A DNA stretch of 64,000 nt from Kineosporia babensis (GTDB taxonomy: Bacteria > Actinomycetota > Actinomycetes > Actinomycetales > Kineosporiaceae), in NCBI RefSeq assembly GCF_021129305.1, contig NZ_JAJOMB010000008.1:1-64000 (forward strand), read 5' to 3'. How positions within the stretch are numbered: position 1 is the stretch's first letter; the number at the start of each line of letters is the position of its first letter. Under the pieces are notes generated by a model. The model was not told the DNA's origin. It was given only the letters and a program-made list of their open reading frames with translations, and did not search any database. Shown piece after piece: positions 1-64,000 of this stretch. A program made the position numbers and the translations under genes.

Positions 1-59
1 GCTGCCAAGCGCAGGGCGGGGCGCGACAGTTCCGGCTCCACGGCAATGACATCGGTCAT
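1..59 (-). CDS. 5' end of an unidentified gene cut by the window edge
   Basis: An ATG at 57-59 read leftwards opens a frame with no stop to the edge (MTDVIAVEPELSRPALRLA). Only 19 residues are visible, too few to name a family. The frame is supported by the start and by the lack of any other feature here. It could also be a chance open frame. Confidence 0.35.
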   Translation of the reverse strand, partial: MTDVIAVEPELSRPALRLA

Positions 60-154
60 CGTGGGAGTGTGCCTGATTAAGCGGCCGTTGCCGAGTGGCT
101 GACTAGAACGGAGTCTCCGCCTGAAACGACGGGCCCCGGCACTGCCGCGAGGGA

Positions 155-403
155 ATGCCAATGATTCATATTCGCTACCTGGCAGCGGCTTTCACGTCTG
201 GGCGGAGGTGTCGTCGGCGTAGTGTCCAGGCGCCGGATGGTGTTCATCTGGATGTTGCCCGCGGGGAGATCGTCAGTCTTCTCGGGCCCAACGGCCTCGG
301 AAAGACCACTGCGCTGCAGATTATCACCAAGCTTGCTGCGGCCCCAGCGCGGGACGGCCCAAGTCTGCGGTATCGCACGGCATTGAAAACTCTTGGGAGG
401 TGA
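155..403 (+). pseudogene. Truncated ABC-transporter ATP-binding protein remnant
   Basis: The 82-residue frame resembles the N-terminus of an ABC-2 (DrrA-like) ATPase: an 'APDGVHLDVARGEIVSLLGPNG' type lead-in followed by a Walker A (GPNGLGKT, where the usual residue after the second G is A). After about 55 residues the similarity ends and a stop follows at 401-403. The Q-loop, signature motif and Walker B, needed for ATP hydrolysis, are absent, while a normal protein of this family is about 300 residues. It is therefore read as a decayed gene, not a functional transporter subunit. No partner permease lies nearby. From 404 to 500 nothing else is recognisable. Confidence 0.6.
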
Positions 404-500
404 AGCTTCAGCTGGGATGGTGAAGCACCGGGCGGCCCGGCGGTGAGGCGGTCGACCGGGGGATGCTTTATGGGGGGGCGAGGGTCGGGATCGGGATCGG

Positions 501-1118
501 TCATGACGGCTCCCGCTGGGCGGCTGCGTCGACAATCATCACGATCAGCATGAGCAGACCCGCGCCCACGGCGGCCGCGGCGACGGCGGTCTCCCCGAAG
601 ATCAGGCCGAACCCGAGCCCGAGCACGCCGACCGCGGTCATCCACCAGCCGAGCCGGCCGAAGACCGGAGCCTGGAAGGCCGCGGCGAAGGGCACGAAGT
701 GCAGCCCGACGGCGGTCACCACCCAGGCCGGTTGCAACTCGGCCGCGCCGACGGCGTTCAGCAAGGCGTTCCCGCCGGCCATGCCGACGAGCATGCCGAG
801 GACGCTGAACCCGTAGACCCGGCCCGCGGTAGGACCGGGCGGAGGCAGAACCGGCAGGTGCCGGGAGCGCAGCAGGGAGGCCCAGACGAAGACCACGAGG
901 ACGACCGCCCAGGCGACGATCGCGGCCAGCGGCCAGGAGCCCGGCAGGTCACCCCTGTTGACGTGGACGAAGGCGGTCGCACCGGCCGCGCCGATGAGTC
1001 CCCCCAGCACCTGGGGGTGCATCGGTTGCGCGATCCCTCGTTGAGGGGCAGCGGGGTGATCCGCCGTGGACGAGGGCATACGGGTTCCTTCCGGGCCTGA
1101 GGATTCGTTGTCGTCCAT
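501..1118 (-). CDS. Small integral membrane protein of unknown function
   Basis: A 205-residue protein. The start is placed at the ATG at 1118, preceded by a good GAGGAGGA ribosome-binding site; an in-frame upstream start at 1160 lacks one. The first ~45 residues are polar and Pro/Ser-rich, followed by about five hydrophobic helices (e.g. LGGLIGAAGATAFV, LAAIVAWAVVLVVFVW, and two near the C-terminus) with few charged loops, so it is probably a cytoplasmic-membrane protein. I do not recognise a family. It sits between two gene remnants on the opposite strand and has no evident operon partner. Confidence 0.7.
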   Translation of the reverse strand: MDDNESSGPEGTRMPSSTADHPAAPQRGIAQPMHPQVLGGLIGAAGATAFVHVNRGDLPGSWPLAAIVAWAVVLVVFVWASLLRSRHLPVLPPPGPTAGRVYGFSVLGMLVGMAGGNALLNAVGAAELQPAWVVTAVGLHFVPFAAAFQAPVFGRLGWWMTAVGVLGLGFGLIFGETAVAAAAVGAGLLMLIVMIVDAAAQREPS

Positions 1119-1180
1119 GATGTCCTCCTCGGCCCGGACGGCAGAAGTGGGTGCTCGCACAAGATCCTCATGACGGCTGC

Positions 1181-1294
1181 CATGCCAGGGTCCTGCTCGA
1201 CCCTCAGCTCGCGGCCGACGCCCTGCGCGGCGAGCCCAACCCGTTGTCCGAGCGCGAGGCGGTCCGCGCCGCCCGCCGCCGCGGCTGGTTCTGA
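1181..1294 (+). pseudogene. Fragment of a LuxR-type response regulator
   Basis: An open frame without its own start encodes LLDPQLAADALRGEPNPLSEREAVRAA then a short divergent tail and a TGA. This matches the linker and the beginning of the HTH domain of NarL/LuxR response regulators (…LDPxLAxxAL…PLSxREREVL). Receiver domain and the rest of the HTH are missing, so it is a remnant. Together with the ABC-ATPase fragment it marks the first 1.3 kb as a region of gene decay. Confidence 0.5.
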
Positions 1295-1308
1295 CGTTCG
1301 AGAAACCC

Positions 1309-2769
1309 TCAGGCCCGGCCGAGCAGCTCCGAATGCGGGCTGAGTTCCGGCTGCCAGGTCTGCATCCGGCCCTTGCCCTGGGCCTTCGCCCGGTACATGG
1401 CCACGTCGGCCCGGACCAGCAGTTCCGGCAGGCTGATCTGCGCGTCGGAATGCACCAGGCCGATGCTCGCGCCGATCGCGTACTGCCCGGCCGGGCCGCT
1501 GGTCAGCGTGGACAGGCCGAGGACGATGCGCTCGGCGATGTGCCCGGCGGTCCGCTCGTCGATGCCCTTCAGCAGCACGGCGAACTCGTCGCCGCCGAGC
1601 CGGGCCACCACGTCGTTGTCCCGGACCAGGCTGCGCAGCATCGCGGCCACCCGGACCAGCAGGTCGTCACCGGCCGCGTGGCCGAGGTTGTCGTTCACGT
1701 CCTTGAAGTCGTCCAGGTCGATGAACATGACGCTCAGGTCGCCGGTACCGCTGAGCAGGCGGGCCGTGGCCTCGGTGAATCCTTGACGGTTGGCCAGGCC
1801 GGTGAGGGGGTCGGTCAGGGCCTGGGTGACGAGTTCGGCGTGGGTCTCGCTGTTGCGGTGGGCCAGGACGACCTGATTGAGGATGCTGCCGGCGGTGGAG
1901 ACGACGTCGGGCGGTACCCGGCCTGGATGTCCGAGAGCTATGGAGACGTCGGGAATCTCGTCGTAAGCGAGGACTTCCCAGCCACAACCCCCGTCCAGTT
2001 CCGAGACTCGATCGATCGACGTCAGGCCGGGCGGTGGCGGGTGCGGGAAACCTGTCGTCCGGTCAAGGTTCAGCCCGTCGGAGGTCCGGATCAAGCGGGC
2101 CACGCGCAGGCCAGGCGTGAATGACGCCAGGCTTTCCAGTGCCTGCCAACCCGTTTGGCGGATCCGCTCTCCATCGGTAGCCCCCAGCAACCGGGTGCCG
2201 GTTTCTGCGATCAGTCGTTCCCGGCGGGAACTGAACTCGCGGGCGTTGATCGATTCGGCCAACTGCCAGCCGAAGATGCTCAGCGAGACGGTCGTGAAGA
2301 ACCCCGCGGTCAGCGCGGTGGTGAAAATGTCGGGATTGGGCTGCGCCTGCACATTCCACCAGAGGACGGGTCCGGCCGAGTAGGCGAACAGGAACAGCAG
2401 GGCGCGTAGCAGGTTTCGCGCACCACTGCTGTAAAGACAGCGGTACCAGATGGTCTGGAAGCCGATGCCGAAGCCGACCAGCGGGATCGCCGAGATCATC
2501 AGGACCAGGGTGAAGCAGAGCGCGTCGAGCACGTCCATGGCCACCGGCACCCGGCCTGTCCTTCGGCCGATCAGCAGCGACGCGGTCAGGACGGCCAAGA
2601 GCACGATCATCAGAGGGCGCGGTTCGGCCCGGGCGATCAGCGGCGGCGCGCAGGTGAGCACGGTGGAGAGCACGACGGCCAGACCGATCCAGCGCACGCG
2701 GGCCTCGGCCTCGTCGCGCGGCGGGATTCTCCACCACGAACGGTCCGCTTCGCGAACGTCGTCCACCAA
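1309..2769 (-). CDS. Membrane-anchored GGDEF diguanylate cyclase
   Basis: 486 residues. About six transmembrane helices occupy residues ~25-175, a GAF-like or linker segment follows, and a C-terminal GGDEF domain (from ~TDPLTGLANRQGF) carries an intact RLGGDEFAVLL active site. An RDND sequence lies exactly five residues before GGDEF, the position of the product-inhibition I-site. It should therefore make cyclic di-GMP from two GTP and be feedback-inhibited. No EAL domain is present. It is transcribed alone. A second GGDEF protein occurs at 48354-50798, so cyclic di-GMP signalling appears twice in this window. The input signal sensed by the membrane domain is unknown. Confidence 0.9.
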   Translation of the reverse strand: MVDDVREADRSWWRIPPRDEAEARVRWIGLAVVLSTVLTCAPPLIARAEPRPLMIVLLAVLTASLLIGRRTGRVPVAMDVLDALCFTLVLMISAIPLVGFGIGFQTIWYRCLYSSGARNLLRALLFLFAYSAGPVLWWNVQAQPNPDIFTTALTAGFFTTVSLSIFGWQLAESINAREFSSRRERLIAETGTRLLGATDGERIRQTGWQALESLASFTPGLRVARLIRTSDGLNLDRTTGFPHPPPPGLTSIDRVSELDGGCGWEVLAYDEIPDVSIALGHPGRVPPDVVSTAGSILNQVVLAHRNSETHAELVTQALTDPLTGLANRQGFTEATARLLSGTGDLSVMFIDLDDFKDVNDNLGHAAGDDLLVRVAAMLRSLVRDNDVVARLGGDEFAVLLKGIDERTAGHIAERIVLGLSTLTSGPAGQYAIGASIGLVHSDAQISLPELLVRADVAMYRAKAQGKGRMQTWQPELSPHSELLGRA

Positions 2770-2861
2770 AGCCCCATTTCCGCGCCACCGGCTGACGCAG
2801 ACTACTCACCACCTCATGCTGTGTCTCGACCGGACCGACGCCCGACTTGATCGGTCAAGGC

Positions 2862-3947
2862 TCAGGACTCGCTGCCCACCGGCAGGCCCTCGGCCAGAAG
2901 AGAGCGGTACAGGGCCAGGTGCGAGGCCGCAGCGTCGTCCCAGGAGTGCGCACGGGCCAGCGCCAGGCCACGGGCAGTCCGCGCCGGATCGACGGCACCC
3001 GACAGGTCGGCCAGGAGGCCAGCGGCCAAGGACGCGGCATCGGTCGCGTAGCGCACCGAGTCCGAGAAGACCTCACGCAGGACCGGAAGATCGCGAACCA
3101 CCACCGGACGACTTGCAGCCAGAGCTTCCATTGCGGCCAGGCCGAAGCCCTCGGCGGTGCTGGGGAAGGCGAAGGCTGTGCAGGATGCGACCAGGCCGGG
3201 AAGCTCGTCGTCGGGAACCGGGCCGAGCATACTCAGGCGCACTCCCAGCGACGAGACCAAGGCGTCCACCGAAGCCCGGTAGTCGCGGTAGTCGAAGAGA
3301 GTCTCACCACCGGCGATGACCAGTTGCACGTCTGGACGCACGGCCTGGACCTGCGCCATCGCAGCCACCAGGTCGAGAGTGCCCTTCCGGGGCTCGATGC
3401 CACCGACGGCCAGCACGAAGTCACCGCGCCCCGAATCCGGAACAGCTGAGGAAAAGCGTTCGGAATCAACCCCGTTCGGAATCACGGTAGCGCTCAGGCC
3501 CCAGCCGTCCAAGAGCTCAGAAGCAACGGACGAGGACACGCAGACTCGCGCGGTCGGCTCCAGCAGAGCGCGCTCATGGCAGGCAGCCAGTTCCGGGGTG
3601 GTGAAGTGGTCCAGGTGATGCACCGTGCGGATCTTGCCCGGGACCGCGTTGGCGGTAATGCAGTCCTGGGCATGGATCACGTCGTACGAACCATGGAAAG
3701 CATTGCCGAGAGTGCTGATTGAACGAAGGACGCGTTCGCCGACCGTTTCGTTCTCGTCCGGTGGGAACGGGACGGCCTGCACGGTGACGCGTGGATCGAC
3801 CGGGCGGAAGAAGGCTTGGTCGCCGCCGCGGGCCAGGGTCCAGACGGTGACGTCCTCGCCCGCGCGAGCCAGCGCCTCGGCGAGGGCAAGGGTGTGGACG
3901 ACGCCGCCGCGCGGCTTGGTGGAGTAGGTGAGAAGGCTGATCCGCAC
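2862..3947 (-). CDS. Glycosyltransferase family 4, MSMEG_0565-type, Nit1C-associated
   Basis: 361 residues with a GT-B fold pattern: N-terminal 'KPRGGVVHTLALAEAL' and C-terminal EGFGLAAME, the E-x7-E motif that binds the sugar-nucleotide in GT4 enzymes, preceded by VIPNGVDSERF. It presumably transfers a hexose to an unknown acceptor in the cytoplasm. A glycosyltransferase of this kind is a regular companion of the nitrilase cluster in mycobacteria (MSMEG_0565). Here it is divergent from the cluster, and the 88-bp gap contains an inverted repeat (3982-4005). The family assignment is firm; the acceptor and the link to nitrile metabolism are unknown. Confidence 0.85.
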   Translation of the reverse strand: MRISLLTYSTKPRGGVVHTLALAEALARAGEDVTVWTLARGGDQAFFRPVDPRVTVQAVPFPPDENETVGERVLRSISTLGNAFHGSYDVIHAQDCITANAVPGKIRTVHHLDHFTTPELAACHERALLEPTARVCVSSSVASELLDGWGLSATVIPNGVDSERFSSAVPDSGRGDFVLAVGGIEPRKGTLDLVAAMAQVQAVRPDVQLVIAGGETLFDYRDYRASVDALVSSLGVRLSMLGPVPDDELPGLVASCTAFAFPSTAEGFGLAAMEALAASRPVVVRDLPVLREVFSDSVRYATDAASLAAGLLADLSGAVDPARTARGLALARAHSWDDAAASHLALYRSLLAEGLPVGSES

Positions 3948-3981
3948 CCGCTCAGCATGCCTGAGAGATTGCGGTCATGCA

Positions 3982-4005
3982 GAAGTGTTCCGGACGAAAC
4001 ACTTC
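3982..4005. promoter_or_regulatory. Inverted repeat in the divergent Nit1C promoter region
   Basis: GAAGTGTT-N8-AACACTTC is a perfect 8-bp inverted repeat centred between the divergent glycosyltransferase and flavoprotein genes. It contains a GAAAC half-site, the conserved half of GlnR boxes, but the matching GTnAC half is poor. It is a candidate operator controlling both transcripts; the binding protein is not known. Confidence 0.45.
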
Positions 4006-4035
4006 GGTAATCACGGCTCACTTCACTAATGAGGC

Positions 4036-5331
4036 ATGAAGGCAAAGGACGACCTCTCGGGTCACCTGCTCGCCGGCGGCCTCGATGGCCGGCATCTGCC
4101 CGTCGCCGTGATCGGCGGCGGCCAGGCCGGCCTCGCCGCCAGCTACTGCCTCTCGGCCGCCCGGGTCGAGCACATCGTCCTCGAGCGCCGGAGCATCGGT
4201 CACGAGTGGCGGGAAAAGCGCTGGGACAGCTTCAGTCTGGTCACCCCGAACTACCAGTGCCTGCTGCCCGGGCACGAGTACGCCGGCCCGGCGCCGGACG
4301 GGTTCATGGTGCGCGACGAGATCGTCGACTACCTGCGGGACTACGTGCGCAAGTTCGACCCGCCGATTCTGGAGGGCGTGGAAGTCACGCTCCTGCGGCA
4401 CGACGGCCAGCGGTTCGAGCTGCAGACCAGCCGCGGAACGCTCTACGCGGACCAGGTGGTCGTCGCCACCGGCGCCTACCAGTTGCCCAGGATCCCGCGG
4501 ATCGCCGAACGGCTGCCCGGCAGCGTGTTCCAGCTGCACTCCGGCGACTACAAGAACCCCCAGCAACTGCCCGAGGGCGAGACGCTGGTCGTCGGCACCG
4601 GGCAGTCGGGCTGCCAGATCGCCGAGGACCTGCATCTGGCCGGGCGCAAGGTGCACCTGGCCACCGGTACCGCCCCGCGCGTGGCCCGGTTCTACCGCGG
4701 CCGGGACTGCATGACCTGGCTCGACGAGATCGGGCACTACACCAAGGGAATCACCGAGTTCGCCGACCAGGACGGCACCCGGCACAAGGTCAATCACTAC
4801 GTGACCGGCCGTGACGGCGGCCGGGACATCGACCTGAGAGCGTTCGCCCGGGAGGGGATGCAGCTCTACGGCCGGCTCAGCACCATCGAGGGCAGCACGG
4901 TCAGCTTCCAGGACGATCTGAAGCGCAATCTCGACGGTGCCGACGCGGTGGCCGAGGGCATCAAGAACCTGATCGACGCCTACATTGCCGAAAAGGGCCT
5001 GAACCAACCCGAAGAGCCACGCTACACACCGGTGTGGGAGCCCGGCCCCGACGTCCCTGATCGGATCAACCTCTACACCTGCAACATCAGTTCGGTGATC
5101 TGGTGCACCGGGTTCAGCGCCGACTACCGCTGGATCGACCTCCCGGTCTTCAACGGCCACGGTTACCCGACCCACACCCGAGGCGTGACCAGCCTGCCCG
5201 GGCTCTACGTGCTCGGTCTGCCCTGGCTGTGGACCTGGGGTTCGGGGCGTTTCCGGGGAATCGGGGACGACGCCCGGCACCTCACCGAGCAGATCCTGCG
5301 CAACGCCCAACTCCAGAAGCGGGTGGCATGA
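4036..5331 (+). CDS. nitH: FAD-dependent oxidoreductase, MSMEG_0569/NitH family
   Basis: 431 residues, similar in layout to class B flavin monooxygenases. An N-terminal FAD-binding GGGQAGLA motif (about residue 30) follows the strand LPVAVI, and a second nucleotide-binding GTGQSG motif for NAD(P)H occurs near residue 192. The C-terminal part has WCTGFSADYRWIDLPVF and a long GLYVLGLPWLWTWGSGRF block characteristic of this subfamily. It should oxidise a small substrate in the cytoplasm with O2 and NAD(P)H. It opens the Nit1C operon; its stop overlaps the next gene's start by 4 bp. In cyanotrophic bacteria NitH is part of the cyanide-assimilation cluster, but its reaction is unresolved. Confidence 0.88.
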   Translation: MKAKDDLSGHLLAGGLDGRHLPVAVIGGGQAGLAASYCLSAARVEHIVLERRSIGHEWREKRWDSFSLVTPNYQCLLPGHEYAGPAPDGFMVRDEIVDYLRDYVRKFDPPILEGVEVTLLRHDGQRFELQTSRGTLYADQVVVATGAYQLPRIPRIAERLPGSVFQLHSGDYKNPQQLPEGETLVVGTGQSGCQIAEDLHLAGRKVHLATGTAPRVARFYRGRDCMTWLDEIGHYTKGITEFADQDGTRHKVNHYVTGRDGGRDIDLRAFAREGMQLYGRLSTIEGSTVSFQDDLKRNLDGADAVAEGIKNLIDAYIAEKGLNQPEEPRYTPVWEPGPDVPDRINLYTCNISSVIWCTGFSADYRWIDLPVFNGHGYPTHTRGVTSLPGLYVLGLPWLWTWGSGRFRGIGDDARHLTEQILRNAQLQKRVA

Positions 5332-6146
5332 AGCACTGCGACGCTCACCGGCATCTCGGCGTGCTGCCCGCCTATCCGTTCTACGGCGGCCCGCCGATCC
5401 AGGCCGACATCACCGCGCGCGGCACGATCAAGGAGTTGCTGCGCGACCTGGACGAGGAGAAGACCGAACGGGCGCTGGTGATTCCGAACTACGGTGTGCC
5501 GCAGGCCGATCTGGCCTTCAGCTTCAACGAGCTGGTGGTCGAGGCCGCGCAGACCGACGAGCGGATCCGGGCCGGCCTCTGGGTCTCGGCCAAGCCACAG
5601 GACACCGACCTCACCGCGAAAGCACTGCAGCTGGCCGGCGAAGACGGGGTCAAGGCCCTGAAACTGAGCTTCCTGCTGGGCGGCCAGGTCGACCAGGAAG
5701 ACGTCCGGCCCGGCCTCGAGAAGATCTTCGCCACCGCCCGGACCCACAACCTGGTCGTCCACGTGCACACCAGCCCGGGCGGCGCCAGCGACATCGACGA
5801 GATCGGCAAGCTGGTCGAACGTTACGCCGACGACGTCAAGCTGCACCTGGTGCACTTCGGCGGCGGGATGAGCGGCCACATAAAGCTGATCGGCGGCCGC
5901 TTCTTCGACTGGATCGAGCAGGGCAAGCAGGTGTACACCGACCTGTCCTGGGCGATCGGCTTCGCCCCGCGCTGGCTGGCGCAGGAGATCGACCGGCGCG
6001 GCCTCGGCCACGACCGGGTGCTGTTCGCCAGCGACCAACCCTGGGGCGACTTCACCGGCGAATACGCCCGCCTCACCTCATCCTTCGTGGACGGCGAACT
6101 GGCCGGCCGCGCGCTGCACGGAACGTTCGAGTATCTCTACAACTGA
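5328..6146 (+). CDS. Amidohydrolase family protein of the Nit1C cluster
   Basis: 272 residues. The start is the ATG overlapping the stop of the flavoprotein gene (ATGA); a longer in-frame extension upstream runs antiparallel to nothing and lies inside the previous gene. MKHCDAHRHLG supplies the H-x-H metal motif of the amidohydrolase TIM barrel; later VVHVHTSPGG and LVHFGG give the further metal-ligand histidines, and FASDQPWGDF the catalytic aspartate. This is the 'amidohydrolase 2' (TIM-barrel hydrolase/decarboxylase) pattern. The gene is present in actinobacterial versions of the cluster but not among the seven core nit genes. Substrate unknown. Confidence 0.8.
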   Translation: MKHCDAHRHLGVLPAYPFYGGPPIQADITARGTIKELLRDLDEEKTERALVIPNYGVPQADLAFSFNELVVEAAQTDERIRAGLWVSAKPQDTDLTAKALQLAGEDGVKALKLSFLLGGQVDQEDVRPGLEKIFATARTHNLVVHVHTSPGGASDIDEIGKLVERYADDVKLHLVHFGGGMSGHIKLIGGRFFDWIEQGKQVYTDLSWAIGFAPRWLAQEIDRRGLGHDRVLFASDQPWGDFTGEYARLTSSFVDGELAGRALHGTFEYLYN

Positions 6147-6159
6147 AAGGTCCCGACCA

Positions 6160-6672
6160 ATGACCGAACTGACCGAACTCGAGACCAAGTCCCTCGAGGA
6201 GATCCCGCACCCCTCGCTGCCCGAGGGCTCCAGCATCTACGGCGCCACCAAGGTCTTCCCCGACTACAAGGCCGAGAACGGCGAGACCTACTTCACCCTG
6301 GTCCACGGCATCGCGCACGAGTCCTCGGTGAGCTTCGTGGCGATCCTGCAGGCCACCCGCGCCCTGCGGAAGGGCTTTGAGTCGGCGATCTACTTCTACG
6401 GCCCGGGCTCACTGAACGCCCTTGCCACTCGCGGTTTCCCGACCACCGGCAACAGCGCCTTCCCGGGTGAGCACAACATCAACGATTCGCTGAAGACCTT
6501 CATCAAGGAGGGCGGCAAGGTCTACTGCTGCCGCTTCGGCCTCTCGCTGCACGGGGCCCGGGAGGAAGACCTGATCGAGGGCGTCATCCCGACCCACCCG
6601 CTGGACGTGCAGGACGCAGTGATCCACTACGCCCGCAAGGGTGCCATCATCAACTCGACCTACATGATCTGA
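6160..6672 (+). CDS. nitB: MSMEG_0572/Sll0783 family nitrogen-starvation protein (NitB)
   Basis: 170 residues, preceded by GAAAGG about 9 bases before the ATG. It is a small soluble protein with a DsrE-like look: an alternating strand/helix pattern, ALRKGFESAIYFYGPG, and a conserved KVYCCRFGLSLHG segment with paired cysteines. The homologue Sll0783 in Synechocystis is among the genes most strongly induced by nitrogen starvation. It is the hypothetical protein NitB in the cyanide-assimilation cluster. The two adjacent cysteines could carry a sulfur or metal, but this is inference. Confidence 0.85.
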   Translation: MTELTELETKSLEEIPHPSLPEGSSIYGATKVFPDYKAENGETYFTLVHGIAHESSVSFVAILQATRALRKGFESAIYFYGPGSLNALATRGFPTTGNSAFPGEHNINDSLKTFIKEGGKVYCCRFGLSLHGAREEDLIEGVIPTHPLDVQDAVIHYARKGAIINSTYMI

Positions 6673-6682
6673 GGTCTGCTTC

Positions 6683-7735
6683 ATGGACACCGTCACGAGA
6701 GTGAACCTCGCGGTGCACGGGGTGCGCGTGGACGCCCCGGTCCGGCGCAGCAAGGGCGCCGGGCCGAGCGACGACGGGCACCTGGTTCTCGACGGCGAGA
6801 ACGCGGCCCTGCCGATCGTGGCCGACAGCCCTTACGTGATTCGTCAGGGCCGGGTCTACGAGGGCCGGATCGATCTCGGCTTGTCGGTGAACACCGTGCA
6901 GCGGCCCCAGTTCTACGATCTCAAGACGGCCGACGGTGTCCCCTACGAGAAGATCGCCCTGCTGCACGGTAAGGACGTGCTGGCCACCACGGTGGTGCAG
7001 ACCTGCATCCGCTACGAGGAGTCGCAGCGCTGCCGGTTCTGCGCGATCGAGGAATCGCTGAAGCAGGGCAGCACGATCGCCGCGAAGACGCCCGCCCAGC
7101 TGGCCGAGGTGGCCGAGGCCGCGGTCCGGCTGGACGGCGTGCGGCAGATGGTGATGACGACCGGCACCACCACCGGCCCGGACCGGGGCGCCCGCAATCT
7201 GGTGCGTTCGGTCCGGGCGGTGCGCCAGGCGGTCCCCGGCCTGCCGATCCAGGTGCAGATCGAGCCGCCGAAAACCCTTTCGGTGATCCAGGACCTGAAG
7301 GACGCGGGCGCCGAGGCGATCGGCATCCACGTCGAGAGCATGGACGACGAACTGCGCCGGAAGTGGATGCCCGGCAAGGGCAGCGTGCCGATGGCCGAGT
7401 ACGAGGCCGCCTGGGACGAGGCCGTGCGGGTGTTCGGCCGCAACAAGGTGTCCACCTACCTGCTGATCGGGCTCGGCGAGAGCCCGGACGAGCTGGTCGC
7501 CGGGGCCAAGACCCTGATCGATCGCGGTGTCTACCCGTTCGTCGTCCCGATGCGCCCGATGCTGGGCACTCTCGCCCGCGCGGACGGCGCGACCCAGCCG
7601 TCCGCGTCCGTTGTTGCCGACGTAACCACACGCGTAGGTGCGCTTTTGCGGGAGGCCGGAATGCTGGGCGAGGAACAGGGCGCCGGTTGTGCGGCCTGCG
7701 GTGCCTGCAGCGCGCTGAAGGCGGCCGGCGGATGA
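6683..7735 (+). CDS. nitD: Radical SAM protein, MSMEG_0568/NitD family
   Basis: 350 residues. The cluster-binding cysteines are C108, C117 and C120 (C-x8-C-x2-C), wider than the textbook C-x3-C-x2-C. A GGE-like region and barrel strands follow (VMTTGTTTG, IQVQIEPPKTLS, IGIHVESMDD). Near the C-terminus C336, C339 and C342 form a second C-x2-C-x2-C group that could hold an auxiliary Fe-S cluster. It should cleave S-adenosylmethionine to start a radical reaction of unknown outcome. It is required as part of the Nit1C set in cyanotrophs. The stop overlaps the next start (ATGA), so translation is coupled. Confidence 0.88.
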   Translation: MDTVTRVNLAVHGVRVDAPVRRSKGAGPSDDGHLVLDGENAALPIVADSPYVIRQGRVYEGRIDLGLSVNTVQRPQFYDLKTADGVPYEKIALLHGKDVLATTVVQTCIRYEESQRCRFCAIEESLKQGSTIAAKTPAQLAEVAEAAVRLDGVRQMVMTTGTTTGPDRGARNLVRSVRAVRQAVPGLPIQVQIEPPKTLSVIQDLKDAGAEAIGIHVESMDDELRRKWMPGKGSVPMAEYEAAWDEAVRVFGRNKVSTYLLIGLGESPDELVAGAKTLIDRGVYPFVVPMRPMLGTLARADGATQPSASVVADVTTRVGALLREAGMLGEEQGAGCAACGACSALKAAGG

Positions 7736-9141
7736 ACGGTGAACTCGGAGAAGTGCTCCTGCGCGACGTCGTCAGGCCGCGGCAGGGGCAGGGGCAGCGC
7801 TTCATCATCGAAGACGCGGATCAGCAGGCGCTTCGGGAGTACCACCAGCTCCGGCAGGAACAGTTCGTCGAGGAGCAGAACCTTTTCGCCGGTAGCGATC
7901 TGGACGACATCGATCAGGACCGACGGACGATCGTGCTGGTTGCGCGGGCCGGCGACGGTTCGGTGCTGGGCGGGGTTCGGCTCGGCCCGGTCGGCGCCGG
8001 TGAGGATATCGGGTGGTGGCAGGGCGGGCGCCTGGTCAGCCGAGGTGGCCTCGGAGTCGGTGCGGCCCTGGTCCGCGCTGCCTGTGCCCGGGCAGAGAGT
8101 GCGGGCGTGCTCCGGTTCGACGCCGTGGTTCAGCCCCGTTATCGCTCGTTCTTCACCAAGCTCGGCTGGGATCACGTCCGGCCCACCGAGTTGGCCGGCG
8201 TCAGGCACGAGTTGATGCGGTGGCCGATTCACCGGATCGAGGCGCTGACCACCGCCACCAAGCGCGATCTCGGTTCGCTGCTGTCAGGCTTCGCTCATGG
8301 CGGTGCGGGTTTCGTCGGCGACGACGGTGCTCCGGTGCCGGACAGCGACCTGGTTGCCGCCTGCGACGCGATTCTGCCGTCCATGGTGGAGCGGGATCCG
8401 GACTGGGCCGGCTGGTGCTCGGTACTGGTCAACCTGAACGACCTGGCCGCGATGGGTGCCTCGCCGGTGGCCCTGCTGGATTCCGTCGGTGCCCGGGACA
8501 AGTCCTTCGCAGCAAGGATTCTCGGCGGCCTTCGGCGGGCCAGCCAAGCGTACGGCGTGCCGGTGATCGGTGGGCACACCCAGCTCGGCGTGCCCGCCTC
8601 GCTGAGCGTCACCGCGCTGGGCCGGACTCCGCAGCCGGTGCCCGGCGGTGGTGGCCGGCCCGGCCAGCGGATCCGGCTCACCGCAGACATCGAAGGCTCT
8701 TGGCGGTCCGGATATACCGGGCGGCAGTGGGATTCGACCAGCCGCCGCAGCACCTCCGAACTCCAGGCGATGCTTGGCTTCGTCGGCAAGAGCCAACCGC
8801 AGGCGGCCAAGGACGTGTCGATGGCCGGTATCGCGGGCACGCTGGGCATGCTGGCCGAGGCCAGTGGGTGCGGCGCGGTGCTGGATGTGGCCGATGTACC
8901 GCGCCCAAGCGAGGCGAGTGCGGGTGACTGGCTGACCTGTTTCCCGGGATTCGCCATGCTCACGGCCGCCGCGCCGGATGCCGGTGAACCCTGGGCCGGA
9001 CCGGCCGTGTCCGCCGCCTGCGGTGAGCTGGTCGTGGGTGAGGGAGTGCAGTTGCGTTGGCCGGACGGGGAAGTCACCCCGGCCGTGTCCGGAGCCGTGA
9101 CCGGTCTGGGTCCGGCCGGGACGTTGAGGAGGCAGGCATGA
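7732..9141 (+). CDS. Fused GNAT acetyltransferase + AIR-synthase-like protein (NitE-NitF)
   Basis: 469 residues; the start is the ATG overlapping the nitD stop. Residues ~30-165 form a GNAT domain (RLVSRGGLGVGAALVRAAC is the acetyl-CoA pyrophosphate loop), matching the Sll0786 nitrogen-starvation N-acetyltransferase. From ~170 on it matches Sll0787, a PurM/AIR-synthase-like ATP-binding enzyme: GWCSVLVNLNDLAAMGA is the conserved dimer/ATP region, and GVPVIGGHTQLG the glycine loop. Cyanobacteria and pseudomonads encode the two parts separately; the fusion is the mycobacterial (MSMEG_0567) form. It implies the acylation and the ATP-dependent step act on one metabolite. Substrate unknown. Confidence 0.85.
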   Translation: MNGELGEVLLRDVVRPRQGQGQRFIIEDADQQALREYHQLRQEQFVEEQNLFAGSDLDDIDQDRRTIVLVARAGDGSVLGGVRLGPVGAGEDIGWWQGGRLVSRGGLGVGAALVRAACARAESAGVLRFDAVVQPRYRSFFTKLGWDHVRPTELAGVRHELMRWPIHRIEALTTATKRDLGSLLSGFAHGGAGFVGDDGAPVPDSDLVAACDAILPSMVERDPDWAGWCSVLVNLNDLAAMGASPVALLDSVGARDKSFAARILGGLRRASQAYGVPVIGGHTQLGVPASLSVTALGRTPQPVPGGGGRPGQRIRLTADIEGSWRSGYTGRQWDSTSRRSTSELQAMLGFVGKSQPQAAKDVSMAGIAGTLGMLAEASGCGAVLDVADVPRPSEASAGDWLTCFPGFAMLTAAAPDAGEPWAGPAVSAACGELVVGEGVQLRWPDGEVTPAVSGAVTGLGPAGTLRRQA

Positions 9142-9974
9142 GCGCCATCACGCTGGGGGTCGTCTCGGCGCCGTTCGACCGCGATCTGGAGGCGGACTTC
9201 GCCCGGATCGCCACGCTGATCCAGCAGGCTCGCGAGCTCGGGGTGAACCTGCTGGCCCTGCCGGAGGCCACGCTCGGCGGTTACCTGAGCGATCTGCGCG
9301 GCAGCGCGCCTCCCCCGCCGGCCTTCCGCCAGGACGGCCCGGAGATCGCGCGCCTGGCCGAACTGGCCGCCGACATGGTGGTCTGCGCCGGATACTGCGA
9401 ACTGGCCGACGACGGTTCGCTCTACAACAGCGTGGTCTGTGTGCACGACGGCCGGGTGCTCGGCAATCACCGCAAGGTGCATCAGCCGCTGCGCGAGGAC
9501 GCGCACTACACCGCGGGCGAGAGCTTCACCGCGTTCGACACCCCGGTCGGCCGGATCGGCATGATGATCTGCTACGACAAGGCTTTTCCGGAGTCCGCGC
9601 GGTCGCTGGCCCTGGACGGCGCGCAGATCGTGGTGTGCGTGTCGGCCTGGCCCGGGAGCCGGACCAACGCCCCCGAGAACATCGAGGACGACCGCTGGAA
9701 GCACCGTTTCGACCTCTTCGACGCGGCCCGGGCCCTGGAGAACCAGATCGTCTGGCTCTCGGCCAACCAGAGCGGGCATTTCGGCTCGCTGCGCTTCGTG
9801 GCCAGCGCCAAGATCGTCGGCCCGGGTGGGGACGTTCTGGCCGGCACCGGGGTCGGTGAGGGGCTCGCGGTGGCGAAGGTGGATGTGGAAGAGACGCTGA
9901 CCGCGGCACGGCGGGCGATGGGGCACCTGCGGGATCGCCGCCCGGCCGCCTATCTGGTCGGCGCCGAGGGCTGA
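9138..9974 (+). CDS. nitC: Nit1-type nitrilase (NitC)
   Basis: 278 residues, translationally coupled to the previous gene by an ATGA overlap. The nitrilase-superfamily triad is complete: E43 (LPEATLGG), K113 (HRKVHQP) and C145 (MMICYDKAFPE). It should hydrolyse a nitrile, or the C-N bond of an amide, through a thioester at C145. In the Nit1C cluster NitC is the enzyme considered to act on cyanide or a cyanide-derived nitrile. A paralogue follows directly (9978-10814) in which E43 and C145 are both replaced by Asp. Confidence 0.9.
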   Translation: MSAITLGVVSAPFDRDLEADFARIATLIQQARELGVNLLALPEATLGGYLSDLRGSAPPPPAFRQDGPEIARLAELAADMVVCAGYCELADDGSLYNSVVCVHDGRVLGNHRKVHQPLREDAHYTAGESFTAFDTPVGRIGMMICYDKAFPESARSLALDGAQIVVCVSAWPGSRTNAPENIEDDRWKHRFDLFDAARALENQIVWLSANQSGHFGSLRFVASAKIVGPGGDVLAGTGVGEGLAVAKVDVEETLTAARRAMGHLRDRRPAAYLVGAEG

Positions 9975-9977
9975 GCG

Positions 9978-10814
9978 ATGGAACGGGGGATCACGATCGC
10001 GGCCGTGGCAGCCAGCTTCGGCCGCGACCTGGATTTCGACCTGGCGCGCATCCAGACCCTGATCGAGCAGGCGCGCAAGGCCGGGGCCGGGTTGCTGGTC
10101 CTGCCCGACGCCGCGCTCGGGGGCTACCTGCCGGATCTGCGCAATCCCTCGCCGGAGGCGCTGCCGCCCGCGTTGGAGCCGGATCACGAGCTGATCGGGA
10201 AGGTGGCGGCCGCGGCGGCCGAGATGGTGGTCTGCGTGGGCTACTGCGAACTCGGCGAGGACGGCGTGAGCCGGTACAACAGCGCGGTCTGCGTGAGCGG
10301 CGACGGTGTGCTCGGGCGTCATCGCAAGGTGCACCTGCCGCGGGGTGAGGAGCAGGCGTACTCCCCCGGCAACGCGTTCCGCGCCTTCGACACCCCGGTC
10401 GGCCGGATCGGCATGCTGATCGACTACGACAAGACGTTTCCCGAGTCCGCCCGGTCGCTGGCCCTGGACGGAGCGGGCGTGCTGGCCTGCTTGTCCGCCT
10501 GGCCCACGAACATCAGCAACCGGGCGCCGCGGATGAGCCAGGACCGCCAGTCCCGGCTGTTCGACCTCTACGACCGCTCCCGGGCGGCCGAGAACCAGGT
10601 GGTACTGGCCTCGGCGAACCAGACCGGCGCGCTGGGCGGGATGCGTTTCCTCGGGCAGGCCAAGGTGGTCGGCCCGGGCGGCGACATCCTGGCCCGGACC
10701 TGGGCCAAGGCGGGCCTGGCGGTGGCCGAGGTGTTCGTCGAGGCGGAGATCGCCCAGGCCCGGCGCGTGCTCGACCACCTTTCCGAACGGCGTCCCGACA
10801 CCTACCTCCGATGA
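9978..10814 (+). CDS. Nitrilase-like paralogue lacking the catalytic Cys and Glu
   Basis: 278 residues, collinear with the preceding nitrilase along its whole length (ARIQTLIEQARK, LGGYLPDLR, AFDTPVGRIGML, DKTFPESARSLALDGA). The catalytic positions differ: Glu becomes D44 (LPDAALGG), Lys is kept as K117 (HRKVHLP), and the nucleophile Cys becomes D149 (MLIDYDKTFPE). Without the Cys a nitrilase mechanism is not possible. The reading frame is intact and the codon use is like its neighbours, so it looks maintained rather than decaying. It may be a non-catalytic subunit of the nitrilase spiral oligomer, a binding/sensor protein, or an enzyme with a new mechanism. Nitrilases assemble through dimer interfaces, which makes hetero-assembly with NitC plausible. 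Confidence 0.85.
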   Translation: MERGITIAAVAASFGRDLDFDLARIQTLIEQARKAGAGLLVLPDAALGGYLPDLRNPSPEALPPALEPDHELIGKVAAAAAEMVVCVGYCELGEDGVSRYNSAVCVSGDGVLGRHRKVHLPRGEEQAYSPGNAFRAFDTPVGRIGMLIDYDKTFPESARSLALDGAGVLACLSAWPTNISNRAPRMSQDRQSRLFDLYDRSRAAENQVVLASANQTGALGGMRFLGQAKVVGPGGDILARTWAKAGLAVAEVFVEAEIAQARRVLDHLSERRPDTYLR

Positions 10815-10827
10815 CCAGGAGTCAGCC

Positions 10828-11109
10828 ATGCCCGAGATGTACTTCCGCGTGACCTGGCCGGACGGCACCGCTCAGCGTTGCTATTCGCCGAGCCTGGTGA
10901 TCCAGGACTATCTGACACCGGGCGAGAGCTACCCGGTGGCCGAATTCGTCCGGTTGAGTGACGAGGCCCTGACCATCGCTTCCGACCGGGTGCGGGAGAA
11001 GTACGGTTTCGCCTGCACCAGCGCGGCGGCCATGCGCGACGAGATCTGGGCCCGGGCCAAGGCCTACGAATCGGGCCAGGTCCGGGTGGAGGGCTTCGAG
11101 CGGACGTAA
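10828..11109 (+). CDS. nitG: MSMEG_0570 family nitrogen-starvation response protein (NitG)
   Basis: 93 residues; ATG preceded by AGGAG about 8 bases upstream. The opening MPEMYFRVTWPDG, then QRCYSPSLVI and a PVAEFVRLSD block are typical of the small protein MSMEG_0570/NitG found in all Nit1C clusters. No catalytic motif is visible; one conserved Cys lies in each half. It is the last gene of the operon. Its role is unknown: a subunit or chaperone for one of the enzymes is a guess. No strong terminator hairpin follows within 100 bp. Confidence 0.85.
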   Translation: MPEMYFRVTWPDGTAQRCYSPSLVIQDYLTPGESYPVAEFVRLSDEALTIASDRVREKYGFACTSAAAMRDEIWARAKAYESGQVRVEGFERT

Positions 11110-11214
11110 GCCCACGGTCGTACGTCCGGCCCGGGAAGAACCGCCTGTGGTCTGACGATCTTCGCCTCGCCCTTCACCAGGATGGTGCCACCACCGAGTG
11201 AGAGGTACGAAGCG

Positions 11215-12057
11215 ATGAAGAAGATCAGCACCGTCTCCGCCCTGGTCCTGGGCAGCAGCCTGGTCGGCGCCGTCCTGCTGGCCCCCACGGCCCAGGCCGC
11301 CGACCTGAGCACCGACCGGACTCTGAGCGCGGCCGCGCTGCCTCAGGTGGGCTCGCAGACCGCCTACGTGCAGCGCGAGGAGACGGTCACGGTCTACCGC
11401 AACGGCAAGGTGCAGGCCAGGGTGACCGCCGAGTCGGCCGCGCACCCCCGGGGCCAGGGCAAGCTCGTGCTCACCGTGGAGGCCAAGAAGGCGATCTCGT
11501 TCAAGGCCGGCCAGTTCATCTGGGAGGACGAGGGCGGCGGCGACAACGAGGCGAGCAACCCCAAGCGCAAGATCAGCGTCCCGGCCGGCACCACCAAGAA
11601 GGTCACGATCAAGTACGACGGGGTGGAGGACGGCCACGTGATCTGGGCCAAGGGCTCGGACACGGTGGTCGGCGCCTGGACCGTCGAGGGCCGCCAGGTG
11701 GAGGGCCAGTCCAAGCTGCTGCCAGCCAGCTACGTGCAGCGCGGCAGCACGGTCACCGTGTACAAGGGTGGCGTGGTCACCGCCAAGGTCACTCCGAGCA
11801 GCGCGAGCTACGCCGACGGCCAGGGCGTGCTGAAGGTCAAGGTCGAGGCCAAGAAGAAGACCACGATCAACCCCTCGTCGTTCGTCTGGGAAGGCCCGGG
11901 CGGCGCCGACAACGAGGCCGTGCCCGGTCAGAAGAAGGTGACGGTGAAGGCGAAGAGCACCAGGACGATCACGGTCAAGTTCGAGGACGTGGCCGACGGC
12001 GCGGTGTTCTGGGCGCCTCGCGCCGATGTCGTGGCCGGTGCCTGGACGATCGACTGA
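11215..12057 (+). CDS. Secreted protein with two tandem ~105-residue repeats
   Basis: 280 residues. The start is set at the ATG with GAGAGGTA eight bases upstream; an in-frame earlier start has none. MKKISTVSALVLGSSLVGAVLLAPTAQA is a clear Sec signal peptide cut after AQA. The mature part is an internal duplication (residues ~48-160 and ~165-280): each copy starts with a YVQR…TVTVY strand, contains a GQG-(K/V)L-x-(V/L)-x-VEAKK block and (I/V)WE…GG(A/G)DNEA, and ends with VVAGAWTI or VVGAWTVE. The domain is rich in beta strands and Lys. I do not recognise the family; a cell-wall or matrix-binding role is only a guess. A perfect hairpin terminator follows. Confidence 0.75.
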   Translation: MKKISTVSALVLGSSLVGAVLLAPTAQAADLSTDRTLSAAALPQVGSQTAYVQREETVTVYRNGKVQARVTAESAAHPRGQGKLVLTVEAKKAISFKAGQFIWEDEGGGDNEASNPKRKISVPAGTTKKVTIKYDGVEDGHVIWAKGSDTVVGAWTVEGRQVEGQSKLLPASYVQRGSTVTVYKGGVVTAKVTPSSASYADGQGVLKVKVEAKKKTTINPSSFVWEGPGGADNEAVPGQKKVTVKAKSTRTITVKFEDVADGAVFWAPRADVVAGAWTID

Positions 12058-12065
12058 CGAGGTGA

Positions 12066-12093
12066 GCCGGGCAGACTGCTGAGTCTGCCCGGC
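12066..12093 (+). terminator. Rho-independent terminator after the secreted repeat protein
   Basis: A perfect 12-bp GC-rich stem (arms 12066-12077 and 12082-12093) with a 4-base loop begins 8 bp after the stop codon and is followed by TTTC. Confidence 0.75.
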
Positions 12094-12117
12094 TTTCGGG
12101 CCCACTACCCTTTCCCG

Positions 12118-12666
12118 GTGGCTCGTCTCATCCTGCTCAACGGCGCCCCCGGCAGCGGCAAGTCCACCCTGGCCAAGGCTTTCACCGCTGATCGGCCGCT
12201 GTCGCTGGCGCTGGACATCGATTCGGTGCGGGGGATGCTCGGCGGCTGGCTGGATCATCCGACCGAGTCCGGCCTGGCTGCTCGCGAACTTGCGCTGGCC
12301 ATGGCCGGGGTTCACCTGCGCAGCGGGCGCGTCGTCGTGGTGCCGCAGTTCCTCGGCCGGCTGGATTTCGTGCTGCGGCTGGAAGCCCTGGCCTTGGAGG
12401 TGGGCGTGCCGTTCATCGAGGTTGCTCTGATCTCCGATGTGGAAGAGGCAGTTTCGCGATTTCTGAGCCGGGCGGACGCGCCCGAGACCCAGGAGCACCG
12501 GGATGCCGCGGCCCTCCAGGAGCGCTCCGGTGGGGTTGATCAATTGCGGACGATGTACGCGCGGCTTCTGGAGGTGGTTGCGGCCCGGCCGGCCACCCGC
12601 ACCGTACTCACCGTGCCCGGCGAGATCGACGTGACCTACGGGCGCCTGCTGGCAGCGATCGGCTGA
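12118..12666 (+). CDS. P-loop small-molecule kinase (AAA_33-like)
   Basis: 182 residues with a GTG start. Walker A is GAPGSGKST at residues 9-17; ALDIDSVRGMLGG is the substrate-binding/Walker-B-like segment after the second strand, and the LISDVEEAVSRFLSRAD stretch resembles the lid arginine region. The layout fits ATP-dependent phosphotransferases such as chloramphenicol-phosphotransferase-like and gluconate-kinase-like proteins. Substrate not predictable. It is convergent with the methyltransferase gene and overlaps it by 31 bp at the 3' ends. Confidence 0.75.
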   Translation: MARLILLNGAPGSGKSTLAKAFTADRPLSLALDIDSVRGMLGGWLDHPTESGLAARELALAMAGVHLRSGRVVVVPQFLGRLDFVLRLEALALEVGVPFIEVALISDVEEAVSRFLSRADAPETQEHRDAAALQERSGGVDQLRTMYARLLEVVAARPATRTVLTVPGEIDVTYGRLLAAIG

Positions 12667-13490
12667 GCACCGGCGTCCAGGTCGATCCTCCGGGCCTGCA
12701 AACGCTGCCTTTTTGCCTCGTACAGAACCACACTCGCCGCATTGGCGGCATTGAGCGAACTCGCCGAGCCGGTCATCGGGATCCGCACCATCCGATCCGC
12801 CGCATCCCGCCAGGCCGCGCTCAGGCCCGCTGTCTCGTTGCCGATCAGCAGCAACGTGGGCTTGGTCAGATCGACGTCGAACACATCCGCGTCCCCGTGC
12901 TCGTCCGTTCCGATCAACTGGACCGGCGCGCTCTGCATCCAGGCCAGGACCTCGCCCGCCGAAGGCACCCGCACCGTGGGAACGGCGAACAACGAGCCGG
13001 TGCTGGCCCGCACCGCCGCCGGGTCGTACGGATCGGCCGCGTGCCCGGCCACCACCACCCCACCGGCCCCGAAGGCGTCGGCCGAGCGGATCACCGAGCC
13101 GAGATTGCCCGGGCTGGTCGGGCGGTCGAACACCACCCCGAGAAAATCCGCTGCGACCTCGATCCGGCTCAGCTCGTCAGCGGGCATCGACAGCACCACC
13201 ACCAGCTCCGCCGTCTTCTCCCCCAGCTCGGCAATCAGCTCACTGCTCAGCGCGAACCGTTCTCCCCCGGCCCTTTCCAGAACCTGCCGGGCCCACTGCG
13301 AGAGCCTGCGCTCACCGTCGAACAGCACCGCCTCGACCGGCCAGCCCTGCTCCAGCGCCACCGTGATCGGCCGCACGCCGTGCACCGGGAACGCCCGTAA
13401 CCGCTGCCGCTTGTTCCGGTTGCTCAGCAGCGCCTGCCACTGCTGGAAGCGGGCGTTACGCGAGGCGATCTTCGGTGATCCCGGCGACAT
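12636..13490 (-). CDS. SpoU/TrmH family RNA 2'-O-methyltransferase
   Basis: 284 residues. The N-terminal ~110 residues form the substrate-binding part and the C-terminal part is a SPOUT knot: motif 1 'DRPTSPGNLGSVIRSADAFG', motif 2 'LLLIGNETAGLS', motif 3 'IPMTGSASSLNAANAASVVLYE'. The conserved Asn, Arg, Glu and Ser/Asn of TrmH enzymes are all present. It should transfer a methyl group from SAM to a ribose 2'-OH in rRNA or tRNA. The precise nucleotide cannot be told. A 31-bp 3' overlap with the convergent kinase gene is visible. Confidence 0.88.
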   Translation of the reverse strand: MSPGSPKIASRNARFQQWQALLSNRNKRQRLRAFPVHGVRPITVALEQGWPVEAVLFDGERRLSQWARQVLERAGGERFALSSELIAELGEKTAELVVVLSMPADELSRIEVAADFLGVVFDRPTSPGNLGSVIRSADAFGAGGVVVAGHAADPYDPAAVRASTGSLFAVPTVRVPSAGEVLAWMQSAPVQLIGTDEHGDADVFDVDLTKPTLLLIGNETAGLSAAWRDAADRMVRIPMTGSASSLNAANAASVVLYEAKRQRLQARRIDLDAGAQPIAASRRP

Positions 13491-13573
13491 CCCGTCACTC
13501 TATGCGAACCCGACCGGATCGGATGGTGAGCAGCAGCGCCGGCCGGCCACGACGTCCTTAATTCAAACAGCAC

Positions 13574-13602
13574 AGGGGGCCCGTGACGATCACGGGCCCC
13601 CT
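13574..13602 (-). terminator. Terminator hairpin after the phytase-like gene
   Basis: A perfect 13-bp stem (13574-13586 with 13590-13602) and 3-base loop lies 11 bp beyond the stop of the minus-strand gene ending at 13614. On the minus strand it is followed by a weakly T-rich stretch. Confidence 0.7.
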
Positions 13603-13613
13603 GCCGAGCCGAC

Positions 13614-15908
13614 CTACTTGAACAGCTTCGAAGCCTTGCCGAGCTTCATGAAGACGGTCTCGCCGGTGGAGTCGTCCAGCGCGTCGTTGTCGGTGGAGAT
13701 GTAGACCTGGCCGTCGCCGCCGACGGTCATGCCCTCGAGCTTCTCCTGGGTCCAGCCGTTGGTGGACTGCAGGGCGGGCAGCACGTCAACGGCGAGCTTC
13801 TTCGGCAGGACCGGCAGAGCGCCGGCCTTCGGATCCCTCTTCGGCAACTCGACCGTGTAGATCCGCTTGATCTTGGCGTTCGGGCCGTTCAGCTTGTCGC
13901 GCTCGATCACCGCCAGCCGGTTCGGGCCGACGTAGGTGACCTCGGACAGGCCGATCCAGTCGCCGTCGGTCGTGGTGCTCTCCAGCTGGTAGCCGAACCA
14001 CGTCCACTTGCCGGTCTTGACGTCGTAGCGGCCGATCCGGGCCACGCCCTTGGGATCGGTGGAGACCTCACGCTGCACAACGACGTACACGTGCTCGCCG
14101 TTCTTGTCGGTGCTGGCCGTAACTCCCTCGAAGCCCTGTGATTTCAGGCCGGCAGCCACGTCGGCCGGGAGGGCGACCGTCTTCTGGACGACGCCCTTGC
14201 GGTCTACCTGGACGAGCTTGTTCTCCGGCCCAGTGGCGCCTTCGACCGCCAGCCAGTAACCGCCCTGGGGACGGGCGTAGATGCCTTCGGCGTCCAGGCC
14301 GACCGCCTTGCCGTCGGCGTCGCGGACCTCGAGGCGCTTCTTGATCACGGCCGGGGTCCGGCTGGTGTCGATGGTGAGGATGCCGGTCGGGCTGTAGGCC
14401 GCGTCGGTCACGCTGACCAGCTCGTGCTTCTTGCCCGGGACGGCGGACAGGGCGCCGAGGGTGCCCCAGCCAATGTCCTTCTTGGACTCGATCTGCGGGA
14501 AGGCGGGCGCCTGCTTGCCGATCTTGAACAGGGTCACGGCGGAGCGCACGCCGTTGTCGGCCTCGTCGGTCTCGCTGGAGACGGCCAGCAGGCCGCGCGA
14601 GGGGATCGGCAGGATGCCTTCCGGACCGTTCGTGGTGGGCAGCACCTGGACGAACTTGGGCTTCTTGGGCTTGTCCACGTCGTAGACGGCGACGAAGTTG
14701 CTGCGCTCGGAGCCGACGAAAGCGTACTTGGTGCCGTTGAACTCGGCGGTGGCCAGACCCTCGGGCTCGACACCCTTGTTGTCGGCACGGCTCTCGGAGT
14801 GCAGGCCGACCTTGATCGCCAGCTTCTCCAGTTCGTTGCCGGAGTCGTAACTGATCTTGCCGGTCCTGGAGTCGAACACCGTCCAGCCCCGGGTGCCGCC
14901 CTTCCAGTCGCCCTCGTTGGCGGTGGCCAGGTAGCGGTCGTCCAGCCAGGAGACGGCGTCGGGCTCGCGCGGCAGGTCGACGATGCTGCCGGTCTGGTCG
15001 ATCTGGCCGTCGTCTTCCACGTCGATGCCCTTGACCGTGGCCTGGCCCGCGCTGAAGACCTTGGTGATCTTCTTGCTCGCGGCGTCGATCAGCACGATCC
15101 CGTTGTTCTCCTGCAGCGTGACGGCCAGGTTGCCGCTCTCGCTGAACGAGACGTACTCGGGCTCGGGGTCGACCGGGGTGTCGATGCCCGCGGCCACCAT
15201 GGACTTCAGCGCCGAGCCGTCCTGGTTCACCAGGTCGACGCGGTGCGCGCTCCAGGTGGCCGGGTCGGATGCCTTCTTCAGGTCCAGGATCTGCACGAAA
15301 CCGGCCGGAAGCTGCGGCAGATCGCCCTCCTCGCCGCCCGCCGGGGTGGCTTCCTCGTCGCGCTCGTTCTCGATCGCGATGGCCACGTGCCGGCGCTTCT
15401 GGTCCACGGCGATCGAGTCGGGCTGACCGCCCAGGTCGATACTGCGCACCCGCTTGCGGTCGGCCAACCGGATCACGTCGACCCGGCCGGAGGGCTCGGT
15501 GTAGCTCTTGCTGGTGTTCACCACGACGAGGACGTGGTCGCCGACCACGGTGACCGAGGTGGGCTCGTCCTCGGAGTCGCCGAGTTCCTTCAGCGAGAGC
15601 GTGCCCAGCCCCTTGACCTGGTCGGGGTCGGAGATGTCGAGGAACCCGATGCGCTTGCCGGCCGCGTCGGTGTAGATCATGGTCTTGCCGTCCTGGGTGA
15701 CGGTGGAGATCTCGGCCACCGTCTCGTCCGCGACTGCGTCGCCCGCCGGGCGGTTCTGGTAGACGGGGTACGTGTCGGTCCGGTTGAAGAACTGCTGCTT
15801 GGTGCCGGCGCTGGCGGACTGGGCAGACGCGGCGACGAATGCCGTGCCGGCCAAGGCGGTGATGGTGAGGGCAGCTGCGGCGCGCACCCCGGTCTGCTTC
15901 TTTGCCAC
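13614..15908 (-). CDS. Secreted esterase/phytase-like beta-propeller protein
   Basis: 764 residues, GTG start with AGGAGGAACAAC just upstream. Residues 1-34 are a Sec signal peptide (hydrophobic AAALTITALAGTAFVAASAQSASA). The mature part is built from repeated propeller-like strands: LDISDPDQVKGLGTLSL, VDVIRLADRKRVRSIDL, ILDLKKASDPATWS, DSIAVDQKRRHVAIAIENE. The C-terminal half has GLDAEGIYARPQGGYWLAVEG and FEGVTASTD, the pattern of the 'esterase-like activity of phytase' domain. It probably hydrolyses an extracellular phosphate ester or binds a ligand outside the cell. A GEEGD/DED acidic content suggests Ca2+ binding. Single-gene transcript with its own terminator. Confidence 0.75.
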   Translation of the reverse strand: MAKKQTGVRAAAALTITALAGTAFVAASAQSASAGTKQQFFNRTDTYPVYQNRPAGDAVADETVAEISTVTQDGKTMIYTDAAGKRIGFLDISDPDQVKGLGTLSLKELGDSEDEPTSVTVVGDHVLVVVNTSKSYTEPSGRVDVIRLADRKRVRSIDLGGQPDSIAVDQKRRHVAIAIENERDEEATPAGGEEGDLPQLPAGFVQILDLKKASDPATWSAHRVDLVNQDGSALKSMVAAGIDTPVDPEPEYVSFSESGNLAVTLQENNGIVLIDAASKKITKVFSAGQATVKGIDVEDDGQIDQTGSIVDLPREPDAVSWLDDRYLATANEGDWKGGTRGWTVFDSRTGKISYDSGNELEKLAIKVGLHSESRADNKGVEPEGLATAEFNGTKYAFVGSERSNFVAVYDVDKPKKPKFVQVLPTTNGPEGILPIPSRGLLAVSSETDEADNGVRSAVTLFKIGKQAPAFPQIESKKDIGWGTLGALSAVPGKKHELVSVTDAAYSPTGILTIDTSRTPAVIKKRLEVRDADGKAVGLDAEGIYARPQGGYWLAVEGATGPENKLVQVDRKGVVQKTVALPADVAAGLKSQGFEGVTASTDKNGEHVYVVVQREVSTDPKGVARIGRYDVKTGKWTWFGYQLESTTTDGDWIGLSEVTYVGPNRLAVIERDKLNGPNAKIKRIYTVELPKRDPKAGALPVLPKKLAVDVLPALQSTNGWTQEKLEGMTVGGDGQVYISTDNDALDDSTGETVFMKLGKASKLFK

Positions 15909-16010
15909 GTTGTTCCTCCTGGTCGTCCCGGTCGGGACAACCGGGCAGCGCGGCGGAGCTTGCCACCACCGGGTTGACCAGGCCCGTCCAGAAGGTGAAC
16001 GGGAATCAAC

Positions 16011-17381
16011 TCAGACCAGCACTTCGAGAATGAGGTCACGTACTGCCGTGGCCTCGAATGTGGCTGCTGCGAAGGCTGAGTCGGAACAGAGCAGAACCGG
16101 TCCGTCTTTCGGGTCGGCGGCCCGACGGCCGTGGCTGCCGCGCACCGGCGAAGGATCCAAAGGCACTACCTTCATCGCGTATCGGAGGCCGGAGAACTTC
16201 TTCGCCAGGGTGAGGGCGGCTCGGGCTTTGACGAATCGGTCCTGGGGGTCCATGAAGAGTTCGGCCGGGTCGTAGCCCGGCTTGCGGTGAATTTCCACCC
16301 CTTTGGCGAAGTCCGGCGCCCGGTGGTCGTCCAGCCAGTAGTAATAGGTGAACCAGGAACTGGGTTTGGCCACGGCCACCAGTTCGCCGCTGCGCGGGTG
16401 GTCGAGGCCGAATTCCTTCTTTCCCTCGGCATCGAGCACGAAATCCACGCCGGGCAGTGCGCTCAGCAGTCTGCGGATCCGGCGGACGTCCTTGGGATTC
16501 TTCACGTAGACGTGCGCCAGTTGATGATCCGCCACGGCGAAGGCCCGCGAGACCCAGGGGTCCAGGTACTCCATCCCAGCCTGGGTGTAGACCTCCAGCC
16601 ATCCTTCCCGGCGCAGCAGCCGGTTGATATCCACAGGGTTGTCCACAGCTGTGAGTCCATACTCGGACAGCACCACCACGGTGTAATCGTTGCGGCGCGC
16701 ATAGTCGATCAGGTCGCCGGCCACCGCGTCGATCTCCTGGGCCGCGGCAACCGCCTCGGGGCCCTCCGGGCCGAAACGCTGCAGGTCGTAGTCGAGGTGC
16801 GGCAGATAGCAGAGCGCCAAGTCCGGTCGGTGGTCCTCGATCAGCTCGCGAGTGGCCTTGGCGATCCAGGTTGAACTGCTGATGGACGCGGTTGGTCCCC
16901 AATACGTGAACAAGGGGAAAGTGCCGAGCCGGTTGGTCAGTTCGTCGCGCAGTGCCGCGGGGCGGGTGTAGCAGTCGGCATCCTTCTTGCCGTCCGCGTG
17001 GTAGATCGGCCGGGGCGTGACCGTCCAGTCGGTGGTTGCGCCCATGGCATACCACCAGCAGACGTTTGCCGCGGTCAGTTTGGGACGGTGCTGCCGGGCG
17101 GTCTCCCAGACCTTCTCGGCCTCGATCAGCTGGTTGTGCTGGCGCCAGAGATAGACCTCGCCCTGGTCGCGGAAATACCAGCCGTTGCCGACGATTCCGT
17201 GGTCGGTGGGAAGTTTTCCGGTGAGATAGGTGGCCTGGACGCTGCAGGTCACCGCGGGAAGGATGCTGCCGATTCCGGCGGTGAAGCCTTCTTTTCCGAC
17301 GGCGGCCACTCGGGGCATGTGCTCGAGCAGACGTGGGGTGAGGCCGACGATGTTGATCACCAGGACCGGGCTCTTCGTCAT
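16011..17381 (-). CDS. eboF: EboF-like alkaline-phosphatase/nucleotide-pyrophosphatase family protein
   Basis: 456 residues; the start ATG overlaps the stop of the upstream gene by 4 bp, while the longer frame upstream lies inside that gene. Motifs are those of type I phosphodiesterases: VLVINIVGLTPRLL (the usual first-metal Asp position reads N), the nucleophile region PAVTCSVQATYLTGKLPTDHGIVGNG (Thr19-x in the TCSVQAT motif), LCYLPHLDYDLQRFG with metal ligands D and H, and VVLSEYGLTAV. It is the last gene of the ebo-type operon. Ebo proteins are thought to move or process a secondary metabolite precursor across the membrane; the exact substrate is unknown. Confidence 0.8.
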   Translation of the reverse strand: MTKSPVLVINIVGLTPRLLEHMPRVAAVGKEGFTAGIGSILPAVTCSVQATYLTGKLPTDHGIVGNGWYFRDQGEVYLWRQHNQLIEAEKVWETARQHRPKLTAANVCWWYAMGATTDWTVTPRPIYHADGKKDADCYTRPAALRDELTNRLGTFPLFTYWGPTASISSSTWIAKATRELIEDHRPDLALCYLPHLDYDLQRFGPEGPEAVAAAQEIDAVAGDLIDYARRNDYTVVVLSEYGLTAVDNPVDINRLLRREGWLEVYTQAGMEYLDPWVSRAFAVADHQLAHVYVKNPKDVRRIRRLLSALPGVDFVLDAEGKKEFGLDHPRSGELVAVAKPSSWFTYYYWLDDHRAPDFAKGVEIHRKPGYDPAELFMDPQDRFVKARAALTLAKKFSGLRYAMKVVPLDPSPVRGSHGRRAADPKDGPVLLCSDSAFAAATFEATAVRDLILEVLV

Positions 17382-18508
17382 CGGATCGGTTCCAGTCCTA
17401 GTTCGGTGAGGCGGTCGGCGGTCCAGTTCAGTTCCCCGGCTATGCCTTTGATCAGTTCCTGGCTCGATCGGGGACGATGGGCGCCCGGAAGCACGGACCA
17501 GGTGTAGGTCTCGACATCCAGATGGTGAGTCTTCGCTGTCTGCCCGCCGACCAGAGCCTGCAACGTGTTGCGCAGTTCGGACTGCGTGGTGCGCTCGGTC
17601 TGGTCGAGCGGCAGGTGGTAGTGCACCCGCCATTCCTGCTCCGGATCGAAAGTCTGCCCGGTCTGCTCGGTGAGGTCGTCCTCGCCGTAGCCGTCGCGCT
17701 GGCGGATCTGATGCATGAACCGGGGCTCCGCGAACTCCGACAGCCATTTCCGATCGGGCTCATCGACGCGCAGAGCATTCGACACCTGAGCCTTGTACAC
17801 CCGGACGTTCTCGGTCTCGCAGAGATCCAGCACCGACTCGTCCTCGAACTGAGTGGCCAGGTGCGCCGCGTCCAGACACATCCCGATCCACCCCGGAACC
17901 CCGAGCCGAGAAACCGAACGCACACCAGCGTCCATTGTTTCAACCACACAGCCGGGTTCGGGCTCTACGGCCAGCCGCACCGGACGCCCCCATTCTTCGG
18001 CCAGGGCCTGTAGTTCGGTGGCTACGTGAAACATCGCCGCGTCGGCCGAGGCGGTGCCTTCCGGGAACCGGGTGCGCCAGCCGAACGGAAGGGTGGAAAT
18101 GCTGCCTTCCGCGGCGTCCTCGGGGAGTAGCTGATGCAGGACCACAGCCAGGTCCAGGGTGTAGTCCAGGCGCGCTCGCTCCAGCCAGTCCGGCCGATAG
18201 ACCGCGCCTTTCACCACCTCGGCCTGGAACGCCTGGTACGGGAAGCCGTTCAGTGTGACGACTTCCAGCTGTTCGACTTCGAGTGTTCGCCTGAGCATAC
18301 TGACGGCCTTGGGGTCAGCGGCCAGATGCCTGGCTGCGGGGGCGGGCAGCCAGAGCCCGACACCGAGTACCGGCCAGCCCAGAAGGCGCCGCACCGGACC
18401 GGCGTAGTTGTGCAGTTGGGCAATGATGCCCTCGAGGTCTTCGGCGGGATGCATGTTGGTGCAGTAGGACAGGTGCACCAGGCTGTTGTCGCGGTGCCGG
18501 AAGCGCAT
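17378..18508 (-). CDS. eboE: Metabolite traffic protein EboE (xylose-isomerase-like TIM barrel)
   Basis: 376 residues. The conserved EboE features are HLSYCTNMHPAEDLEGI at the N-terminus, VVTLNGFPYQAFQAEVVK, LAVEPEPGCVVET, and GMCLDAAHLATQFED, in which E, D and H would be the metal ligands of the AP-endonuclease-2/xylose-isomerase barrel. The C-terminal HYHLPLD and THHLDVETYTW complete the set. In cyanobacteria the ebo operon is needed for normal scytonemin export and localisation; elsewhere the product is unknown. It overlaps its neighbours by 1 bp (upstream) and 4 bp (downstream), so the genes are translated together. Confidence 0.88.
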   Translation of the reverse strand: MRFRHRDNSLVHLSYCTNMHPAEDLEGIIAQLHNYAGPVRRLLGWPVLGVGLWLPAPAARHLAADPKAVSMLRRTLEVEQLEVVTLNGFPYQAFQAEVVKGAVYRPDWLERARLDYTLDLAVVLHQLLPEDAAEGSISTLPFGWRTRFPEGTASADAAMFHVATELQALAEEWGRPVRLAVEPEPGCVVETMDAGVRSVSRLGVPGWIGMCLDAAHLATQFEDESVLDLCETENVRVYKAQVSNALRVDEPDRKWLSEFAEPRFMHQIRQRDGYGEDDLTEQTGQTFDPEQEWRVHYHLPLDQTERTTQSELRNTLQALVGGQTAKTHHLDVETYTWSVLPGAHRPRSSQELIKGIAGELNWTADRLTELGLEPIR

Positions 18509-19359
18509 CAGCGCTCACCCCGCAGGATGGAATTGCCCTGCGAAAGTTCGCTGTTCTTGGTCGCGTCGAGTTCCAGCCGGCCGCTCTGGGCGAAGAAGGT
18601 GACCGGGTTGTCCCAGATCAGTTTCTCTACTTCCGGCTGGGGAATCTGCGCGGCCAGCATGGCTTCGGCGGTCTTGGCCACCTTCAGCGGATCACTGCGG
18701 CCCCAGTCGGCCGCCGAATTCACGATGACCTTCTCGGTGCCGAGTTCCTGGGCGATCAGGACCATCCGGCGTTCGTCGACCTTGGTGTCCGGGTAGATCG
18801 AGAAACCCGCCCAGACTCCCTGGTCCAGAACCAGCTTGGCGGTGAGTTCGTTGTTGTGGTCGATCAGTACCCGTTCTGGTGCCAGGCCGGATTCCCGCAC
18901 CACGTCCAGGGTTCTTCTCGTGCCGGCCAGCTTGTCCCGGTGTGGGGTGTGGACCAGCACGGGCAGGTCGAACTCGATCGCCAGGGCTAGGTGCTCGGCC
19001 AGCAGTTCGTCCTCGGCCGGAGTGATCGAGTCGTATCCGGTTTCACCCACCCCGACCACCCCGTCCTTCGCCAGGTATCGAGGAAGGAGCGCCATGACAT
19101 CGGCGCGGAAGTACGGATCGTTGGCTTCCTTGGGGTTGAGCGCGATGGTGCAGTGATGGGCGATGCCGAATTGCGCCGCCCGGTAACGTTCCCAGCCGAC
19201 CAAGGCGTTGAAGTAGTCCACGAAGGAGCCGGCGCTGGATCGGGGTTGGCCCAGCCAGAAGGCCGGTTCGACCAGGGCCTGGACTCCGGCGGCGGCCATG
19301 GCTTCGTAGTCGTCGGTGGTGCGCGAGGTCATGTGGATGTGCGGCTCGAAGATGCGCAT
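18508..19359 (-). CDS. eboB: TatD-like metal-dependent hydrolase (EboB)
   Basis: 283 residues. Metal-binding motifs of the TatD TIM barrel are present: EPHIHMTSR (H-x-H, residues 7 and 9), GVGETGYDS (Glu), LPVLVHTPH (His), VLIDHNNE (His) and NSAADWGRS (Asp). It should be a Mg2+/Zn2+-dependent phosphoesterase or hydrolase in the cytoplasm. It follows EboA after 6 bp and shares its last base pair region with the start of eboE. The TatD family includes nucleases, but within ebo clusters it is expected to act on the small-molecule substrate. Confidence 0.85.
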   Translation of the reverse strand: MRIFEPHIHMTSRTTDDYEAMAAAGVQALVEPAFWLGQPRSSAGSFVDYFNALVGWERYRAAQFGIAHHCTIALNPKEANDPYFRADVMALLPRYLAKDGVVGVGETGYDSITPAEDELLAEHLALAIEFDLPVLVHTPHRDKLAGTRRTLDVVRESGLAPERVLIDHNNELTAKLVLDQGVWAGFSIYPDTKVDERRMVLIAQELGTEKVIVNSAADWGRSDPLKVAKTAEAMLAAQIPQPEVEKLIWDNPVTFFAQSGRLELDATKNSELSQGNSILRGER

Positions 19360-19365
19360 GGCTTT

Positions 19366-19974
19366 TCAGACCTTTCCGCGCTGGTTCAGTGCTTGGGCGG
19401 CCGCTTTCCGTCGTTCGGGATCGGCCGAGGCGAGCTGTTCCTCGATCTGGTTCAACACTTCGGCGGGCGGGTGCTGATCGATGATCGGCCACACGTCGGG
19501 CGAGACGTCCCGGCCGGCGCAGACTCGTTCCAGCACGAAATTGGCTGCCATTTCTGCGGTCCGGGCGGTTGATCGCCCGGTGATCGCGGGGACCCGATCG
19601 AGCGGGATCCCCATGAAGAGGCATTTCATCAACAGCTGATCGGCTTCCTCGTCGCTCAGGTTCTGAACGATGCCGGGCGCGGCCGAGGCGGTGACCAGCC
19701 GGGGGTCGTTGCTGCGGAAGGCGTCGCGGGCCAGATCGAGCAACTGGTCCTTGGTGTTGCGTTCGGCGATGGCCAGGATGACCGCGCGCTTCTCGTTGAC
19801 GTCGCCGTACCGGTAGAGGTCCGGAATCTCCTCTTGGTCGGGCAACTCGGCCAGCATCTTGATCCGCGCGGCTTCATGTTCCGGGCCGGCCTTGCGGGTG
19901 GCCATCGGGAAGAGCTTGCGGATGCTGGTGGGATCTTCCTGAATCTGCTGCAGGGCATTGTCCAGCCAGGTCAT
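19366..19974 (-). CDS. eboA: EboA-domain protein
   Basis: 202 residues, almost entirely helical with no membrane span or signal peptide. It has the EboA look: an N-terminal WLDNALQQI helix, ARIKMLAELPDQEEI, a VNEKRAVILAIAE helix, the DPRLVTASAAPGIVQNLSDEEADQLLMKCLFMGIPLDRV core and a Glu/Ala-rich C-terminal helix. The biochemical role of EboA is unknown in any organism. Overlap with the upstream isomerase is 4 bp. Confidence 0.82.
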   Translation of the reverse strand: MTWLDNALQQIQEDPTSIRKLFPMATRKAGPEHEAARIKMLAELPDQEEIPDLYRYGDVNEKRAVILAIAERNTKDQLLDLARDAFRSNDPRLVTASAAPGIVQNLSDEEADQLLMKCLFMGIPLDRVPAITGRSTARTAEMAANFVLERVCAGRDVSPDVWPIIDQHPPAEVLNQIEEQLASADPERRKAAAQALNQRGKV

Positions 19975-20807
19975 GCCGTTCCCTCCGCTGCTCTGAGGAA
20001 CTGGATGGATCGGGGGACGGTGGTGTGCGCCATATGTGAGTGCCGGGAAAGTTCGACCGCCACCAGGCCTTCGAAGTTCTCCAGCGCGGCGAGGGCGGGC
20101 GGGAAGTCGACGTCACCTTCGCCGAAGTCCAGATGCTCGTGCACCCCGCGGGGCATGTCGTCGATCTGCACGTAGAACAGGTGTTCGCGCACGCTGTCGA
20201 TGGTCTCGGGGATGCTGAGTGGTTCGGTGACCAGGCAGTGCCCGATGTCCAGGGTGAGGCCGAACAGCTCGTGCTGCAGCTGGTTCCGGAGCTTCCGCCA
20301 GTCCTGGACCGATGCCACGAGCATGCCCGGCTCCGGTTCGAACGCCAGCCGCACGTTGAGGTCTTCGGCGGTCTTGAGCACCGCTTCGCAGCCCTCGAGC
20401 AGCCTTTGCTGGGCCTGCTCCGGGCTGACCTCGGGCTTGCGTACCCCGGCCCAGAACGACACCGCCTCGGCCCCCAGATCTGCGGCGGCCTGAACGGCGA
20501 TCTGCAGGAACTCGATCCTGCGCTCCCGGCCCTGCTCGCTGAGCAACGTTGGCTCGTGCTTGTGGCGTGGGTCCATCACGAACCGGGCGCCGGTCTCCAC
20601 CACCACCGCCAACCGCAGATCGCGAAGTTTGTCGGCGGTCGCAGCTACTCTTCGAGACAGATCAGGAGCGAAAGGATCCAGGTGATGATGATCCAAACTC
20701 AGCCCCACGCCGCTGTATCCGTGGTCCGCGAGCATCTGCAGCGCATCGGCCAGGCGGTGGTCCCCCAGCCCATTCGTCACATACGCGTACCGCAACCCCG
20801 GCGCCAT
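19971..20807 (-). CDS. Sugar phosphate isomerase/epimerase family protein (second TIM barrel)
   Basis: 278 residues with the AP-endonuclease-2 barrel pattern: YVTNGLGDHRLADAL, GVGLSLDHHHLD, VSFWAGV, LAFEPEPGMLVAS, FGLTLDIGHCLVTEPLS and FYVQIDDM, with E, D/H and H at the usual metal positions. It is distinct from EboE but of the same superfamily, so the operon encodes two such enzymes, typical of actinobacterial ebo clusters. It probably interconverts a sugar-phosphate or inositol-derived ketose. It starts 1 bp from the prenyltransferase stop. Confidence 0.78.
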   Translation of the reverse strand: MAPGLRYAYVTNGLGDHRLADALQMLADHGYSGVGLSLDHHHLDPFAPDLSRRVAATADKLRDLRLAVVVETGARFVMDPRHKHEPTLLSEQGRERRIEFLQIAVQAAADLGAEAVSFWAGVRKPEVSPEQAQQRLLEGCEAVLKTAEDLNVRLAFEPEPGMLVASVQDWRKLRNQLQHELFGLTLDIGHCLVTEPLSIPETIDSVREHLFYVQIDDMPRGVHEHLDFGEGDVDFPPALAALENFEGLVAVELSRHSHMAHTTVPRSIQFLRAAEGTA

Positions 20808-20808
20808 C

Positions 20809-22359
20809 TCAGGTCACCCACCGGCGCCGGGCCAGCATCCGGCCCGCACGCCACAGGCCCAGCAAGGCCACGCTGGTGCCGGGCCTTCCGGCCGCCGCCG
20901 TCAGTGCACTCTGCAGCGGAATCATCCCCATCACACCGGTTCCGACCACCCGCTGCACCTTCTCCGGCGACGGGTCCTTGACCGCGGCCAGCGAGGCCCG
21001 GATCGAGGGAACGGCGTAAAGGCCCGCCGCTGCAGCCGTCAGCACCAGCGACGCACGCTGCTGCCACAGCGAACCAGCCCCGACCGCAGGCTGTTCTGTA
21101 CTTGACTGGTTTGCCGCGGCGGCCAGCGTTCCCACCGCGATCGCTGCGGTAGCGGCGGCCGAGGTCCGGCCCAAGCTCTCGTCTGCGCCGTTGACCTCGT
21201 CGCGGCTGACCCGCGTGATCATGTACGTGTGAGCGGCCACCAGTCCGGCCGGCCCGAGCGCTGCCCGGAAGCTGCTGCTACCCCGCTGTACATCGAGGAA
21301 CCGGCAGGTTGCCATCACCAGTGGACCGGCTGGAGTGTCCTTGGCCGCGAAGTCGTACGTGAGGACTGCGGCTCCGGTGGCCAGCGAGTAGAAGAGGCCA
21401 CGCCGTCCGGAACCGGCCCAGGCCACCAAAGCGTCGGCTGCGAGCAGGGAAACACCGACGGCCAAGGCCTGGTGTGGCGTGATGCGGCCGGAGGGAATGG
21501 GGCGGGTGGGGCGTTCAAGGGCATCCACGTGGCGATCGGCGTAGTCGTTCAGAGCCATCCCGGCCATGTAGGCGAGGGCCGACGAGAGGACAGCCGCGCT
21601 GGCCTCACGGAGGCCGTGGTTCCCTTGGAAGCCATGGCTCCCTTGGAAGCCGTGGCTCCCTTGAAAGCCGTCCTTCTCTCGGAGGCCGTGGTTCCCTTGA
21701 AAGCCGTCGTTCTCTCGAAGGCCGTCGTTCTCTCGAAGACCGTCGCTCCCTCGGAGGCCGCCGCTCCCTCGGAGGCCGCCGCTCCCTTGGAAGCCGTCGC
21801 TCCCTTCGAAGCCGTCGCTCCCTTGAAGGCCGTCGCTCCCCTGGAGGCCGTCGCTCTTTCGAAGGCCAGGGTGCTTTTGGGGGCCGGGGTTCGTTCGGAG
21901 GCTGTGGTGCTTGAGGGCGAATGTGTGCTGCTGGGGATCGTCGCCCCCAGACTCAGCCCACCGCCGAACGGCAGACCGCTTGGCTTGCGCTGACGCCGGA
22001 ACGAGCGGGACGGGCGGGAGCAGGCCAGGGCGCAGCGTCTCGCTGTGACGGTGGTCGAAGACCAGGCGTTCCTCGGGGGTGTACTCGTCAATCATGGCGG
22101 TAGCGAGGTGTCTGGGCGTGGCCGGTGGGCCCCCTTGCAATGGTTCTGCATGGGGCCACGCCAGACGCGTCCAGATGGCGTCCCGGGCGACCCGCAGTAG
22201 CCAGGGACCCGCAGCACCGGACCTCGGTGCGGATCCTCCGCCCGGATCGCGGGTGAGGGCGTGCCTCCGGGCTGCGGAACTTGCCGCAGCTCCGAGCAGC
22301 GGGTCTCCCGGGGCACTGAGTACGGCGGGTAGCCGCACCAGATCGGCGAAAGCGTTCAC
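20809..22359 (-). CDS. eboC: UbiA-type prenyltransferase (EboC/SCO3242 family) with a large repeat insertion
   Basis: 516 residues, about 200 more than is usual. The GTG start overlaps the preceding gene's stop (GTGA). Residues 1-41 match the normal N-terminus (DLVRLPAVLSAPGDPLLGAA). Residues 253-516 match the rest: MAGMALNDYADRHVD (N-D-x-x-D, Mg-diphosphate motif 1, ~271-279), YDFAAKDTPAG (second region), and several membrane helices. Between them lies an insertion of about 210 residues, hydrophilic then made of 14 hexapeptides (169-252, see repeat). It should transfer a prenyl group to a ring substrate in the membrane. The insertion is in frame, in the loop after the first helix, so activity is possible. 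Confidence 0.82.
   Translation of the reverse strand: MNAFADLVRLPAVLSAPGDPLLGAAASSAARRHALTRDPGGGSAPRSGAAGPWLLRVARDAIWTRLAWPHAEPLQGGPPATPRHLATAMIDEYTPEERLVFDHRHSETLRPGLLPPVPLVPASAQAKRSAVRRWAESGGDDPQQHTFALKHHSLRTNPGPQKHPGLRKSDGLQGSDGLQGSDGFEGSDGFQGSGGLRGSGGLRGSDGLRENDGLRENDGFQGNHGLREKDGFQGSHGFQGSHGFQGNHGLREASAAVLSSALAYMAGMALNDYADRHVDALERPTRPIPSGRITPHQALAVGVSLLAADALVAWAGSGRRGLFYSLATGAAVLTYDFAAKDTPAGPLVMATCRFLDVQRGSSSFRAALGPAGLVAAHTYMITRVSRDEVNGADESLGRTSAAATAAIAVGTLAAAANQSSTEQPAVGAGSLWQQRASLVLTAAAAGLYAVPSIRASLAAVKDPSPEKVQRVVGTGVMGMIPLQSALTAAAGRPGTSVALLGLWRAGRMLARRRWVT
21604..21855. repeat. 18-bp tandem repeat, 14 units, inside eboC
   Basis: Fourteen 18-bp units encode hexapeptides of the form (S/N/K)-(D/H/G)-G-(F/L)-(Q/R/E)-(G/E) on the minus strand. 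Units are near-identical, with the greatest variation at positions 1, 2 and 5, and the frame is kept. Two weaker units precede it. It looks like a coding minisatellite whose copy number may vary. Confidence 0.9.
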
Positions 22360-23618
22360 GCGGGCTCCTGTGAGGGATGCCCACTCACCTGGCTCGCTGC
22401 AGGGCGCATCTTTCGGCCGGGCCAGCCGACGTGGCCTCTGGTCTGGGCCGAGTGCTCCACGGTAGTCCCGCGGTCGGGTTCTGGATTCAGGTTCTGAGCC
22501 CAGCTGACCAGCTGGCGGAACTGGTGGTCGAGGCGATGCTCGGAGTTTTCCAGGGGGTCCTTGAAGAAGAAGGCCAGCTCTTTCAGGGCGCCGGTCCGGC
22601 CACGACGGTGGGCCAGGGCGGTGAAACGGGCCAGGTCGATGATCAGCGGTGCGGCCAGGGTGGAGTCACAGCCTTGCCAGGTGATCTGCATGGTCATCCG
22701 GGTGCCGAGGAAGCCGGTGAAACGTACTTGGTTCCAGGCGGTCTTCCATTCGCCCATGTCCTCGACGTAGTCGATGTGGACCGGCGCGGCGACGTCTTCA
22801 CCGAAGGTCTCGTGCACCGAGCGGGCCTTGGACGCCAGCTTGGCCTCGGCGCGGGAGGGGTCGGCGAGGGCCCGGCCGTCGCCGCCGCCCAGCAGGTTCA
22901 GGCCGGACCAAGAGCTCACGCGCAGGTTGCGGCTGCCGAACATCGAGGCCAGGGCGGTCTTGACCAGAGTTTCGCCGGTCTTGCCGTCTCGGCCGGCGTA
23001 GACGGTCCGGCGGGCCCGGGCCAGTTCGTCGAGGGCGGGGATGGCGGCGCCCATGGAGGGGGTGAAGTCGATGAACGGTAGGCCAGCGTCCAGGGCGGCG
23101 TAGGCGTAGAGGGCACTGGCGGGTAGGGGGTCTTGGCCGGCGGTGAGGGCCTCGTCCAGGGCAGACAGTGACTCATGGACCGCAAGCACGGGTGAAATCG
23201 GCTCTGTGGAGGCAATGTTCACCACCACTACCGTCTCCAGGCCGTGCTGGTAGCTGAACGAGCGTAGGTCACGCTGGATCTGCTCGATGGCCGCGCGACC
23301 GCCGCCTTGTACGCCTGGGCACACACGGGCGTCCGTTGCTTCGAGTTCTGGGCGGACCAGACTCAGGGCGAAGGCGGGCAGCACGCCGGCTTGGACCAGT
23401 TCTTCGGCCCGGCCCTTGAGCGGGAGTTCGGCCAGGTCGTGCCCGCCGATCACGAAGTCGCGGGGTGAGGGCAGGCCGATGCCCTCGAATTCGGCCAGTT
23501 CGCTGACCATTCCCGTGGTCGCGAGGTCGCTCGCCTCCGCCGAGAGCAGGGCAAGCCCTGCGGTCACGGTGGTCCCGATGGAACCCCTGGCACCGATCAG
23601 CCACAGCCCGACGGTCAT
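22356..23618 (-). CDS. Inositol-3-phosphate-synthase-like enzyme of the ebo operon
   Basis: 420 residues. The ATG at 23618 follows a GGGGAGGTG site, so the 11-residue upstream extension is dropped. The N-terminal WLIGARGSIGTTVTAG is the NAD+-binding glycine motif; further blocks are VVVVNIASTE, DFTPSMGAAIPALDELA, YAGRDGKTGETLVKTALA and VRFTGFLGTRMTMQITWQGCDSTLAAPLIIDLARF, all as in myo-inositol-1-phosphate synthase. The last ~45 residues are low-complexity. It should cyclise a hexose 6-phosphate, or a related ketose phosphate. It heads the operon; in cyanobacterial ebo operons this place is taken by a dehydroquinate-synthase-like cyclase, EboD. Confidence 0.85.
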   Translation of the reverse strand: MTVGLWLIGARGSIGTTVTAGLALLSAEASDLATTGMVSELAEFEGIGLPSPRDFVIGGHDLAELPLKGRAEELVQAGVLPAFALSLVRPELEATDARVCPGVQGGGRAAIEQIQRDLRSFSYQHGLETVVVVNIASTEPISPVLAVHESLSALDEALTAGQDPLPASALYAYAALDAGLPFIDFTPSMGAAIPALDELARARRTVYAGRDGKTGETLVKTALASMFGSRNLRVSSWSGLNLLGGGDGRALADPSRAEAKLASKARSVHETFGEDVAAPVHIDYVEDMGEWKTAWNQVRFTGFLGTRMTMQITWQGCDSTLAAPLIIDLARFTALAHRRGRTGALKELAFFFKDPLENSEHRLDHQFRQLVSWAQNLNPEPDRGTTVEHSAQTRGHVGWPGRKMRPAASQVSGHPSQEPA

Positions 23619-23697
23619 TGTCGGCACCTCCCCGGCACAGCACCGGGTCACCTGCGACGCCGATGTCCGGTCAAAAAGGTAACAAGCGGGACGTACG

Positions 23698-23717
23698 GTG
23701 ACAACACTTCATGTCAC
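23698..23717. promoter_or_regulatory. Inverted repeat upstream of the ebo operon
   Basis: GTGACA-N8-TGTCAC, perfect 6-bp arms, about 80 bp upstream of the first gene. Position and symmetry suit an operator. No obvious -35/-10 pair was assigned. Confidence 0.4.
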
Positions 23718-23806
23718 AGAATCACAGCAGCGGGTAATTCTTTGTGCAGTTCCTGATCAAAGATGCGCAGTCTGAGGCCGAAGGGGCGAGGGGTTAGCGG
23801 TTGCGC

Positions 23807-23918
23807 GGTTCTGGCGGGCCGGGGTGGTTCTGGCGGGCCGGGGTGGTTCTGGCGGGCCGGGGTGGTTCTGGCGGGCCGGGGTGGTTCTGGCGGGCCGGGG
23901 TGGTTCTGGCGGGCCGGG
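23807..23918. repeat. 19-bp minisatellite, about six copies
   Basis: Identical tandem copies of a 19-bp unit (GGTTCTGGCGGGCCGGGGT) start at 23807, 23826, 23845, 23864, 23883 and 23902 (last unit short by 2 bp). It lies between the acetoacetyl-CoA synthetase stop (23959) and the ebo operon. No protein function was assigned: a minus-strand open frame across it is an artefact of the repeat. The remainder of 23619-23958 holds the inverted repeat and no other gene. Confidence 0.95.
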
Positions 23919-23958
23919 CCAGCGTAGCTCCAGCCCGCCTCACCTAGGTCGGGCGCGG

Positions 23959-25959
23959 TCAGATGTCGGGGTGCAGCCGGGCCAGAAAGGGATCCAGCGC
24001 GGACGCGTCGGCCAGGGCGTCGCGGCTGACCGCCCGCTCCACCGGCACGCCGGCCAGGATCTTCTTCACCGGCACCTCGCACTTCTTGCCGTTCAGCGTG
24101 CGCGGTACCACCGGGATCCGGATGAACTGGTCCGGCACGTGCCTCGGGGACAACTGTGAACGCAAGGCGCGCCGCAAAGGCTGCTCGACGTCCTCAATCG
24201 TAATTCCGTTAGGCAGCACCAGGAAACACAACAGTTCGCCCTCCGACGCTGCGCCCAGTTCGGTGGTGTCGATCACCAGCGAATCGGCCACCTCGTCGAA
24301 AGATTCGACCACGGAATAGAAATCTGACGTTCCCATCCGCACGCCACCGCGGTTCAGCGTCGAATCACTACGACCATAAATGACGAACGACCCGCGCTCG
24401 GTGGCGCGCACCCAGTCACCGTGGCGCCAGATTCCGGGATAGGACTCGAAATAGGCTTCCCGTAAACGTGATCCGTCGGGATCGTTCCAGAAAGCGACCG
24501 GCATGGACGGCATCGGGCGAGTGATGACCAACTCGCCCACCTCGTCCTCAAGCTCTGAGCCCTTTTCGTCGAACGAGCGCACATCCGCACCGAGTGCGGC
24601 GCAGGACAGTTCGCCCAACCAGATCGGGACGATCGGCGAGCTGCCGAGAAAGGCCGTGCAGACGTCTGTTCCTCCCGATACTGAACAAATACGGACGTGG
24701 CGGCCGACTTCGCTGCGGATCCAGCGGAAGTTCTCAGGAGACAATGGCGAACCGGTCGATCCCAGGGATTGCATTGCACTGAGGTCGTATTCGGAGCCCG
24801 GATGCACATCAGCCTTGACCGCGGCCTGAATGAAGGGGGCCGATACTCCGAAGAGCTTGACTCGGTGGCGGGCCGCCAGTTCCCAGAGTCTTTCCGGGCC
24901 GGGGTAGGCCGGGCTGCCGTCGTAGAGCAGGATGGTGCTGCCGCCGAGCAGGCCGCCGATCAGGAAGTTCCACATCATCCAGCCGGTGGTGGTGTACCAG
25001 AAGAACACATCTCCCGGGCCCAGATCGTGCTGCAGTTTAATGGTTTTCAGTTGCTCCAGCAGGATTCCGCCGTGGCCCTGGACAATTCCTTTGGGCAGAC
25101 CAGTGGTGCCGGACGAATAGAGCACCCACAGCGGATGATCGAAGGGGACCTGTTCAAAGGCCAGTTCGCCGGGCTGGGAAACGAATTCGGCCCAGGACAT
25201 TTCACCGGCCTCACGTACCGGCTGCGCATTGGCGTCGAGGTAGGGCAGGATCACCGTGCGGGTCAGCGAAGGCATGCTCTCGCGCAGCGTGGTCACCGTG
25301 TCGCGAATGCTGAAACCTTTTCCGCCGTAGAGATAACCGTCCACCGCGAGCATGACCTTGGGCTCGATCTGGGCGAAGCGATCAGTTACCGCGCGGGCGC
25401 CGAAGTCCGGTGAACAACTCGACCAGATAGCGCCGAGTGACGCAGTGGCCAGGAACATGACCAGCGCGCCAATACCGTTGGGGGCAAGGGCCACCACCCG
25501 ATCGCCTTTTCCCACCCCGGCGGCGAGCAGCCCCGTCCGGGCCCGGCCGACCCAATCCCGCAACTCGGCGTGGTTCAGCGTGCGCTCCACTCCGTCTTCC
25601 CGCACGAAAATCAGGGCCGGATCGCCGTCTTGACGACCTGGCCCGGGAGTCAGGGCATGTTCGGCATAATTCAGCCGGGCCCCCGGAAACCACTGGGTGC
25701 CTGGCATCTCGGCATTCGGAAGCACCCGTACCGCAGGCGCACTGAATCGCACTCCCAGGTATTCGGCGGCCGCGGACCAGAACTCTTCGAGATTCTCCAC
25801 CGACCAGCGGTGCAGGGCGGCATAGTCGAGTTCGTCGATCGTGACGCCGCGGTGCCTGGTCAGCCACCGAGCGAAGTCGGCTACCTGGGTGTTACGGGCG
25901 GTCTCCGGATCCGGAATCCAGAGTGCTTCCGCCGGGCCGTCAACCGGGTGCAGAACCAT
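23959..25959 (-). CDS. Acetoacetyl-CoA synthetase
   Basis: 666 residues from the ATG at 25959 with GGGAG upstream (a TTG two codons earlier is the alternative). It is an ANL-superfamily adenylating enzyme of the acetoacetyl-CoA synthetase type: N-terminal extension with NYAEHAL, phosphate loop VLYSSGTTGLPKGIVQGHGG, A5 region FGVSAPFIQ, A8 VIYGRSDSTLNRGGVRMG, and C-terminal lysine in RTLNGKKCEVPVKKIL. It activates acetoacetate with ATP and CoA in the cytoplasm, returning ketone-body or PHB breakdown products to metabolism. It is divergent from the M15 peptidase gene. Confidence 0.9.
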   Translation of the reverse strand: MVLHPVDGPAEALWIPDPETARNTQVADFARWLTRHRGVTIDELDYAALHRWSVENLEEFWSAAAEYLGVRFSAPAVRVLPNAEMPGTQWFPGARLNYAEHALTPGPGRQDGDPALIFVREDGVERTLNHAELRDWVGRARTGLLAAGVGKGDRVVALAPNGIGALVMFLATASLGAIWSSCSPDFGARAVTDRFAQIEPKVMLAVDGYLYGGKGFSIRDTVTTLRESMPSLTRTVILPYLDANAQPVREAGEMSWAEFVSQPGELAFEQVPFDHPLWVLYSSGTTGLPKGIVQGHGGILLEQLKTIKLQHDLGPGDVFFWYTTTGWMMWNFLIGGLLGGSTILLYDGSPAYPGPERLWELAARHRVKLFGVSAPFIQAAVKADVHPGSEYDLSAMQSLGSTGSPLSPENFRWIRSEVGRHVRICSVSGGTDVCTAFLGSSPIVPIWLGELSCAALGADVRSFDEKGSELEDEVGELVITRPMPSMPVAFWNDPDGSRLREAYFESYPGIWRHGDWVRATERGSFVIYGRSDSTLNRGGVRMGTSDFYSVVESFDEVADSLVIDTTELGAASEGELLCFLVLPNGITIEDVEQPLRRALRSQLSPRHVPDQFIRIPVVPRTLNGKKCEVPVKKILAGVPVERAVSRDALADASALDPFLARLHPDI

Positions 25960-26017
25960 CCTCAAGCTCCCTCGCTCGGATGCACCTCATGCTACGTCCC
26001 CCTAAACTCCCCTCGAT

Positions 26018-26941
26018 ATGGCAGATCATTCGCAGAACGGGTGGCCCGTCCTGTCGAGCACCCGGCTGACCTGGTTCTCAGCGGCCGGGGGCCGGTTCGC
26101 CGCGGCCAATTCCGACGTCGCCTTCCTGGCCCGGTACCTGATCGATCGCTTCGACAAAGAGGTGGAGAAGATCGATGGGAGGGTGCTGGACGACTGGTCG
26201 TGGGCCGCGCGCAACGTGCGTGGCTCGTCGTCCGTGATCAGTAACCACGCCAGCGCCACCGCCTGGGACCTGAACGCGCTGAAGCACCCCCGGGGTGCCC
26301 GGAACACGTTCACCCGGAGCCAGATCAGCAAGGTGCACGCGATTCTCGCGCGGATCACCGACGGCAAGGGCCACAAGATCTTCCGCTGGGGCGAGGACTA
26401 CGTCAACGCCACCGTCGACGGCATGCACTTCGAGATCAATGCCTCGAAGGCGCAGGTCAGTCGCGCCCGCACGGTACTGCAGCAGCGACTGGAGGAAGAA
26501 GAGGACATGAAGTGGACCGATCAGGTCAAGCTGACCGCCACCGACGCCAAGATCTGGGGTAAGCCCTACAAGACCGGCGAGAAGGTGACGTACGGGCTGA
26601 TGGTGCGCTACCCCACCCTGGCCCGCAAGACCCAGGCCGACCTGCGGGCGTTCGCGGCGGCCTCGGCCAAGCGGGATGCCGCGATGAAGGCGCAGCTGGA
26701 CACGCTGATCGCTGCGGTGGGCGCGCTGTCGTCCGGGTCGGCGGCCGAGGTGTCGAAGGCCTTCGCCGACGGGATGAGCGCGATGCGGGCCGAGGTGGAC
26801 AAGATCGACGCCGAGACGTCGGTGGTCGACGGCACCGGGGTGAGTGACGAGGAGATCGCGGCCGATGTGGAGGCGGCGATCGCCGAGGCGGAGGCCGAGG
26901 AAGCCATCGACCTCACCCAGGCCGAGCGCGCCAGCGCCTGA
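26018..26941 (+). CDS. M15 (VanY/endolysin-like) peptidase with Ala-rich C-terminal tail
   Basis: 307 residues without signal peptide. The Zn2+ site of M15 D,D-peptidases is present as SNHASATAWDLN (H and D) and DGMHFEIN (H). The family normally cleaves D-Ala links in peptidoglycan stems. Residues ~165-205 form a short basic domain (WTDQVKLTATDAKIWG) seen in phage-type lysins, and the last ~100 residues are a coiled, Ala/Glu-rich helix. No holin or other phage gene is nearby. A domesticated lysin is the likely explanation, with export route unknown. Confidence 0.7.
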   Translation: MADHSQNGWPVLSSTRLTWFSAAGGRFAAANSDVAFLARYLIDRFDKEVEKIDGRVLDDWSWAARNVRGSSSVISNHASATAWDLNALKHPRGARNTFTRSQISKVHAILARITDGKGHKIFRWGEDYVNATVDGMHFEINASKAQVSRARTVLQQRLEEEEDMKWTDQVKLTATDAKIWGKPYKTGEKVTYGLMVRYPTLARKTQADLRAFAAASAKRDAAMKAQLDTLIAAVGALSSGSAAEVSKAFADGMSAMRAEVDKIDAETSVVDGTGVSDEEIAADVEAAIAEAEAEEAIDLTQAERASA

Positions 26942-27398
26942 CCGCCCGCGGCCACTCAGCCTCCGCTGCGCTTCACCAGCCCGAGTGACGCTTCACCAGC
27001 CTGCGTGACGCTTCGCCAGCCTTTGTTTCGGCAAAAGCCCAGGTCACCTTCTGGCCGCCGGCGACAAAGGCTGGTGAAGCAGGCGGGTGAGACAGCGGAG
27101 TGTAGGAGAGACGCTGCGGATAACGAGGGCGCAGTTGGAGCTGCTGGCGTCACCGGGCAGAGTGGCAGCGCGGATGTGTACACCTGGTACCAGGGGGGCC
27201 GGATGTACATGTTCTGGGGTTGGCTCTTGGGCTGTACCGAACCCTGACCAGACCAAAGTGAGCTGATCAGGGGCCTGGACCACCCCGTCCCTAGTTGGTG
27301 GGTTCGACCTGACCGAAGTCCCCAGCGCGTGGCCCGGTCGGGATACAGGGGCTGGGTGGGATAGAACTGTTGGTCATGACTGAGGGCCTGCTGACGTC
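26942..27398. other. Non-coding gap with imperfect direct and inverted repeats
   Basis: Three copies of CTTC(A/G)CCAGCC, about 20 bp apart, occur at 26971-27021. The last copy pairs with a downstream arm: 27010-27026 and 27064-27080 form a 17-bp inverted repeat with one mismatch, enclosing 37 bp. The remainder carries no recognisable tRNA, rRNA or gene; short open frames here lack family matches. The hairpin might act as terminator or structured leader of the recC gene. Confidence 0.5.
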
Positions 27399-30300
27399 GT
27401 GCTGACGGTTCACCGCTGTGCAGACGGCACCGGTCTGGCTCTGGCCCTGGCCGGGGTGCTGGCCGAACCGCTGCCCGACCCGTTCGCGGCCGAGACGATC
27501 GCGGTGCCGGCCAAGGGGGTGGAGCGGTGGCTCACTCAGCGCTTGTCGCACGTTCTGGGTACTGGCGCCGCCCCTGCGACCGGCACTCTTGCTGCACCCG
27601 ACGGGGTGTGTGCGAACGTCAGTTTTCCGTCGTCCACCGCGGTGCTGGAACAGGCTCTGGAGAACGCCTCGGACCAGATCTCCAAGTCCGTGCGGGTGTG
27701 GGCGCCGGAGCGGTCCCGGTGGTCGCTGGTCGAGGTGATCGACGCGAGCTTGGATCAGGACTGGTGCGCTCCGCTGGCCCAGCACCTGCGCGCGGGGACC
27801 GAGGACACCGGGCGGCGGCTGGCGGCGGCAACCCGGCTGGCCCGGCTTTTCGACGAGTACGGCAACGCCCGGCCGAGCATGGTCACCGCCTGGGCACAGG
27901 GCCGGGACGAGTTCGGGGACGAGCGCCCGCTGCCGGACGACCTCGTCTGGCAGGCCGAACTGTGGCGGCGACTGCGCGAAAGACTCGATGTTCCTTCCCC
28001 GGCCGAACTGATCGAGGCGGCCTGCGAACGGTTGCGCGAGCAGCCCGGCCTGACCTCGCTGCCGGACCGGCTGTCGGTGTTCGGGGCCAGCCGGCTCTCC
28101 CCGGTGAAGATCCGGGTGCTGGCCGCGCTGGCCGAGCACCGCGATGTGCACCTCTGGCTGCACCACCCCTCCCCCGCCCTGTGGGACGTGACCAGTGGCC
28201 TCGGGCCGGGCGAACTGCCGCTGCGCCGCGATGACGACGACAGCCGGGCCAAGGTGCGCAACCCGTTACTGGCCTCGATGTCTCGTGACCTGCTGGAGCT
28301 GCAGCAGACCCTGATCCGCTACAGCCCTCACGCCCGGAATCAGTCGCATCCGGCCCCCGAACTGCCCAGCACCCTGCTCGGGCAGCTGAAACAGGGCCTG
28401 CGCAGCGGTGAGGTGAAAGAGGTTGCTGACCGCCCGGTTCTGCACCCCGACGACACCAGTGTGCAGGTCCACGCCTGCTACGGCCGGGTGCGCCAGGTCG
28501 AGGTGCTGCGCGAGGTGATCGTGGGCCTGCTGGCCGACGATCCCACGCTGGAGCCGCGCGACATCCTGGTGATGTGCCCGGACGTGGAGACTTTCGCCCC
28601 GCTGGTCACCTCGGCCTTCGCCCAGATGAACCTGCAGACGCATCCGGCCGGGCAGTTGCGGGTCAAGGTGGCCGACCGTTCGCCGCGCCAGAGCAATGCG
28701 CTGTACGACGTGCTCGGGCTGCTCCTGGAGCTGGGTACCGCGCGGATGACCGCGCCGGAAGTGCTCGACCTGGCCGGGCGCGAGGCAGTACGCAAGCGCT
28801 TCGGCTTCGATGACGACGACCTCGCCCGGCTGCGGGACTGGCTGGTGGGTGCGGGGATTCGCTGGGGCCTGGACGATGCGCACCGGCAGACCTGGCAGCT
28901 GTCCTCGATCCAGCAGGGCACCTGGCGGGCCGGGCTGGACCGGCTGATGCTGGGCGTCACCGTCGAGGGCGACACCGAGCAGCTCGGCGGCGTGATCGGG
29001 ATGGACGACGTGGACAGCGCCGACATCGACCTGGCCGGGCGGCTGGCCGAGCTGATCGACCGGCTGGCCGCCGCGCAGGAGCTGATGGCGGGCCGCCACG
29101 ACGTGGCGAAATGGCTGACCGGGCTGGAAAATGCCGTGCTCGACCTGGGCGCCACCGACCGCAACACCGCCTGGCAGGTGAACCAGCTGCGCTCGGAACT
29201 GTGGGACGTGGCCGAGGCAGCGGCCGACAGCCCGGCGCCCTGCAGCCTGGCCGACATCCGCAGCGTGCTCGGCGACCTGCTCAAGGGCCGGCCCACACGC
29301 TCCTCGTTCCGCACCGGCACGCTGACCGTGTGCACGCTGGTCCCGATGCGCTCGGTGCCGCACCGCGTGGTCTGCCTGCTCGGCCTGGACGACGGCAGCT
29401 TCCCGCGCCGGGCCGACCCGGAGGGCGACGACGTGCTGGGGCGCGACCCGTGGGTGGGCGAGCGCGATCCCCGCAGTGAGGACCGGCAACTCTTCCTGGA
29501 CGCGGTCTGCGCGGCTCAGGAGCATCTGGTGATCACCTACTCCGGCGCCGACGACCGTACCGGCGCGCCGATCCCACCGGCCGTGCCGCTGGGCGAGTTG
29601 CTTGACGCGGTGGACCGCACGGCTTGGGTGGACGAAAAGCGGGTGCGGGACCGGATTACCGTGCGGCACCCGTTGCAGCCGTTCGACCCCCGCAACTTCA
29701 CCGCCGGAATGCTGGGTCGGCCGGGCCCGTTCAGCTTCGACCGGCCGGCCCTGGAAGGCGCCCGGGCGATGGCCCGCGAGCGGGTTCCGAGCGGTCCGTT
29801 CCTGGCTGCGCCGCTGCCCGCGCCGGATCGCCCGCACGACGTGGAGCTGGCCGATCTGCTGCGGCTGCTGCGGCATCCGGCCAAGGGTTTCCTGCGGCAG
29901 CGGCTGCAGGTGAGCATGGCCCAGGCCGACGAAGAGCCGGACTACGCCCTGCCGGTCGAGTTCGACAACCTGCAGCAGTGGAAGGTCGGGGACCGGCTGC
30001 TGCGCCAGCGCCTGGCCGGGCTGAGACCGGAAGAGTGCATCGAGGTGGAGCAGCGGCGGGGGCTGCTGCCGCCCGGTCAGCTGGGTCGCGATCTGCTGAG
30101 CATCGTCGGGCCCAAGGTCGATGAGGTGTTCCGGGCTTCGGCGGTGGAACGGGCGGCGGCCCCGGACTCCCGGGATGTGGACGTCACCTTGCCGGACGGC
30201 TCCCGGCTGACCGGAACCGTGCGCGACGTAAGGGATTCGACGGTTCTGGCGGTCTCGTACTCCAGGCTCTCGCCGAAGTCGCGGCTGGAGTCGTGGGTGA

Positions 30301-30791
30301 ACCTGCTGGCGCTGACCGCGACGGGCGGCAGCTGGACGTCGGTCACTGTCGGCCAGGGTCCACGGGGTGGGGCGGGGCGCAGCGTGGTCGAGCCGATCGA
30401 GGCCGAGGTGGCCCGGCAGGCCCTGGGCGAGCTGGTCGGGGTGTACCGCTCCGGGCTCTGCGCACCGCTGCCGCTGACTCTGAAAACCTCTGCCGCGTAT
30501 GCCGAACGCCGGTTCCGTGGAACCCGGCCGGACGCCGCCGGGCGGGAGGCGGCCAAGGCCTGGAACGCCGGGAAGTCCAAGCGGGGCGCACCGTATCCGG
30601 GTGAGCAGTCCGACCCGGAACACCATCTGGTCTTCGGCGAGGACGTGGACTTCAGCTTCCTGCTGGCCGCGCCGCCCGCCCCGGACGAACAGGGCGAGGG
30701 CTGGATGATGGACGAGCCGCACCGGTTCGGGCGGTTGAGCCGCCGGATCTGGGACCGGCTGCTGGCCGCCGAACGGCTGGAGGGCCGATGA
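27399..30791 (+). CDS. recC: Exodeoxyribonuclease V gamma subunit RecC
   Basis: 1130 residues with a GTG start. It shows the RecC layout: inactive helicase-like blocks (ETIAVPAKGVERWLTQRLSHVLG at the start; RILVMCPD region; LTVCTLVPMRSVPHRVVCLLGLDDGSFPR, equivalent of helicase motif V-VI) and a C-terminal inactive nuclease-like part. RecC is the Chi-recognising scaffold of RecBCD. It is followed by recB and recD with 4-bp overlaps, giving a complete RecBCD for double-strand-break resection. The ATG-started 9-codon frame overlapping the start is probably chance. Confidence 0.92.
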   Translation: MLTVHRCADGTGLALALAGVLAEPLPDPFAAETIAVPAKGVERWLTQRLSHVLGTGAAPATGTLAAPDGVCANVSFPSSTAVLEQALENASDQISKSVRVWAPERSRWSLVEVIDASLDQDWCAPLAQHLRAGTEDTGRRLAAATRLARLFDEYGNARPSMVTAWAQGRDEFGDERPLPDDLVWQAELWRRLRERLDVPSPAELIEAACERLREQPGLTSLPDRLSVFGASRLSPVKIRVLAALAEHRDVHLWLHHPSPALWDVTSGLGPGELPLRRDDDDSRAKVRNPLLASMSRDLLELQQTLIRYSPHARNQSHPAPELPSTLLGQLKQGLRSGEVKEVADRPVLHPDDTSVQVHACYGRVRQVEVLREVIVGLLADDPTLEPRDILVMCPDVETFAPLVTSAFAQMNLQTHPAGQLRVKVADRSPRQSNALYDVLGLLLELGTARMTAPEVLDLAGREAVRKRFGFDDDDLARLRDWLVGAGIRWGLDDAHRQTWQLSSIQQGTWRAGLDRLMLGVTVEGDTEQLGGVIGMDDVDSADIDLAGRLAELIDRLAAAQELMAGRHDVAKWLTGLENAVLDLGATDRNTAWQVNQLRSELWDVAEAAADSPAPCSLADIRSVLGDLLKGRPTRSSFRTGTLTVCTLVPMRSVPHRVVCLLGLDDGSFPRRADPEGDDVLGRDPWVGERDPRSEDRQLFLDAVCAAQEHLVITYSGADDRTGAPIPPAVPLGELLDAVDRTAWVDEKRVRDRITVRHPLQPFDPRNFTAGMLGRPGPFSFDRPALEGARAMARERVPSGPFLAAPLPAPDRPHDVELADLLRLLRHPAKGFLRQRLQVSMAQADEEPDYALPVEFDNLQQWKVGDRLLRQRLAGLRPEECIEVEQRRGLLPPGQLGRDLLSIVGPKVDEVFRASAVERAAAPDSRDVDVTLPDGSRLTGTVRDVRDSTVLAVSYSRLSPKSRLESWVNLLALTATGGSWTSVTVGQGPRGGAGRSVVEPIEAEVARQALGELVGVYRSGLCAPLPLTLKTSAAYAERRFRGTRPDAAGREAAKAWNAGKSKRGAPYPGEQSDPEHHLVFGEDVDFSFLLAAPPAPDEQGEGWMMDEPHRFGRLSRRIWDRLLAAERLEGR

Positions 30792-33700
30792 GCGTGATGC
30801 CCGGCCAGAGCGCCTTCCGCCGGCAGAGCCCGTTCGATCTGCTCGGCGAGCTGCCCGAGGAGACCACCACGATGCTGGAGGCGAGCGCCGGCACCGGCAA
30901 GACCTTCACCATTGCCGCCTTGGTCACCCGGTACGTGGCCGAGGGCCTGGCGAACATGAACCAGCTGCTGGTGGTGAGTTTCAGCCGGGAGTCGACCCGG
31001 GAGCTGCGCGAGCGGGTGCGCGAGCGCCTGGTCAGTGCGCGCGACGGGCTGGCGCTGGCTGATCCGGCGATGATCGACCCGCGGGACGAGGTGCTGGTGC
31101 ACCTGGCCAACGCCGCCGACGAGGGCCAGCGCAGGCGCCGGCTGGAGCGGCTGGAGATCGCCCTGGCGGCCTTCGACGCGGCCACCGTCACCACGATTCA
31201 CGGTTTCTGCCAGCAGGTGCTGACCACGCTGGGCACGAACGGCGACCACGACCCGGACACCGTGCTGGTCGAGGACATCGGCGATCTGGTGCGCGAGGTG
31301 GCCGACGACCTGTACCTGCGCAAGTGGGGTCATCTGGGGTCGGAGAAGCCGGATCTGAGTCAGGCCGAGTTCCACCGGCTGGCGCTGGACGCCGTGGCCG
31401 AGATGGCCGAGCTGGTGCCGGATCCCTCGGTGGGCGGCCGGCCCGGCCTGCGGGCGAAGATCGCTCAGGTGGTGCGGGGCGAGGTGGAGCGCCGTAAGCG
31501 CCGGCTGGGCGTGTTCAGCTACGACGACATGCTCACCCGGCTGGCCGCGACGCTCAGCCATGATCAGTCCGGCCCGGCCGCCTGCCGCAGGCTACGCGAA
31601 CGGTACCGGTTCGTGCTGGTGGACGAGTTCCAGGACACCGATCCGGTGCAGTGGGACATCATTCGCCGACCGTTCCACGGGCACAGCACGCTGATTCTGA
31701 TCGGCGATCCGAAGCAGGCGATCTACGGTTTCCGCGGGGCCGACGTGCAGGCCTACCTGAACGCCTTCGAGTCCGCCGAGACGGTGCGTACCCTGCCCAC
31801 CAGCTACCGCAGCGACGCCGGTCTGCTGCGCGGTCTGGACACGATGTTCCGGGGTGCGGCGCTGGGCGACGAGCGGATCCGGGTGCAGCCGGTGGGCGCG
31901 GTTCACACCGGCCGGATGGTGGCGGTCGAGGGCACTCAGGCCCCGGTGCGGCTGCGGGTTCTGCCGCGCGACGCCGTGGCATCGACCGAGAAGAGTGATC
32001 TGCCGCAGGCCCCGCTGGCCCGGGCCGTGATCCAGAAAGACCTGGTGGCCGAGGTGGTGCGGATGCTCTCCGGCGCCGCCCGGCTGCGCCCCCGGGATTC
32101 CTCGCCGGAGCGGGAACTGCGCCCCGGGGACATCGCTGTGCTGGTGCGCGCCAACTATCAGGCTCAGGACATCAGCGCCGCCCTGGTCGCCGCGGGAGTG
32201 CCGGCCGTGGTCACCGGCCGGACCAGCGTGTTCAGCACCGAGGCCGCGCAGGCCTGGCTCCTGCTGCTGGAGGCGATGGAGCAGCCGCACCGCACCACCC
32301 GCTACCGCCGCCTGGCCCTGAGCTGCTTCGTCGGCCACACCGCGGCGGATCTCGACCAGCGTGGCGAGCAGATCGACGACCAGCTGACCCAGCTGCTGCG
32401 GGGCTGGGCGCACCTGCTCACCGAGAACGGCGTGGGCGCGCTGTTCGAGACCGTGGCGCTGCAGACCGACCTGCAGCAGCGGCTGTTGCAGATACCGCGC
32501 GGTGAAAGGCTTCTCACCGATCTGCGGCACGTCACCCAGGCGCTGCAGGAGGCCTCGGACACCAGCCGGCTCGGCCTGAGCGGGCTGCTGCTGTGGCTGC
32601 GGCACCGGCAGGAAGAGGCCACCGGCACCGAGGGCGCCCTGGAGCGCAGCCGGCGGCTGGAGTCGGACGCGGCGGCCGTGCAGGTGATGACCGTGCACAC
32701 CAGCAAGGGCCTGGAATTCCCGGTGGTGATGCTCCCGTTCGCCTGGAACCAGGGCCCGCTGCGCGAGGACGTCTCGGCCGTCACCTTCCACGAGGCCGGA
32801 CGCCGGATGAAGGACGTCGGCGGGGAGGGCTGGAAGGACTGGCGCAGGCACCTGGACGCCGGCCAGGCCGAGGACGCCGCCGAGGAACTGCGCCTGACCT
32901 ACGTGGCGCTGACCCGGGCGCAGTCGCAACTGGTGCTGTGGTGGGCGCCGACCAGCTTCGGCCGGTTCTCCCCGTTGCACCGGATCCTGTTCAACCCTGA
33001 TCCGGAACAGCCGGTCCCGCAGAGCGTCAAGATGCCCACCGACCCGGGTGCCCTGGCCGAGTTCGAGCGTCTGGCCAACCGCAGCGAGGGCACGCTGGGC
33101 ATCGAGATGATCCAGCGACGCAGCCTGGAGAAGTGGACTCAGCCGGCGCCGCAACCGGTTCCGCTCAGCGTGGCCACCCTGGACCGGGAACTCGACCAGG
33201 ACTGGCGCCGCACCTCGTACAGCTCGCTGACCGCCGCCGCCCACGAGCAGCAGGGCACCAGCGAGCCCGAAGTGAGCCTGAAGGACGACGAAGGCCCGGA
33301 AGAACTCCTGCCCCCGATCGAGGACAGCGGGCCGGACGAATCGCTCAAGGCCGTCCCCTCGGCCTGGAACGAACTGCCGGCCGGAGCCCGCTTCGGCACC
33401 CTGGTGCACGAGGTGCTGGAACTGGCCGCGGACGCCGGCAACGAGGACGATCTGCGCACCACAGTCGCCGCCCGGGTGGCCCGCTCCGGCCCGGCCGTGG
33501 ATGTGGAAACCCTGGTGCAGGCGCTGATTCCGGCGGTCTCCACGCCCTTGCACCTGGAACAGCTCACGCTGAAGGACATCGACGCCAAGGACCGGCTCTC
33601 CGAGCTGGACTTCGAGCTGCCGCTGGCCGGCGGCGACGACCCGGTGGCGCAGAAGGTCCTGCTCTCCGACTTAGTTCCGCTCTGGCGGCGGCACTGCCCG

Positions 33701-34165
33701 GACCAACTCATCAGCTACGCCGATGCCCTGGCCGACCTGGAGGCCGTGCCGCTGCGCGGTTACCTCACCGGGAGCATCGACGCGGTGCTGCGGGTGCACG
33801 CGGAGCAGGGCCCGCGCTACGTGGTGGTCGACTACAAGACCAACCGGCTGGGTGTCCCGGACGAGCCGGTCAACGCCTGGCACTACCGCCCCGGCGCGAT
33901 GGAGGAGGCGATGATCGCGGCGCACTACCCGCTGCAGGCCCTGTTGTACGGCGTTGCCCTGCACCGGTTCCTGCGTTGGCGCCAGCCTGGTTACGACCCG
34001 GCCCGGCACCTCGGCGGGGTGCGCTACCTCTTCCTGCGCGGGATGTCCGGCCCGGGGGTGTTCAGCGCGGACGGCACCGCGCCGGGCGTGTTCTGCTGGA
34101 ACCCGCCGACCGCTCTGATCGCTGCCACCTCCGATCTCCTAGCCGGTAAGGCAGGCAACCAGTGA
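30788..34165 (+). CDS. recB: Exodeoxyribonuclease V beta subunit RecB
   Basis: 1125 residues. An SF1 helicase: Walker A EASAGTGKTFT (31-41), motif II LVDEFQDTDPVQW, GDPKQAIYGFRGAD (motif III/IV), MTVHTSKGLEFPVV and YVALTRAQSQLVLWW (motifs V-VI). The C-terminal RecB nuclease domain keeps the catalytic VVVDYKTNRL (D, K) and an upstream ELDFELPL/GSIDAVLR Asp. It translocates 3'-5', degrades DNA and loads RecA after Chi. ATGA overlap with recC and GTGA overlap with recD give one transcript. Confidence 0.95.
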   Translation: MSVMPGQSAFRRQSPFDLLGELPEETTTMLEASAGTGKTFTIAALVTRYVAEGLANMNQLLVVSFSRESTRELRERVRERLVSARDGLALADPAMIDPRDEVLVHLANAADEGQRRRRLERLEIALAAFDAATVTTIHGFCQQVLTTLGTNGDHDPDTVLVEDIGDLVREVADDLYLRKWGHLGSEKPDLSQAEFHRLALDAVAEMAELVPDPSVGGRPGLRAKIAQVVRGEVERRKRRLGVFSYDDMLTRLAATLSHDQSGPAACRRLRERYRFVLVDEFQDTDPVQWDIIRRPFHGHSTLILIGDPKQAIYGFRGADVQAYLNAFESAETVRTLPTSYRSDAGLLRGLDTMFRGAALGDERIRVQPVGAVHTGRMVAVEGTQAPVRLRVLPRDAVASTEKSDLPQAPLARAVIQKDLVAEVVRMLSGAARLRPRDSSPERELRPGDIAVLVRANYQAQDISAALVAAGVPAVVTGRTSVFSTEAAQAWLLLLEAMEQPHRTTRYRRLALSCFVGHTAADLDQRGEQIDDQLTQLLRGWAHLLTENGVGALFETVALQTDLQQRLLQIPRGERLLTDLRHVTQALQEASDTSRLGLSGLLLWLRHRQEEATGTEGALERSRRLESDAAAVQVMTVHTSKGLEFPVVMLPFAWNQGPLREDVSAVTFHEAGRRMKDVGGEGWKDWRRHLDAGQAEDAAEELRLTYVALTRAQSQLVLWWAPTSFGRFSPLHRILFNPDPEQPVPQSVKMPTDPGALAEFERLANRSEGTLGIEMIQRRSLEKWTQPAPQPVPLSVATLDRELDQDWRRTSYSSLTAAAHEQQGTSEPEVSLKDDEGPEELLPPIEDSGPDESLKAVPSAWNELPAGARFGTLVHEVLELAADAGNEDDLRTTVAARVARSGPAVDVETLVQALIPAVSTPLHLEQLTLKDIDAKDRLSELDFELPLAGGDDPVAQKVLLSDLVPLWRRHCPDQLISYADALADLEAVPLRGYLTGSIDAVLRVHAEQGPRYVVVDYKTNRLGVPDEPVNAWHYRPGAMEEAMIAAHYPLQALLYGVALHRFLRWRQPGYDPARHLGGVRYLFLRGMSGPGVFSADGTAPGVFCWNPPTALIAATSDLLAGKAGNQ

Positions 34166-36057
34166 ACCCGCAGGACGAGCCCGGCCACCCGCACCGGATC
34201 GCGGTGAAGGCGAGCGGCCTGCTGGCCGAGTTCAACCGGGCCGGCTTCCTGACCGCGGCCGACGTGCACGTGGCCACCCGGGTGGGGGTGCTCGGCAAGG
34301 AAGTGGACGAGGCGGTGCTGCTGGCTCTGGCGCTCACCGTGCGCTCGGTGCGGCACGGCTCGGTGGTGCTGGACCTGGCCACCGCGGCCGAGACGATCAG
34401 CCCGGACGACGAGGACGAGGGTGAAGAGGCCCCCGAACCGGCCCAGCCGCTGAACTGGCCGGAGCCCGGCGAGTGGGCCCGGCGGTGTGCCGCCAGTGCG
34501 CTGATCGGCGGCCCGCTGCGGATGACCGGCAGCCAGTTGTGGCTGGCGCGCTACTGGGAGCAGGAGCAGACGGTCGCCGCCGAGTTGCTGCTGCGGGCGG
34601 CCGAACGCCCCGACGACCTGGACGAGAACGTGCTGCGGGCCGGTCTGCAGCGGCTCTTCCCGGAAACTCAGTACGCCGACCAGCAACTGGCGGCCGCCGT
34701 GTGCGCGCTCTCGCGGGTGAGTGTGCTGGCCGGCGGGCCCGGTACCGGTAAGACCACCACCGTCTCGCGCCTGCTGGCCCTGGTCCGTGAGCAGCACCCG
34801 GAGTACCGGATCGCCCTGGCCGCGCCCACCGGCAAGGCCGCGGCCCGGCTGCACGAAGCCGTGCGCTCCTCCACCGCCGACCTGCCCCTGGAGGACCAGG
34901 CCCGGCTGAACGAAGAACTCACCGCCACCACCATGCACCGCCTGCTGGGGTGGCGGCCGGACGCCCGCAGCCGCTTCCACCACGACAAGCACAACCGCCT
35001 GCCGTTCGAGGTGGTGATCGTGGACGAGAGCTCGATGGTCTCGCTGACCCTGATGGCCAGGCTGCTGGAGGCGCTGCGCCCGGGCACCCGGCTGATCCTG
35101 ATCGGAGACCCGGACCAGCTGGCCTCGGTGGAGGCCGGCGCCGTGCTGGGTGACCTGGTGGACCGGGCCCGGCTGAACCACCGCACCGAAGACTTCGCCG
35201 CCGTCCTGCAGCGGGTGCTACCGCAGAGCCTGACCTCGAACACCCAGCCGGACTCCCCCACCGCGCGCTTCCGCAACGGTGTGAGCACCCTGCTGGCCAC
35301 CCGGCGCTTCGCCGCCGGAGGCGACATCGCCGCCCTGGCCGCCGCGATCCGGGACGGAGAGGCCGACCGAGCCGTAGACGTCCTCTATTCGGCTTCTGAT
35401 GCAGTTGATTTCGTCGAACTGGCGGACGACACCCGGCCAGGGCCGGAGCAGCTCGAACCGATCCGGGCCGAAGTCCGGGCCGGCGCCGCGCAGGTGATGG
35501 CGGCAGCCGCGGCCGGTGACGGGGTGGCCGCGCTGGCCGGCCTGGAACAGCATCGGTTGCTGTGCACCCACCGGCGCGGCCCGCGCGGGGTGCAGTTGTG
35601 GAGCGACCTGGCCGCGGGCTGGATCTTCGAGGACCATCCGGTGGTACCGCGCAGCGACGGCCGTTACGCCGGTGAGCCGCTGCTGGTGACCACCAACGAC
35701 TACGAGTCCGGCCTGTACAACGGCGATACCGGGGTGGTGGTGAGCACTCAGGACGGTTCGCTGACCGCGGTTTTCGGGCGTGGAGGCGATCCGATCCCGG
35801 TGCCGCTGGCCCGACTGGGGGCGGTGCGGCCGCTGTACGCCATGACCGTGCACCGCAGTCAGGGCAGTCAGTTCGACCGGGTGAGCGTGCTGCTGCCGGC
35901 GGCGGCCTCTTCGCTGTGCACCCGGGAGACGCTGTACACCGCGGTGACCCGCGCCCGGCAGCACGTACGGGTAGTCGGATCGGTGGAGGCCTTGCGGACC
36001 GCGATCCTGCGGCCGGCCGCCCGGGCTACCGGGCTGCGCCAGCGACTGTCCGGCTGA
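34162..36057 (+). CDS. recD: Exodeoxyribonuclease V alpha subunit RecD
   Basis: 631 residues, GTG start overlapping the recB stop. Walker A GGPGTGKTTT at residues 191-200, motif II VVIVDESSMVS, GDPDQLASVEAGAVLGD (motif III), and the C-terminal YAMTVHRSQGSQFDRV and YTAVTRARQHVRVVG motifs place it in SF1B RecD 5'-3' helicases. RecD gives the second motor of RecBCD and regulates Chi response. The N-terminal ~110 residues are the usual helical domain contacting RecC, with an acidic stretch at ~80-95. Confidence 0.95.
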   Translation: MNPQDEPGHPHRIAVKASGLLAEFNRAGFLTAADVHVATRVGVLGKEVDEAVLLALALTVRSVRHGSVVLDLATAAETISPDDEDEGEEAPEPAQPLNWPEPGEWARRCAASALIGGPLRMTGSQLWLARYWEQEQTVAAELLLRAAERPDDLDENVLRAGLQRLFPETQYADQQLAAAVCALSRVSVLAGGPGTGKTTTVSRLLALVREQHPEYRIALAAPTGKAAARLHEAVRSSTADLPLEDQARLNEELTATTMHRLLGWRPDARSRFHHDKHNRLPFEVVIVDESSMVSLTLMARLLEALRPGTRLILIGDPDQLASVEAGAVLGDLVDRARLNHRTEDFAAVLQRVLPQSLTSNTQPDSPTARFRNGVSTLLATRRFAAGGDIAALAAAIRDGEADRAVDVLYSASDAVDFVELADDTRPGPEQLEPIRAEVRAGAAQVMAAAAAGDGVAALAGLEQHRLLCTHRRGPRGVQLWSDLAAGWIFEDHPVVPRSDGRYAGEPLLVTTNDYESGLYNGDTGVVVSTQDGSLTAVFGRGGDPIPVPLARLGAVRPLYAMTVHRSQGSQFDRVSVLLPAAASSLCTRETLYTAVTRARQHVRVVGSVEALRTAILRPAARATGLRQRLSG

Positions 36058-36139
36058 CATAAGGCGTCACAAAACACCACAACTTTAACACCCGAAACCC
36101 GCACTTGCCCATAGGTGCAGCACGAGTGTTCAGTCACAC

Positions 36140-36162
36140 CTTGATCAACTATCGTAATCAAG
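36140..36162. promoter_or_regulatory. Inverted repeat upstream of the zinc-finger protein
   Basis: CTTGAT-N11-ATCAAG in an AT-richer stretch (36060-36215) after recD. It sits about 57 bp before the small gene's start and may be a regulator site or part of its promoter. No clear -10/-35 was assigned. Confidence 0.35.
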
Positions 36163-36218
36163 TGTGCACGTTTACTGTGAAGTACGTGTAAACCACACCG
36201 GGAATTCGGGAGTTGGCC

Positions 36219-36419
36219 ATGAACAATGACGTCGCGCTGACCTCAGCCGCAGAAACCTTCCCCGGCTCAAACTCCGTCCCCCTCACCGGTTCCGAGGCCG
36301 GCACGATGATGTCGTGCGAGACCTGCAACCTGGTGGGCGGGCCCTTCCCGGCCGCCGAGGCCGCCCACCTGCGGGCCATCCACGACCGGCTTCACCACGG
36401 CATGCTGTTCGCCGCCTGA
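36219..36419 (+). CDS. Small C2H2-type zinc-finger-like protein
   Basis: 66 residues; ATG with GGGAG 6 bases upstream (an in-frame TTG 2 codons earlier is less likely). The C-terminal half reads C-x2-C-x13-H-x4-H (CETCNLVGGPF…HLRAIH) followed by DRLHH, so it could hold one Zn2+ in a C2H2-like finger. The N-terminal half is Ser/Thr-rich and disordered. It lies alone, with its own upstream region and a strong terminator, which fits a small regulator or protein-binding module. The finger reading is inference from the spacing. Confidence 0.65.
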   Translation: MNNDVALTSAAETFPGSNSVPLTGSEAGTMMSCETCNLVGGPFPAAEAAHLRAIHDRLHHGMLFAA

Positions 36420-36435
36420 AACGTTTCTACGACCC

Positions 36436-36465
36436 GGAACCCCCGGCCGACCGGCCGGGGGTTCC
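36436..36465 (+). terminator. Strong hairpin terminator after the zinc-finger gene
   Basis: Perfect 13-bp stem (36436-36448 with 36453-36465), 4-base loop, 16 bp after the stop; no clear T-run follows. Confidence 0.65.
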
Positions 36466-36576
36466 CGCGTTTCCCGGCAGTTACCTGGGAATCGCCTGGG
36501 CCGACTCGCCCTGGGCCGCCGCCGCGGGAGACGATGGGGCGGTGACACGCGCATACCACCGACCGAGGTCGAGCCG

Positions 36577-37704
36577 ATGAGCCTGAGCGGTCCCACCAGC
36601 GGCCCCGTCGAGGGCGGCCGCGCCCTGTTCCGGGGCAAGGTGCTGGGCTTCCCGGTGCACCTCGACCTGTCGTTCATGGTGATCATGGCGGTGCTCGGCT
36701 ACATGTCCACCGGCGGCGACGTCGAGGGCATGATCGTCTGGCTGCTGATCACCCCGGTCGCGGTGCTGGTGCACGAGCTCGGCCACGCGCTGGTCGCCCG
36801 CACCACCGGGGCCAAGCCGGAGATCGCCCTGGCCGGCTTCGGCGGGGTCACCAGCTTCACCCCGCCCAAGGAACTCTCCCGCGCCCGCTCGATCGCGATC
36901 TCGCTGGCCGGGCCCGCGGTCGGCCTGGCGATCGGGCTGGTGCTGCTGGCGGTGGACCGCTCGGTGGGCGACAGCATCACCAGCGAATGGGCCTGGTGGG
37001 CGCTGCGGATCGGGATCTTCACCTCGATCGGCTGGAGCATCCTGAACCTGCTGCCGGTGCTGCCGCTGGACGGCGGTCAGGCGATGCGCGAGTTCCTGCC
37101 CGGCGACCCGGTCACCCGGCTGCGCCGGGCCGCGATGGTCTCGATCGCAGTGGCCCTGACCGCCGCGGTGGCGGTCTACCTCTACAGTCCGGGCGCCGTC
37201 TTCCTGGCCCTGTTCCTGGTGTTCTTCGCGGTGTCGAACTTCTTCACGCTGCGCGACCTGTCGCAGAACCACTCGGTCAGCTCCGACGGCCTGCGCGGTC
37301 CGCGCCCGGGCCAGACCCCGGAGACGCTCATCGTCGAGATGCTCTGGCGCAACCAGGCCGAGCGGGCCCGGCAGCTGATGCAGACCCTGCCCGACGGCAC
37401 CCAGGTCGACCTGGCGCTGCACGGAGCGGTGCTCAGCCTGACCGGTGATCCCGGTCAGGGGCACGCCCTGCTGGAGCAGGAGGTGGCCCGGCGGCCGGGC
37501 GATCCCAATCTCGCCGCGGTGCTCGCCCTCACCCAGGCCCTGGAACACGACTGGGATGCGCTGATCCACACGCTGCAGGGGCCTTTCGGGCCGCTGGTCC
37601 CGCCGCCGGTGATCGATCGCACCATGGTCGAGGCCCGGGCCACCGGCCGGGACGACGTGGCCGGGCGGATCGCCTTCCTCCGCTCGCAGAACACTCCTTC
37701 CTGA
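36577..37704 (+). CDS. M50 site-2 protease-like membrane metalloprotease
   Basis: 375 residues with about six transmembrane helices. The zinc-binding motif HELGH lies in a helix near residue 64-68 (LVHELGHALVARTTG), and the third ligand in NLLPVLPLDGGQAMREF. The C-terminal ~130 residues (from ~HSVSSDGL) are soluble and TPR-like helical, without a CBS or PDZ domain. It should cleave a membrane-embedded substrate such as an anti-sigma factor. It is convergent with the antiporter gene and shares a bidirectional terminator. Confidence 0.85.
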   Translation: MSLSGPTSGPVEGGRALFRGKVLGFPVHLDLSFMVIMAVLGYMSTGGDVEGMIVWLLITPVAVLVHELGHALVARTTGAKPEIALAGFGGVTSFTPPKELSRARSIAISLAGPAVGLAIGLVLLAVDRSVGDSITSEWAWWALRIGIFTSIGWSILNLLPVLPLDGGQAMREFLPGDPVTRLRRAAMVSIAVALTAAVAVYLYSPGAVFLALFLVFFAVSNFFTLRDLSQNHSVSSDGLRGPRPGQTPETLIVEMLWRNQAERARQLMQTLPDGTQVDLALHGAVLSLTGDPGQGHALLEQEVARRPGDPNLAAVLALTQALEHDWDALIHTLQGPFGPLVPPPVIDRTMVEARATGRDDVAGRIAFLRSQNTPS

Positions 37705-37712
37705 AAAATGTG

Positions 37713-37752
37713 CAGACGCCTCTGCTCACCGATCGGTGAGCAGAGGCGTCTG
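37713..37752. terminator. Perfect 40-bp palindrome, bidirectional terminator
   Basis: The whole 40 bp reads the same on both strands; as RNA it forms an 18-bp stem with a GATC loop. On the minus strand it is followed by CATTTTTCAG and on the plus strand by a T-rich TAGTTTGT, so it can end both convergent transcripts. Confidence 0.85.
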
Positions 37753-37763
37753 TAGTTTGTGGT

Positions 37764-38840
37764 TCAGACGATGAAGAACAGACCGATCGCGAAGACCGGG
37801 TAGAACACCGCGGCCAGGGCCAGCCGGGCCGGGGTGAGCCGGTTGGTGGCCATGGTCAGCAGCAGGTACCCGATGGCGGCCATGGTGACGATCGCCGACC
37901 AGGTCAGCGCGCCGTCGAAGTGCCAGTCGGCGAAGATCATCGCGGACGCGCTGGGCACCGTCACCTGGATCATCATCGCGCCGGAGATGTTGGCCAGCGC
38001 CAGTTTCGCCTTGCCCTGACGCACCCAGATGATCGAGTTCATGATCTCCGGCAGCTCGGTGGCGATCGGCGCCAGCAGCAGCGCGGTGACCGCCCCGGAC
38101 AGGCCGATCATCGGGCCGATCGCGTCGAGCTGGCCGACGAAGATCTGAGAGGCGAAGAAGATCACGGCCAGGGTGGCGGCGAGCTGCACCCCGATCGCCC
38201 AGCTGGCCGGAACTGCCTGGTTGGGCTGCAGTTTCAGCGGCTCGAGCTCCTCCTCGTCGTCCTCGTCCTCGGACTCAGCCTCGGCCGAGGCCTTGGGGGC
38301 GCCGAGCACCATCTCCTTGTACACGTACACCGCGTACACCGCCAGGAAGAGCACGCCCAGCCAGGGTTTCCAGGCGAAGACGACCAGGCCGAGGATCACC
38401 TTGAACACGAAAACGACCAGGAACCAGCGCTGGTCGACCGACAGCCGGGCGACATCCTGGCGGCTGCCCAGCATTTCCCGGTCGTCGGCCGGCAACGAGC
38501 TTCCCGAGCCCGCCCCGACCGTGATGAGTTCCCTGGTCAGGATGCGCTTGCGCCACAGCAGCATGACGCCGGTGACGCCGTAGGCGAGGGTGGCCAGGGC
38601 CAGCGGACCGCCCATGGCGGCGCCCACGCCGATCTCCTTCTGGTCCTCGCTACCGGTGGTGACGGCCACCAGGGTGACCACGGATTCCGGCAGGGCGGTA
38701 CCGAAGGCGGCGAGAATGGTTCCGACGGCCATCTTTCCGACGTTCAGCCGCTCTCCGAGCCATTCCACGGCGTTGACGAACCACTCACAGGAGAGGTAGA
38801 TCGCCACTGCGCAGACGATGAGTAACACGAAGTGCCACAC
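37764..38840 (-). CDS. CaCA-family cation exchanger, probably Mn2+/Ca2+ efflux
   Basis: 358 residues, about ten transmembrane helices in two halves. The two alpha-repeats of the Ca2+/cation antiporter family are AFGTALPESVVTLVAV (near residue 50) and LAPIATELPEIMNSIIWVRQGKAKLALANISGAMM (near residue 265), each with the acidic ion-binding residue. A long acidic cytoplasmic loop (ESEDEDDEEELEPL, ~195-210) separates them. It should export a divalent cation in exchange for Na+ or H+. The 5' leader carries a Mn2+ riboswitch (38948-39048), so Mn2+ is the most likely substrate. Confidence 0.88.
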   Translation of the reverse strand: MWHFVLLIVCAVAIYLSCEWFVNAVEWLGERLNVGKMAVGTILAAFGTALPESVVTLVAVTTGSEDQKEIGVGAAMGGPLALATLAYGVTGVMLLWRKRILTRELITVGAGSGSSLPADDREMLGSRQDVARLSVDQRWFLVVFVFKVILGLVVFAWKPWLGVLFLAVYAVYVYKEMVLGAPKASAEAESEDEDDEEELEPLKLQPNQAVPASWAIGVQLAATLAVIFFASQIFVGQLDAIGPMIGLSGAVTALLLAPIATELPEIMNSIIWVRQGKAKLALANISGAMMIQVTVPSASAMIFADWHFDGALTWSAIVTMAAIGYLLLTMATNRLTPARLALAAVFYPVFAIGLFFIV

Positions 38841-38947
38841 GATGAATTGTCCTCAGCCTTGTCCGCGTCTTCCAACGGGAACCGGAGGCTTCGGGAGAGC
38901 AGGCCTCGGCCCCGAAAGCAGACGCACGAATGCGTTCACTTGCGGGA

Positions 38948-39048
38948 CCGAAGGTCTCGTCCACCCGCCGGACTCGGCGGGCCTCACGACCGGAGAGCCG
39001 GAGCCCTCAGTGTGTCGATCGTGGGATTAGCGGACTACTCCCCCTCGG
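38948..39048 (-). promoter_or_regulatory. yybP-ykoY manganese riboswitch
   Basis: Read on the minus strand, the leader of the exchanger has GGGGAGTAG near its 5' end (39043-39035) and GAGACC near its 3' end, both hallmarks of yybP-ykoY RNAs. The flanking CCGAgGG (39048-39042) pairs with CCTTCGG at the 3' end (38954-38948) to close helix P1, one G-U pair included, exactly where the known structure has it. Internal GACACACTGA resembles the conserved GACA segment. About 105 nt remain to the ATG for an expression platform, including an ACGCA-TTCG-TGCGT hairpin. Mn2+ binding should switch expression on. Confidence 0.82.
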
Positions 39049-39238
39049 AACTCCTTGAGAGTGACACAGTCCGTCACAGCGGCGCAATGGTCCACCTGAG
39101 CGTGTGGTGGACACAACAATCCGGGATGTGGACGCTCTCGGTGCGCACAGCGTCCATTATCGGTGGTTCTGGGGGATATTCGCCGACCGGTGACAATGTC
39201 GCCGGGCACTACTCGTGAGCACCCGCCATGCTCGGCCC

Positions 39239-39652
39239 ATGCGGATACCCAGGCCGGACCTCACGGTGAGCCACCGGCTGGAGGCGGCCGGACCGATCGA
39301 GACCTCACTCGTCTGGCGGCGCTACTGCGAGCCCGCCCTCTGGCCGCTCTGGTCGCCACAGGTGCGTCGGGTGGAGTACGCGTTCGAGCGAATCAGGCCG
39401 GGTACGCCGGGACGGGTGTTCGGTCCAGGTGGGCTCTGGCTGGCTTTCTGGATTGAGGACGTGCGTGCGGACGAACGCTCATGGACCTGGCTGGCGCGCC
39501 GGGGGCCCTGGGCGGTGGCGCTGGAGCATGCCGTCCAGCCCACCACCGAGGGCACTCGCACCCAGCTGGCGATCCGCGGGCCGGCTCCGCTCGTTCTGCC
39601 CTACCTGCCGCTGGCCCGCTACGCCCTGCACCGGCTCGTCAACCTGCCCTAG
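39239..39652 (+). CDS. SRPBCC-fold protein of unknown ligand
   Basis: 137 residues from ATG at 39239 (an in-frame GTG 24 bp upstream is an alternative; neither has a clear ribosome site). The strand/helix pattern and VEYAFERIRPGTPGRVFG…WLAFWIEDV look like a polyketide-cyclase/START (SRPBCC) fold, which binds hydrophobic ligands. It ends 4 bp inside the convergent response-regulator gene. Confidence 0.6.
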   Translation: MRIPRPDLTVSHRLEAAGPIETSLVWRRYCEPALWPLWSPQVRRVEYAFERIRPGTPGRVFGPGGLWLAFWIEDVRADERSWTWLARRGPWAVALEHAVQPTTEGTRTQLAIRGPAPLVLPYLPLARYALHRLVNLP

Positions 39653-40308
39653 GAGGAGACCGTTCCGGCTCGCAGCCAGGACAGCACGGCCAGCACGCGC
39701 CGGTTGTCGTCGGACCCGGCCGGGATGTCCAGCTTGCCGAAAATGCTTGCGGCGTAATTCTCCACGGTCTTGTGACTGAGGTTCAGCACCGCCGCCACCC
39801 CGGCGTTCGAGCGCCCCTCGGCCATCTGCCGCAGCACCTGCCGCTCCCGCACGGTGAGGGCGGCCAGCGCGTCCTGCCGCCGGGAGTGCCCGATCAGGCT
39901 GTCGACCAGGGTGGCGTCGACCAGCGACTCGCCGGCCGCGAGCCGGACCAGGGCGTCGCGCAGGGTGCCCACGTCGTCCACCCGGTCCTTCAGCATGTAC
40001 CCTCGCCCCGCACTGCCGTTGGCGAAAAGCTCCGCTGCGTAGGTCGTCTCGGCGTAGGTGGAAAGGATCAGCACGCCGATGCCGGGGTCCAGCTCACGGA
40101 TCCGGGCGGCGGTCTGCAGGCCCTCCCGGGTGAAGGTCGGGGGCATCCGGATGTCCAGGATCGCCACCTCGGGCCGGGCCTGCTCGATCCCCTCCAGCAG
40201 TTCCTCACCGTTGCTCGCCTCCAGGCAGACCTCTACGCCCACCTGACTCAGCAAAAGCCTCAGCCCGCCCCGGAAAAGGGTGGAATCGTCCGCCATAGCT
40301 ACCTTCAC
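39649..40308 (-). CDS. NarL/LuxR-family response regulator
   Basis: 219 residues. A receiver domain with acidic pocket D7/D8, phospho-acceptor D52 (VAILDIRMPP), switch Ser/Thr and K (MLKDR) is followed by a LuxR HTH (LTVRERQVLRQMAEGRSNAGVAAVLNLSHKTVENYAASIFGKLDI). It should be activated by the two histidine kinases immediately upstream (44 bp from the nearer one). Targets are unknown. The gene order kinase-kinase-regulator is on one strand, suggesting one unit. Confidence 0.9.
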   Translation of the reverse strand: MKVAMADDSTLFRGGLRLLLSQVGVEVCLEASNGEELLEGIEQARPEVAILDIRMPPTFTREGLQTAARIRELDPGIGVLILSTYAETTYAAELFANGSAGRGYMLKDRVDDVGTLRDALVRLAAGESLVDATLVDSLIGHSRRQDALAALTVRERQVLRQMAEGRSNAGVAAVLNLSHKTVENYAASIFGKLDIPAGSDDNRRVLAVLSWLRAGTVSS

Positions 40309-40351
40309 ACCCGGCTCCTCATGTCGTGCCCAGCTGTCCGTGGTCTTGCGT

Positions 40352-42172
40352 TCATCGGTACGGGATCTCTGCGGTCAGGGTGGTCCCGGCCCCGGGCGGG
40401 CTGTCCAGCCGGAGCGTGCCCCCGGTGGCCAGGACCCGCTCGCTCAGCCCGTTCAGGCCGGTGCCGGCGCCCAGGTCGGCGCCCCCGACCCCGTCGTCCT
40501 GGATGGTCAGCTGCAGGCTGCCGCCGGTGTCCGCGCCGTGGACCTCGATCCGGCTGGCCCGGGCGTGCCGCACGGCGTTGGTGATCGCCTCGGCGGCCAC
40601 GAAGTACCCGGCCACCTGAGCCGGCATCGGCAGGCCGAGCTCGGGCAGGTCGACCTCGACCGGCAGCGGCTGGGCGGCCCCGATCCGGCGCACCGCCTCG
40701 GCCAGGCCCACCTCGTCCAGGATCGAGGGGTGCAGCCCGGCGGCGATCTCACGCAGCTCGGCGACCGTGGTGCTGAGCTGCTCGGAGGCGTACTCCACGG
40801 CCTGTTCCAGCCCGTCGACCCGCTCGGAACGGATCTGCTCGAGCAGCGCCTGCACCCGGTGCAGCGCCCCGGCGTCCAGGTCCTTCTCCAGGGCCTGCCG
40901 CTCGGCCAGCTGGGCCGCCACGATCCGGGCGTGCGAGGCCCGCACCAGCTCCAGCTGGGCCCGGGCCTCCACCTGCAGCCGGGCGTTCTCGATGGCCAGG
41001 CCGGCCGCCGAGCCGACCGCCTCGACCAGGTCGGGGTAGCGCCACAGCGCCTGGTCGGCCCGGACCATGGCCAGCCGGGCGCCGTTGGTGGAGGTGATCG
41101 GCAGCAGCAGGCCGTGGTCACCGGTCTCGCCGCCCGGCTCGGCCGAGGTGGCGCCGTGCCGGTCCACGTAGGCGCCGATCTCCGCGGCCCAGTAGTGGAT
41201 CTCCAGGTCCGGGTCGTCGAGCACCTCCCGGAAGGCCGCCTCCAGCCGCTCCGGGGTGCGGTCGACCCGCAGCCGGGGCAGCAGGTCGGCGATCACCACG
41301 CTGGCCAGGCGGCGGCGCACGGTGGCGATCACGAAGGCGATCGGCACGGTGAGCAGCAGCATGGTCTGGATCACCAGGATGTCGTCGAGCAGCCGGCCGC
41401 GAACCCCGAACACCTGGGCCAGCGAGGCGGCCATGCTGGCGGTGGCGGCCAGCGCGGCGGCCCCCACCACCGGCAGCATCAGCTTGCGGTCGAGGCCGCG
41501 GATCAGCCGGCTGCGGCGCACCCAGAACACCAGGAAGCCGACGGCCAGCAGCACCTCACCGGCGGAGGACAGGTACGACAGCCAGCGGTGCAGTTCCGGG
41601 TCGGACTCCAGCATCGGCCACCAGGCGGTGCCGTCGTCCCGGCCGGTGGCCAGATCGGAGCTGAGCACCACCAGGAACCGGCCGCCCAGCATCCAGACGG
41701 TCAGCGCGATCAGCAGCCGGCGCTCGGTCCGGCCGACCGCGGCCCGGTCCGGGTAGCCGTTGATCGCCCAGGTGCCCAGGATCAGGGTGAGCGGGGCGGC
41801 CAGGTAGGCGAGCAGGTGCAGCGGCCCCCGGCTGATCGCCTCGACCCAGCTGATCGGCCAGACGCAACCGGCCACCACCAGGGCCCAGCCGGCGTTACGC
41901 TGCCCCGGCTCGCGGGAAAGGATCACCCCGGCGGTGACCAGCGACCCGGCGAAGGCCACGGTGGGGGCGGCCAGTTCGGGGCGGTGCTGCCAGATCGAGG
42001 CGGTGCCGATCGAGGCGATCACCGTGACCGTCAGCCCGGCCAGCACCGCGCCCAGCCACGGCACCGGGCGGCCGGTCGGCGGCCCGGGGGTTCCGGGTGG
42101 CTGCGGGGCCCGTGGCACCCCGGAGAGCCGGGCGAGCCCGGCGATCCTGGCGGCCATGGTGTTGGCAGACAA
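40352..42172 (-). CDS. Membrane histidine kinase lacking the phospho-acceptor His
   Basis: 606 residues from a TTG with GAGGTAA five bases upstream (an ATG at 42157 is the other option). About eight transmembrane helices fill residues 35-290, then a GAF-like domain, then a HisKA_3/HATPase core. The dimerisation motif normally DLHDGAQQR reads DLDAGALHRV: D433 replaces the His. By contrast the ATPase is intact: AEAITNAVRHA (N532), DDGVGGAD (559-565) and GTGLNGLSERV. It should bind ATP but cannot be phosphorylated at the usual site. A partner with the opposite defect lies 201 bp upstream (42374-44185). Confidence 0.88.
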   Translation of the reverse strand: MSANTMAARIAGLARLSGVPRAPQPPGTPGPPTGRPVPWLGAVLAGLTVTVIASIGTASIWQHRPELAAPTVAFAGSLVTAGVILSREPGQRNAGWALVVAGCVWPISWVEAISRGPLHLLAYLAAPLTLILGTWAINGYPDRAAVGRTERRLLIALTVWMLGGRFLVVLSSDLATGRDDGTAWWPMLESDPELHRWLSYLSSAGEVLLAVGFLVFWVRRSRLIRGLDRKLMLPVVGAAALAATASMAASLAQVFGVRGRLLDDILVIQTMLLLTVPIAFVIATVRRRLASVVIADLLPRLRVDRTPERLEAAFREVLDDPDLEIHYWAAEIGAYVDRHGATSAEPGGETGDHGLLLPITSTNGARLAMVRADQALWRYPDLVEAVGSAAGLAIENARLQVEARAQLELVRASHARIVAAQLAERQALEKDLDAGALHRVQALLEQIRSERVDGLEQAVEYASEQLSTTVAELREIAAGLHPSILDEVGLAEAVRRIGAAQPLPVEVDLPELGLPMPAQVAGYFVAAEAITNAVRHARASRIEVHGADTGGSLQLTIQDDGVGGADLGAGTGLNGLSERVLATGGTLRLDSPPGAGTTLTAEIPYR

Positions 42173-42373
42173 TCGAGTTACCTCGCACCCGCGGCCGGGC
42201 AACGGTTGCCCACCGGAGGGTGGGAGAACGACAGTGACTGAACAGCATCAGAGAGTATCTGCTGCCCGACGCAATGGCCCCATCCAGGACGGATCCCGAC
42301 GCCCGTCCGGGGCGCAGCGTTACCCTCCAGGCTCCGTCCCCGCACGGTTGGTGACCGATGCGTAACGCAGCTC

Positions 42374-44185
42374 TCAGCCGCAGGGGATGGCGGCGACCAT
42401 GAGTGAGCCACCGCGCGAGAGGGTGGAGAACATGATGTCGCCGCCCAGCGCGCGCACCCGGTCCAGCATGCCGGGCAGCTCGGACTCCAGCCGCGACCCG
42501 GCCGGGCGGCGGGAGTCCTGCTCCACCTCGATGGTCAGCACGCCGTCCCGCTCGTGGCCGCGGATGATCACCCGGGAGGCCCCGGGCGCCTCGGCCGTCT
42601 TCAGCGCCGCGCAGATCAGGTAGTACGCGGTCTCTTCGGTGGCCGCCGGGAAGCGCCCGGTGGGCAGGCTGGCCTCGACCTCGATCGGCTGCTGATCGGC
42701 CACCGCGTCGATCGCCGCGGACAGCCCGGCCTGGCTGAGCACCGCCGGGTGGATGCCCCGGGCCAGGTCGCGCAGCTCGTTCAGGGCCAGCGCGATTTCC
42801 TGGTTCATCTGCCGCAGCCGCTCCCGCGCCGCCTCGGACAGCTGCGGGCGGTCGGAGGCGGCCAGCACCAGGCGCAGCGCCAGCAGCCGCTGCTGGGCGC
42901 CGTCGTGCAGGTCGCGCTCGACCCGGCGGCGTTCGGCCACCCCGGCCTGGACCGCCTGCATCCGCACCGCCCGGACCTGGCTGAGCCGGCCCAGCACGGC
43001 GGCCTGCAGTTGGGCGTTCTCCAGGGCCAGACCGCTGGCGGCCAGGGCGTTCGAGAGCACCAGCGGATGCCGGCGCAGGCCCGGGTCGGCATCGATCACC
43101 GCCAGTGGCTCTCCGGTGGGCTCGGTGACCGGCATGACCAGCCGGTCCTCGTCCTCGGCGGGCGGCCCGGCCGGGGCCCCGGTGACGTCCACGTGGGCGT
43201 TCAGCTCGGGCGCCCAGTAGCGCACCCGCAGCGTGGCGTCGCGCAGGGCCGTGCGCAGCGCGGTCTGCACCGCCTCGGGGGTGGGGCGGCGCTGGACCTG
43301 CTGGATCAGGGTGAGCACGGCGTTGTCGGCCAGCCGCCGGCGCACCACGCTGATCAGGAAAGCCAGGGGGATCACTGCGAGGGCGGCCGGCTGCAGCGCG
43401 TACACCCGGTCCATGGTCTGCCCGGTGAGGCCGAGCAGCTTGGCCACCGGCACCGCGCCCACCGCCACCGCGATCACCGGGGAGGCGAGGGCCATCGGGG
43501 CCAGCAGCTCGCGGTCCAGGCCGCGCATCCGCCGGATCCGCAGCACCCACAGCAGCAGGAAGCCGCCGATCACGAGCACCTGCAGCGGCCGCAGCACGGT
43601 GCCGATGGCAACGTTGAACTCGCGGTCCGCGATCAGCGTGATCCACCAGGTGTCCGGCTGGTAGCCGCGCCACTGCGGGCGGGCGGTCAGGGTCTCGGCC
43701 AGGATGCCGCCGACCGCGACCCCGGCCAGGATCCGGACGAAGACCCGTTCCAGCCGGCTGAGCAGGGCCGGGTCGGGGTAGCGGAACATCGCCCAGGCGG
43801 CCAGGGAGAGGGCCAGGTAGCTGGCCGGGCCGGAGATGAAGGGCAGCGGGCCGATCGCCCACTCCTCGCTCCAGCCCAGGGCCCAGAACTGGCCGGCCAG
43901 CACCAGGAGGACGGCGGTGCGCCGGTGGCCGGGCTCGTCCCAGAGGATCACCCCGGCCCCGCTGAACATCGCGGTGAACAGGATGCTGCCGGCCGCCACA
44001 TCGGGGGAGACCTGCCACAGCGGGCCGAAGATCAGGGCGCCGGAGGCGGTCAGGACGGCGGTGACGGCCAGGGTGCGCGACCACTGCCGGCTCGCCGAGG
44101 CCGGAGTCGGCGGGCGTTGCGACGTCGGGGCGATGGACGTCGTCCTCACCGTATTCACCCTGTTGGCCCAGCCGAACTCGGACAA
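42374..44185 (-). CDS. Membrane histidine kinase with intact His but degenerate ATPase
   Basis: 603 residues, TTG start (GTG at 44158 also possible). Layout is as for the neighbouring kinase: ~8 membrane helices (40-290), GAF-like region, and HisKA_3 with the canonical ERDLHDGAQQRLLALRL (H427). The ATPase domain is damaged: the N-box reads CAALKTAEAPGASRV (conserved E and the Mg-binding N are gone), the DDGxGG lid motif reads EQDSRRPAG, and the GxGL loop reads ESELPGML. It probably cannot bind ATP on its own, but could receive a phosphate from the intact ATPase of its neighbour. Sequence similarity suggests the two arose by duplication. Confidence 0.88.
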   Translation of the reverse strand: MSEFGWANRVNTVRTTSIAPTSQRPPTPASASRQWSRTLAVTAVLTASGALIFGPLWQVSPDVAAGSILFTAMFSGAGVILWDEPGHRRTAVLLVLAGQFWALGWSEEWAIGPLPFISGPASYLALSLAAWAMFRYPDPALLSRLERVFVRILAGVAVGGILAETLTARPQWRGYQPDTWWITLIADREFNVAIGTVLRPLQVLVIGGFLLLWVLRIRRMRGLDRELLAPMALASPVIAVAVGAVPVAKLLGLTGQTMDRVYALQPAALAVIPLAFLISVVRRRLADNAVLTLIQQVQRRPTPEAVQTALRTALRDATLRVRYWAPELNAHVDVTGAPAGPPAEDEDRLVMPVTEPTGEPLAVIDADPGLRRHPLVLSNALAASGLALENAQLQAAVLGRLSQVRAVRMQAVQAGVAERRRVERDLHDGAQQRLLALRLVLAASDRPQLSEAARERLRQMNQEIALALNELRDLARGIHPAVLSQAGLSAAIDAVADQQPIEVEASLPTGRFPAATEETAYYLICAALKTAEAPGASRVIIRGHERDGVLTIEVEQDSRRPAGSRLESELPGMLDRVRALGGDIMFSTLSRGGSLMVAAIPCG

Positions 44186-44265
44186 GAGGGATATCCCCTG
44201 TTTCGGCCACGTTGAAGTCGGCTCAGATTGTTGAAGCTGACACGTAGCGGTGTCAGCCTGGGCGC

Positions 44266-44691
44266 ATGCCCACCCTCCGCGGTCCCGGGATCGACGACCG
44301 CTTCGACTCCACCGACCTGGACGACATCCGGCAACGCATTGTCACGCCCGTCCTGGAAGGGTTGCTGCGGCCGGGCGAACTGCAGAGCGTGGACCTCGGC
44401 CGCGGACCGGCCCGCCAGATCTGGCTGCAGGTCCGGGCCGCGGACCGCAGCTGGCGGGCCGCCCTCTGGTTCGGCCCGGAGGACGACCCGCAGGAGACGC
44501 TCGGTGAGGTGGCCTACTACCTGGCCGACCGACTGGAGGACTGGGTCTGCGCCGACGTGGCCTGGGGTGAGCAGCGGATCGCCGACATCCGCATTCCGGC
44601 CCGGGATCGTCGCAACCGGCGTTCCGCGGGTTCCCAGACGTCCCGCGGTTCTCATCGTCCGAATATAAGGCGAGCGGACGGCGCCGCATAA
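44266..44691 (+). CDS. Small hypothetical protein
   Basis: 141 residues, ATG start, with good third-position GC. The first ~115 residues are an ordered mix of helices and strands (DDIRQRIVTPVLEGLL, RQIWLQVRA, WRAALWFGPEDDP, EVAYYLADRLEDWVCADVAWGEQRI). The last ~28 residues are basic and Ser/Arg-rich, likely disordered. I do not recognise a family. Its stop codon lies inside the loop of the terminator hairpin at 44674-44702. It is divergent from the histidine-kinase gene. Confidence 0.65.
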   Translation: MPTLRGPGIDDRFDSTDLDDIRQRIVTPVLEGLLRPGELQSVDLGRGPARQIWLQVRAADRSWRAALWFGPEDDPQETLGEVAYYLADRLEDWVCADVAWGEQRIADIRIPARDRRNRRSAGSQTSRGSHRPNIRRADGAA

Positions 44692-44702
44692 GCGCCGTCC
44701 GC
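44674..44702. terminator. Bidirectional hairpin between convergent genes
   Basis: An 11-bp perfect stem (44674-44684 with 44692-44702) has the stop codon of the upstream gene in its 7-base loop. It could end both convergent transcripts; T-runs are weak. Confidence 0.6.
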
Positions 44703-44719
44703 CCAGTACCTCAGCTTCC

Positions 44720-45895
44720 TCAGCGCACCGATTCCCCGCCCCGGGGCCCACCGTGGCCGGGCATGCTCGGGATCGCCTCGCGCGGGGTGGAGGCGTCGGA
44801 CCAGCGCAGCACCGCCCCGATCCCGTCGTTCAGCCGGGGTGTGTCGGCCTCCAGCAGGGTGATGCCGGTGTCCGAGGCCAGCGCGGCCCAGGCCAGCGCG
44901 GTGTCGGCGCGCACCCTGACCGGTTCGGCCGCGCCCATCGCCCGTACCTCGTCGGCGGCCTCGGCGATCTGCAGCGGTTCGTCGCCGACCCACAGGTGGT
45001 AGGTCGAGGACGGGTTGTCGTGCAGCAGGATCTCGTCGGCCTGACCGCGGCGGATCACCTCCACCACATCACCCAGGCCGGAGACCGCGGTGTCCTGCCG
45101 CCCCTCCCCCAGCCGGAAACGTTCGGCCAGATCGTTCTCCTGAGCGGCCTGGTGCTCCGAGACCGCCGCCGCGACCGCCTCGTTCACGGCCTCGCCGGAG
45201 ATGCCGTCGGCCCGGCCACCAGTACCCAGCCGCCGGGTGACGGTAGCGGCCTCGGTGCCGAGATGGCCCAGGAAGTGCGACACCGCCTTGTCGTCGCCGC
45301 CGACCAGCACCAGGTCCGGCCGGTGCCGGCGGTGCAGCCGGCCGACGGTCTCGGCGACCGCTGCGGCGTTGCGCTCCCAGGAGTCCTCGGCCCGGTTCTG
45401 AAAACGATGTTGCGAGTAGCTGTCTCCGGGCGACTTGCGCAGTTCGTCGTGACCGCCCTCGACTTCGATCCGCTCGACCGGATCGCCCGGTTCACCGTGC
45501 AGTTCGAGATCGGCGCCGGCCCGGTCGATCTTCACCAGCAGATAGGACGTCGTGCCCCGCCGGGCCCGCACGGCCGGCATCAGCGCCGGGGCCACACCCC
45601 AGCTGATCACCGTCTGCTCCGGGGCCCGGGGCAGGGGCACGTCGAGCACCAGCCCGTCCTCGGCGGTGGCCACGAGAAGTCTTCCTGGCGGCCCGGGTTC
45701 GGCCTCGGTCACCGCCGAGGCGATCGCATCGGCCACCGATTCGGGGGCACCCTGACCGGTCAGGTTCCGCCGGGCGTTCTCCCAGCGGATCGCCGCTCCG
45801 GCCGCCCCGGCCTCGTCCGGCCGGGAGGTGTCGAGGGCCACGGTGGCGTAGGGGCCACTGTGACCGAGCAGTCCGTGCCAGTGATTCAGCTTCAC
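44720..45895 (-). CDS. Vms1/Ankzf1-like (Rv2629 family) protein
   Basis: 391 residues, cytoplasmic. The sequence follows the actinobacterial Rv2629/baeRF pattern: VALDTSRPDEAGA at the N-terminus, PGRLLVATAEDGLVLDVPLP, SYLLVKIDRAGADL, KSPGDSYSQHRFQNRAEDSWERNAAAVAETV with the Gln motif region used by release-factor-like Vms1 enzymes, and VLVGGDDKAVSHFL. In eukaryotes Vms1 releases peptides from stalled ribosomes; the bacterial proteins are thought to act in ribosome rescue or hypoxia response, which remains unproven. It is transcribed alone. Confidence 0.8.
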   Translation of the reverse strand: MKLNHWHGLLGHSGPYATVALDTSRPDEAGAAGAAIRWENARRNLTGQGAPESVADAIASAVTEAEPGPPGRLLVATAEDGLVLDVPLPRAPEQTVISWGVAPALMPAVRARRGTTSYLLVKIDRAGADLELHGEPGDPVERIEVEGGHDELRKSPGDSYSQHRFQNRAEDSWERNAAAVAETVGRLHRRHRPDLVLVGGDDKAVSHFLGHLGTEAATVTRRLGTGGRADGISGEAVNEAVAAAVSEHQAAQENDLAERFRLGEGRQDTAVSGLGDVVEVIRRGQADEILLHDNPSSTYHLWVGDEPLQIAEAADEVRAMGAAEPVRVRADTALAWAALASDTGITLLEADTPRLNDGIGAVLRWSDASTPREAIPSMPGHGGPRGGESVR

Positions 45896-45972
45896 GGCGC
45901 TCCTCTCTCAGGCATCGCTTGCGCCCTCGACCCTAGCCAGACCCGCAGCGCTCGCAGGTTCAGGTGACCCGG

Positions 45973-46371
45973 TCAGCCCCGGTACCGGAAACCGTCCAGA
46001 AAACGCCGGAACACCCCGCCTTCAGGGGGTAACGGAGCCGCCGGGGCCGGGGCGGTGCGGCGCTGGGTGGCGATCGGCTGGTCGTAGTCGGTTCGCGAGA
46101 TGGCGTCGACCACCTGGGCCTCGTCGAAGTCCTCCGACCCGGGAATCGTGGGCACGAAGCCGACCAGCACCCCGTTGCGCATCACCTGGGCCTCCAGCCC
46201 GGCCGAGCCGTCGGTGTCCCAGATCGCCTCGCGGCCTTCGGTGATCTTGATCCAGAGGCCGAACTGGTAGACGCCGGCCTTCTCCATCCGGGCATCCACG
46301 CCTCGTGCCCGCAACGCATCCACCACACGCCGGGCCCGGTTCTCTTCCATGCGCATCACGTAACCCGCCAT
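45973..46371 (-). CDS. Conserved hypothetical protein
   Basis: 132 residues from the ATG at 46371 (other in-frame ATGs at 46356 and 46350). The N-terminal part MEENRARRVVDALRARGVDARMEKAGVYQFGLWIKIT is an amphipathic alpha/beta module; the C-terminal tail is Pro-rich and ends in FRRFLDGFRYRG. No family recognised. It is divergent from the expansin-like gene with about 105 bp between starts. Confidence 0.65.
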   Translation of the reverse strand: MAGYVMRMEENRARRVVDALRARGVDARMEKAGVYQFGLWIKITEGREAIWDTDGSAGLEAQVMRNGVLVGFVPTIPGSEDFDEAQVVDAISRTDYDQPIATQRRTAPAPAAPLPPEGGVFRRFLDGFRYRG

Positions 46372-46476
46372 ACCTGGGAAACGTCTGGAAGTTCGCTGCA
46401 CAGATCATCCGGTACTGCGCATCCTTAACCCGGACAGAAGGTACGCCTGAGGCCGGGACGGCCAGGCTCACCGACC

Positions 46477-47436
46477 GTGTCCCGAAAGAAGCTTGATCTC
46501 CGTGCCGTGTCGGCCCTGGTCGCGTTCGCCGTGCTGGCAGTGACCGGTGGTGTCTTCTACGCCCAGTCCGGTTCGGACCCGGGCCCTGCGCAGGCGTCGC
46601 TGATCCTGTCCCAGCCCGACCTTGCGATGAGCACGCAGGAAGCGCCGGAGCCCTCGCCCACGGATGCCCCGGTGAAGAAGAAGGCCGAACCCGAGGAGAA
46701 GCCGGCCAAGCAGGCCGTGGCCACCTCCGCGGAAGAGACCACCGAAGAGGCTGCCCCGAAGGCCGAACCGAAGCCGAAGAAGGCCTCCAGCGACTCGGGC
46801 CGATCGGTGGCGGCCGCCGGCGCGGCGAGCGACCGGATCAAGTTCGGCCAGACCTACACCGGCATCGCCACCTTCTACGGGGCCACCGGCGCGGGCAACT
46901 GCTCGTACGAGCCCACCGGCGATCTGATGGTGGCCGCGATGAACCAGCAGGACTACGAGGGCTCGCAGGCCTGCGGCGCCTTCGTGGACGTCACCGGGCC
47001 CAAGGGCAACACCGTCCGGGTCAAGATCGTCGACCGCTGCCCGGAGTGCGCACCCGGCCACATCGACCTGTCGGCCGAGGCCTTCGCCAAACTGGCCGAG
47101 CCGGTCGAGGGCCGGATCGACATCAGCTGGAAACTGGTCAGCCCCAGCCTTTCCGGGCCGGTGAAGTACGTGTACAAGGAGGGTTCCACCCAGTGGTGGT
47201 GCAGCATCCAGGTGCGCAACCACCGCAACCCGATCCGCTCGGTCGAGCTCAAGGGCAAGAACGGCTGGATCACCCTGCCGCGCGAAATGCACAACTACTT
47301 CACCTCGGCCGGCGGTGAGGGCTGCGGCGGCGAGGTCCGGATCACCGACGTGCAGGGCAACCGGCTCACCGACAGCGGCATCAAGGTCACTCCCAACCAG
47401 GAACAGGCCGGCGCGCAGCAGCTCCCCGCCGCCTGA
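46477..47436 (+). CDS. Secreted expansin-like (EXLX1-type) protein
   Basis: 319 residues, GTG start. A signal/anchor helix (ALVAFAVLAVTGGVFYA) is followed by a ~75-residue Glu/Lys/Pro-rich linker. From ~128 comes a double-psi beta-barrel: GIATFYGATGAGNCSYEP, QACGAFVDV, VKIVDRCPECAPGHIDLSAEAF (the HxD and catalytic-like Asp of expansins). Then a C-terminal domain with aromatic residues TQWWCSIQVRNH and CGGEVRI for polysaccharide binding. Bacterial expansins loosen cellulose without hydrolysis and aid plant colonisation. Role for this organism is inferred. Confidence 0.85.
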   Translation: MSRKKLDLRAVSALVAFAVLAVTGGVFYAQSGSDPGPAQASLILSQPDLAMSTQEAPEPSPTDAPVKKKAEPEEKPAKQAVATSAEETTEEAAPKAEPKPKKASSDSGRSVAAAGAASDRIKFGQTYTGIATFYGATGAGNCSYEPTGDLMVAAMNQQDYEGSQACGAFVDVTGPKGNTVRVKIVDRCPECAPGHIDLSAEAFAKLAEPVEGRIDISWKLVSPSLSGPVKYVYKEGSTQWWCSIQVRNHRNPIRSVELKGKNGWITLPREMHNYFTSAGGEGCGGEVRITDVQGNRLTDSGIKVTPNQEQAGAQQLPAA

Positions 47437-47500
47437 GCCAACCCGGACGTACGGCCCGGTTCCCCGGTCAGGGGAGCCGGGCCGTCCCCTATTTGCCGCC

Positions 47501-47528
47501 TTGACGTATGCCTATATGGGAATACGAT
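47501..47528 (+). promoter_or_regulatory. Promoter with overlapping palindrome, probably leaderless
   Basis: TTGACG (47501-47506) and TACGAT (47523-47528) are separated by 16 bp, placing the transcription start at or next to the ATG at 47535. The spacer holds an imperfect palindrome CGTAT…ATACG centred on CCTATATGG (47505-47526). It suits autorepression by the ArsR-type product. Confidence 0.6.
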
Positions 47529-47534
47529 TGGGCC

Positions 47535-47882
47535 ATGGCCAGGGCAGCGACCACGACCGATGCGTTCAACGCGGTGGCCGAGCCCCGCCGACGGCAGATT
47601 CTGCAACTGCTGGCCCAGGGCGAACGACCGGTGGGTGAGCTGGCCGATCTGACCGAGCTGGCCCAGCCGGTGGTCTCGAAGCACCTGCGGGTGCTGCGCG
47701 AGGTGGGCCTGGTCACCGTGCAGGAGCAGGGGCGGCAGCGGGTGTACCGGCTGAACGTGGCCCCGCTGCGCGAGATCCAGTCCTGGCTGGCATCTTTCGA
47801 GCAGCTCTGGCAGGAGCGGTTCGACGCGATGGACAGCGTGCTGGAAGACCTCCAACGACAGGAAAAGGGGCAGGGACAATGA
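47535..47882 (+). CDS. ArsR-family winged-helix repressor
   Basis: 115 residues. The start is the ATG at 47535, immediately downstream of the promoter; an ATG at 47508 would lie inside the promoter. The HTH PVGELADLTELAQPVVSKHLRVLREVGLVTV followed by a wing QEQGRQRVYRLN is typical. No Cys pair for metals is present, so it belongs to the non-metal ArsR group that pairs with an Aha1/SRPBCC partner. Stop and start of the next gene overlap (ATGA). Confidence 0.9.
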   Translation: MARAATTTDAFNAVAEPRRRQILQLLAQGERPVGELADLTELAQPVVSKHLRVLREVGLVTVQEQGRQRVYRLNVAPLREIQSWLASFEQLWQERFDAMDSVLEDLQRQEKGQGQ

Positions 47883-48367
47883 CGGTTACACCCACCACCG
47901 GGACGGCGAAGGTCGAGCTCCCGAGCGAGACCACCATCCTGATCACCCGCCGGTTCGCCGCACCGAAAGCCCTGGTCTGGCGCGCCTACACCGAGCCCGA
48001 GCTGATCAAGCGCTGGTGGGCCGGGGAGAAGGGCGAGGTCACCCTGGTCGAGTCCGACTTCCGGGTGGGTGGGCGCTGGCGCCAGGTGATGGTGGCCGGG
48101 CCCGGCTTCGAGGTGGGCTTCAACGGCGAGTTCCGCGAGATCGTGGAGTTCGAGAAGATCGTCTGCACCGAGACTTTCGAGGGGATGCCGGACGCCTACT
48201 CGGTGAACACCATCTCGTTCGCCGAGGAGGCCGGTCACACCACGCTGACCATGCTGATCGAGCACACCGAGGCCGCGCACCGCGACGCGCACATCAACTC
48301 GGGGATGGAAGAGGGCATGCAGGGCTCGCTGGACGCCCTCGAGCGGGTCGCGATCAGCCTGCGCTGA
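47879..48367 (+). CDS. SRPBCC/AHSA1-domain protein
   Basis: 162 residues, translated together with the ArsR regulator. LITRRFAAPKALVWRAYTEPELIKRWWAGEKG and FRVGGRWRQVMVAGPG plus EIVEFEKIVCTETFEGMPD match Activator-of-Hsp90-ATPase-like START-fold proteins. Such ArsR/AHSA1 pairs are common in soil bacteria; the ligand is unknown. Its 3' end overlaps the convergent GGDEF gene by 14 bp. Confidence 0.88.
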   Translation: MTVTPTTGTAKVELPSETTILITRRFAAPKALVWRAYTEPELIKRWWAGEKGEVTLVESDFRVGGRWRQVMVAGPGFEVGFNGEFREIVEFEKIVCTETFEGMPDAYSVNTISFAEEAGHTTLTMLIEHTEAAHRDAHINSGMEEGMQGSLDALERVAISLR

Positions 48368-50798
48368 TCACCCGGTCCCGCCCGGAGCGCTTGGCCTCGT
48401 ACAGGGCCGAGTCGGCCCGGTTCATCAGCTCCGGCATGCTCTGGGCGGGATCCCACTCGCAGTAACCGATCGAGATCGACTGGCCGCGCGGCATCGCCAG
48501 GCGGACCCGCTCCAGCACCTGGAAGGCGTCGGCGTCCAGGCAGTTCGGCAGCGCGATCGCGAACTCCTCACCGCCCCAGCGAGCCACCACGTCCACCACC
48601 CGCAACTCCGCCTTGACCGCCTGCGCCACCTCGCGCAGCAGCACGTCTCCCTCCAGGTGCCCGTGCGCGTCGTTGTAGGCCTTGAACCGGTCCACGTCGG
48701 CCACCGCCACCACGAACGGCTCACCGCTGCGCCGAGCCGCGGCGACCAGCACCGACAACCGCTCGTCCCAGGAGCGCCGGTTGGGCAGGCCGGTGAGCGG
48801 GTCGGTGCCGGCCAGGTCCGCGTAGCGGCGCAGCAGGGCGTCGTGCTCCAGGGCGAACGCGGACTCGTCGGCCAGCAGCGAGACCGCCAGCAGCCGGCGG
48901 TCGGACAGGTCGGTGAGCTCGGCGTCCCAGCTCACCGACAGCAGGGCGATCACCTCACCGGCTTTGCGGACCGGTTGGTACAGCAGCGATTTCGCCCCGA
49001 TCATCTTGGCCAGCTGCTGGTTCAGGCCCGGGTGCTCGGCCGCCCGCGGGATGAACAGCGGCTCGCCCTCGCGCCAGACCGCGGCGGTCACCTTCACCTC
49101 GGTCTCCGGGTACACCGTGTCGACCATCCGGGGTTCGGAACATCCGGTGATCATCAGGCTCTCGCCCGGGCCGCGCTCGAACAGGCTGGCCATCTCCGCC
49201 CCGGCGATGTCGATCAGCGCCGTGATGATCGCCTCGCGGGCGTCGTCCCCGGCCAGGATCCGCCGGGTCACCCGGCTGATCGCGGCCAGGTTCTCCTGGC
49301 TGTCGGCCAGTTCCTGCTCGGCCCGGTGCCGGTCGGTGACGTCGAAGACGTGGGCCAGCAGGTGCGGCTCCGGCTCGCCGTCGTCGATCCAGCTCAGCCA
49401 GGCCGAGGCCCAGGCCAGCACCCCGTCGAAGCGCCGGTACCGGACCAGCACCTCCAGACTCTCACCAGGGCGCTGCCTCAGTTCCTGCATCGCCTCCGGG
49501 TGCAGGCGGTTGTCCGCCGGGTGCACGAACTCCGAGCGCAGCCGGCCCACCAGCTCGGACTCCGGCACGCCGAGCAGCCGGCACATCGCCGGGTTGGCCG
49601 ACAGCAGCCGGCCCTCGGTGTCGGTGAGGGTGATGCCCATCGGGGAGCCGTGGAAGATGCTGCGGAAACGTTCCTCCGAACGGGCGATCTTGGCCGCCGA
49701 GGCCACCCGCTCGGTGACCTCCCGCGCAGCGCAGTGAATTTCGAGCTCGCCCCGGTCCGGGTCGTAGAGCGGGGCCAGGGTGCACTCCAGCCAGTGCCAG
49801 ATCCCGTCGGCCGCCAGCACCCGCACCGTGCAGGTCTGCGAGTCGCCCTGGCGCACGGCCTCGATCGCCTCGCGCATCCGTGGCCGGTCGTCCGGGTGCA
49901 CCCGGCTGAGCAGGTTGGCGTCCAGCTCCAGGGTCACGTCCACGCCGAGCACCGAGCTGACCGAGGGGCTGATGTAGGTGATCCGGCCGTCCAGGCTGCA
50001 CCGGGCGATCACGTCGCCGGAGTTCTCGGCCAGCAGCCGGTACTCGCTGCGGGAACGGGCCAGCTGCCGTTGCGCGGCGGTGCGCAGCTCGATCTCGCGG
50101 GCCTGGTCGATGGTCATCCGGCGCAGCTGCAGCTGGCTGGAGACCTGCCGGGCCAGGGCCCGCATCTGCTCGCGCTGCTGCACGCTCAGGGACCACTCGG
50201 TGCTGTGGATGACGCAGATCGTGCCCAGGATCGCGCCGGTCTCGGTGGTGATCGGGAAACCCGCGTAGAAGACCACGTACGGCTCGCCGGTGACGAGCGG
50301 ATTGCCCGCGAAGCGCGGGTCGAGCCGGGCGTCGGGCACCTCCAGTTCCGAGCGGCCGCGCACCACGTGGTCGCAGAAGGCGACGTCCCGCCGGGTGGCG
50401 CACAGGTCGGTGCCGACCTTGGCCTTGAACCACTGGCGCTCGGCATCGACCAGCGTGACCAGGGCGATCGGGCAGCCGGTGAGCTGGGCGGCGAGCGCGA
50501 CCAGGTCGTCGAAACCTTGTTCGGCCGGGCTGTCGAGGATGTCGAGGGTGTGCAGTTCGTCCAGCCGGTTCGCCTCTGCGGCCGAGGACTGCGCCGGGGT
50601 GAACTGCAGCGGCAGGGTGGGCGCGCGCAGAACAGCAGACGGCGCCGGGTCCTCCCGGGGCGTCTGCGCGGCGTTGGCATCACCGGTCTCCATCTCGCAC
50701 CGGGTATCGGCAGCCCCGGCCCGGCGGTGAATACCAGGCAGAACTTCATCCGCAGCGGCGGAGTCTCCTTCGCGCCGGGCGGGCCGGGATGCCATCAT
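48354..50798 (-). CDS. GAF-PAS-PAS-GAF-GGDEF diguanylate cyclase
   Basis: 814 residues, soluble. Domain order: GAF (~85-225, DELHTLDILDSPAEQGFDDLV), PAS (~250-365), PAS (~370-490), GAF-like (~500-640) and GGDEF (from ~TDPLTGLPNRRSW). The active site is GGEEF, with RVVD five residues ahead as an I-site. It makes cyclic di-GMP in response to cytoplasmic signals sensed by the PAS/GAF modules. The start 50798 lies only 7 bp from the divergent zwf start; an internal ATG at 50693 is a possible alternative. Confidence 0.88.
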   Translation of the reverse strand: MMASRPARREGDSAAADEVLPGIHRRAGAADTRCEMETGDANAAQTPREDPAPSAVLRAPTLPLQFTPAQSSAAEANRLDELHTLDILDSPAEQGFDDLVALAAQLTGCPIALVTLVDAERQWFKAKVGTDLCATRRDVAFCDHVVRGRSELEVPDARLDPRFAGNPLVTGEPYVVFYAGFPITTETGAILGTICVIHSTEWSLSVQQREQMRALARQVSSQLQLRRMTIDQAREIELRTAAQRQLARSRSEYRLLAENSGDVIARCSLDGRITYISPSVSSVLGVDVTLELDANLLSRVHPDDRPRMREAIEAVRQGDSQTCTVRVLAADGIWHWLECTLAPLYDPDRGELEIHCAAREVTERVASAAKIARSEERFRSIFHGSPMGITLTDTEGRLLSANPAMCRLLGVPESELVGRLRSEFVHPADNRLHPEAMQELRQRPGESLEVLVRYRRFDGVLAWASAWLSWIDDGEPEPHLLAHVFDVTDRHRAEQELADSQENLAAISRVTRRILAGDDAREAIITALIDIAGAEMASLFERGPGESLMITGCSEPRMVDTVYPETEVKVTAAVWREGEPLFIPRAAEHPGLNQQLAKMIGAKSLLYQPVRKAGEVIALLSVSWDAELTDLSDRRLLAVSLLADESAFALEHDALLRRYADLAGTDPLTGLPNRRSWDERLSVLVAAARRSGEPFVVAVADVDRFKAYNDAHGHLEGDVLLREVAQAVKAELRVVDVVARWGGEEFAIALPNCLDADAFQVLERVRLAMPRGQSISIGYCEWDPAQSMPELMNRADSALYEAKRSGRDRVISAG

Positions 50799-50805
50799 CG
50801 AAGCT

Positions 50806-52302
50806 GTGTCCGATCTAGCACCCCAGACGATTTCCTACCCGGCCCCCGGGTCACGGCCGTCGCGGAAGGGTGAGGAGAGCCTCGCCCCGCACGTGATCGT
50901 GCTCTTCGGGGCGACCGGCGACCTCGCCCGCCGCAAGCTGCTGCCTGGCATGGCGCACCTTGCCGCCTCTGCACTGGCACCGGACATCCGCGTGGTCGGC
51001 ACCTCGCTCGAGGACATGAGCGACGACGCCTTCCGCGAGTTCGCCCACGCCGCCATGCAGGAGTTCGGTACCCACAAGCTCGACCCCGAGCAGTGGGACA
51101 CCTTCGCCAAGAACCTTTGCTACGTACCCCAGTCGGCCGGGCCGGAGGCGCTGGCCCAGGCCGTCGCCGACGCCGAGGCCGGGCTCGGCCCCGACGTGCG
51201 GCGCCTGCACTACCTGAGCGTCCCGCCGAAGGCCGCGCTGGCCGTCATCACCATGCTGCGCGAGGCCAAGCTCGTGGAGAAGTCCCGGGTGGTGATGGAG
51301 AAGCCGTTCGGTACCGACCTGACCTCGGCGATCATCCTGAACGACCAGGTGCACGAGACGTTCCGGGAGAGCCAGATCTTCCGGATCGACCACTTCCTGG
51401 GCAAGGAGGCCGCCCAGAACATCCTGGCCTTCCGTTTCGCCAACGGGCTTTTCGAGCCGATCTGGAACCGCAACTTCATCGACCACGTCCAGATCGACAT
51501 CCCCGAGACGCTCGGGCTGGGCGGCCGGGCGAACTTCTACGAGAGCACCGGCGCCTACAAGGACATGGTGGTCACCCACCTGCTCCAGGTCCTGGCGTTC
51601 GTCGCGATGGAGCCGCCGACCGCCCTGGAACCGCGGGCGATCAGCGAGGAGAAGAACAAGGTCTTCCGCTCGATGCTGCCGATCGACCCGCGCGACGTGG
51701 TGCGCGGGCAGTACAGCGGTTACCGCGGTGAGGAAGGGGTGGCCCGCGACTCCGACACCGAGACGTTCATCGCGCTGCGGGCCGGCATCGACAACTGGCG
51801 CTGGGCCGGGGTGCCGTTCTACCTGCGTACCGGCAAGCGGCTGGCCGAGGGCGCGCGGATCATCTCGATCGCCTTCAAAGAGGCGCCGAAGTCGATGTTC
51901 CCGGCCAACTCGGGGGTCGGGGCGGCCGGTCCGGACCACCTCACCTTCGACCTGGCCGACGCCTCCAAGGTCTCGCTGTCGTTCTACGGCAAGCGGCCCG
52001 GGCCGGGCATGAAGCTGGACAAGCTCTCGATGCAGTTCTCCACCCAGGAGACCGAGCGGGCCGGCGACGTGCTGGAGGCCTACGAGCGGCTGATCCTGGA
52101 CGCGATGCGCGGCGACCACACGCTGTTCACCACCGCCGAGGGCATCGAGAGCCTGTGGGAACGCTCGATCCCGCTGCTGGAGGACCCGCCGCCGGTCAAG
52201 CCCTACGCCCCCGGCACCTGGGGTCCGAACGCGATCCACCAGCTGATCGCCCCGCACGCCTGGCGGCTGCCGTTCGAGCGGGCCTGGCGCGAGCACCGCT
52301 GA
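50806..52302 (+). CDS. zwf: Glucose-6-phosphate 1-dehydrogenase
   Basis: 498 residues, GTG start. NADP+ site FGATGDLARRKLLPGM (residues ~34-49), substrate site RIDHFLGKEAAQNILAFRFANGLFEP (with catalytic His) and WRWAGVPFYLRTGKRL are all intact. It makes 6-phosphogluconolactone and NADPH in the pentose phosphate pathway. It is monocistronic with a strong terminator. It starts almost back to back with the GGDEF gene, so the two promoters must lie inside each other's coding sequence or at the start. Confidence 0.95.
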   Translation: MSDLAPQTISYPAPGSRPSRKGEESLAPHVIVLFGATGDLARRKLLPGMAHLAASALAPDIRVVGTSLEDMSDDAFREFAHAAMQEFGTHKLDPEQWDTFAKNLCYVPQSAGPEALAQAVADAEAGLGPDVRRLHYLSVPPKAALAVITMLREAKLVEKSRVVMEKPFGTDLTSAIILNDQVHETFRESQIFRIDHFLGKEAAQNILAFRFANGLFEPIWNRNFIDHVQIDIPETLGLGGRANFYESTGAYKDMVVTHLLQVLAFVAMEPPTALEPRAISEEKNKVFRSMLPIDPRDVVRGQYSGYRGEEGVARDSDTETFIALRAGIDNWRWAGVPFYLRTGKRLAEGARIISIAFKEAPKSMFPANSGVGAAGPDHLTFDLADASKVSLSFYGKRPGPGMKLDKLSMQFSTQETERAGDVLEAYERLILDAMRGDHTLFTTAEGIESLWERSIPLLEDPPPVKPYAPGTWGPNAIHQLIAPHAWRLPFERAWREHR

Positions 52303-52329
52303 GCACAAGAGCACTACCAGAACACACCA

Positions 52330-52363
52330 GAGGACGTCCGGAAGCTCGCTTCCGGACGTCCTC
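52330..52363 (+). terminator. Rho-independent terminator after zwf
   Basis: Perfect 15-bp stem (52330-52344 with 52349-52363), 4-base loop, followed by GGCTTTG. The next 200 bp (to 52570) hold no recognisable gene. Confidence 0.8.
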
Positions 52364-52570
52364 GGCTTTGCCGCGCCCCAGCGGGCGCCACTTCGAAACC
52401 GGCTGCACCAGTGGGCTTTCAGCCCAGCCCCGGCCGAGCGGGCCGGATGGAGGTGATCGGGCGTAAGTGTCACCGTCGGGACCCGGGCGAGGAGAGCGTC
52501 CGTAATCAAAGTCCGCTCGAGCAACGCCTGGTCCGAGGGCGGTGACGAGAACAGCATTCCCCACCGTTTC

Positions 52571-52609
52571 TGTCAAGAATGTTGACAATCGGCAAGGCCG
52601 ACCTAATAT
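52571..52609 (+). promoter_or_regulatory. Consensus promoter and operator for the flavin-reductase operon
   Basis: TTGACA (52582-52587) and TAATAT (52604-52609) with 16-bp spacing is the best sigma-70-type promoter in the window. The -35 overlaps a perfect inverted repeat TGTCAA-N5-TTGACA (52571-52587) that resembles GntR-family operators. Transcription should begin near 52616, giving a leader of ~160 nt that contains the uORF. Confidence 0.75.
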
Positions 52610-52664
52610 CGATGGAAGCAGCGTAAGACGTTGCAGCCGCCGTCGCGACACAAGACCGCGACAG

Positions 52665-52781
52665 GTGAATGTTCCTGCCCCGCAGGCAGTCAGGCCTGCC
52701 CTCCGGCGCGCGCCGGGCGGCCGCCTGCGGTGGCGGAACTGTCCATCAGCTGGCTGCTGTGAAGGATGTGTGCAACGGTGA
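52665..52781 (+). CDS. Cys-rich upstream ORF, candidate cysteine attenuator
   Basis: 38 codons from GTG at 52665. The last third reads NCPSAGCCEGCVQR with Cys at 26, 31, 32 and 35. Its TGA (52779-52781) overlaps the GTG of the flavin-reductase gene (52778), so translation of the two is coupled. In mycobacteria, leader ORFs with tandem Cys codons overlapping a downstream start sense cysteine by ribosome stalling. A GCAGGC/GCCTGC hairpin lies within the leader. Whether it is translated, and from this start, is inference. Confidence 0.55.
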   Translation: MNVPAPQAVRPALRRAPGGRLRWRNCPSAGCCEGCVQR

Positions 52782-53311
52782 AAATCGCCGTGGTCGTGGG
52801 CAATCCCAAGCCCGAGTCACGAACCCTGCGGGTGGCGGAGGCCGTCGCCGACGTGATCGAGAAGCTGCTGCCCGGGCAGCCGGCCGAGCGCCAGGTGATC
52901 GACCTGGCCGACTACTCGTCCCGGCTGTTCGAGTGGCCCGAGCCGACCCTGGCCGAACTCAACGACGCGGTGGCGGCCAGCGACGTCCTGGTCGTCGCCT
53001 CGCCCACCTACAAGGCCACCTACACCGGCCTGCTGAAGGCCTTCCTCGACCGCTACCCCAGCAACGGCCTGCAGGGCGTGGTCGCGGTGCCGGTGATGAC
53101 CGGCGCCGCCGACACCCACGCGATGGCCACCGAGGTCAACCTGCGCCCGCTGCTGGTGGAGCTGGGCGCCACCGTGCCCAGCCGCGGCCTGTACCTGGTG
53201 ATGACCCGGATCGCCGAGCTCGAGGCGATCGCCGCCGAGTGGGGCTCGGCCAACGCCCACTCGCTGATCCCGGCTGTTCAGGGACGCCTGGAGGTGGCTT
53301 CACGTGGCTGA
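52778..53311 (+). CDS. NAD(P)H-dependent FMN reductase (SsuE-like)
   Basis: 177 residues from GTG at 52778, with AAGGA upstream; an in-frame ATG at 52766 is possible but overlaps that site. The flavodoxin-like fold is clear: KIAVVVGNPKPESRTL phosphate loop, VLVVASPTYKATYTGLLKAFLDR FMN-binding segment and VAVPVMTGA. It would supply reduced FMN to a monooxygenase, as SsuE does for sulfonate breakdown under sulfur starvation. It overlaps the flavin-reductase-family gene by 8 bp. The Cys-rich uORF supports a sulfur link. Confidence 0.85.
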   Translation: MKIAVVVGNPKPESRTLRVAEAVADVIEKLLPGQPAERQVIDLADYSSRLFEWPEPTLAELNDAVAASDVLVVASPTYKATYTGLLKAFLDRYPSNGLQGVVAVPVMTGAADTHAMATEVNLRPLLVELGATVPSRGLYLVMTRIAELEAIAAEWGSANAHSLIPAVQGRLEVASRG

Positions 53312-53810
53312 GTTCGACACCGCGAGGTTCCGCAAGGTGGTCGGTGGCTTCGCCTCCGGCATCACCGTGGTCACCGCCGTGCACGAGGGCGAGCCGGTCG
53401 GGATGACCTGCCAGTCGTTCTTCAGCCTCTCGCTCGACCCGCCGCTGATCGCCTTCTCCCCCGCGCTCAGCTCCAGCAGCTATCCGCGGATCCGGGAGGC
53501 GGGTTCGTTCTGCGTGAACATCCTGGAGTCCGGGCAGGAGGCGCTGTGCAACCAGTTCGCCCGCAGCGGGACGGACAAGTGGCGCGGCGTGGCCTGGGAG
53601 CCCGGAGTGACCGGCAGCCCCCGCCTGGACGGGGTCCTGGCCAGCATCGACTGTGACCTGGAGAACGAGTTCGAGACCGGGGACCACTACCTGACCGTGG
53701 GCCGGGTGCGCTCGCTGCACACCACGCCCGGCCTGCATCCGCTGTTGTACTTCAACGGAACGTACCGGCGGCTTCACCCTCACCAGGAACTCGGGGCGCG
53801 CAGCGCGTAG
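53304..53810 (+). CDS. Flavin reductase family (HpaC-like) protein
   Basis: 168 residues with the FMN-binding split-barrel pattern: RKVVGGFASGITVVTAVHEG, GMTCQSFFSLSLDPPLIAFSP (the FMN/flavin binding block) and GSFCVNILESGQEALCNQFA. It reduces FMN with NAD(P)H or binds FMN as partner of the preceding reductase. The oxygenase to be served is not in this window. Same operon as the FMN reductase. Confidence 0.88.
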   Translation: MAEFDTARFRKVVGGFASGITVVTAVHEGEPVGMTCQSFFSLSLDPPLIAFSPALSSSSYPRIREAGSFCVNILESGQEALCNQFARSGTDKWRGVAWEPGVTGSPRLDGVLASIDCDLENEFETGDHYLTVGRVRSLHTTPGLHPLLYFNGTYRRLHPHQELGARSA

Positions 53811-53872
53811 GACAGGTCCTGGTTGGGGGCACCCCGCTGACGGATCCGTCCCGGGTCAGGCAGACTGCCCAC

Positions 53873-55090
53873 ATGGAAGAGGACGACGACGAGCTGACCA
53901 TCCTGGTGGGCGCCGCGGAGGGTTCGACGGCGCTGGAGCGCGACGGCATGCTGCGCCGACTCGAGGAGTCGGTCACGCTGGCCATCGCCGAGTGCACCAA
54001 CGAGGGGTACCTGACCAACGGCAGCACCGGCGACGTCGACATCAGCCTGACCGTCGCCGCGCCCGGCCTGGCCGCCCCCGAGGTGCTCAGCCTGGTCGGG
54101 GACAGCGTGGCCGCACTGGTCAACGACCCGGCCAACCCGGGCTGGGGACCGTTCTCGGTGAGTGTCACCGGTGAGTCCGCGGACGTCACCGAGGGCCTCG
54201 ACGAGGTGGGCCCCGACCTGCAGGTCCTGGACGACGACTTCGACGAGCTGCTGGACGGCCCGGGCGAGACCCAGACCGTCGTCGTGGTCGAGGGCCCGGA
54301 CGGGCTGAGCCTGACCGGGCTCGACACCGACCGGGACACCGAGGCCGGCCAGGCGGCCCTGCTGACCAGTGCCGAGCTGCTGACCAGCGTGGACCTGACG
54401 CACCTGACCACGCTGGACGTGGCCGCCGAGGACGAGCAGGAGCAGCAGGAGGCTCTGCTGCAGGCCCGGTTCGTGGCCGGGGCGCTGTTCCAGGCCTCGG
54501 TGGCGGTGGTCGACCAGCTGTTCATCGATCTGGACACGCTGACCCGGGACGGGGCCACGGCCACCGTGGAGGACGCCCCGGACGACGTGTTCTTCGTGCT
54601 CGGTGGGCTGCCGGTGCGCTACGCCGACCGCTACGACGCGCTGTTCACCCAGCGGCTGATCATCGCCACGGCCGATGTCACCCGGCGCCTGACGGCCGGC
54701 TGGGAACCGCTGGCCTGTGTGGCCCACGAACTGGCCCTGCGGCTGATTCTGGACGCCACCGAGGTGCAGCTCGACCTGGTCGACGTGGAGCTGGAGCCGG
54801 GCTGGCGCGAGGTGATCGAGGAACACCACTTCGCCGACAGCGACCACGACATGCTGTACGACCCGCAGATCCCCGAGGACGTGGAGGACGAGGACCTGCG
54901 GGCCCGGCCGGACTCCGCCCCGCTGGGGTTCGACTTCTGGTTCACCCCGTTCGACGCCGAGCTGCACCTTCCGCCGTACCTGGTGGAGGGCTACGAGCCG
55001 GAGCTCGACGAGGACGACGACGACCTTGACGAGGACGACGACGAGGACCTCGAGGACGACGGGCAGCGGCAGGAGCACCAGCAGCACTGA
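53873..55090 (+). CDS. Highly acidic protein of unknown function
   Basis: 405 residues with very high Asp/Glu content. The first seven residues are EEDDDEL and the last ~30 form a D/E tract. Between lie an ordered helix (TALERDGMLRRLEESVTLAIAECTN), DVDISLTVAAPGL (strand), a central FVAGALFQASVAVVDQLFIDLDTL helix, and CVAHELALRLILDATEVQLDLVDVELEP. No catalytic motif is seen. I do not recognise the family. It has its own terminator and is convergent with the secreted hydrolase. Confidence 0.75.
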   Translation: MEEDDDELTILVGAAEGSTALERDGMLRRLEESVTLAIAECTNEGYLTNGSTGDVDISLTVAAPGLAAPEVLSLVGDSVAALVNDPANPGWGPFSVSVTGESADVTEGLDEVGPDLQVLDDDFDELLDGPGETQTVVVVEGPDGLSLTGLDTDRDTEAGQAALLTSAELLTSVDLTHLTTLDVAAEDEQEQQEALLQARFVAGALFQASVAVVDQLFIDLDTLTRDGATATVEDAPDDVFFVLGGLPVRYADRYDALFTQRLIIATADVTRRLTAGWEPLACVAHELALRLILDATEVQLDLVDVELEPGWREVIEEHHFADSDHDMLYDPQIPEDVEDEDLRARPDSAPLGFDFWFTPFDAELHLPPYLVEGYEPELDEDDDDLDEDDDEDLEDDGQRQEHQQH

Positions 55091-55105
55091 GTACCGGTGA
55101 ACGAG

Positions 55106-55141
55106 GAAGGCCCGGCTCCCTTGGTAGGGGGCCGGGCCTTC
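55106..55141. terminator. Hairpin terminator between convergent genes
   Basis: 11-bp outer stem (55106-55116 with 55131-55141), with an inner TCCC/GGGG extension, between the stops of the acidic protein and the hydrolase. It can serve both strands. Confidence 0.75.
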
Positions 55142-55150
55142 GTCAGTTGA

Positions 55151-56758
55151 TCAGACCGCGGACTTCTTCGTCTCGGTGCTGCCGGACGGGTCGGGCTGCG
55201 GTACCGGGTCGCACTGCTTGTCCGACTTGCGGCCGTCGACCCGCTTGGGCAGCGAGCCGTCCTTCAGGTAGGCCGCGATGGTGTCGTCGGTGCAGGCGAT
55301 CCCGCTCAGCGAGCCGGAGTGGGTGGTTCCGCCGACGCCCTCGATCAGCACCGACTTGGGGAAGCGGCTGCGGACCTCCAGCGCACCCTCGTACGGCGTG
55401 GCCGCGTCGTGGGTCTCGGAGACCAGCAGGATCGCCGGGGCCTTGGCACCGTTCACCGTGACCGGCTTGCCGACCTCACCGGCCCAGTTCAGGCAGGGCG
55501 CGTTGAACCAGGCGTTGGACCAGGTCATGAACGGGGCCTGCTTGTGCATGGCCCAGTTGTCCTTCTTCCACTTCGACCACTTCTTCGGCCACTGCACGTC
55601 GGTGCACTGGGTGGCCAGGTAGACCGCGAAGCCGTTGTCGGCGCCCGGGCCCTGCGGGTTGGAGTCGTCGAACATCGTCTTCAGGGTCTTCCAGTCACCC
55701 TTGTGCACCCAGCCGGAGAACGCCGAGGCGACCTCCTCCCAGCCGAACACGTAGTAACCGGCCCCGAGGAAGATGTCCGTCCACTCGTCGCCGCCGATCT
55801 TGCCGCCGGCCGCCTTCTTGTCCAGCGCGCGCAGCTGCTTGTAGTACTCCTTCTTGACCGCGGCGCCGGTCTTGCCCAGCTTGTAGGTGGCGTTGTTCTT
55901 GGCCACCCAGGCGAAGAAGACGTCCATGTTCTTGTCGAACGCGGCGTCCTGGTCGAGGTTGCTCTGGTACCAGATGTTGCGCGGGTCGACCACGCCGTCC
56001 AGCACCATCCGGTGCACCCGGGTCGGGTACTGGGTGGCGTAGACCTGGCCCAGGTAGCTGCCGTACGAGAAGCCGTAGAAGCTGATCTTCTTCTCGCCCA
56101 GCGCCTTGCGCAGCACGTCCATGTCCCGGACGTTGTCCCGGGACTTCATGTTGTCCAGCAGCGCGCCGCCGGCCTTGGCGCAGGCCTTGGCGTACTTCTT
56201 GGTCTTGCCCAGCCAGAGCTTCTCGCCCTTGGCGGTGGCCGGCACGTACTTCGGCCGGTCGTAGCCGGTGTAGTTGCCGTCGCAGCTGAGCGCGGGCTTG
56301 CTCGAGCCCACGCCGCGCGGGTCGAACCCGATCCAGTCGTAGGCCGCACCGGCGTCGTCCGGCACGTACTGGCCCAGCGAGGAGAGGGTCAGCCCGGAAC
56401 CGCCGGGACCGCCCGGGTTGACCAGCATGACGCCCTGGCGGTCGGCCTTCTTGCTGGTGGCCTTGATCCGCGAGACGGCGATCTGGATCTTCTTGCCCTT
56501 GGGCTTGTCGTAGTCGAGCGGCACGCTGAGGAAGCCGCACTTGGCATCGAGCGAGGTCAGGCTCGCGCTGGCGCACTTGCCCCACTTGATCGCCTTGGGC
56601 TTGAACGCCACCTCGGTCGGCGCCGGTGCGGCCGCCACCACGGGCGCGGCCTTGCCGGACTCCTCCGAGCCGACGGCCCGCGCCACCGATCCCCCCACCA
56701 CCGTGGTGGTCACCAGGGCAGCCGAGACCGCCATCACCACCAGCTTCTTCTTCACCAT
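55151..56758 (-). CDS. Secreted alpha/beta-hydrolase (tripeptidyl aminopeptidase-like)
   Basis: 535 residues from ATG at 56758 with GAGGG upstream; the earlier in-frame start is less likely. The signal peptide is KKKLVVMAVSAALVTTTVVGGSVARA. The hydrolase core has the oxyanion segment LVNPGGPGGSGL, the nucleophile elbow FYGFSYGSYLG (Ser), a TAP-like C-terminal domain with SETHDAATPYEGAL (Asp) and GTTHSGSL (His), completing the triad. Family members release tripeptides or cleave amide/ester bonds outside the cell. Many Lys residues give a basic mature protein. Confidence 0.88.
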   Translation of the reverse strand: MVKKKLVVMAVSAALVTTTVVGGSVARAVGSEESGKAAPVVAAAPAPTEVAFKPKAIKWGKCASASLTSLDAKCGFLSVPLDYDKPKGKKIQIAVSRIKATSKKADRQGVMLVNPGGPGGSGLTLSSLGQYVPDDAGAAYDWIGFDPRGVGSSKPALSCDGNYTGYDRPKYVPATAKGEKLWLGKTKKYAKACAKAGGALLDNMKSRDNVRDMDVLRKALGEKKISFYGFSYGSYLGQVYATQYPTRVHRMVLDGVVDPRNIWYQSNLDQDAAFDKNMDVFFAWVAKNNATYKLGKTGAAVKKEYYKQLRALDKKAAGGKIGGDEWTDIFLGAGYYVFGWEEVASAFSGWVHKGDWKTLKTMFDDSNPQGPGADNGFAVYLATQCTDVQWPKKWSKWKKDNWAMHKQAPFMTWSNAWFNAPCLNWAGEVGKPVTVNGAKAPAILLVSETHDAATPYEGALEVRSRFPKSVLIEGVGGTTHSGSLSGIACTDDTIAAYLKDGSLPKRVDGRKSDKQCDPVPQPDPSGSTETKKSAV

Positions 56759-56903
56759 CGGCCCTCTATCGGTAGCCCTCTTCTTACGTTTCGCCGTGCT
56801 TGGTAACCCGCCGAGTGTTCCGTCCCGGTCCGCGGATGGCAATAGAGGGTGCGCACCGGTGGGCGACGCAAATCACATCGGTCGGCCCCAAGAGAAAGCG
56901 GAA

Positions 56904-56952
56904 GCGGAATTCCGTTACCGGGTACGCTGCTCGCAGCGGAATCCCAGTTCCG
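56904..56952. promoter_or_regulatory. Two palindromic operator candidates upstream of the MFS gene
   Basis: Site 1 is the perfect 10-bp palindrome CGGAATTCCG (56905-56914); site 2 is CGGAA-N6-TTCCG (56937-56952), about 30 bp away. Both share the GCGGAAT/TTCCGT halves. The MFS gene starts at 56976 with AAGGAG upstream, and the downstream TetR gene is the probable regulator. Confidence 0.65.
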
Positions 56953-56975
56953 TTTTTGCGACCACAAGGAGCACG

Positions 56976-58505
56976 ATGCAGTCCGCTCAGCCGAGCGTTG
57001 CCCCCTTGAAAGCCCCCTTCGGAAGAACACCCCCTGAGGTGACCTTCGCCGTCCTCACCCTCGCGGTCGGCACCTTCACCCTCCTGCAGTCCCTCGTCAT
57101 CCCGGTGATGGCGACCATCCAGCACGACCTGAACACCACCCAGAGCGGCGTCACCTGGGTGCTCACCGCCTATCTGCTCTCCGCCTCGGTGGCCACCCCG
57201 ATCATGGGACGGGTCGGCGACCTGGTCGGTAAGGAAAGGGTTTTCGTCGCGGCCCTGGTCGCGCTGGCGATCGGCTCGCTGCTGGCCGCCCTGGCCCCGA
57301 ACCTGGCCGTGATGATCACCGCCCGGGTGATCCAGGGCATCGGCGGCGGGGTGCTGCCGCTGGCCTTCGGGATCATCCGGGACGAGTACCCGGCCCACCG
57401 GGTCACCGGCGCGGTCGGCACGATGGCCTCGCTCAGCGCGATCGGCGGCGGGCTGGGCCTGGTGCTGGCCGGGCCGATCGTCGACTTCCTGGGCTACCGC
57501 TGGCTGTTCTGGCTGCCGCTGATCATGACCCTGATCGCCGCGGTGGCCGCCTATCTGCTGATCCCGGCCTCCCCGGTGCGTTCCGGGGGCCGGATCTCCT
57601 GGCGCCCGGCGCTGCTGCTGTCGGCCTGGCTGGTCTGCCTGCTGCTGCCGCTCAGCCAGGCCTCCGCCTGGGGCTGGGGTTCGGTCGAGGTGCTGGGCCT
57701 GCTGGCCGCCTCGGCCGTGCTGGCCGGGCTCTGGGTGCTGGCCGAGACCCGGGCCAGCACACCGCTGATCGACATGCGGATGATGCGGCGCCGGCCGGTC
57801 TGGACCGCCAACCTGGTGGCTCTGCTGCTCGGGGTGGCGATGTACGCGGTGTTCGGGTTCCTGCCGCAACTGCTGCAGACCCCCCTCGAGGCGGGGTACG
57901 GCTTCGGCGCCGGGATCACCGCCTCCGGGCTGCTGCTCGCCTCGCAGTGCGTGGTGCAGCTGCCCACCGGCATCCTGTCCGGCAACCTCTCGGCCCGGTT
58001 CGGCGGCAAGTGGTTCACCGTGGCCGGTACCGCGGTCACCATGCTCTCGCTCCTGATGTTCGCCTTCCTGCACGACAGCCGCTGGCAGATCGTGCTCGGC
58101 GGCGCGGTCTTCGGACTCGGTATGGGGCTGGTGTTCTCGGCGCTGTCCGGGCTGATCGTGCAGGGCGTGCCCCAGGAGCAGACCGGGGTGGCCAGCGGGA
58201 TGAACGCGAACATCCGGACCATCGGCGGGGCGATCGGCTCGGCGGTGATGGCCAGTGTGGTCACTGCGCACGCCGGGCCCGGCGGGTTCCCGCAGGAGTC
58301 CGGCTACACCGTCGGTTTCGCCCTGCTGGCGGTGGCGCTGCTGCTGGCCACCCTGGCCGGGCTGCTGATTCCCGACCTGAAGCCGGCCGGGCCGGTGGTC
58401 ACCGCGGTGACCGTGGCGCCCGGCCCGATGGGGGAACTGCCGGTGCTACGTCCGGAACCGGCGCTGCCGGTGGGCGGTACGCTCGTGGGTGATGAACCGG
58501 ATTGA
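56976..58505 (+). CDS. DHA2-type MFS multidrug/metabolite exporter
   Basis: 509 residues; ATG with AAGGAG upstream. Fourteen predicted membrane helices. MFS signature motifs appear as GRVGDLVGKERVF (motif A) and GIGGGVLPLAFGIIRDEYPAHR, with motif C-like GPIVDFLGYRWLFW. It should extrude drugs or metabolites by proton antiport. The coding region ends 14 bp inside the TetR gene, so both are co-transcribed and the TetR is likely to repress them. Confidence 0.9.
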   Translation: MQSAQPSVAPLKAPFGRTPPEVTFAVLTLAVGTFTLLQSLVIPVMATIQHDLNTTQSGVTWVLTAYLLSASVATPIMGRVGDLVGKERVFVAALVALAIGSLLAALAPNLAVMITARVIQGIGGGVLPLAFGIIRDEYPAHRVTGAVGTMASLSAIGGGLGLVLAGPIVDFLGYRWLFWLPLIMTLIAAVAAYLLIPASPVRSGGRISWRPALLLSAWLVCLLLPLSQASAWGWGSVEVLGLLAASAVLAGLWVLAETRASTPLIDMRMMRRRPVWTANLVALLLGVAMYAVFGFLPQLLQTPLEAGYGFGAGITASGLLLASQCVVQLPTGILSGNLSARFGGKWFTVAGTAVTMLSLLMFAFLHDSRWQIVLGGAVFGLGMGLVFSALSGLIVQGVPQEQTGVASGMNANIRTIGGAIGSAVMASVVTAHAGPGGFPQESGYTVGFALLAVALLLATLAGLLIPDLKPAGPVVTAVTVAPGPMGELPVLRPEPALPVGGTLVGDEPD

Positions 58506-59163
58506 CGGCCCGGCTGGGGTGAGCGCCGTGGGAACCATCGAACGCCCGATGCGTAAAGACGCGGCCCGTAACCAGGAGGCCGTGCTGGCTGCGGCCCGCG
58601 AGGTGATCTCCGAGTTCGGCGTGGAAGCCGGCATGGAGCTGATCGCCTCCCGGGCCGGGGTCGGCGTGGGCACCCTGTACCGGCACTACCCGAACAAGCA
58701 GGCGCTGGTCGACGAGCTGGTCCGGATCATCCTGGACGAGCTGATCAGCACCGCCCGGGCCGGCCTGGCGGACGAGGCCGGCAACGGCCTGGAGACCTTC
58801 CTGCGGGCCTTCGGCCGCTCGCTGGCCCGCCACCACGGCTACTCGGCCAAGCTGTTCAGCCCGGGCAACTCCGACCACCAGCAGCAGCTCAACGCGCTGA
58901 TCGCCGAGCTGCACACGCAGGCCTTCAAGCACGGCCGGATCTCGCCCGACGTGAGCCTGGGCGACGTCCGCGCGCTGATGTGGGCGTTGCGCGGGATCGT
59001 CGCGGTGACCGGGCAGAACGCCCCGGACGCCTGGCAGCGCCACCTCGACCTGCACCTGGCCGCGCTGCGGATCGAGCCGGTGCCCAGCGCCCGGCCCTCG
59101 GTCACCGACGAGCAGCTGCGCCGGATCGCCGAGGCGCAGCGCGCCCAGCGGCCCACCCGGTGA
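58492..59163 (+). CDS. TetR-family repressor
   Basis: 223 residues (ATG 58492; a GTG one codon before is possible). The HTH lies at MELIASRAGVGVGTLYRHYPNKQALVDEL; the preceding helix is NQEAVLAAAREVISEFGV. The C-terminal ligand domain is helical. It directly follows and overlaps the MFS gene, and two palindromes upstream of that gene are its expected sites. Loss of binding on ligand would raise efflux. Confidence 0.9.
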   Translation: MNRIDGPAGVSAVGTIERPMRKDAARNQEAVLAAAREVISEFGVEAGMELIASRAGVGVGTLYRHYPNKQALVDELVRIILDELISTARAGLADEAGNGLETFLRAFGRSLARHHGYSAKLFSPGNSDHQQQLNALIAELHTQAFKHGRISPDVSLGDVRALMWALRGIVAVTGQNAPDAWQRHLDLHLAALRIEPVPSARPSVTDEQLRRIAEAQRAQRPTR

Positions 59164-59178
59164 CCGAAGCCCGCGCCC

Positions 59179-59700
59179 TTACAGCGAGCTGACCTCCGCC
59201 TCGTGCTGCGCCGAGCCGGAGGGCCAGCGAGTCTGCGGATCGGCCGCCGGCAACGGCATCACCACCAGTTCCATCACGTTGCCGAGCAGCCCGGCCGCGG
59301 CCCGGATCGCGTCCGGCGCCTCACCGCTCTGCTCGAACACCAGCTGAGCCGAGGGCAGCGAGAGCTGACCGTTGTGGCACAGCAGCGACTTCACGTTGCC
59401 CCCGGCGATGTTGCCGAGTTCGGCGATCACGTCGAGCATGTCGTCCGGCGCGGGCTCGGCCACCCCCAGCAGGGTGGCGGCCAGCGTGGTGATCAGCGTG
59501 CCCTCGGCCCGCACCTCGATCCCCAGGAAGCTGCCGTCGTTCGCGTCCTGGATCACCAGCCGGGAGACCGCCAGCCCGACCGCGGGCGGCAGCCGCTCCC
59601 CGGTCGGCTCGGCCTGCTCGCCGAGCACCGAGGCGATCATCTCGACCAGCAGCATCTCCAGATCGGGCTGGGCCGCCGCCAGTTCGGCCGGATCGATCAC
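59179..59700 (-). CDS. CheX-like chemotaxis phosphatase-domain protein
   Basis: 173 residues from the GTG overlapping the cheR stop (GTGA). A frame extending further upstream belongs to cheR's antisense sequence and is dropped. The E-x2-N signature of CheC/CheX phosphatases appears as AELGNIAGGNVKSLL, in the middle helix; a second partial motif is not seen. It should help dephosphorylate CheY-P. It is the last gene of a four-gene chemotaxis group. Confidence 0.78.
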   Translation of the reverse strand: MIDPAELAAAQPDLEMLLVEMIASVLGEQAEPTGERLPPAVGLAVSRLVIQDANDGSFLGIEVRAEGTLITTLAATLLGVAEPAPDDMLDVIAELGNIAGGNVKSLLCHNGQLSLPSAQLVFEQSGEAPDAIRAAAGLLGNVMELVVMPLPAADPQTRWPSGSAQHEAEVSSL

Positions 59701-60530
59701 GAGCCACCTCCCAGGTGCTGGAAAACCACCGCTCGGTCCACGTCGAACCGCTTCCAGTTCGGGCCCAGTGAGGGCGCGGTCTCGGCGCCGCCGAGCACCA
59801 GGTAGCCGCCCGGGCGCAGCACCGAACGGCAGTTCTCGATGACCTTCTTCTTGGTCGGCGGATCGAAGTAGATCAGCACGTTGCGCAGGAAGATGACGTC
59901 GCACTGCGGGTGCCCGACCGGGGCCTGGGCCAGGTTGCCCCACTTGAACGAGGCCAGGTCACGGACCTCCTTCTTCAGCACCCAGTCCCGGCCCACCTGG
60001 TCGAAGTACTTGACCAGGTAGGGAACTCGCAGCCCTCGGTTGATCTCCAGCTGCGAGTACTTGCCCGCGCTGGCCCGCTCGATCATCCGGCGGGAGATGT
60101 CGGTGCCGATCACCTTGGCCTCGTAGCCGGGGTTCTTCGGCAGCCAGTCCAGCAGCAGCATGGCCAGCGAGTACCCCTCCTGGCCGGAGGAGCAGGCCGC
60201 CGACCAGATGGTCAGCCGCTTGGTCGAGGAGGTCCGGGCCACGTCCGGCAGCAGCTGCTTGGAGAACACGTCGAACGGCGCGGTGTCGCGGAACCACAGC
60301 GTCTCGTTGGTGGTCAGCGCGTCGATCACCAGGTCGATCAGTTTCTGGTCGCCGCGGCGCAGCCGGCCGACGAACCCGCCCAGCTCGTTCTCCCCGTGCA
60401 CCCGCATCAGCGGGACCAGCCGGGACTCCACCAGGTACTCCTTGCCCGGCTGCAGGTCGATGGCGCTGCGCTGGCGGACCAGGTCGGCCACGAAGCTGAA
60501 ATCGGTGCTGGTGATGGGAGTGTTCACCAC
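59697..60530 (-). CDS. cheR: Chemoreceptor glutamate methyltransferase CheR
   Basis: 277 residues. N-terminal CheR-N helix domain (FSFVADLVRQRSAIDLQPGKEYLVESRL), then a SAM-binding Rossmann fold: IWSAACSSGQEGYSLAMLL (motif I, residues ~115), VIGTDISRRMIERA, DVIFLRNVLIYFDPPTKKKVI. It methylates glutamates in the receptor encoded upstream (60991-62670), using SAM. A CheB partner is not visible in the window. Confidence 0.92.
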   Translation of the reverse strand: MVNTPITSTDFSFVADLVRQRSAIDLQPGKEYLVESRLVPLMRVHGENELGGFVGRLRRGDQKLIDLVIDALTTNETLWFRDTAPFDVFSKQLLPDVARTSSTKRLTIWSAACSSGQEGYSLAMLLLDWLPKNPGYEAKVIGTDISRRMIERASAGKYSQLEINRGLRVPYLVKYFDQVGRDWVLKKEVRDLASFKWGNLAQAPVGHPQCDVIFLRNVLIYFDPPTKKKVIENCRSVLRPGGYLVLGGAETAPSLGPNWKRFDVDRAVVFQHLGGGS

Positions 60531-60570
60531 ACAGACCCCCGTTCCCTCACCAGGTAAAGACTTTCGTGGT

Positions 60571-60942
60571 TCACCGGGCGATCAGCCCCAGCATCTCGAG
60601 CTTCTCGGCGATGACCTCGTCGGTGAACGGCTTGATCACGTACTCGTGCGCCCCGGCCGCGAGGGCCTGGACGATGTTCGAGTGCTCGCTCTCGGTGGTC
60701 ACCATCATCAGCACGACGTCCCGGTAGTCCGGGTTCTGCCGGCACTTCTTGATGAAGGTCAGACCGTCCATCACCGGCATGTTCCAGTCCACCAGGGCGA
60801 CGTCCGGGCGCGCCCCGGCGTCCAGCGCGGCCAGGGCCTCGGCGCCGTCACCCGCCTGAACCACGTCGAAGTTCAGGTCGGTCAGGAGCCGCGTGAGGAT
60901 GGTTCGCATCACCCGCGAGTCGTCGACGACTAGTGCCTGCAT
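60571..60942 (-). CDS. CheY-like single-domain response regulator
   Basis: 123 residues, a receiver domain alone: acidic pocket VVDDSRVMR (D7, D8), phospho-acceptor ALVDWNMPVMDGL, T in MVTTES and K in YVIKPFT. It probably signals to the flagellar motor or another output. A CheA kinase is not encoded in the window, so the phosphate source lies elsewhere. Confidence 0.9.
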   Translation of the reverse strand: MQALVVDDSRVMRTILTRLLTDLNFDVVQAGDGAEALAALDAGARPDVALVDWNMPVMDGLTFIKKCRQNPDYRDVVLMMVTTESEHSNIVQALAAGAHEYVIKPFTDEVIAEKLEMLGLIAR

Positions 60943-60990
60943 GATCCGCCTATCTGTGTTGTGCTGCTGCCTGATTCTTCGGTGCGCCGA

Positions 60991-62670
60991 TCAGAGCCGG
61001 AAGCGCGAGACCAGCTGCCGGAGTTCGGTGGAGATCTCGGCCAGCCGGCCGGAGGCCTGCTCGGCCTGGCCGATGCTGTCGCTGGAGGCCCGGGCCGCCT
61101 GCGCCACCGAGTCCACGCTGGTGGCGATGCTGGCCGAGCCGGCTGCGGCCTCGGTGATGCTGTGCGAGATCTCCGAGGTGGTGGCGGTCTGCTCCTCCAC
61201 CGCCGAGGCGATCGTGGTCTGGTAGGCGTTCACGTCCTCGATGGTCTGCGAGATCCGGGCGATCGCGGCGACCGCCTCCTGGGTGTCGGCCTGGATCGTC
61301 TCCACCCGGCGGGAGATGTCCTCGGTGGCCCGGGCGGTCTCCTGGGCCAGCTGCTTGACCTCCTCGGCGACCACCGCGAAGCCCTTGCCGGCCTCCCCGG
61401 CCCGGGCCGCCTCGATGGTGGCGTTCAGGGCCAGCAGGTTGGTCTGCTCGGCGATCGAGGTGATCGCCTTGACCACGTTGCCGATCTCCTCGCTGGAGTC
61501 GCCCAGCTTGGCGACCGTCGCCCGGGCGGTGACCGCCTCGTTCACCGCGCTGGCGGCCACCCGCACGGCCTCGGCCGAGGAGGAGGCGATCTCCCGGATG
61601 CTGGCGCTCATCTCCTCGGTGCCGGCGGCCACCGTCTGCACGCTGCTGGAGACCTCGCCGGCGGTCCCGGCCAGACCGGAGGCCTGGCTCGAGGTGCCGT
61701 CGGCGGTGGCCGCGATCTGCGTCGAGATCGAGCTGAGGTTGCGCGAGGAGTCGGCGAGAGTGCCTGAGGTGACGCCGATCTGGACCATCGCCGCGCGCAG
61801 CGAGGTGGTGGCCTGGTCCAGCGCCTGGCCCATCTGGCCGACCTCGTCCCGGCTGTTCACGTCGGCGGAGGCGGTCAGGTCGCCGTCGGCCAGGGCGACG
61901 AGCGCCTGGCGGACCCGGTTCACCGGACCGGACACCAGCCGGGCGAGGCCCACGCCGATGCCGATCACGAGCACCGCGCCGAGCGCGGTGAACAGCCAGA
62001 TCCGCAGCACAGCGGCCCGGGCGGTGTCGGCGGCCGTGTCGGCCTCGGCGGTGAGCTGCTGCTGCAGGCTGCCGGTCAGGGTGGCGATGTGGTCGCGGAC
62101 GCTGTCGGCCAGCGGGTCGAACTGGGTGGCGACCCGGTTGGTGTAGGAGGCCAGCTGACGCGGGCCGAGGTCGGTGCGGGCGGCGATCGGCTGCAGGTCG
62201 GCCTGCCACACCTGCCAGGCCTGCTCGGCGGCCGGGATCAGCTGCTGGGCCAGCAGGGCCTGGTCGCTCGCGCTCAGGTCCATGGCCTGCAACTGCTTCA
62301 GTGCCGCCAGCGCCTCGTCGTAGTTCTCCTGGGCGCCGGCCAGGGCATCCTGGCGGGCCTGGGCGTCCTGGGCCAGCGCGGCGCTGTAGAGGTAGCGGCG
62401 GAATCCGCTGAAGTTCGCCCGGGCGTCCAGGACGGTGGTGCTCGCGCGCGCGGTGACGTCGGCCAGTTGCTGCGTGGTGCCCTGGACGTTGTTCACCGCC
62501 TGCTGCCCGGTCAGGCCGATCCCCACGGCCAGCAGCACGGCGAGCCCGGACAGGATCAGGATCTTGGCACCGATCCGCAGGTCGGCCAGAAAACGCAGGG
62601 GAAGGACCGACCCGATCGCCGCAGCGCCGGTCCGGGGTCGTGCACGCAGGGTCTCGCCAACAGCGGTCAT
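60991..62670 (-). CDS. Methyl-accepting chemotaxis protein
   Basis: 559 residues. Transmembrane helix 1 at ~37-52, a four-helix-bundle ligand domain to ~195, helix 2 at ~200-218, HAMP to ~270, then the cytoplasmic signalling coiled coil with the hairpin tip [33 protein letters not shown]. Gln/Glu pairs flanking it are probable methylation sites. It detects an extracellular signal and controls CheA elsewhere. It begins the group MCP-CheY-CheR-CheX. Confidence 0.92.
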
Positions 62671-62802
62671 CGAAGCGGTCCTAGGCCTTCCGGGTCAGGC
62701 TCCGGCCGTGGGGGGCGGCCGGCCGAGCGGTGGTGCACAGCGGTGGTTCTGCCTCGTCGGCCCGGCCGCAGGGATGGTCCCCGGACGGATCGTCCAGTCC
62801 CC

Positions 62803-62830
62803 ATCGGCAGCCGGTGGCGATTGCTGAAAC
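62803..62830 (-). promoter_or_regulatory. Candidate flagellar-sigma promoter of the MCP gene
   Basis: On the minus strand GTTTCA and GCCGAT are 16 bp apart, about 130 bp upstream of the MCP start. GCCGAT is the typical -10 of FliA-type sigma factors, but the -35 half departs from consensus. A second GCCGAT lies at 62844-62849. Confidence 0.3.
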
Positions 62831-62893
62831 ACTCACCGTGTTCATCGGCCCGGAGTGCGTGACCTCCTCACCCGTTCGGGCGCCGACCTGCGC

Positions 62894-62928
62894 GCAGCCC
62901 CCGGACGCTGTGTGCATCCGGGGGCTGC
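62894..62928 (-). terminator. Hairpin terminator after the MMPL gene
   Basis: 12-bp perfect stem (62894-62905 with 62917-62928) and an 11-base loop, 33 bp beyond the stop of the MMPL gene. Only weakly T-rich on the minus strand. Confidence 0.6.
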
Positions 62929-62960
62929 GGTCTTCCTGATCGGCTACGCCGCGCGAGTGA

Positions 62961-64000
62961 TCAGACCGGGCTGGCCTGCTTCGGCTCGGTCTGCTCGAGC
63001 CGCTTCTGCAGCCCCTCGCCCTCCACGTCGAGCTTGGGCAGGATCCGGTCCAGCCAGCCCGGGATCCACCAGGCCGCCCGGCCGAGCAGCGCCAGCACGG
63101 CCGGGACCAGGATCATCCGGACCACGAAGGCGTCGACGAACACCCCGACCGCCAGGGCCAGCGCGATCGGCTTGATCTGCGAGTCACCCTCGGGCACGAA
63201 AGCGGCGAACACCGAGACCATGATCAGCGCGGCCGCGGTGACCACCCGCGAGCCCCCGGCGTAGCCCAGGTGCAGGGCCTTTCGGGCGTCGCCGGTGCGC
63301 ACGAACTCCTCGCGGATCCGGGCCACCAGGAACACCTCGTAGTCCATGGCCAGGCCGAAGAGCACGCCCATCAGCAGGATCGGCATGAAGCTGATCACCG
63401 GGCCGACCCGCTGCACCCCGAACGCCTCGGCCAGCCAGCCCCACTCGAACACCGCGGCGACCACCCCGAACGAGGCGCCGACCGAGAGCAGGTAGCCCAG
63501 GGCAGCCTTGATCGGGACGGCGACCGAGCGGAACACCGCGCCCAGCAGCACCAGCGACAGCCCGACCACCAGGATGCCGAACGGCACCAGGGCATCGGCC
63601 AGCCGGTCGGAGACGTCGATCGCCATCGCGGTCTGGCCGGTCACCCCGATCTGGACGCCGTACTTCTGCTCCAGTTCGGCGTCCCGGTCGCGGATCGCCT
63701 TGACCAGGTCGGAGGTCTCCTGCGAGGCGGCGCTGCTGGCCGGCACCAAGGCCACCACAGCGAGGTCACCGTCGGCGTTGACGGCCGCGGAGCTGACCCC
63801 GAGCACCCCCGGCGTGCCGCCCAGGTCCTGGGCCAGCCGGCCGAGCAACTGCTGCGGGTCGGTCCCGGCCGGCAGGTCGGCGGTGACCAGCAGCGGGGCG
63901 TTGGCGCCGGGGCCGAAGTGCTCGGCGACCAGGTCGAAGGCCTGGCGCTGGGTGGTCTCGGTGGCCGCGGTGCCGTTGTCCGGCAGGGCCAGGCGCAGGT
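62961..64000 (-). CDS. MMPL/RND-family transporter, C-terminal part (runs off the window)
   Basis: About 346 codons visible; the start lies beyond 64000, and an in-frame reading to the edge (…LRLALPDNGTAATE…) confirms a longer protein. Visible: the end of an extracytoplasmic domain (VNADGDLAVVALVP), then six membrane helices with the family blocks FMPILLMGVLFGLAMDYEVFLVARIREEFV and VFVDAFVVRMILVPAVLALLGRAAWWIP. MMPL proteins export lipids or drugs using the proton gradient. The substrate is unknown. Confidence 0.88.
   Translation of the reverse strand, partial: LRLALPDNGTAATETTQRQAFDLVAEHFGPGANAPLLVTADLPAGTDPQQLLGRLAQDLGGTPGVLGVSSAAVNADGDLAVVALVPASSAASQETSDLVKAIRDRDAELEQKYGVQIGVTGQTAMAIDVSDRLADALVPFGILVVGLSLVLLGAVFRSVAVPIKAALGYLLSVGASFGVVAAVFEWGWLAEAFGVQRVGPVISFMPILLMGVLFGLAMDYEVFLVARIREEFVRTGDARKALHLGYAGGSRVVTAAALIMVSVFAAFVPEGDSQIKPIALALAVGVFVDAFVVRMILVPAVLALLGRAAWWIPGWLDRILPKLDVEGEGLQKRLEQTEPKQASPV

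Follow-up and report, generated by a model that had tools for sequence, protein, structure and literature searches.

Complementary loss of acceptor histidine and ATPase motifs in two adjacent sensor kinases of Kineosporia suggests a donor and acceptor pair

Textbooks present histidine kinases as homodimers, and their dimerisation is usually family-specific. In the CheA3/CheA4 system one protein phosphorylates the other, and in HK1/HK2-TcrA (Rv0600c/Rv0601c) of Mycobacterium tuberculosis the acceptor and ATPase functions are split before one regulator, on truncated halves, unlike the two full-length sensors described here. A DivL-type pseudokinase has a non-His acceptor site, keeps its ATPase domain and acts on a second, intact kinase that has its own gene. 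In the available text on FasB/FasC/FasA of Streptococcus pyogenes, FasC gives the essential histidine while its own ATPase domain is dispensable, FasB gives the kinase domain, two-hybrid assays detected a FasB/FasC heterodimer and no homodimer, and kinase heterodimers are termed rare (PMC12675982). According to the accessible part of another report, an EnvZ H243A protein mixed with a G2-box mutant was phosphorylated in trans, and ArcB and EvgS phosphorylate strictly in cis (PMC4734776). A search of the open-access literature found no naturally occurring pair in which the loss is fully reciprocal.

We analysed a window of 64,000 nucleotides from Kineosporia babensis (contig NZ_JAJOMB010000008.1), which encodes two neighbouring full-length paralogous kinases, A and B, both in open frames and identical at 195 of 608 aligned positions (32%). 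All ATPase motifs were present in A (N-box EAITNAVRHA, DDGVGG and GTGL); Pfam HATPase_c matched it at 34.4 bits (cut-off 26.4), and HisKA_3 gave no match in A at E ≤ 1. The Asp at its acceptor site is D433 when numbered from 42172 and D443 when numbered from 42202, the furthest start that the open frame permits; the TTG at 42172 agrees with the conserved N-terminus. Kinase B lacked the N-box Asn, DxGxG and GxGL; HisKA_3 matched it at 38 bits (cut-off 24), and HATPase gave no Pfam match in B at E ≤ 1. Translation of B probably begins at the GTG at 44158 rather than at the TTG at 44185, because an in-frame TAG follows the TTG in three of six genomes (G002, G004 and G005). The DxxxQ motif beside the His position, a phosphatase signature, was gone from A and retained in B. 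The regulator matched Response_reg at 57.9 bits and GerE at 51.7 bits. An AlphaFold model of A (pLDDT 54.7) was too poor for use and was discarded.

Table 1. Coordinates of the features at the A/B locus (positions in the window).
Feature	Position	Strand	Remarks
NarL/LuxR-type response regulator	39649..40308	-	receiver and GerE HTH; directly downstream of A
Kinase A	40352..42172	-	membrane region, GAF-like part, DHp with Asp for His, complete ATPase domain
N-box Asn codon of A	40577-40579	-	read from sequence
Acceptor-position codon of A, GAC (Asp)	40874-40876	-	read from sequence
Conserved non-coding block	42234..42295	-	between B and A; alignment of six genus genomes read by eye
Kinase B	42374..44185	-	layout as A; acceptor His427 and DxxxQ present, ATPase motifs gone
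Acceptor codon of B, CAC (His427, counted from 44185)	42905-42907	-	read from sequence
13-base WTCCCTCTTGTCC	44180..44192	-	just upstream of the probable start of B; common to the upstream region of paralogue C

The gene order B-A-regulator with the reciprocal defects was found in all six genomes of the genus that were examined, the defects being evident from motifs and from Pfam in the window and in the other five alike. The acceptor site of A was Asp in five genomes and Glu in one, while B had the acceptor His in 6/6 and the N-box Asn in 0/6. Taken together, A and B carry the acceptor His and the ATPase in every genome, and neither kinase alone has both. The regulator adjoined A in 6/6, its counterparts in the five other genomes being 89-95% identical, and the lesions are also present in assemblies named as K. 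rhizophila and K. mesophila. Pairs keeping both sites were sought in the six genus genomes, and none was found. The complementary defects that an earlier note had read from this one stretch are thus confirmed by motifs, Pfam profiles and all six genomes, and the paired pattern that it proposed to look for in related genomes is present.

We surveyed all 58 HisKA_3 places of this genome (G000), and the N-box Asn was absent only from B and from a further paralogue, C (2/58), which has a dead ATPase and no donor gene adjacent. Among 89 distinct kinase cores (loci L007-L136 and L223-L238; a score above 100 bits with wide coverage was required), 65 lie outside groups A-E, and all 65 keep the His and at least three of four ATPase marks; the cutoff dropped weaker kinases, some with two of four marks, so a weaker dead kinase could escape this count. 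The truncated C of G001, at a contig end, was left out of the core count and of dN/dS. Wide regions were obtained for 20 of the 47 matches listed, and the 30 resulting short loci were classified. The survey of G000 also covered 21 of the 56 further HATPase places without HisKA_3 besides A; 12 had no core-profile match and nine had weak ones (24-62 bits), with a His site that was mostly unjudgeable. The other 35 (34 with the strongest HATPase scores, plus one) lie outside the survey, so that A is not necessarily the only His-less kinase of this type in the genome. Since the core profile can misplace the His, its position in A and E was verified by eye in the alignment. L211 and L264 were rejected as His-less candidates after a His motif was visible on reading, the profile having misplaced it; in L207 the HisKA_3 motif was absent on reading. 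Many HisKA_3 kinases of this genome have degenerate DxGxG boxes, and some have odd GxGL boxes.

These degenerate boxes would be in keeping with ordinary decay, in which two degenerating kinases lost different parts by accident, or with sequencing error. However, six genomes at 75-85% identity have the same A/B lesions, the K. rhizophila and K. mesophila assemblies agree, and of the 58 places only B and C have lost the N-box Asn. Simple Nei-Gojobori counts gave dN/dS of 0.22-0.39 in every part of A and of B, and the median for the dead ATPase domain of B (0.226) was close to that for the live domain of A (0.224; 15 pairs each). Purifying selection is acting on the dead ATPase domain of B. The pattern in 6/6 genomes and the dN/dS values led us to reject a decay, pseudogene or chance reading, to which we give practically no credence.

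A scan of the genome contigs with B/C gave matches in Kineosporia only. A second reciprocal pair (groups D and E) was found in three further genomes, one belonging to a different genus of the family and two to a different family; it is complete in G012, G177 and G199, and only its acceptor was seen in G104. The acceptor site of its donor is Gln, Ala or Arg, none of them acidic. G199 also has a further His-less kinase, with Ser instead, and no acceptor was seen on the 10 kb read around it, a contig end being near. A and B/C formed one clade (support 93/67; SH-aLRT 99.8 when only the sensor part was used), within which B and C are the closest relatives of A beyond its own group. Most of the nearest relatives outside this clade are single kinases that are intact and lie beside a regulator. 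This topology, with the defects fixed in 6/6 genomes, lends good support to the duplication followed by reciprocal loss that the earlier note had proposed. AU tests of a common origin gave p = 6e-8 for A+E and p = 1e-11 for BC+D, and, when repeated on another alignment with the sensor part only, p = 3e-5 and p = 9e-53, respectively. Both alignments thus reject one ancient origin shared by all reciprocal pairs; D and E as sisters gave p = 0.27 and 0.68. The results suggest, from sequence comparison, that the reciprocal split arose separately in the second pair.

We propose that A and B, membrane kinases of the HisKA_3 type (DesK/NarX-like), arose by duplication and would divide the work. Kinase A, with a live ATPase and no acceptor, would be the donor subunit, and B, with the His and the phosphatase signature, the acceptor subunit, its dead ATPase domain serving as a structural part only. 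The two would dimerise through their DHp helices, the ATPase of A would phosphorylate B in trans at its His, and from there the phosphate would go to the adjacent NarL-type regulator; neither an A homodimer nor a B homodimer would be able to autophosphorylate. We put the probability of this reading, an A:B heterodimer with trans-phosphorylation and transfer to the adjacent regulator, at roughly three in four. The obligate heterodimer of the earlier note is strengthened by the second independent pair; the coincidence detector that the note derived from it is speculative. The reading is weakened by split members that are also unlinked, namely C in this genome and the Ser kinase in G199, and strictly cis phosphorylation would make the pair useless.

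Two allosteric pseudokinases, B as a phosphatase or scaffold and A as an ATP-gated switch, could instead act on a regulator that receives its phosphate from another kinase or from acetyl phosphate. A DivL-like role of this kind would suit the DxxxQ signature of B and its loss from A, and it would suit A itself, in which a non-His residue (Asp/Glu) at the acceptor position accompanies a retained ATPase domain; a published abstract terms DivL a pseudo-histidine kinase. The partner linked to A, namely B, is not intact, but an intact partner may be encoded elsewhere. The Asp/Glu of A also resembles the DesK H188E mutant, which was among the best structural matches of the B model, all with low TM-scores, and is said to be phosphomimetic. 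However, the acceptor position in the second pair is filled by Gln, Ala or Arg rather than by acidic residues, and the full ATPase motif set in A, the whole His motif in B and the complementary loss in neighbours, twice independently, would all be left unexplained. We consider such a role unlikely.

The 58 HisKA_3 places offer other candidate partners: intact kinases might phosphorylate B and C, with A serving another acceptor and the A-B link being merely historical. The lack of a donor beside C and the unlinked His-less kinase of G199 would fit this, and cross-talk between a pseudokinase and an intact paralogue is described in the available text on ChrS/HrrS (PMC9491836). The linkage of B, A and the regulator in 6/6 genomes, the second linked reciprocal pair and the close relationship of A to B and C stand against it, and we think partners elsewhere very unlikely.

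The orphan acceptor C suggests that the wiring may extend beyond one pair. The 9.4 Mb genome contains the 13-base WTCCCTCTTGTCC exactly twice, upstream of B and at positions 96723-96735 of contig C89; the reversed pattern, used as a control, had no match. By eye, it was retained upstream of B in five of six genomes and upstream of C in all six, and it is probably a common cis element or a duplication remnant. A could be the donor for two acceptor sensors, linked B and orphan C, whose shared upstream sequence is otherwise absent from the genome, with the input chosen by swapping acceptors around a shared ATPase and with at least two origins of the split in actinobacteria; we hold this only tentatively. 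B and A are spaced by about 200 bp, and the conserved block ahead of A is the probable promoter/operator of A and the regulator. Given this gap and block, the amounts of A and B may differ, a point against the heterodimer reading. A whole-genome regulon search with the 26-base core at 42270-42295 (up to three mismatches) returned its own site only.

The A/B pair offers a natural system in which the acceptor and donor roles are separately switchable, and hence a direct cis versus trans test for the HisKA_3 family. It would also be a case of duplication locking a homodimer into a heterodimer, perhaps opening a shared-subunit sensory network. Judged from sequence, the locus resembles FasBCA in having two adjacent sensor kinase-like genes and one regulator, with the His and the ATPase on separate subunits; in the available text, however, the FasB DHp still has His (H241, H284) and FasC a predicted ATPase domain, so that the loss there is not fully reciprocal by sequence, and FasA is ComE-like whereas the regulator here is of the NarL/LuxR type, the kinases being set against FasB and FasC by description only (PMC12675982). 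CheA3/CheA4 of Rhodobacter sphaeroides likewise place the acceptor His domain and the kinase domain on separate proteins, but these are chemotaxis kinases from which, in the part of the paper available, whole domains are absent (CheA3 has P1 and P5 only, CheA4 P3-P5 only; PMC2829493). AbrC1/C2/C3 of Streptomyces coelicolor is an actinobacterial system of two kinases and one regulator, compared by description only, and reciprocal loss is not mentioned in the accessible text (PMC9739842). The EnvZ proteins, as far as the available text goes, share the two complementary kinds of lesion seen in A/B but are laboratory mutants of one homodimeric kinase (PMC4734776); evolution appears to have made, at least two times, the complementary mutant pair that was built in EnvZ to demonstrate trans-phosphorylation. 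The principle of A/B has published analogues in FasB/FasC and CheA3/CheA4, and the new points are the repeated origin and the orphan acceptor C.

Residue reading showed that kinase A carries DLDAG at the acceptor site, with the N-box, DDGVGG and GTGL all intact, and that the adjacent kinase B carries DLHDG there and none of the three ATPase marks (N-box, DxGxG, GxGL; 0/3). The reciprocal lesions claimed in the earlier note, with the acceptor His lost from A and the ATPase lost from B, were correct at every point checked by residues and Pfam. The two kinases are paralogues, with 32% identity over 608 aligned positions. B was also correctly called as an open full-length frame, but its start had been placed at 44185; because an in-frame TAG follows the TTG matching this position in 3 of 6 genomes, the more probable start of B is the GTG at 44158. 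Near the kinases, 44720-45895 (-) encodes a bacterial archaeo-eukaryotic release factor-like protein of baeRF family 2.

Coordinates of the kinases, the regulator and the associated elements (window positions unless another genome, contig or locus is named; G000 is the K. babensis genome, whose contig C78 carries the window; G199 is a related genome)
Feature	Coordinates	Strand	Remarks
Kinase A	40352-42172	-	Open full-length frame; Pfam HATPase_c, no HisKA_3
Kinase B	42374-44185	-	Open full-length frame; Pfam HisKA_3, no HATPase
NarL/LuxR-type regulator	39649-40308		Downstream of A and B
Paralogue C	G000:C89:94917-96728 (L061:8915-10957)	-	Acceptor His kept, ATPase dead
WTCCCTCTTGTCC, 13 bases	44180-44192 and G000:C89:96723-96735		Upstream of B and of C, respectively
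Strongly conserved non-coding block	42234-42295		Between B and A; alignment of genus genomes
Additional G199 kinase	L271:7453-8919 (G199:C43)	-	QLSAG: Ser at acceptor site, 3/4 ATPase marks

The gene order B, A, regulator on a single strand was found in all six Kineosporia genomes (the window and five others), and the regulator was 89-95% identical in the other five. The acceptor site of A was Asp in five genomes and Glu in one, and its N-box Asn, DxGxG and GxGL were intact in 6/6. B retained the His in 6/6 and the N-box Asn in 0/6; most B copies kept the first Asp of DxGxG, and none kept the complete motif. Pfam confirmed the split in all five A/B pairs of the remaining genomes. Simple Nei-Gojobori counts on these GC-rich genomes gave a median dN/dS of 0.226 for the ATPase part of B (15 pairs) and 0.224 for that of A, indicating purifying selection on both; the DHp values were 0.261 (B) and 0.334 (A). 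Selection thus maintains the dead ATPase domain of B, consistent with a structural function within a dimer.

A whole-genome Pfam search found HisKA_3 matches at 58 places in the 9.4 Mb K. babensis genome. Compared with the core profile (58/58), 56 kept the N-box Asn, the exceptions being B and its unlinked paralogue C. Because degenerate DxGxG was frequent among the 58 kinases, and some GxGL boxes were odd as well, the N-box carries the argument of this census. A cluster of three HisKA_3 kinases that resemble one another, all with ELHDS motifs and a degenerate DxGxG, occupies ~17 kb at G000:C89:108600-126000 (L085).

C shares 75% identity with B in the DHp and 61% in the sensor part, and was found in all six genus genomes, the copy in G001 being broken by contig ends. 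No regulator resembling that of the window was seen near C in 5/6 C loci; the G001 locus has a weakly similar one ~1 kb off, beyond another kinase. Across 10 pairs from five genomes, dN/dS of C was 0.366 for the less constrained ATPase part and 0.199 for the more constrained DHp. We regard C as a candidate second acceptor for A.

WTCCCTCTTGTCC had exactly two matches in the whole genome (reversed control, 0), and alignment by eye showed it kept before B in 5/6 and before C in 6/6 genus genomes; it may be a common control site or a duplication remnant. The palindrome GGGATATCCC at 44188-44197 overlaps it before B and was kept in 5/6 genomes. The 26-base core of the block between B and A had a single match in the genome when up to 3 mismatches were allowed. 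This block is probably a promoter or operator driving A and the regulator separately from B, so that A and B may be made in different amounts; such an imbalance, if true, would be in keeping with A serving as donor for C as well.

Adjacent kinases with the same split, acceptor-only D and donor-only E, were identified in G012 (another genus of the family) and in G177 and G199 (another family). D has DLHDG and lacks the ATPase motifs; E keeps a complete ATPase, and its acceptor position is occupied by Gln, Ala or Arg. In all three pairs, Pfam detected HisKA_3 alone in D and HATPase alone in E. A regulator follows E in G012, and the G199 contig stops after E. In G104, a D kinase lies near a contig end (C109, L119), with no donor partner seen before the contig stops. 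The pair was seen in one of seven other family genomes, the remaining six being probed with the A profile rather than D/E; all 18 kinase loci recovered from those six keep the His and at least 3/4 marks. In family f27, D matches occurred in 3/8 genomes. No acceptor partner was seen for the additional G199 kinase within the 10 kb region covered, and it is possibly an orphan donor.

We classified 89 distinct kinase cores (loci L007-L136 and L223-L238), a sample biased by its A-E queries and 100-bit threshold. Groups A-E accounted for 24, each with one of the two lesions, and the other 65 kept the His and at least 3/4 ATPase marks. In a first tree, excluding the ATPase columns and the acceptor column, A joined B/C (93/67), and D and E fell among intact kinases of other families. 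A second alignment, of the sensor part alone with the longest branch removed, placed A with B/C at 99.8 SH-aLRT. Common origins were rejected for A+E (p 6e-8; second alignment, 3e-5) and for B/C+D (p 1e-11; second alignment, 9e-53). Reciprocal loss has therefore evolved on two or more separate occasions, although D and E could themselves be sister groups (p 0.27 and 0.68).

The HisKA_3 fold functions as a DHp dimer. Since B supplies the only His and A the only ATPase, phosphorylation would be possible in a mixed dimer only, the ATPase of A passing phosphate onto the His of B in trans. A mixed A/B dimer with trans phosphorylation is most likely how the pair works. The further proposal of a coincidence detector was backed by none of the results. 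In one report, EnvZ mutants with such complementary lesions were phosphorylated in trans in vitro; ArcB and EvgS, described there as cis-acting kinases, gave no such mixed-dimer phosphorylation (PMC4734776).

The predicted structure of A was a poor model, and that of B matched many DesK chains, including the H188E form, with low TM-scores. The Asp/Glu in A might keep the DHp of this kinase in a conformation like that of the phosphorylated state, an optional idea since acidic residues are absent from this site in the second pair. DxxxQ is the signature of HisKA_3 phosphatases; it is kept in B and lost in A, so B is likely also the phosphatase.

Known relatives of the split-kinase idea also include HK1/HK2-TcrA. 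In CheA3/CheA4, whole domains are split between proteins (PMC2829493). Among the open-access literature surveyed, the nearest published case is FasB/FasC of S. pyogenes, described as a heterodimer with the His from FasC and the kinase from FasB (PMC12675982). As described there, FasB retains its DHp His residues, unlike A, and FasC retains a predicted ATPase domain, unlike B. FasBC family membership aside, A/B would work like FasBC and represent a variant of an already known split-kinase design.
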